Source: Hyphomicrobiales bacterium
Lineage (GTDB): Bacteria; Pseudomonadota; Alphaproteobacteria; Rhizobiales; Aestuariivirgaceae
DNA length: 11,345 bases
Direction of reading: 5' to 3'
NCBI GenBank assembly: GCA_025362535.1
Contig: JANYGE010000042.1
Location: 1-11,345, forward strand
Below, in pieces: positions 1 through 11,345 of the stretch. The notes below the pieces were generated by a model. That model had not been told where the DNA came from and searched no databases. It saw nothing but the letters and a program-made list of their open reading frames with translations. Made by a program: the position numbers and the translations under genes. Each line of letters begins with the position of its first letter. Position 1 is the stretch's first letter.

Positions 1-1
1 T

Positions 2-775
2 GCGCTGGCGCTGCGCTATGTTGTGCTGGTGCCCTTGGTCGTATTGGGACTGCTGACCACAGCGGATTCACGCATCGCACGGGGCCACTGGCCACGCTTA
101 ATCGTCACGGCGATCGGCATGTTTGGTTCCAGCTGGTTCACCATACAAGGCTTTGCGCGGGTCGCCGCTGGCCTAGGCACGGTGATTTCGATGGTCGAGC
201 CGATTATCATAGCTCTACTTGCTTGGGTCGCTTTGCGCGAACCCTTATCGTCGCGGATATGGGCTGGGCTATTTGTATCGCTGATCGGCGCTGGAGTTCT
301 GTTCTGGCCAGACATCACAGCGCATCCAGCGAACCCGGTCGATGCTGTGGGAATCTTGTTTCTGCTGGCGGCCCCCACCTGCTGGGCAATCTACACGATT
401 GGTGCCAAGCCGCTGTTCTCCCACTATTCCGGCTTTACCATCACGGGCTGGTCAATGCTGTTGGCAGCACCGCTCATTTTGCTTATGGCAAGCATTCCCT
501 ATGCCGAGCTGATTTCAACCACGAGCCCGCGAACCTGGGCTGAGATCGTCTATCTTGCGGCGTTTAACTCGCTCCTCGGTGGGGTGCTCTGGAACTACGG
601 CTCTCGGCATTTGGCCGGAGCCGCCGTGGGCTCCTTCCTTTACCTGCTTCCAGTGATTGCCGTGGCTGCGGGATATTTCATCCTTGGCGAGCCTGTCACG
701 CCATGGCTGGTTGCGGGCGGTGCCATTATGCTAGCAGGTGTGGCCCTTGCGCAATCGGGTTCGCATAAACACTGA
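2..775 (+). CDS. DMT/EamA-family transporter, 5' end outside the window
   Basis: This is an inner-membrane permease of the drug/metabolite transporter superfamily (EamA type), whose members usually export amino acids or other small metabolites; the substrate cannot be read from the sequence. The frame is open from base 2, and residues before the first possible start (GTG at 23) continue a typical EamA helix, so the gene begins upstream of the window. About 257 codons are visible against the usual ~290-300, so roughly 40 residues are missing. Visible marks are alternating hydrophobic helices, the first-repeat ending with a PIIIALLAW helix, a LREPLSSRIWAGL turn and GVLFWPD, then a second repeat with GGVLWNYGSRHL and LGEPVTPW. 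It ends in the His-Lys-rich tail SGSHKH. Confidence in the family is high and in the substrate nil. Confidence 0.9.
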   Translation, partial: ALALRYVVLVPLVVLGLLTTADSRIARGHWPRLIVTAIGMFGSSWFTIQGFARVAAGLGTVISMVEPIIIALLAWVALREPLSSRIWAGLFVSLIGAGVLFWPDITAHPANPVDAVGILFLLAAPTCWAIYTIGAKPLFSHYSGFTITGWSMLLAAPLILLMASIPYAELISTTSPRTWAEIVYLAAFNSLLGGVLWNYGSRHLAGAAVGSFLYLLPVIAVAAGYFILGEPVTPWLVAGGAIMLAGVALAQSGSHKH

Positions 776-851
776 AACCCACCCAAACTCCTCCTCCGGA
801 AGCTGCAAATTTCGCAGGTCTGTTACTAATATCATGGTATGAGTTGAAGCA
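776..851. other. Short intergenic spacer after the EamA gene
   Basis: This 76-base spacer holds no clear promoter or terminator. The only pairing seen is a 4-bp CTGC/GCAG stem around 806-820 with an A/T-rich loop, too weak to call a terminator. Confidence 0.5.
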
Positions 852-1280
852 GTGGTTGGAGATATAAACATATCCGATTTACGAGTTTCCTATTGGACCA
901 TTGATACAGCACGCCTGCTCTCCATTTCAAAAGTCGCCCTCAATTTCAACCGACAATGTGAATATCAAACAAGCCAAGCCGCTGGCGAACGTGAATTTCA
1001 AACCGCGTGGTTTGTGGTTTCATTGCTTACGGAGATTGCAGTGGTCTTCAGCCTGCGCACGCGCCTGTTAGCCATAAGAAGCGTGCCCGGCAAAATGTTA
1101 ATCGCCGTCAGCCTTATCGTTTCAGTGGTGGCGCTTGCCATTCCTTACATGAGGCCACTCACCCAGCGCTTCGGCTTTGTGCCGCTGCCGCTGCCCGTGA
1201 TGGCCGCCTTGCTGGCTATTGTTTTAGTTTATGTTGCAGCGACAGAACTCACCAAACATTGGTTTTATAAATTCAAATGA
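852..1280 (+). pseudogene. Orphan C-terminal remnant of an MgtA-type Mg2+ P-type ATPase
   Basis: The frame runs from a GTG at 852 (142 residues) with no convincing ribosome binding site. From about residue 46 (base ~987) it matches the last ~95 residues of magnesium-importing P-type ATPases. FQTAWFVVSLLTE corresponds to the family's FQ(S/T)GWFVV(G/S)LL segment, followed by a LRTR turn, an ALAIPYM helix end, RFGFVPLPLPVMAALLAI and the closing VAATELTKHWFYKFK. Three membrane segments are visible (about 52-68, 82-99, 115-131), which are the last helices of the cation-ATPase C-terminal domain. The phosphorylation loop (DKTGT), nucleotide-binding domain and all earlier helices are absent, and residues 1-45 resemble nothing I know. 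The piece cannot pump ions, so it is best read as the relic of a deleted mgtA-like gene. A small membrane protein made from the relic is possible but unsupported. Confidence 0.75.
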
Positions 1281-1309
1281 AGTTCACCTTTTCGACCTCT
1301 TCTCGAAGA

Positions 1310-2296
1310 TCAAACCTGATCCATGATGCTGGCCAGAAGCTCATATGATTTTAGGCGTGCGGTTTTGTCGTAGATCGCCGATGCGACCATGAGCTCCTGA
1401 ACTTGTGTCTCTTGAACGAAACTCTGCAACTCCGCCCGCACCGTGGTGGGTGACCCGACAAACGAACATTTTAGCATGCGCGAAGCCTGGATTTTCTCTG
1501 CTGGCGTCCAATAATCTTCGATGTCATCAATGGGCCGCTGCAAATATCCACGATCCCCACGCAGCATGCCCGTGAAGCGCTGTTGGATTGACGTAAACAG
1601 CCGGCGCGCTTCGGCATCAGTATCAGCAACAACCACATTGACGCCAGCCATGGCGTGGGGTTGTTGCAACTGAGTGGAGGGTTCAAATTTCTCGCGGTAA
1701 ACAGCTAGCGCATGATGCAGTTCGTTCGGAGCAAAATGTGAGGCAAAGGCATAGGGAAGCCCAAGCATGGCGGCCAGATGCGCGCCGAATAAGCTGGACC
1801 CCAATATCCACAGGGGAACATTGGTCCCTGCTCCGGGAACAGCAAGGATAGCTTGGCCTGGTTGTGCCATTCCCAAGAGCTGCTGCAGCTCAAGAACATC
1901 TTGGGGAAATCTATCCGAGGCCGCCGCATCACGCCGCAGAGCGAGCCATGTCTGGCGATCAGTTCCAGGAGCCCGTCCCAATCCCAAATCTATGCGACCA
2001 GGGTAAAGGGATTCGAGCGTTCCGAATTGTTCAGCAATCACCAGCGGAGAATGGTTCGGCAACATGATACCGCCCGCTCCGACCCTTATCTTTGTTGTGC
2101 TCCCGGCGATGAACCCAATAACTACAGATGTTGCCGCACTGGCGATCCCCACCATATTATGGTGCTCAGCTACCCAATAACGATTATACCCCAAGCGCTC
2201 AACATGCTGGGCGAGTTCACGGGCATTCTGCAACGCGTCGGCTGGCGTCTTGCCTTCAGAAACCGGCACCAAATCCAAAACCGAAAAAATAGTCAT
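1310..2296 (-). CDS. LLM-class flavin-dependent oxidoreductase (luciferase-like, YhbW type)
   Basis: This 328-residue protein belongs to the bacterial luciferase-like family, which uses reduced FMN and O2 to oxidise small organic substrates in the cytoplasm. Family marks are the N-terminal strand [22 protein letters not shown] (residues ~40-48), an [14 protein letters not shown] helix, [15 protein letters not shown] (~71-85), [25 protein letters not shown] (~89-113; LGLGRAPG is diagnostic) and WILGSS (~163-168). Length and order match the YhbW/MsnO8-like 'group 1' subfamily, whose substrates are mostly unknown. The start at 2296 is supported by a GAGG about 5 bases upstream of the ATG. It lies 104 bases downstream of the permease gene on the same strand with no terminator seen between them, so it may be the last gene of the transporter operon. 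Its role there is unknown. Confidence 0.88.
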
Positions 2297-2400
2297 ATTG
2301 CCTCAATTTGCTGAAAAAGATCATTCTTGCGCTGCATCATCGCCGATATGCCCGATAGAGCTATATTTGTCTGTCTCGATGAAATTGCAAGGTTGCTGGC
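2297..2400. other. Spacer between permease and LLM genes
   Basis: This 104-base spacer contains only the ribosome binding site of the LLM gene at its left end. No stem-loop followed by a T run is present on the minus strand, so read-through from the permease gene is plausible. Confidence 0.5.
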
Positions 2401-3201
2401 CTATTCCGACTGTATAGTTTGCGCTGGAAGTAACAATCTGACGGCAACTACGCATAAGATGACTGTTAGCCCCAGAACTATAGTGACAAGTGCATTGATA
2501 TCAGGCGCAAAGCCAAGACGCATCATCGCCCAGAGCCGGATCGGCAGCGTGTTATCGGTTCCTGTAACCAACAAGGTGATCATGGTTTCATCAAAAGAGA
2601 GCGCAAAGCTCAGCACACCAGCGCCAACAAGTGTGCTGGCGAGATTTGGTAATATGATAAAGCGGAGCGTCTGCCCGGGCGATGCACCAAGATCAGTTGA
2701 AGCCTCAATCAAACTCGGTCCCAGCGACTGCAGCCGCGTGACGATGGTGCGATAGGAAAGTGCCAGCACAAATAATGTATGGCCGGTGATGACCGTGAGC
2801 ATTGAACGGGGAATGCCAGTTTCACGAAAGAAAATAAGCAGCGACAGCCCGGTTATGATCGGTGGCATAAGGAAGGGCAAAAATACTGTGAAGTGCATGA
2901 GATCACGGGCAAGCGAAGTGCCGCCGCAATAATGCAGTGCCAGCAATGTGCCGATGATCAATGCGAGAAAGGTTGCTGAAAACCCAACAATCAAAGTGTT
3001 GCGGACAGCCGTAAGTATGCCAGCATTCTGAGCCAGCGCCTGATAGGCCGATAGAGATGGCTCGTGCCATTGCACCTCACCGTGGGCAATGTTGAAAAAT
3101 GATGAGATGATCGGGATCAGCAATGGCCCATAGAGTGCTATAAACACCAGCATCGTAGCAAACGAGAGCGCGACCAGCGCCACGCGGGATAAGTGCATCA
3201 T
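2401..3201 (-). CDS. ABC transporter permease, PotC-like (polyamine-type)
   Basis: This is the second inner-membrane permease of a polyamine/iron-type importer (266 residues, the usual size for PotC/PotI). It has about six membrane helices: an N-terminal helix at ~8-36, then a periplasmic loop, and the core TM domain from ~66. The EAA loop that docks on the ABC ATPase is at residues ~166-185 (EASTDLGASPGQTLRFIILP), with the characteristic E-A-x-x-D-L-G-A and terminal LP. FDETMITLLVTG (~203-214) is also typical of this family. Its ATG (3199-3201) overlaps the stop of the upstream permease in an ATGA arrangement, so the two are translationally coupled. A second ATG directly follows the first and could equally serve. 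No ATPase gene follows. Substrate is undetermined. Confidence 0.92.
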   Translation of the reverse strand: MMHLSRVALVALSFATMLVFIALYGPLLIPIISSFFNIAHGEVQWHEPSLSAYQALAQNAGILTAVRNTLIVGFSATFLALIIGTLLALHYCGGTSLARDLMHFTVFLPFLMPPIITGLSLLIFFRETGIPRSMLTVITGHTLFVLALSYRTIVTRLQSLGPSLIEASTDLGASPGQTLRFIILPNLASTLVGAGVLSFALSFDETMITLLVTGTDNTLPIRLWAMMRLGFAPDINALVTIVLGLTVILCVVAVRLLLPAQTIQSE

Positions 3202-4055
3202 GTGTGGCGATGCTCCAGCCTATTACCCACCATAATAACGGCAATAACGATGATGCCGAGAATGGTGGAAAGTGCAGCGCCAAAAGGCCAATTAAAAGCT
3301 GTCCCAAACTGGCTGTAAATGATGCGTCCAAAGGTAAAGCCGCTCTGGCCACCCACCATTTGCGGTGTCAGAAAATCACCGATAGCGAGAACGAAAACAA
3401 AAGTTGCAGCTGACACGATGCCGGGCAGGCTGAGAGGCAGAACAATATGCCGAAAAGTTTGCATGCCAGACGCCCCAAGATCGGTTGATGCATCGATAAG
3501 GCTTCTGGGGATGCGTTCGAGCGAGAGAAAGATGGGTAAGATGGCAAAGGGGATCAGCAGCACAGTCAGCGTGAGCAACACCGCATTGAGATTGAAAACA
3601 AAAAGCGTCAGCGGTTGGTCAATAAGACCGATCCAAAGAAGAAACCTATTGAGCAGTCCGTTGCCACCTAGGATACTGCGAATGGCATAGATTTTGATGA
3701 TGTAACTCATCAGCAGAGGCACGAGCACGAGCAACAGTAGAATGTGTCTGCGGCGGCCTTTGAGATTGGCCAGCAGGAAAGCAACCGGATACCCAAATAA
3801 AATTGTGAGTGCCGCGACCGCAAAGCAAAGCAAACTGGTCTGCCACAAGACCGGAATGAAAATCGCGTCAGTGAAAAAGCGAATATAATTCCCCAAGCTC
3901 GGCGTGTAGTTTACATTGCCATTTTCAAGATGGAAAAAGCCATAGGCGAGGAAGCTGGCAAGCGGTAGCACAATGAAGAGCAGAGGTACGCCATAGCTGA
4001 CACCTGCCAAGAGACGTGGCCAGAGACTTTTGCGGGACGCACCGATGAATAGCAT
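3198..4055 (-). CDS. ABC transporter permease, PotB-like (polyamine-type)
   Basis: This is the first permease subunit of the importer, 285 residues from the ATG at 4055. That start is preferred over the GTG at 4100 because AAGG lies about 7 bases before it and a strong stem-loop occupies the stretch between the two candidates. It has six predicted membrane helices, the first at ~20-40. The EAA loop (DASTDLGASGMQTFRHIVLP, ~188-207) contacts the ATPase. LAIGDFLTPQMVGG (~223-236) is the counterpart of the GDF-x-T-x-x-x-x-GG signature of PotB/PotH proteins. It sits between the binding-protein gene (stop 4116) and the PotC-like gene, overlapping the latter by 4 bases. The pair should form a heterodimeric channel. 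Confidence 0.92.
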   Translation of the reverse strand: MLFIGASRKSLWPRLLAGVSYGVPLLFIVLPLASFLAYGFFHLENGNVNYTPSLGNYIRFFTDAIFIPVLWQTSLLCFAVAALTILFGYPVAFLLANLKGRRRHILLLLVLVPLLMSYIIKIYAIRSILGGNGLLNRFLLWIGLIDQPLTLFVFNLNAVLLTLTVLLIPFAILPIFLSLERIPRSLIDASTDLGASGMQTFRHIVLPLSLPGIVSAATFVFVLAIGDFLTPQMVGGQSGFTFGRIIYSQFGTAFNWPFGAALSTILGIIVIAVIMVGNRLEHRHT

Positions 4056-4073
4056 AGAGCAACCTTGAAACTG

Positions 4074-4098
4074 GTGGTCCGGCTCCAAACCGGACCAC
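4074..4098 (-). other. Intercistronic stem-loop between binding protein and permease genes
   Basis: This is a perfect 9-bp inverted repeat, GTGGTCCGG (4074-4082) and CCGGACCAC (4090-4098), with a 7-base loop. It lies just after the binding-protein stop codon and before the PotB-like ribosome binding site. No T run follows it, so it is not a simple terminator. Such hairpins often protect the 3' end of the binding-protein message and lower permease expression relative to it; that role here is inferred. Confidence 0.6.
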
Positions 4099-4115
4099 AC
4101 AGCAATAGTTTATGA

Positions 4116-5147
4116 TCAGGGTTGAGCCTTGATTTCATTCCACATGTCGGAACGCTTGGTAGCATCCTCGACGAAATCGAGCCAAACCAACTTATCATTG
4201 GCTCCAGCACTTCCCGTTTCAACAACAGTATTGCCGAAGCCTGTGCGTAGCGAAAGTTGCTCGCCAATTTTTTTCTGCAGCAGGAAGTTGACCCATGCGG
4301 CAGCAAGGTCTTGATCCTGTACACCACTGGTCATGGCCCATGTATCAAGCCAAGCGAGTGCGCCTTCCTTCGGGTTCACATAGGCGATGTTGGCACCAGC
4401 ATCTTTCATGGCCTTCACCTGCTGTTGGCCATAGTTGGCCCAGATCAGAGCGATATCGTTGCTCTTGTAAAGTTGCAGGGCTTCATCAGGTGTAGTGTAG
4501 AAGCTCAACACATTGCCTTTCAGAGCGATCAGCTTTTCCTTGATTTTGGCCATTTGCTCAGGCGTGAGGTGGAATGGATCCTCGATGCCCAATGTCAATG
4601 CGGTGAAGGAAAAATTATGCTCGCCATTGTCATAGGCCAGAATCTTGCCTTTGTATTTTGGATCCCAGAAACTCTCGAAGCTGTCAGGCGCTGGGTTCAC
4701 TTTATCCTTGTCGTAAATGATTCCAATAGAATCGAAGCAGAATGGAATCGCGTGAACCTTGCCATCGCGCATAACGCCTTTGACCTTGGAAAGATCCTGA
4801 AAGCGCGGCAGCACGGCTTTCTGATTGGGGATTTTTGAAACATCATGCGGGGTGGTGAGTCCGCCATCAATATAGCGTTGTAACTGAGCCGTATTTACAG
4901 CAAAGACATCAAAATCCTTGCCTTCGCTGCCTTTCATTTTGGCCCAAATTTCATCATCGGTTCCAATAAATACAACATTTGCTGTTGCACCTGTCTGGTC
5001 TTGGAACTCCTTGACCCAATCGTCATCAGCATAGCCTTGCCATGCCATAACTCTTAATTCTTTTGCCGCAAAGGCGTTGGTTGTGCGCAAAATTGCGGGG
5101 GCAGCAAGGGCTAACCCCAGTGCTTTACGCCTATTAAGTTTCAACAT
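4116..5147 (-). CDS. Extracellular solute-binding protein, PotD/PotF-like
   Basis: This is the periplasmic receptor of the ABC importer, 343 residues from the ATG at 5147. An upstream in-frame ATG at 5165 is rejected because it overlaps the Shine-Dalgarno sequence GGAGGAGAAG (5154-5163). The signal peptide occupies ~1-27: NRRKAL, hydrophobic GLALAAPAIL, and a probable cleavage after AFA. The adjacent arginines make Tat export possible, though the motif is degenerate. The mature protein starts LRVMAWQGYADDD, typical of spermidine/putrescine-binding proteins (family 1 / PotD), and includes FDVFAVNTAQLQRYIDGGL, GIIYDKDKV and FWDPKYKGKI. EGALAWLDTWAM (~261-272) contains the W-x-D pair found where PotD contacts polyamine amino groups. 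A cationic or amine-containing ligand is therefore likely, but polyamine itself is not proven. Confidence 0.9.
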   Translation of the reverse strand: MLKLNRRKALGLALAAPAILRTTNAFAAKELRVMAWQGYADDDWVKEFQDQTGATANVVFIGTDDEIWAKMKGSEGKDFDVFAVNTAQLQRYIDGGLTTPHDVSKIPNQKAVLPRFQDLSKVKGVMRDGKVHAIPFCFDSIGIIYDKDKVNPAPDSFESFWDPKYKGKILAYDNGEHNFSFTALTLGIEDPFHLTPEQMAKIKEKLIALKGNVLSFYTTPDEALQLYKSNDIALIWANYGQQQVKAMKDAGANIAYVNPKEGALAWLDTWAMTSGVQDQDLAAAWVNFLLQKKIGEQLSLRTGFGNTVVETGSAGANDKLVWLDFVEDATKRSDMWNEIKAQP

Positions 5148-5153
5148 AATCTG

Positions 5154-5163
5154 CTTCTCCTCC
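5154..5163 (-). promoter_or_regulatory. Strong ribosome binding site of the binding-protein gene
   Basis: The minus strand reads GGAGGAGAAG, ending 6 bases before the ATG at 5147. It fixes that start and is the strongest Shine-Dalgarno in the operon, fitting the high expression usual for binding proteins. Confidence 0.75.
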
Positions 5164-5181
5164 ATTTGGTCTTTGTTTTAA

Positions 5182-5985
5182 TTACACCCAGCCACCGTCA
5201 ACAATATAGTTTTGCGATGTACACATGCGGCTATCGTCGGCAGCAAGGAATAGCACCATGCGGGCAATATCGGCGGCATAGAGTTTTTCAGCCAAGCACT
5301 GGCGATCTTTAATTTGTCTTTCGCCCGCTTCATTGAGCCAGAGCTTAACTTGGCGGTCCGTCATCACCCACCCGGGAAGCACGCAATTGACGCGAATCTT
5401 CTCCGGACCCAATTCGCGTGCGAGGGCGCGTGTAAGGCCGCCAATCGCGGCCTTCGCCGTGACATAGGCCGGGCAATCGGGGTCGCCGACCAGCCACGTA
5501 ATTGACCCTAAATTGATGATTGATCCAGCACCGGCATCGCGCATCTGTATCCGAGCAGCCTGCGCCGCAAAGAACTGATGGCGCAAATTCACTTGCATGC
5601 GGTCATCCCAATATTCAACGGTCACGCTCTCCGTAGTGTGGCGGTCATCATTGCCTGCATTATTGACCAATACGCGCAGAGGCCCATGGCGCTGCCCGGC
5701 TTCGACTATAGAGGCGCGCAGCGCGTCAATGTCTCGCAGGTCGCATTTTATAAAATGCGGAGCATGCGCAACATTCGGCTTCAATCTTTCAACCACAGCT
5801 CGCGAGACATCTTCAGCAATATCAACAAAGCAAACTTTGGCACCTTGGGTGGCGAAATGTTCTACCAAACTTTCACCGATACCGCTGCCGCCGCCACTGA
5901 TGAACACACTGCGCCCTGCTAGACTTGGATATGAAGCTGGTTTTTCAATTGCGCCCTGCGCGTCGAGCGGCTGTGTGCTGGTCAT
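5182..5985 (-). CDS. SDR-family sugar 1-dehydrogenase (XylB/galactose dehydrogenase-like)
   Basis: This 267-residue classical short-chain dehydrogenase is the first gene of the minus-strand operon. It carries the nucleotide-binding GGGSGIG (31-37), an acidic Asp in FVDI (~55) that favours NAD over NADP, NNAGNDDRH (108-116), Asn at ~133 in VNLRH, and catalytic Ser161, Tyr174 and Lys178. NNAGNDDRH, EYWDDRMQVNLRH, QCL and VLFLAADDSRMCTSQNYIVDGGWV closely resemble, from memory, the Caulobacter D-xylose dehydrogenase XylB and rhizobial galactose dehydrogenases. These oxidise aldoses at C1 to lactones. The exact sugar is not readable. It carries a ~20-residue N-terminal extension before the YPSLAGR start common to the family. 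The ATG at 5985 has only a weak upstream AGG. The gap to the binding-protein start is 34 bases, consistent with co-transcription. Confidence 0.88.
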   Translation of the reverse strand: MTSTQPLDAQGAIEKPASYPSLAGRSVFISGGGSGIGESLVEHFATQGAKVCFVDIAEDVSRAVVERLKPNVAHAPHFIKCDLRDIDALRASIVEAGQRHGPLRVLVNNAGNDDRHTTESVTVEYWDDRMQVNLRHQFFAAQAARIQMRDAGAGSIINLGSITWLVGDPDCPAYVTAKAAIGGLTRALARELGPEKIRVNCVLPGWVMTDRQVKLWLNEAGERQIKDRQCLAEKLYAADIARMVLFLAADDSRMCTSQNYIVDGGWV

Positions 5986-6070
5986 AGCTGAGAAACCTAA
6001 TTCCTAAAGTCAAAAGTAAGAATGGGGGCAAGTTCATAAGGGAGTCAAGAGCGCGATCCGGCGTGGCTTG

Positions 6071-6083
6071 CATATGACATATG
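6071..6083. repeat. Central 13-base palindrome, candidate operator
   Basis: CATATG, a single A, and CATATG again form an odd-length palindrome centred on 6077. It coincides with the centre of symmetry of the flanking TTGACTCCC inverted repeat. A dimeric regulator site is a reasonable reading, but it is inferred from symmetry alone. Confidence 0.45.
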
Positions 6084-6104
6084 AGCGAGCAACATCCACA
6101 CACA

Positions 6105-6132
6105 TTGACTCCCGATAACATCAGCATATGCT
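6105..6132 (+). promoter_or_regulatory. Candidate sigma-70-type promoter for the aminotransferase operon
   Basis: TTGACT (6105-6110; 5 of 6 consensus) and TATGCT (6127-6132; 4 of 6) are separated by 16 bases. Transcription would begin about 6138-6140, upstream of the ATG at 6162 but downstream of the alternative ATG at 6081. The -10 lies inside the palindrome AGCATATGCT, which could act as an operator. The opposing promoter would use TTGACT read from 6048 to 6043, but its -10 is weak. Confidence 0.45.
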
Positions 6133-6161
6133 CCCAACTTAAGCTGCATGGAGCACCCCCA

Positions 6162-7541
6162 ATGAATATCGAGATCAAAAAAAGCAATTACAATAACGAC
6201 GCTCTCATGCTGGGTTTCAGCGATTTGAAGCGGTTGAAGACAGAACGCCCCTTGGTGTTTAGCAAGGGCAAAGGCATTTTCATTTATGATGAGAACGGCA
6301 GAGACTATATTGAATCGGTGTCGTGTTTCTATTGCGTATCCTTGGGGTTCAGTGAGGAGCGACTGGTAGAAGCGGCCTATAAGCAGATGAAAGAATTGCC
6401 GATGTATTCCTCGGCCATTCACCGCACAGTGCCTGCGGTTATGGAATTGACTGAGCGCTTGGCAGCCCTTTCACCCATCAAGAATCCGCGCATCTATTTT
6501 TCAACGACAGGCTCGGAAGCCGTCGATTATCTCGTAAAATTCATGTGGTATGGCAATAGTTTCGCTGGCGAACCCAATCGCCGCAAAATTATCTCGCGCA
6601 AATCCAGCTATCATGGGTCGACAATTGCAACATCTGCACTCGGGGGATCACAGGATCTGCAGGATAGCTTTGGCATTCCCATGGGCTTTTCGCTGCAGGT
6701 GAGCCATCCAAGCTGGCCAAATGCCGGTCTTCCGGGCGAGACAGAAGAAGGCTTTACAGATCGCTTGGCGGAAGAACTTGAACAAACGATCCTTGCTGCC
6801 GGCCCTGAAACCATCGGTGCCATGATTGCGGAGCCAATGTCGGTCTCCGCTGGCATGTTTCCTCCACCTGCAAGCTATTTTCCAAAAATCACCAAGGTGC
6901 TGAAGAAGTATGGCATCCAGCTATTCGTGGATGAAGTCGTTACAGGCTTTGGCCGTTCGGGACGCATGTGGGCCACCGAAGCGATGGGCCTTGAACCCAA
7001 TTGCATGACAACGGCCAAAGGCATCTCTGGAGCCTATATGCCAATTGCTGGCATCATCATGGATGAAGAGTTCAACCGCCGTCTTGACTTGGGCAATGAG
7101 GCCAAAGGTTGGTTTGCACACGGTGCCACCCATCATGCGCATGTTGTTTCGGCTGCGGTGGCCGTGGAAGTTCTAAACATTTTTGAAGAGCGCGATATTC
7201 TGGGCCATGTGCGCGGCGTGATGCCCGCCTGGAACCGCATGCTGGATAGCCTGATGGACCACCCGCTTGTTGTGGGCAATCGCAAATGGGGCCTCGCTGG
7301 GGCGATTGAAGTGGCTTACCCGGGTGAGGGCCGGGCCGGGCCTGCTGCAAGCTTGAAGGTTGGTGGCGTGGTCAAGGAAGTCTATGAAGCAGGATTGGCA
7401 GAAGGCGTGATCGTGCGACCATTGGCTGGTTGTTTTGTTATGGCACCGCCTTTGATCATCACTGAAGCTGAGATAACAGAACTTGGCCGCCGTGTTCGTG
7501 CTGCTCTAGACCGCGTGTTGGCGAACCAACCAGCGCGTTAA
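6162..7541 (+). CDS. Class III (omega) PLP-dependent aminotransferase
   Basis: This is a cytoplasmic fold-type I aminotransferase of the omega-amino-acid/amine:pyruvate group, 459 residues from the ATG at 6162. That start has GGAG 8 bases upstream and lies downstream of the candidate promoter; an in-frame ATG at 6081 is rejected for the opposite reasons. Motifs (numbered from 6162) are SCFYCVSLGFS (~54-64, equivalent to the family's LWCVNxGY), STTGSEAVD for the PLP phosphate (~114-122), SYHG (149-152), FVDEVVTGFGRSG with the pyridine-nitrogen Asp257, and TTAKGISGAYMPI with Schiff-base Lys286. VRPLAG carries Arg419, in the place of the switching arginine that binds acceptor carboxylates. The usual HGxTYSGHP phosphate loop reads HGATHHAHV, keeping the Thr but losing GHP. 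It heads the plus-strand operon and probably removes an amino group from the imported compound or a product of it. Confidence 0.92.
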   Translation: MNIEIKKSNYNNDALMLGFSDLKRLKTERPLVFSKGKGIFIYDENGRDYIESVSCFYCVSLGFSEERLVEAAYKQMKELPMYSSAIHRTVPAVMELTERLAALSPIKNPRIYFSTTGSEAVDYLVKFMWYGNSFAGEPNRRKIISRKSSYHGSTIATSALGGSQDLQDSFGIPMGFSLQVSHPSWPNAGLPGETEEGFTDRLAEELEQTILAAGPETIGAMIAEPMSVSAGMFPPPASYFPKITKVLKKYGIQLFVDEVVTGFGRSGRMWATEAMGLEPNCMTTAKGISGAYMPIAGIIMDEEFNRRLDLGNEAKGWFAHGATHHAHVVSAAVAVEVLNIFEERDILGHVRGVMPAWNRMLDSLMDHPLVVGNRKWGLAGAIEVAYPGEGRAGPAASLKVGGVVKEVYEAGLAEGVIVRPLAGCFVMAPPLIITEAEITELGRRVRAALDRVLANQPAR

Positions 7542-7616
7542 GGTTCAGTTCTGGCATTCTAAGCGCACTTTTTTTCCTTGCTTGATCTTCGTGAATTTGC
7601 GCGTCAAACTGTTGTG

Positions 7617-8732
7617 ATGAACAAACGTATTCTTCAATTTGGAACCAGCCGGTTTTTACAAGCCCATGTAGATTTATTTGTGCATGAGGCGCGCGAAGCT
7701 GGCCAGAATATTGGGCCTATCACGGTGGTAAAAACCACGCGCGCGGGCACACGCGAAAATCGCATCGTAGGATTTCAGGATGTTAAGGGTTTTCCAGTTC
7801 ATTTGCAGGGCTCCCAGGCTGGCCAAATTGTTGATGTTATCTCTCATGTCACCAGTGTTCAGCGTGCCCTTGATGCGAATTTGGAATGGCAAGAGGTAAA
7901 ACGGATCTTTGCCGCCGAGACCGAGATTGTGGTTTCGAATGTTGGTGAGCGTGGCTATGATTTGGCCGCTGAAGCTGATGCCTTGTCGCCGACACAGGCG
8001 CCTCAGAGTTTTCCCGCAAAATTACTGGCCCTTTTGATCCATCGTTTTGAAAATGGTGCGGCACCCCTGCTCATTCTCCCCTGTGAACTTGTGAGCAGCA
8101 ATGGTCAGGTGTTGCGTGGGATTTTGAATGAGCTTGGTGCTAGATGGAATGTAAGCACTGCATTCAGCTCATGGTTGGTGCGCGATGTGATGATTTGCGA
8201 TACGCTGGTGGACCGGATCGTATCTGAAGCCATTGAGCCCATTGGTGCCATTGGCGAGCCCTATGGTCTATGGGCGATCAAACGCGAGACTGGATTTGAG
8301 CCGCCCTTGCGGCATCCATGCATCGTCTACACTGATGATCTTGAACCCTATCTGCGGCTGAAGCTTCACATTCTGAATTTGGGCCACACTTATTTGGCGC
8401 AGATTTGGCAAGATGAAAAGCGGCGCGGCGATGAGACTGTGCGGGAGATTTTGAGTGACGCTGCGATAAAGAATCGCCTGATGAGCCTTTACAATAATGA
8501 AGTGATCCCAGGTTTTGCTGCGCACAACATGCGAGATCAAGCAGCTAACTATGTGATCTCCACCGTAGAGCGTTTCGAGAATCCTTTTCTAAACCACAGA
8601 ATTAGCGATATTGCACAAAATCACGTGGCGAAAATTGAACGGCGGGTTCGAGATTTCATCACTTGGTCACGGGCTAAAGATGCAAAGCTAGAGTTTCCAC
8701 GGCTTCAGGCTTTGGCGGAGACCGTGGTCTAA
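7617..8732 (+). CDS. Mannitol dehydrogenase-family oxidoreductase (mannonate/tagaturonate reductase-like)
   Basis: This protein of the polyol-specific long-chain dehydrogenase family interconverts a keto-sugar or keto-acid and its alcohol with NAD(H). It has 371 residues from the ATG at 7617; a TTG at 7578 would add 13 unlikely residues, and neither start has a clear ribosome binding site. It opens with RILQFGTSRFLQAHVDLFV, the family's nucleotide-binding strand-turn-helix. It continues with VSNVGERGYD (~106-115), PCELVSSNGQVLRGI (~155-169), NAD/substrate-domain segments VDRIVSEAIEP (~198-208) and GEPYGLWAI. The catalytic array K-x4-N-x2-H is seen in LKLHILNLGHTYLA (Lys249, Asn254, His257). 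It is shorter than classical mannitol dehydrogenase (~490) and belongs to a compact subfamily often labelled only 'mannitol dehydrogenase family protein'. The substrate is unknown. It lies 75 bases after the aminotransferase and overlaps selO by one base. Confidence 0.88.
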   Translation: MNKRILQFGTSRFLQAHVDLFVHEAREAGQNIGPITVVKTTRAGTRENRIVGFQDVKGFPVHLQGSQAGQIVDVISHVTSVQRALDANLEWQEVKRIFAAETEIVVSNVGERGYDLAAEADALSPTQAPQSFPAKLLALLIHRFENGAAPLLILPCELVSSNGQVLRGILNELGARWNVSTAFSSWLVRDVMICDTLVDRIVSEAIEPIGAIGEPYGLWAIKRETGFEPPLRHPCIVYTDDLEPYLRLKLHILNLGHTYLAQIWQDEKRRGDETVREILSDAAIKNRLMSLYNNEVIPGFAAHNMRDQAANYVISTVERFENPFLNHRISDIAQNHVAKIERRVRDFITWSRAKDAKLEFPRLQALAETVV

Positions 8733-10150
8733 TGCTCCACCTTGAATCCACCTACTCAAGTCTACCCGCTATTTTATATCGCCCGGCAAAAGTGTTGCCC
8801 GTTTCTGCGCCACGATTTGTTGCCGTAAATCAAAATCTTGCAAAAGAAATTGGCTTGAAACCGGATTGGCTTTTACGGGTTGAAACCTTATCACTGCTTT
8901 CTGGAAGCATGGAATCTAGTGCTATCGCCATGGCCTATGCTGGCCATCAATTTGGGCATTTTGTGCCTTCGCTTGGAGATGGGCGGGCCTATCTCTTGGG
9001 TGAAATTGTCGGACCGGACGGAGTGCGGCGTGACCTGCATTTGAAGGGCGCTGGCCGCACCGCCTATTCGCGCGGGGGCGATGGACGCGCCACACTGAAA
9101 GCCATGCTGCGCGAATATATCGTAAGCGAAGCAATGGCTGGACTTCGCATTCCCACCACGCGTTCACTTGCAGTGGTGGCGACGGGCGAAGACGTGCCAC
9201 GCGAGAGATTGGAGCCCGGAGCCGTTCTCACCCGCGTGGCACGCAGCCATGTGCGGGTTGGGACATTTCAATATTTAGCGGCCCGTGGCGAAGATGCGGC
9301 CATGGCAGCTCTGATTGATTATGAAGTAGCAAGGAATTTTCCAGGAGCACCAGAGGGGCCACAGCGCTTCCTTTGGTTTTTAACGCAAGTTATCACGCGG
9401 CAAGCCAAGCTTATTGCACAGTGGATGTGTGTGGGTTTCATTCATGGGGTAATGAACACAGATAATATGAGCGTGTGCGGAGAAACGATTGACTATGGCC
9501 CTTGCGCCTTTATGGATGCTTTTCATCCGCAGAAAGTTTTCAGCTCGATTGATGAATATGGTCGCTATGCGTGGGATAAGCAGCCGACTATAGCACTATG
9601 GAATTTAACACGCTTAGCCGAGGCTTTGCTTGCCTTATTTGATGTTGATCGCAGCGTGGCGATTGCCCAAGCCGAAGCTGAATTGCGAAAATTTTTGCCG
9701 GCGTTTGAGACCGCGTTTGAAGCGGGAATGATGCGTAAATTCGGCCAAGCGGCTGCACAAGATGGCGACGGTGAGTTTATCGCTGCAACTCTGATGGCCA
9801 TGACCGATGGTCAAGCGGATTTTACAAATTTCTTTGTGGCAATTTCAGAAAAGAAAAATCTTCGTTCGTTTTTTAATACCGAAGAAGTATGTGCTGCTTG
9901 GTTGCGAAAATGGCAGGCCCATGTGCCAGCGCCTGATTTTGCATTGATGAATTCGGTCAATCCAAAATTCATCGCCCGCAATCACCGCGTGGAGCAAGCC
10001 TTGGAAGCGGCGCGTGAAGGCGATCTTAGTTTGGTGGAAAAGCTTGTATATATCTTGGCGCAGCCCTTCGCGGCACATGAAGGTGCCACAGACTATGCCA
10101 ATCCTCCGCTCGCCGATGAAGTGGTGCATGCTACATTTTGTGGGACTTGA
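8732..10150 (+). CDS. selO: SelO (YdiU/UPF0061) protein adenylyltransferase
   Basis: SelO is a pseudokinase-fold enzyme that transfers AMP from ATP to Ser/Thr/Tyr of target proteins; in E. coli it is linked to the oxidative stress response. At 472 residues it is full length (E. coli ~478). Motifs are FVAVNQNLAKEIG near the start, AMAYAGHQFGHFVPSLGDGRA (~66-86), LHLKGAGRTAYSRGGDGRA (~102-120) with nucleotide-binding Lys105, SHVRVGTFQ (~172-180), HGVMNTDNMS (~238-247) in place of a kinase catalytic loop, and DYGPCAFMD (~254-262), whose Asp replaces that of the DFG motif. The protein ends in FCGT with Cys470, matching the redox-active C-terminal Cys/Sec region described for the family. Its ATG shares one base with the preceding stop (TAATG), so translation is coupled to the dehydrogenase. 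A housekeeping SelO inside a catabolic operon is unusual. Confidence 0.95.
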   Translation: MLHLESTYSSLPAILYRPAKVLPVSAPRFVAVNQNLAKEIGLKPDWLLRVETLSLLSGSMESSAIAMAYAGHQFGHFVPSLGDGRAYLLGEIVGPDGVRRDLHLKGAGRTAYSRGGDGRATLKAMLREYIVSEAMAGLRIPTTRSLAVVATGEDVPRERLEPGAVLTRVARSHVRVGTFQYLAARGEDAAMAALIDYEVARNFPGAPEGPQRFLWFLTQVITRQAKLIAQWMCVGFIHGVMNTDNMSVCGETIDYGPCAFMDAFHPQKVFSSIDEYGRYAWDKQPTIALWNLTRLAEALLALFDVDRSVAIAQAEAELRKFLPAFETAFEAGMMRKFGQAAAQDGDGEFIAATLMAMTDGQADFTNFFVAISEKKNLRSFFNTEEVCAAWLRKWQAHVPAPDFALMNSVNPKFIARNHRVEQALEAAREGDLSLVEKLVYILAQPFAAHEGATDYANPPLADEVVHATFCGT

Positions 10151-10154
10151 CGAG

Positions 10155-11249
10155 TTACCCCAACCTCAAACGCCCCAACACTTGCTTCACGCTTTTCGCC
10201 AGCTTCTCCACAATTTCGGTCAGTTCCGCATCGGTGGCATTATAGGGTGGCGCCAGAATGATCACATCACCATTCACGCCATCCACATTACCACCTACAG
10301 GGTAGCAGATCAGACCATTGTCAAAGGCTTGCGCGCGGATATGCATGAAAAGCTTATGTTCTGCAGCAAAAGGCTTTTTGGTTTGGCGGTTAGCAACCAA
10401 TTCAGCCGCCATGAAATAGCCTCGACCCCGAATATCGCCCACAGCATCAATGCCAAAAAGCGCATCAGCCATCATTGATTTTAACTTCTGTTCATTTGCC
10501 GCCACACGCTCTACCAATTTTTCGCGGGTTACAATTTTTTGCACAGCAACGCCTGCAGCACAGCAGGCGGTATGGCCTGTAAAGGTGTGGCCGGTTTGCG
10601 GCTGGTGGTTGAAAGCCTCGCTTACTTTATCGGAGTAAATCGCAGCACCAAGCGGCAGATAGCCTGCGGCCAAGCCTTTGGCGACCGACATGATATCAGG
10701 TTCGACGCCATCTTTGTCCAACGCGCGCCAGGTGCCGGTGCGCCCGGCTCCACACATCACCTCATCGGAGATCATGAGCACGCCATATTGATCACAAATT
10801 TCACGAATGCGCTTGGCATAGCCATCGGGGGCTGGCACACAGCCACCTGCTGCACCAACGACAGGTTCAAAAATGAAGGCCGCCACTTTATCGGGGCCAA
10901 GGCGTAAGATTTCGTCTTCCAATTCCTGCGCACAAGCCAAGCCATTGTTCTGGCCAATCGGGCGGTAATCATTGGCAGGTGACAATCTAGAGACATCCAG
11001 CAATGAGCCTTCAAAAGCGGCTTTGCGTTCTTCAAATGCCGCAAGGAGTGCTTGTTTGACTTCGTTTGAAAGTTTTCCCAGGGTAGGACGTTCCTCTTTA
11101 GGAACGTTTTTCATGAGCTCTAGAACTGCTGGAAGTTTGCCTTGGCGGGAGAGGTAGGTGATTCTCCATTGTTCCAGGGCATTGGCATCAGGAGATGCTT
11201 GAAGCGCTGAAAGAGCTTCATTGCGAAGATTTTCAAGATCTTGAATCAT
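10155..11249 (-). CDS. Chimeric frame: PheS N-terminal domain joined to aminotransferase class III C-terminal part
   Basis: This frame of 364 codons joins two unrelated families. Residues 1-80 (MIQDLENLRNEA, then WRITYLSRQGKLP and PKEERPTLGKLSNEVKQAL) match the N-terminal tRNA-binding coiled-coil domain of phenylalanyl-tRNA synthetase alpha (PheS). From ~81 it is the large/C-terminal part of a class III aminotransferase: LLDVSRLSPANDYR, FIFEPVVGAAGG (~126-135), LMISDEVMCGAGRTG with Asp162, SVAKGLAAGYLPLGA with PLP Lys191, and HTFTGH with Thr223. PheS catalytic motifs are absent. So are roughly the first 175 aminotransferase residues, including the GSEAxE phosphate loop. Neither activity is expected to be intact. 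The junction is near 11000-11015. The ATG lies downstream of a terminator-like hairpin, a place where pheS normally sits after rplT. It converges on selO with 4 bases between stop codons. It is either a genuine rearrangement or an assembly chimera. Confidence 0.8.
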   Translation of the reverse strand: MIQDLENLRNEALSALQASPDANALEQWRITYLSRQGKLPAVLELMKNVPKEERPTLGKLSNEVKQALLAAFEERKAAFEGSLLDVSRLSPANDYRPIGQNNGLACAQELEDEILRLGPDKVAAFIFEPVVGAAGGCVPAPDGYAKRIREICDQYGVLMISDEVMCGAGRTGTWRALDKDGVEPDIMSVAKGLAAGYLPLGAAIYSDKVSEAFNHQPQTGHTFTGHTACCAAGVAVQKIVTREKLVERVAANEQKLKSMMADALFGIDAVGDIRGRGYFMAAELVANRQTKKPFAAEHKLFMHIRAQAFDNGLICYPVGGNVDGVNGDVIILAPPYNATDAELTEIVEKLAKSVKQVLGRLRLG

Positions 11250-11260
11250 AAATCGCTTGG

Positions 11261-11302
11261 TATAAAAAGAAGAATGCGAGACCTTATAAGAGATCTCGCA
11301 TT
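11261..11302 (-). terminator. Rho-independent terminator or attenuator upstream of the pheS-like start
   Basis: On the minus strand a perfect 9-bp stem, AATGCGAGA/TCTCGCATT (+ strand 11273-11281 and 11294-11302), with a 12-base loop is followed by CTTCTTTTT (11272 down to 11264). It would end minus-strand transcripts from the right, as expected after rplT. Lying just before a pheS-type start it could also act as an attenuator, but no Phe-rich leader peptide is seen. Confidence 0.7.
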
Positions 11303-11320
11303 GTAAATTCTAGAAGTTTT

Positions 11321-11344
11321 CTACTTTGCTTGTACTGATTTAAC
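11321..11344 (-). CDS. Possible 3' end of rplT (ribosomal protein L20), seven codons
   Basis: Reading the minus strand from the right edge gives VKSVQAK then TAG, 19 bases before the hairpin. L20 proteins often end in a short Val/Lys/Ala-rich helix, and rplT normally precedes pheS. Seven codons alone identify nothing, so the call rests on synteny with the PheS segment and the terminator. Confidence 0.35.
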   Translation of the reverse strand, partial: VKSVQAK

Positions 11345-11345
11345 G

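Follow-up and report, generated by a model that had tools for sequence, protein, structure and literature searches.

The contig end and its open frame

The window, that is, the whole stretch of 11,345 nucleotides analysed, is a complete contig (G000:C227), so that its right edge is the end of the contig; it belongs to a draft genome (hereafter, the bin) of 469 contigs totalling 2.80 Mb, with an estimated completeness of 92.8% and contamination of 1.5%. Near this edge, the minus-strand frame 11249-10155 forms a single ORF of 364 codons (364 amino acids), PheS-like over residues 1-80 and class III aminotransferase over residues 74-364, which remains open through the join. This composition, read by the first-pass annotation from the open frame, is borne out by Pfam matches to both halves, each exceeding the cut-offs: Phe_tRNA-synt_N at frame residues 21-80 (E 4e-19) and Aminotran_3 at residues 75-352 (E 3.3e-55; profile positions 144-401 of 403). 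The features of the contig end are collected in Table 1.

Table 1. Features at the right end of the contig, with the basis of each assignment
Feature	Position	Strand	Basis
3' part of class III aminotransferase gene (frame residues 74-364), the bin's own	10155..11030	-	P0005 identity, Aminotran_3 match, same-genus relatives
Join zone, codons 74-80 (ERKAAFE), compatible with both parents	11010..11030	-	Codon positions; comparison with P0005 and P0001
PheS N-terminal piece (residues 1-80), foreign to the bin	11010..11249	-	Phe_tRNA-synt_N, P0001 identity, tree
Inverted repeat followed by T-rich run (minus strand), terminator-like, between rplT-like tail and pheS start	11273..11302	-	By eye
VKSVQAK-stop, probable end of rplT gene, truncated at the contig end	11321..11344	-	Translation; seven residues, too short for a homology test

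The aminotransferase part

Over frame residues 74-364, P0005 (its residues 149-439) agrees at all 291 positions and P0006 at 290; these two proteins, of 439 amino acids each, are the best two matches to the whole frame. The identity with P0005 from residue 74 onward indicates that an intact version of the gene exists in another assembly; upstream of that residue, the ungapped agreement is 3/73. The aminotransferase sequence, previously taken to start at LLDVSRLSP, thus reaches back to residue 74 (ERKAAFEGSLLDVSRLSP), which moves the join from the proposed 11000-11020 to within about 11010-11030. The N-terminal truncation that had been claimed stands, its extent being 148 of the 439 residues of P0005 and not about 175; the missing portion includes the segment around GGSEAVES, which we take to be the cofactor phosphate loop. 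In comparison with class III aminotransferases (PF00202; nearest NCBIfam model PRK07483), the likeness lies in the part equal to P0005, whereas the loss of the N-terminal residues leaves the PF00202 fold incomplete, and the score with NF005685 is 328 bits against a cut-off of 485.

The whole-frame search returned 5536 proteins at E <= 0.001 (8000 candidates scored); PF00202 is present in all of the best 120, and among these none carries both halves or extends over more than 85% of the query. An aminotransferase 68-80% identical occurs in 22 of 24 same-genus genomes searched, in three of them (G008, G009, and G012) as contig-end fragments only, and is absent from G006 and G013. Outside the own genome, none of the matches listed in this same-genus search starts before query residue 64, and the junction, which the first-pass annotation had proposed to look for in related strains, is shared by none of the relatives listed. 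The missing 5' part, for which a search of the genome had likewise been proposed, was not recovered either: within the bin, P0005 closely matches the window alone (residues 143-439, 98%), all further matches being paralogues at most 35% identical.

The PheS part

A search with residues 1-82 only returned four proteins among 270 candidates, all of them carrying PheS domains; the best, P0001, is a complete PheS of 336 amino acids, identical to the frame at 64/80 positions over residues 1-80 and at 1/30 over residues 81-110. Searched separately, as the first-pass annotation had advised, the N-terminal half therefore matches PheS and not aminotransferases. In this half, the likeness to PheS (TIGR00468) comprises the N-terminal domain and the rplT-like tail upstream, and the difference is the catalytic part, absent from the frame; Phe_tRNA-synt_N is the only PheS domain found, in agreement with the lack of class II catalytic motifs already pointed out.

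Among 62 related loci, the nearest to P0001 from a named species is L056, of a Methylacidiphilales bacterium (Verrucomicrobiota), at 61%. In a tree of 53 N-terminal PheS domains, the window groups with P0001 (100/94) and then with L056 (99/98), apart from the 12 same-genus PheS, which fall in a 20-row alphaproteobacterial branch (100/97). These 53 rows were retained from 80 offered, with both strands read, the motif filter having removed 27 of the 60 loci L057-L116; since the tree has 90 columns and carried a warning of few columns and long branches, only its local groupings were used. L056 was considered as the donor and ruled out, as its genome contains one match to the PheS part of the window, only 54% identical over residues 2-81.

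The contig end beyond the PheS start is likewise rplT-like. The gene rplT lies upstream of pheS in L056 and in 6/6 same-genus genomes with both genes located, so that the VKSVQAK tail probably represents an rplT 3' end, and the attached foreign sequence would consist of a whole end piece rather than a single domain. Readable same-genus rplT ends are KAAQ or KAAQKAA (four of six loci, with the minus-strand L118 and L122 left out), that of L056 is KAAQAA, and the window tail equals none of them. The base composition of this contig end is supporting evidence only: G+C to the right of the join (11031-11345) is 41.9% against 51.8%, below all 428 overlapping windows of the rest, but the PheS coding part alone, at 45.7%, is mildly low, 8.0% of 1078 windows being as low. 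The PheS codons have a GC3 of 34%, compared with 54% for those of the aminotransferase, but among 611 windows taken from the aminotransferase and SelO genes the lowest also stands at 34%.

pheS in the bin

Because pheS is essential, the host must have it somewhere, and a second, complete copy had been predicted. No such copy was found in the own draft genome, where TIGR00468 has no match; rplT and pheT were also not found in the bin, despite its completeness rating, while both are present in 6/6 same-genus genomes searched, one with pheT in two pieces. The joint absence of the three genes probably reflects a gap in the bin; the lack of pheS fits this incompleteness and decides between no readings.

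The join

The join lies about 315-336 bases from the contig end, in a stretch where both families nearly coincide: ERKAAFE agrees at 7/7 residues with P0005 and at 6/7 with P0001, which has K for R at residue 75. A DNA word shared by the parents would therefore measure at most about 21 bases, and less if the true donor also differs at residue 75. The longer motif FLERKAAFE occurs in 13 of the 63 aminotransferases with a readable site (124 proteins considered). At the DNA level, same-genus and same-order genes agree with the window at 12 to 18 of the 21 bases (17 usable of 21 rows, with the minus-strand loci L013, L015, L020, and L025 left out), the best same-genus gene reaching 18/21. The minus-strand loci L045-L050, L052, and L053 were left out of another one-strand reading. 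Chance alone would give around four exact matches of 21 bases between two random genomes of 3 Mb each, so a shared word of this size would need no special cause.

Origin of the apparent fusion

Taken together, these data point very strongly to the apparent PheS-aminotransferase fusion being a metagenome-assembly chimera, an artefact rather than a new protein. The final 315-336 bases would come from a Verrucomicrobiota-like bacterium, containing the end of an rplT-like gene and the start of pheS, and assembly would have joined them, through a short sequence suiting both genes, to the aminotransferase gene of the bin, which is alphaproteobacterial; the fusion protein would then not exist, and each parent would have its normal, full-length gene. 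The result reads as one open frame because the seven residues encoded at the join are almost identical between the two families and are read in the same frame. Among the options of the first-pass annotation, an assembly chimera is thus the one favoured, by the Verrucomicrobiota-like PheS half and by the identical intact aminotransferase.

According to PMC7299287, shared k-mers joining genomes are a cause of chimeric contigs. The likeness to chimeric contigs of short-read metagenome assembly consists of two lineages in one contig with a short join stretch near the contig end; the difference is that the join here happens in frame, and the chimera consequently looks like a fusion gene. The two parts differ in lineage, as indicated by the PheS tree and the same-genus aminotransferase matches, and P0005 provides the intact version of the broken gene, without a mismatch beyond frame residue 73. 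The assembly reading also draws on the contig-end position and on the residue overlap at the join; the parents would have an exact DNA word in common at that point, and the joining would have taken place in assembly, not in a cell. Weighing against a chimera are the K of P0001 at residue 75, the imperfect agreement of the best same-genus site, the mildly low G+C of the coding part, and a GC3 value that is not unique to it.

A real recombination, in which a verrucomicrobial rplT-pheS piece entered one strain and became linked to the aminotransferase gene through a short microhomology, is in agreement with the frame being open through the join, and it would leave a broken gene, whether expressed or silent; it is nevertheless very improbable, given that an identical intact aminotransferase exists, that the join is common to no relative among the matches listed, that the frame lacks the beginning of the enzyme, and that the foreign piece extends to the contig end, with no second boundary seen. 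The variant in which such an event gave one strain of the alphaproteobacterium a genuine in-frame fusion, its aminotransferase domain carrying the coiled coil of a tRNA synthetase, has an equally slight chance of being correct. The partial-duplication scar and the new coiled-coil-aminotransferase protein that had also been put forward fare worse still. A partial copy of the bin's own pheS landing in the aminotransferase gene accords with the host necessarily having a pheS, none being found in the bin for direct comparison; the PheS half, however, is unlike the 12 same-genus PheS and groups with Verrucomicrobiota, which makes this origin extremely improbable. The same faint probability is given to a selected new protein with the PheS coiled coil attached to the aminotransferase domain, since, despite the open frame and the two well-supported domains, no relative with both halves appears among the best 120 of 5536 matches, the aminotransferase lacks its first third, including the GGSEAVES segment, and an intact aminotransferase exists.

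With an assembly chimera as the preferred reading, the contig serves as a warning: at the edge of a contig, a chimera that stays in frame can be mistaken in gene catalogues for a fusion of domains. What lies to the right of the join, 315-336 bases, is not to be counted as belonging to this organism, and annotation of this contig should include neither a fusion gene nor pheS.

The remainder of the contig

The SelO gene adjoining the join is present in 15 of 21 genomes searched, the own one included, with the nearest relative in the same genus at 64%; the remainder of the contig thus looks native. In the neighbourhood of the relatives' intact aminotransferase, across eight stretches of 3.6 to 19 kb, none of the nine other window proteins has a match above 45% identity (E <= 1e-30), so that gene order was uninformative. 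A search of the contig for RNA families and tRNAs found none. A tagaturonate-reductase-like frame of 384 amino acids (7578-8732, plus strand) covers positions 11-372 of a 482-position model, below the cut-off, and its C-terminus accordingly looks about 110 residues short. At 2401-7541, two frames that by eye resemble ABC permeases are grouped with a divergent second class III aminotransferase, a polyamine-type solute-binding protein, and an SDR dehydrogenase; the group has the look of a common cluster for uptake and catabolism.
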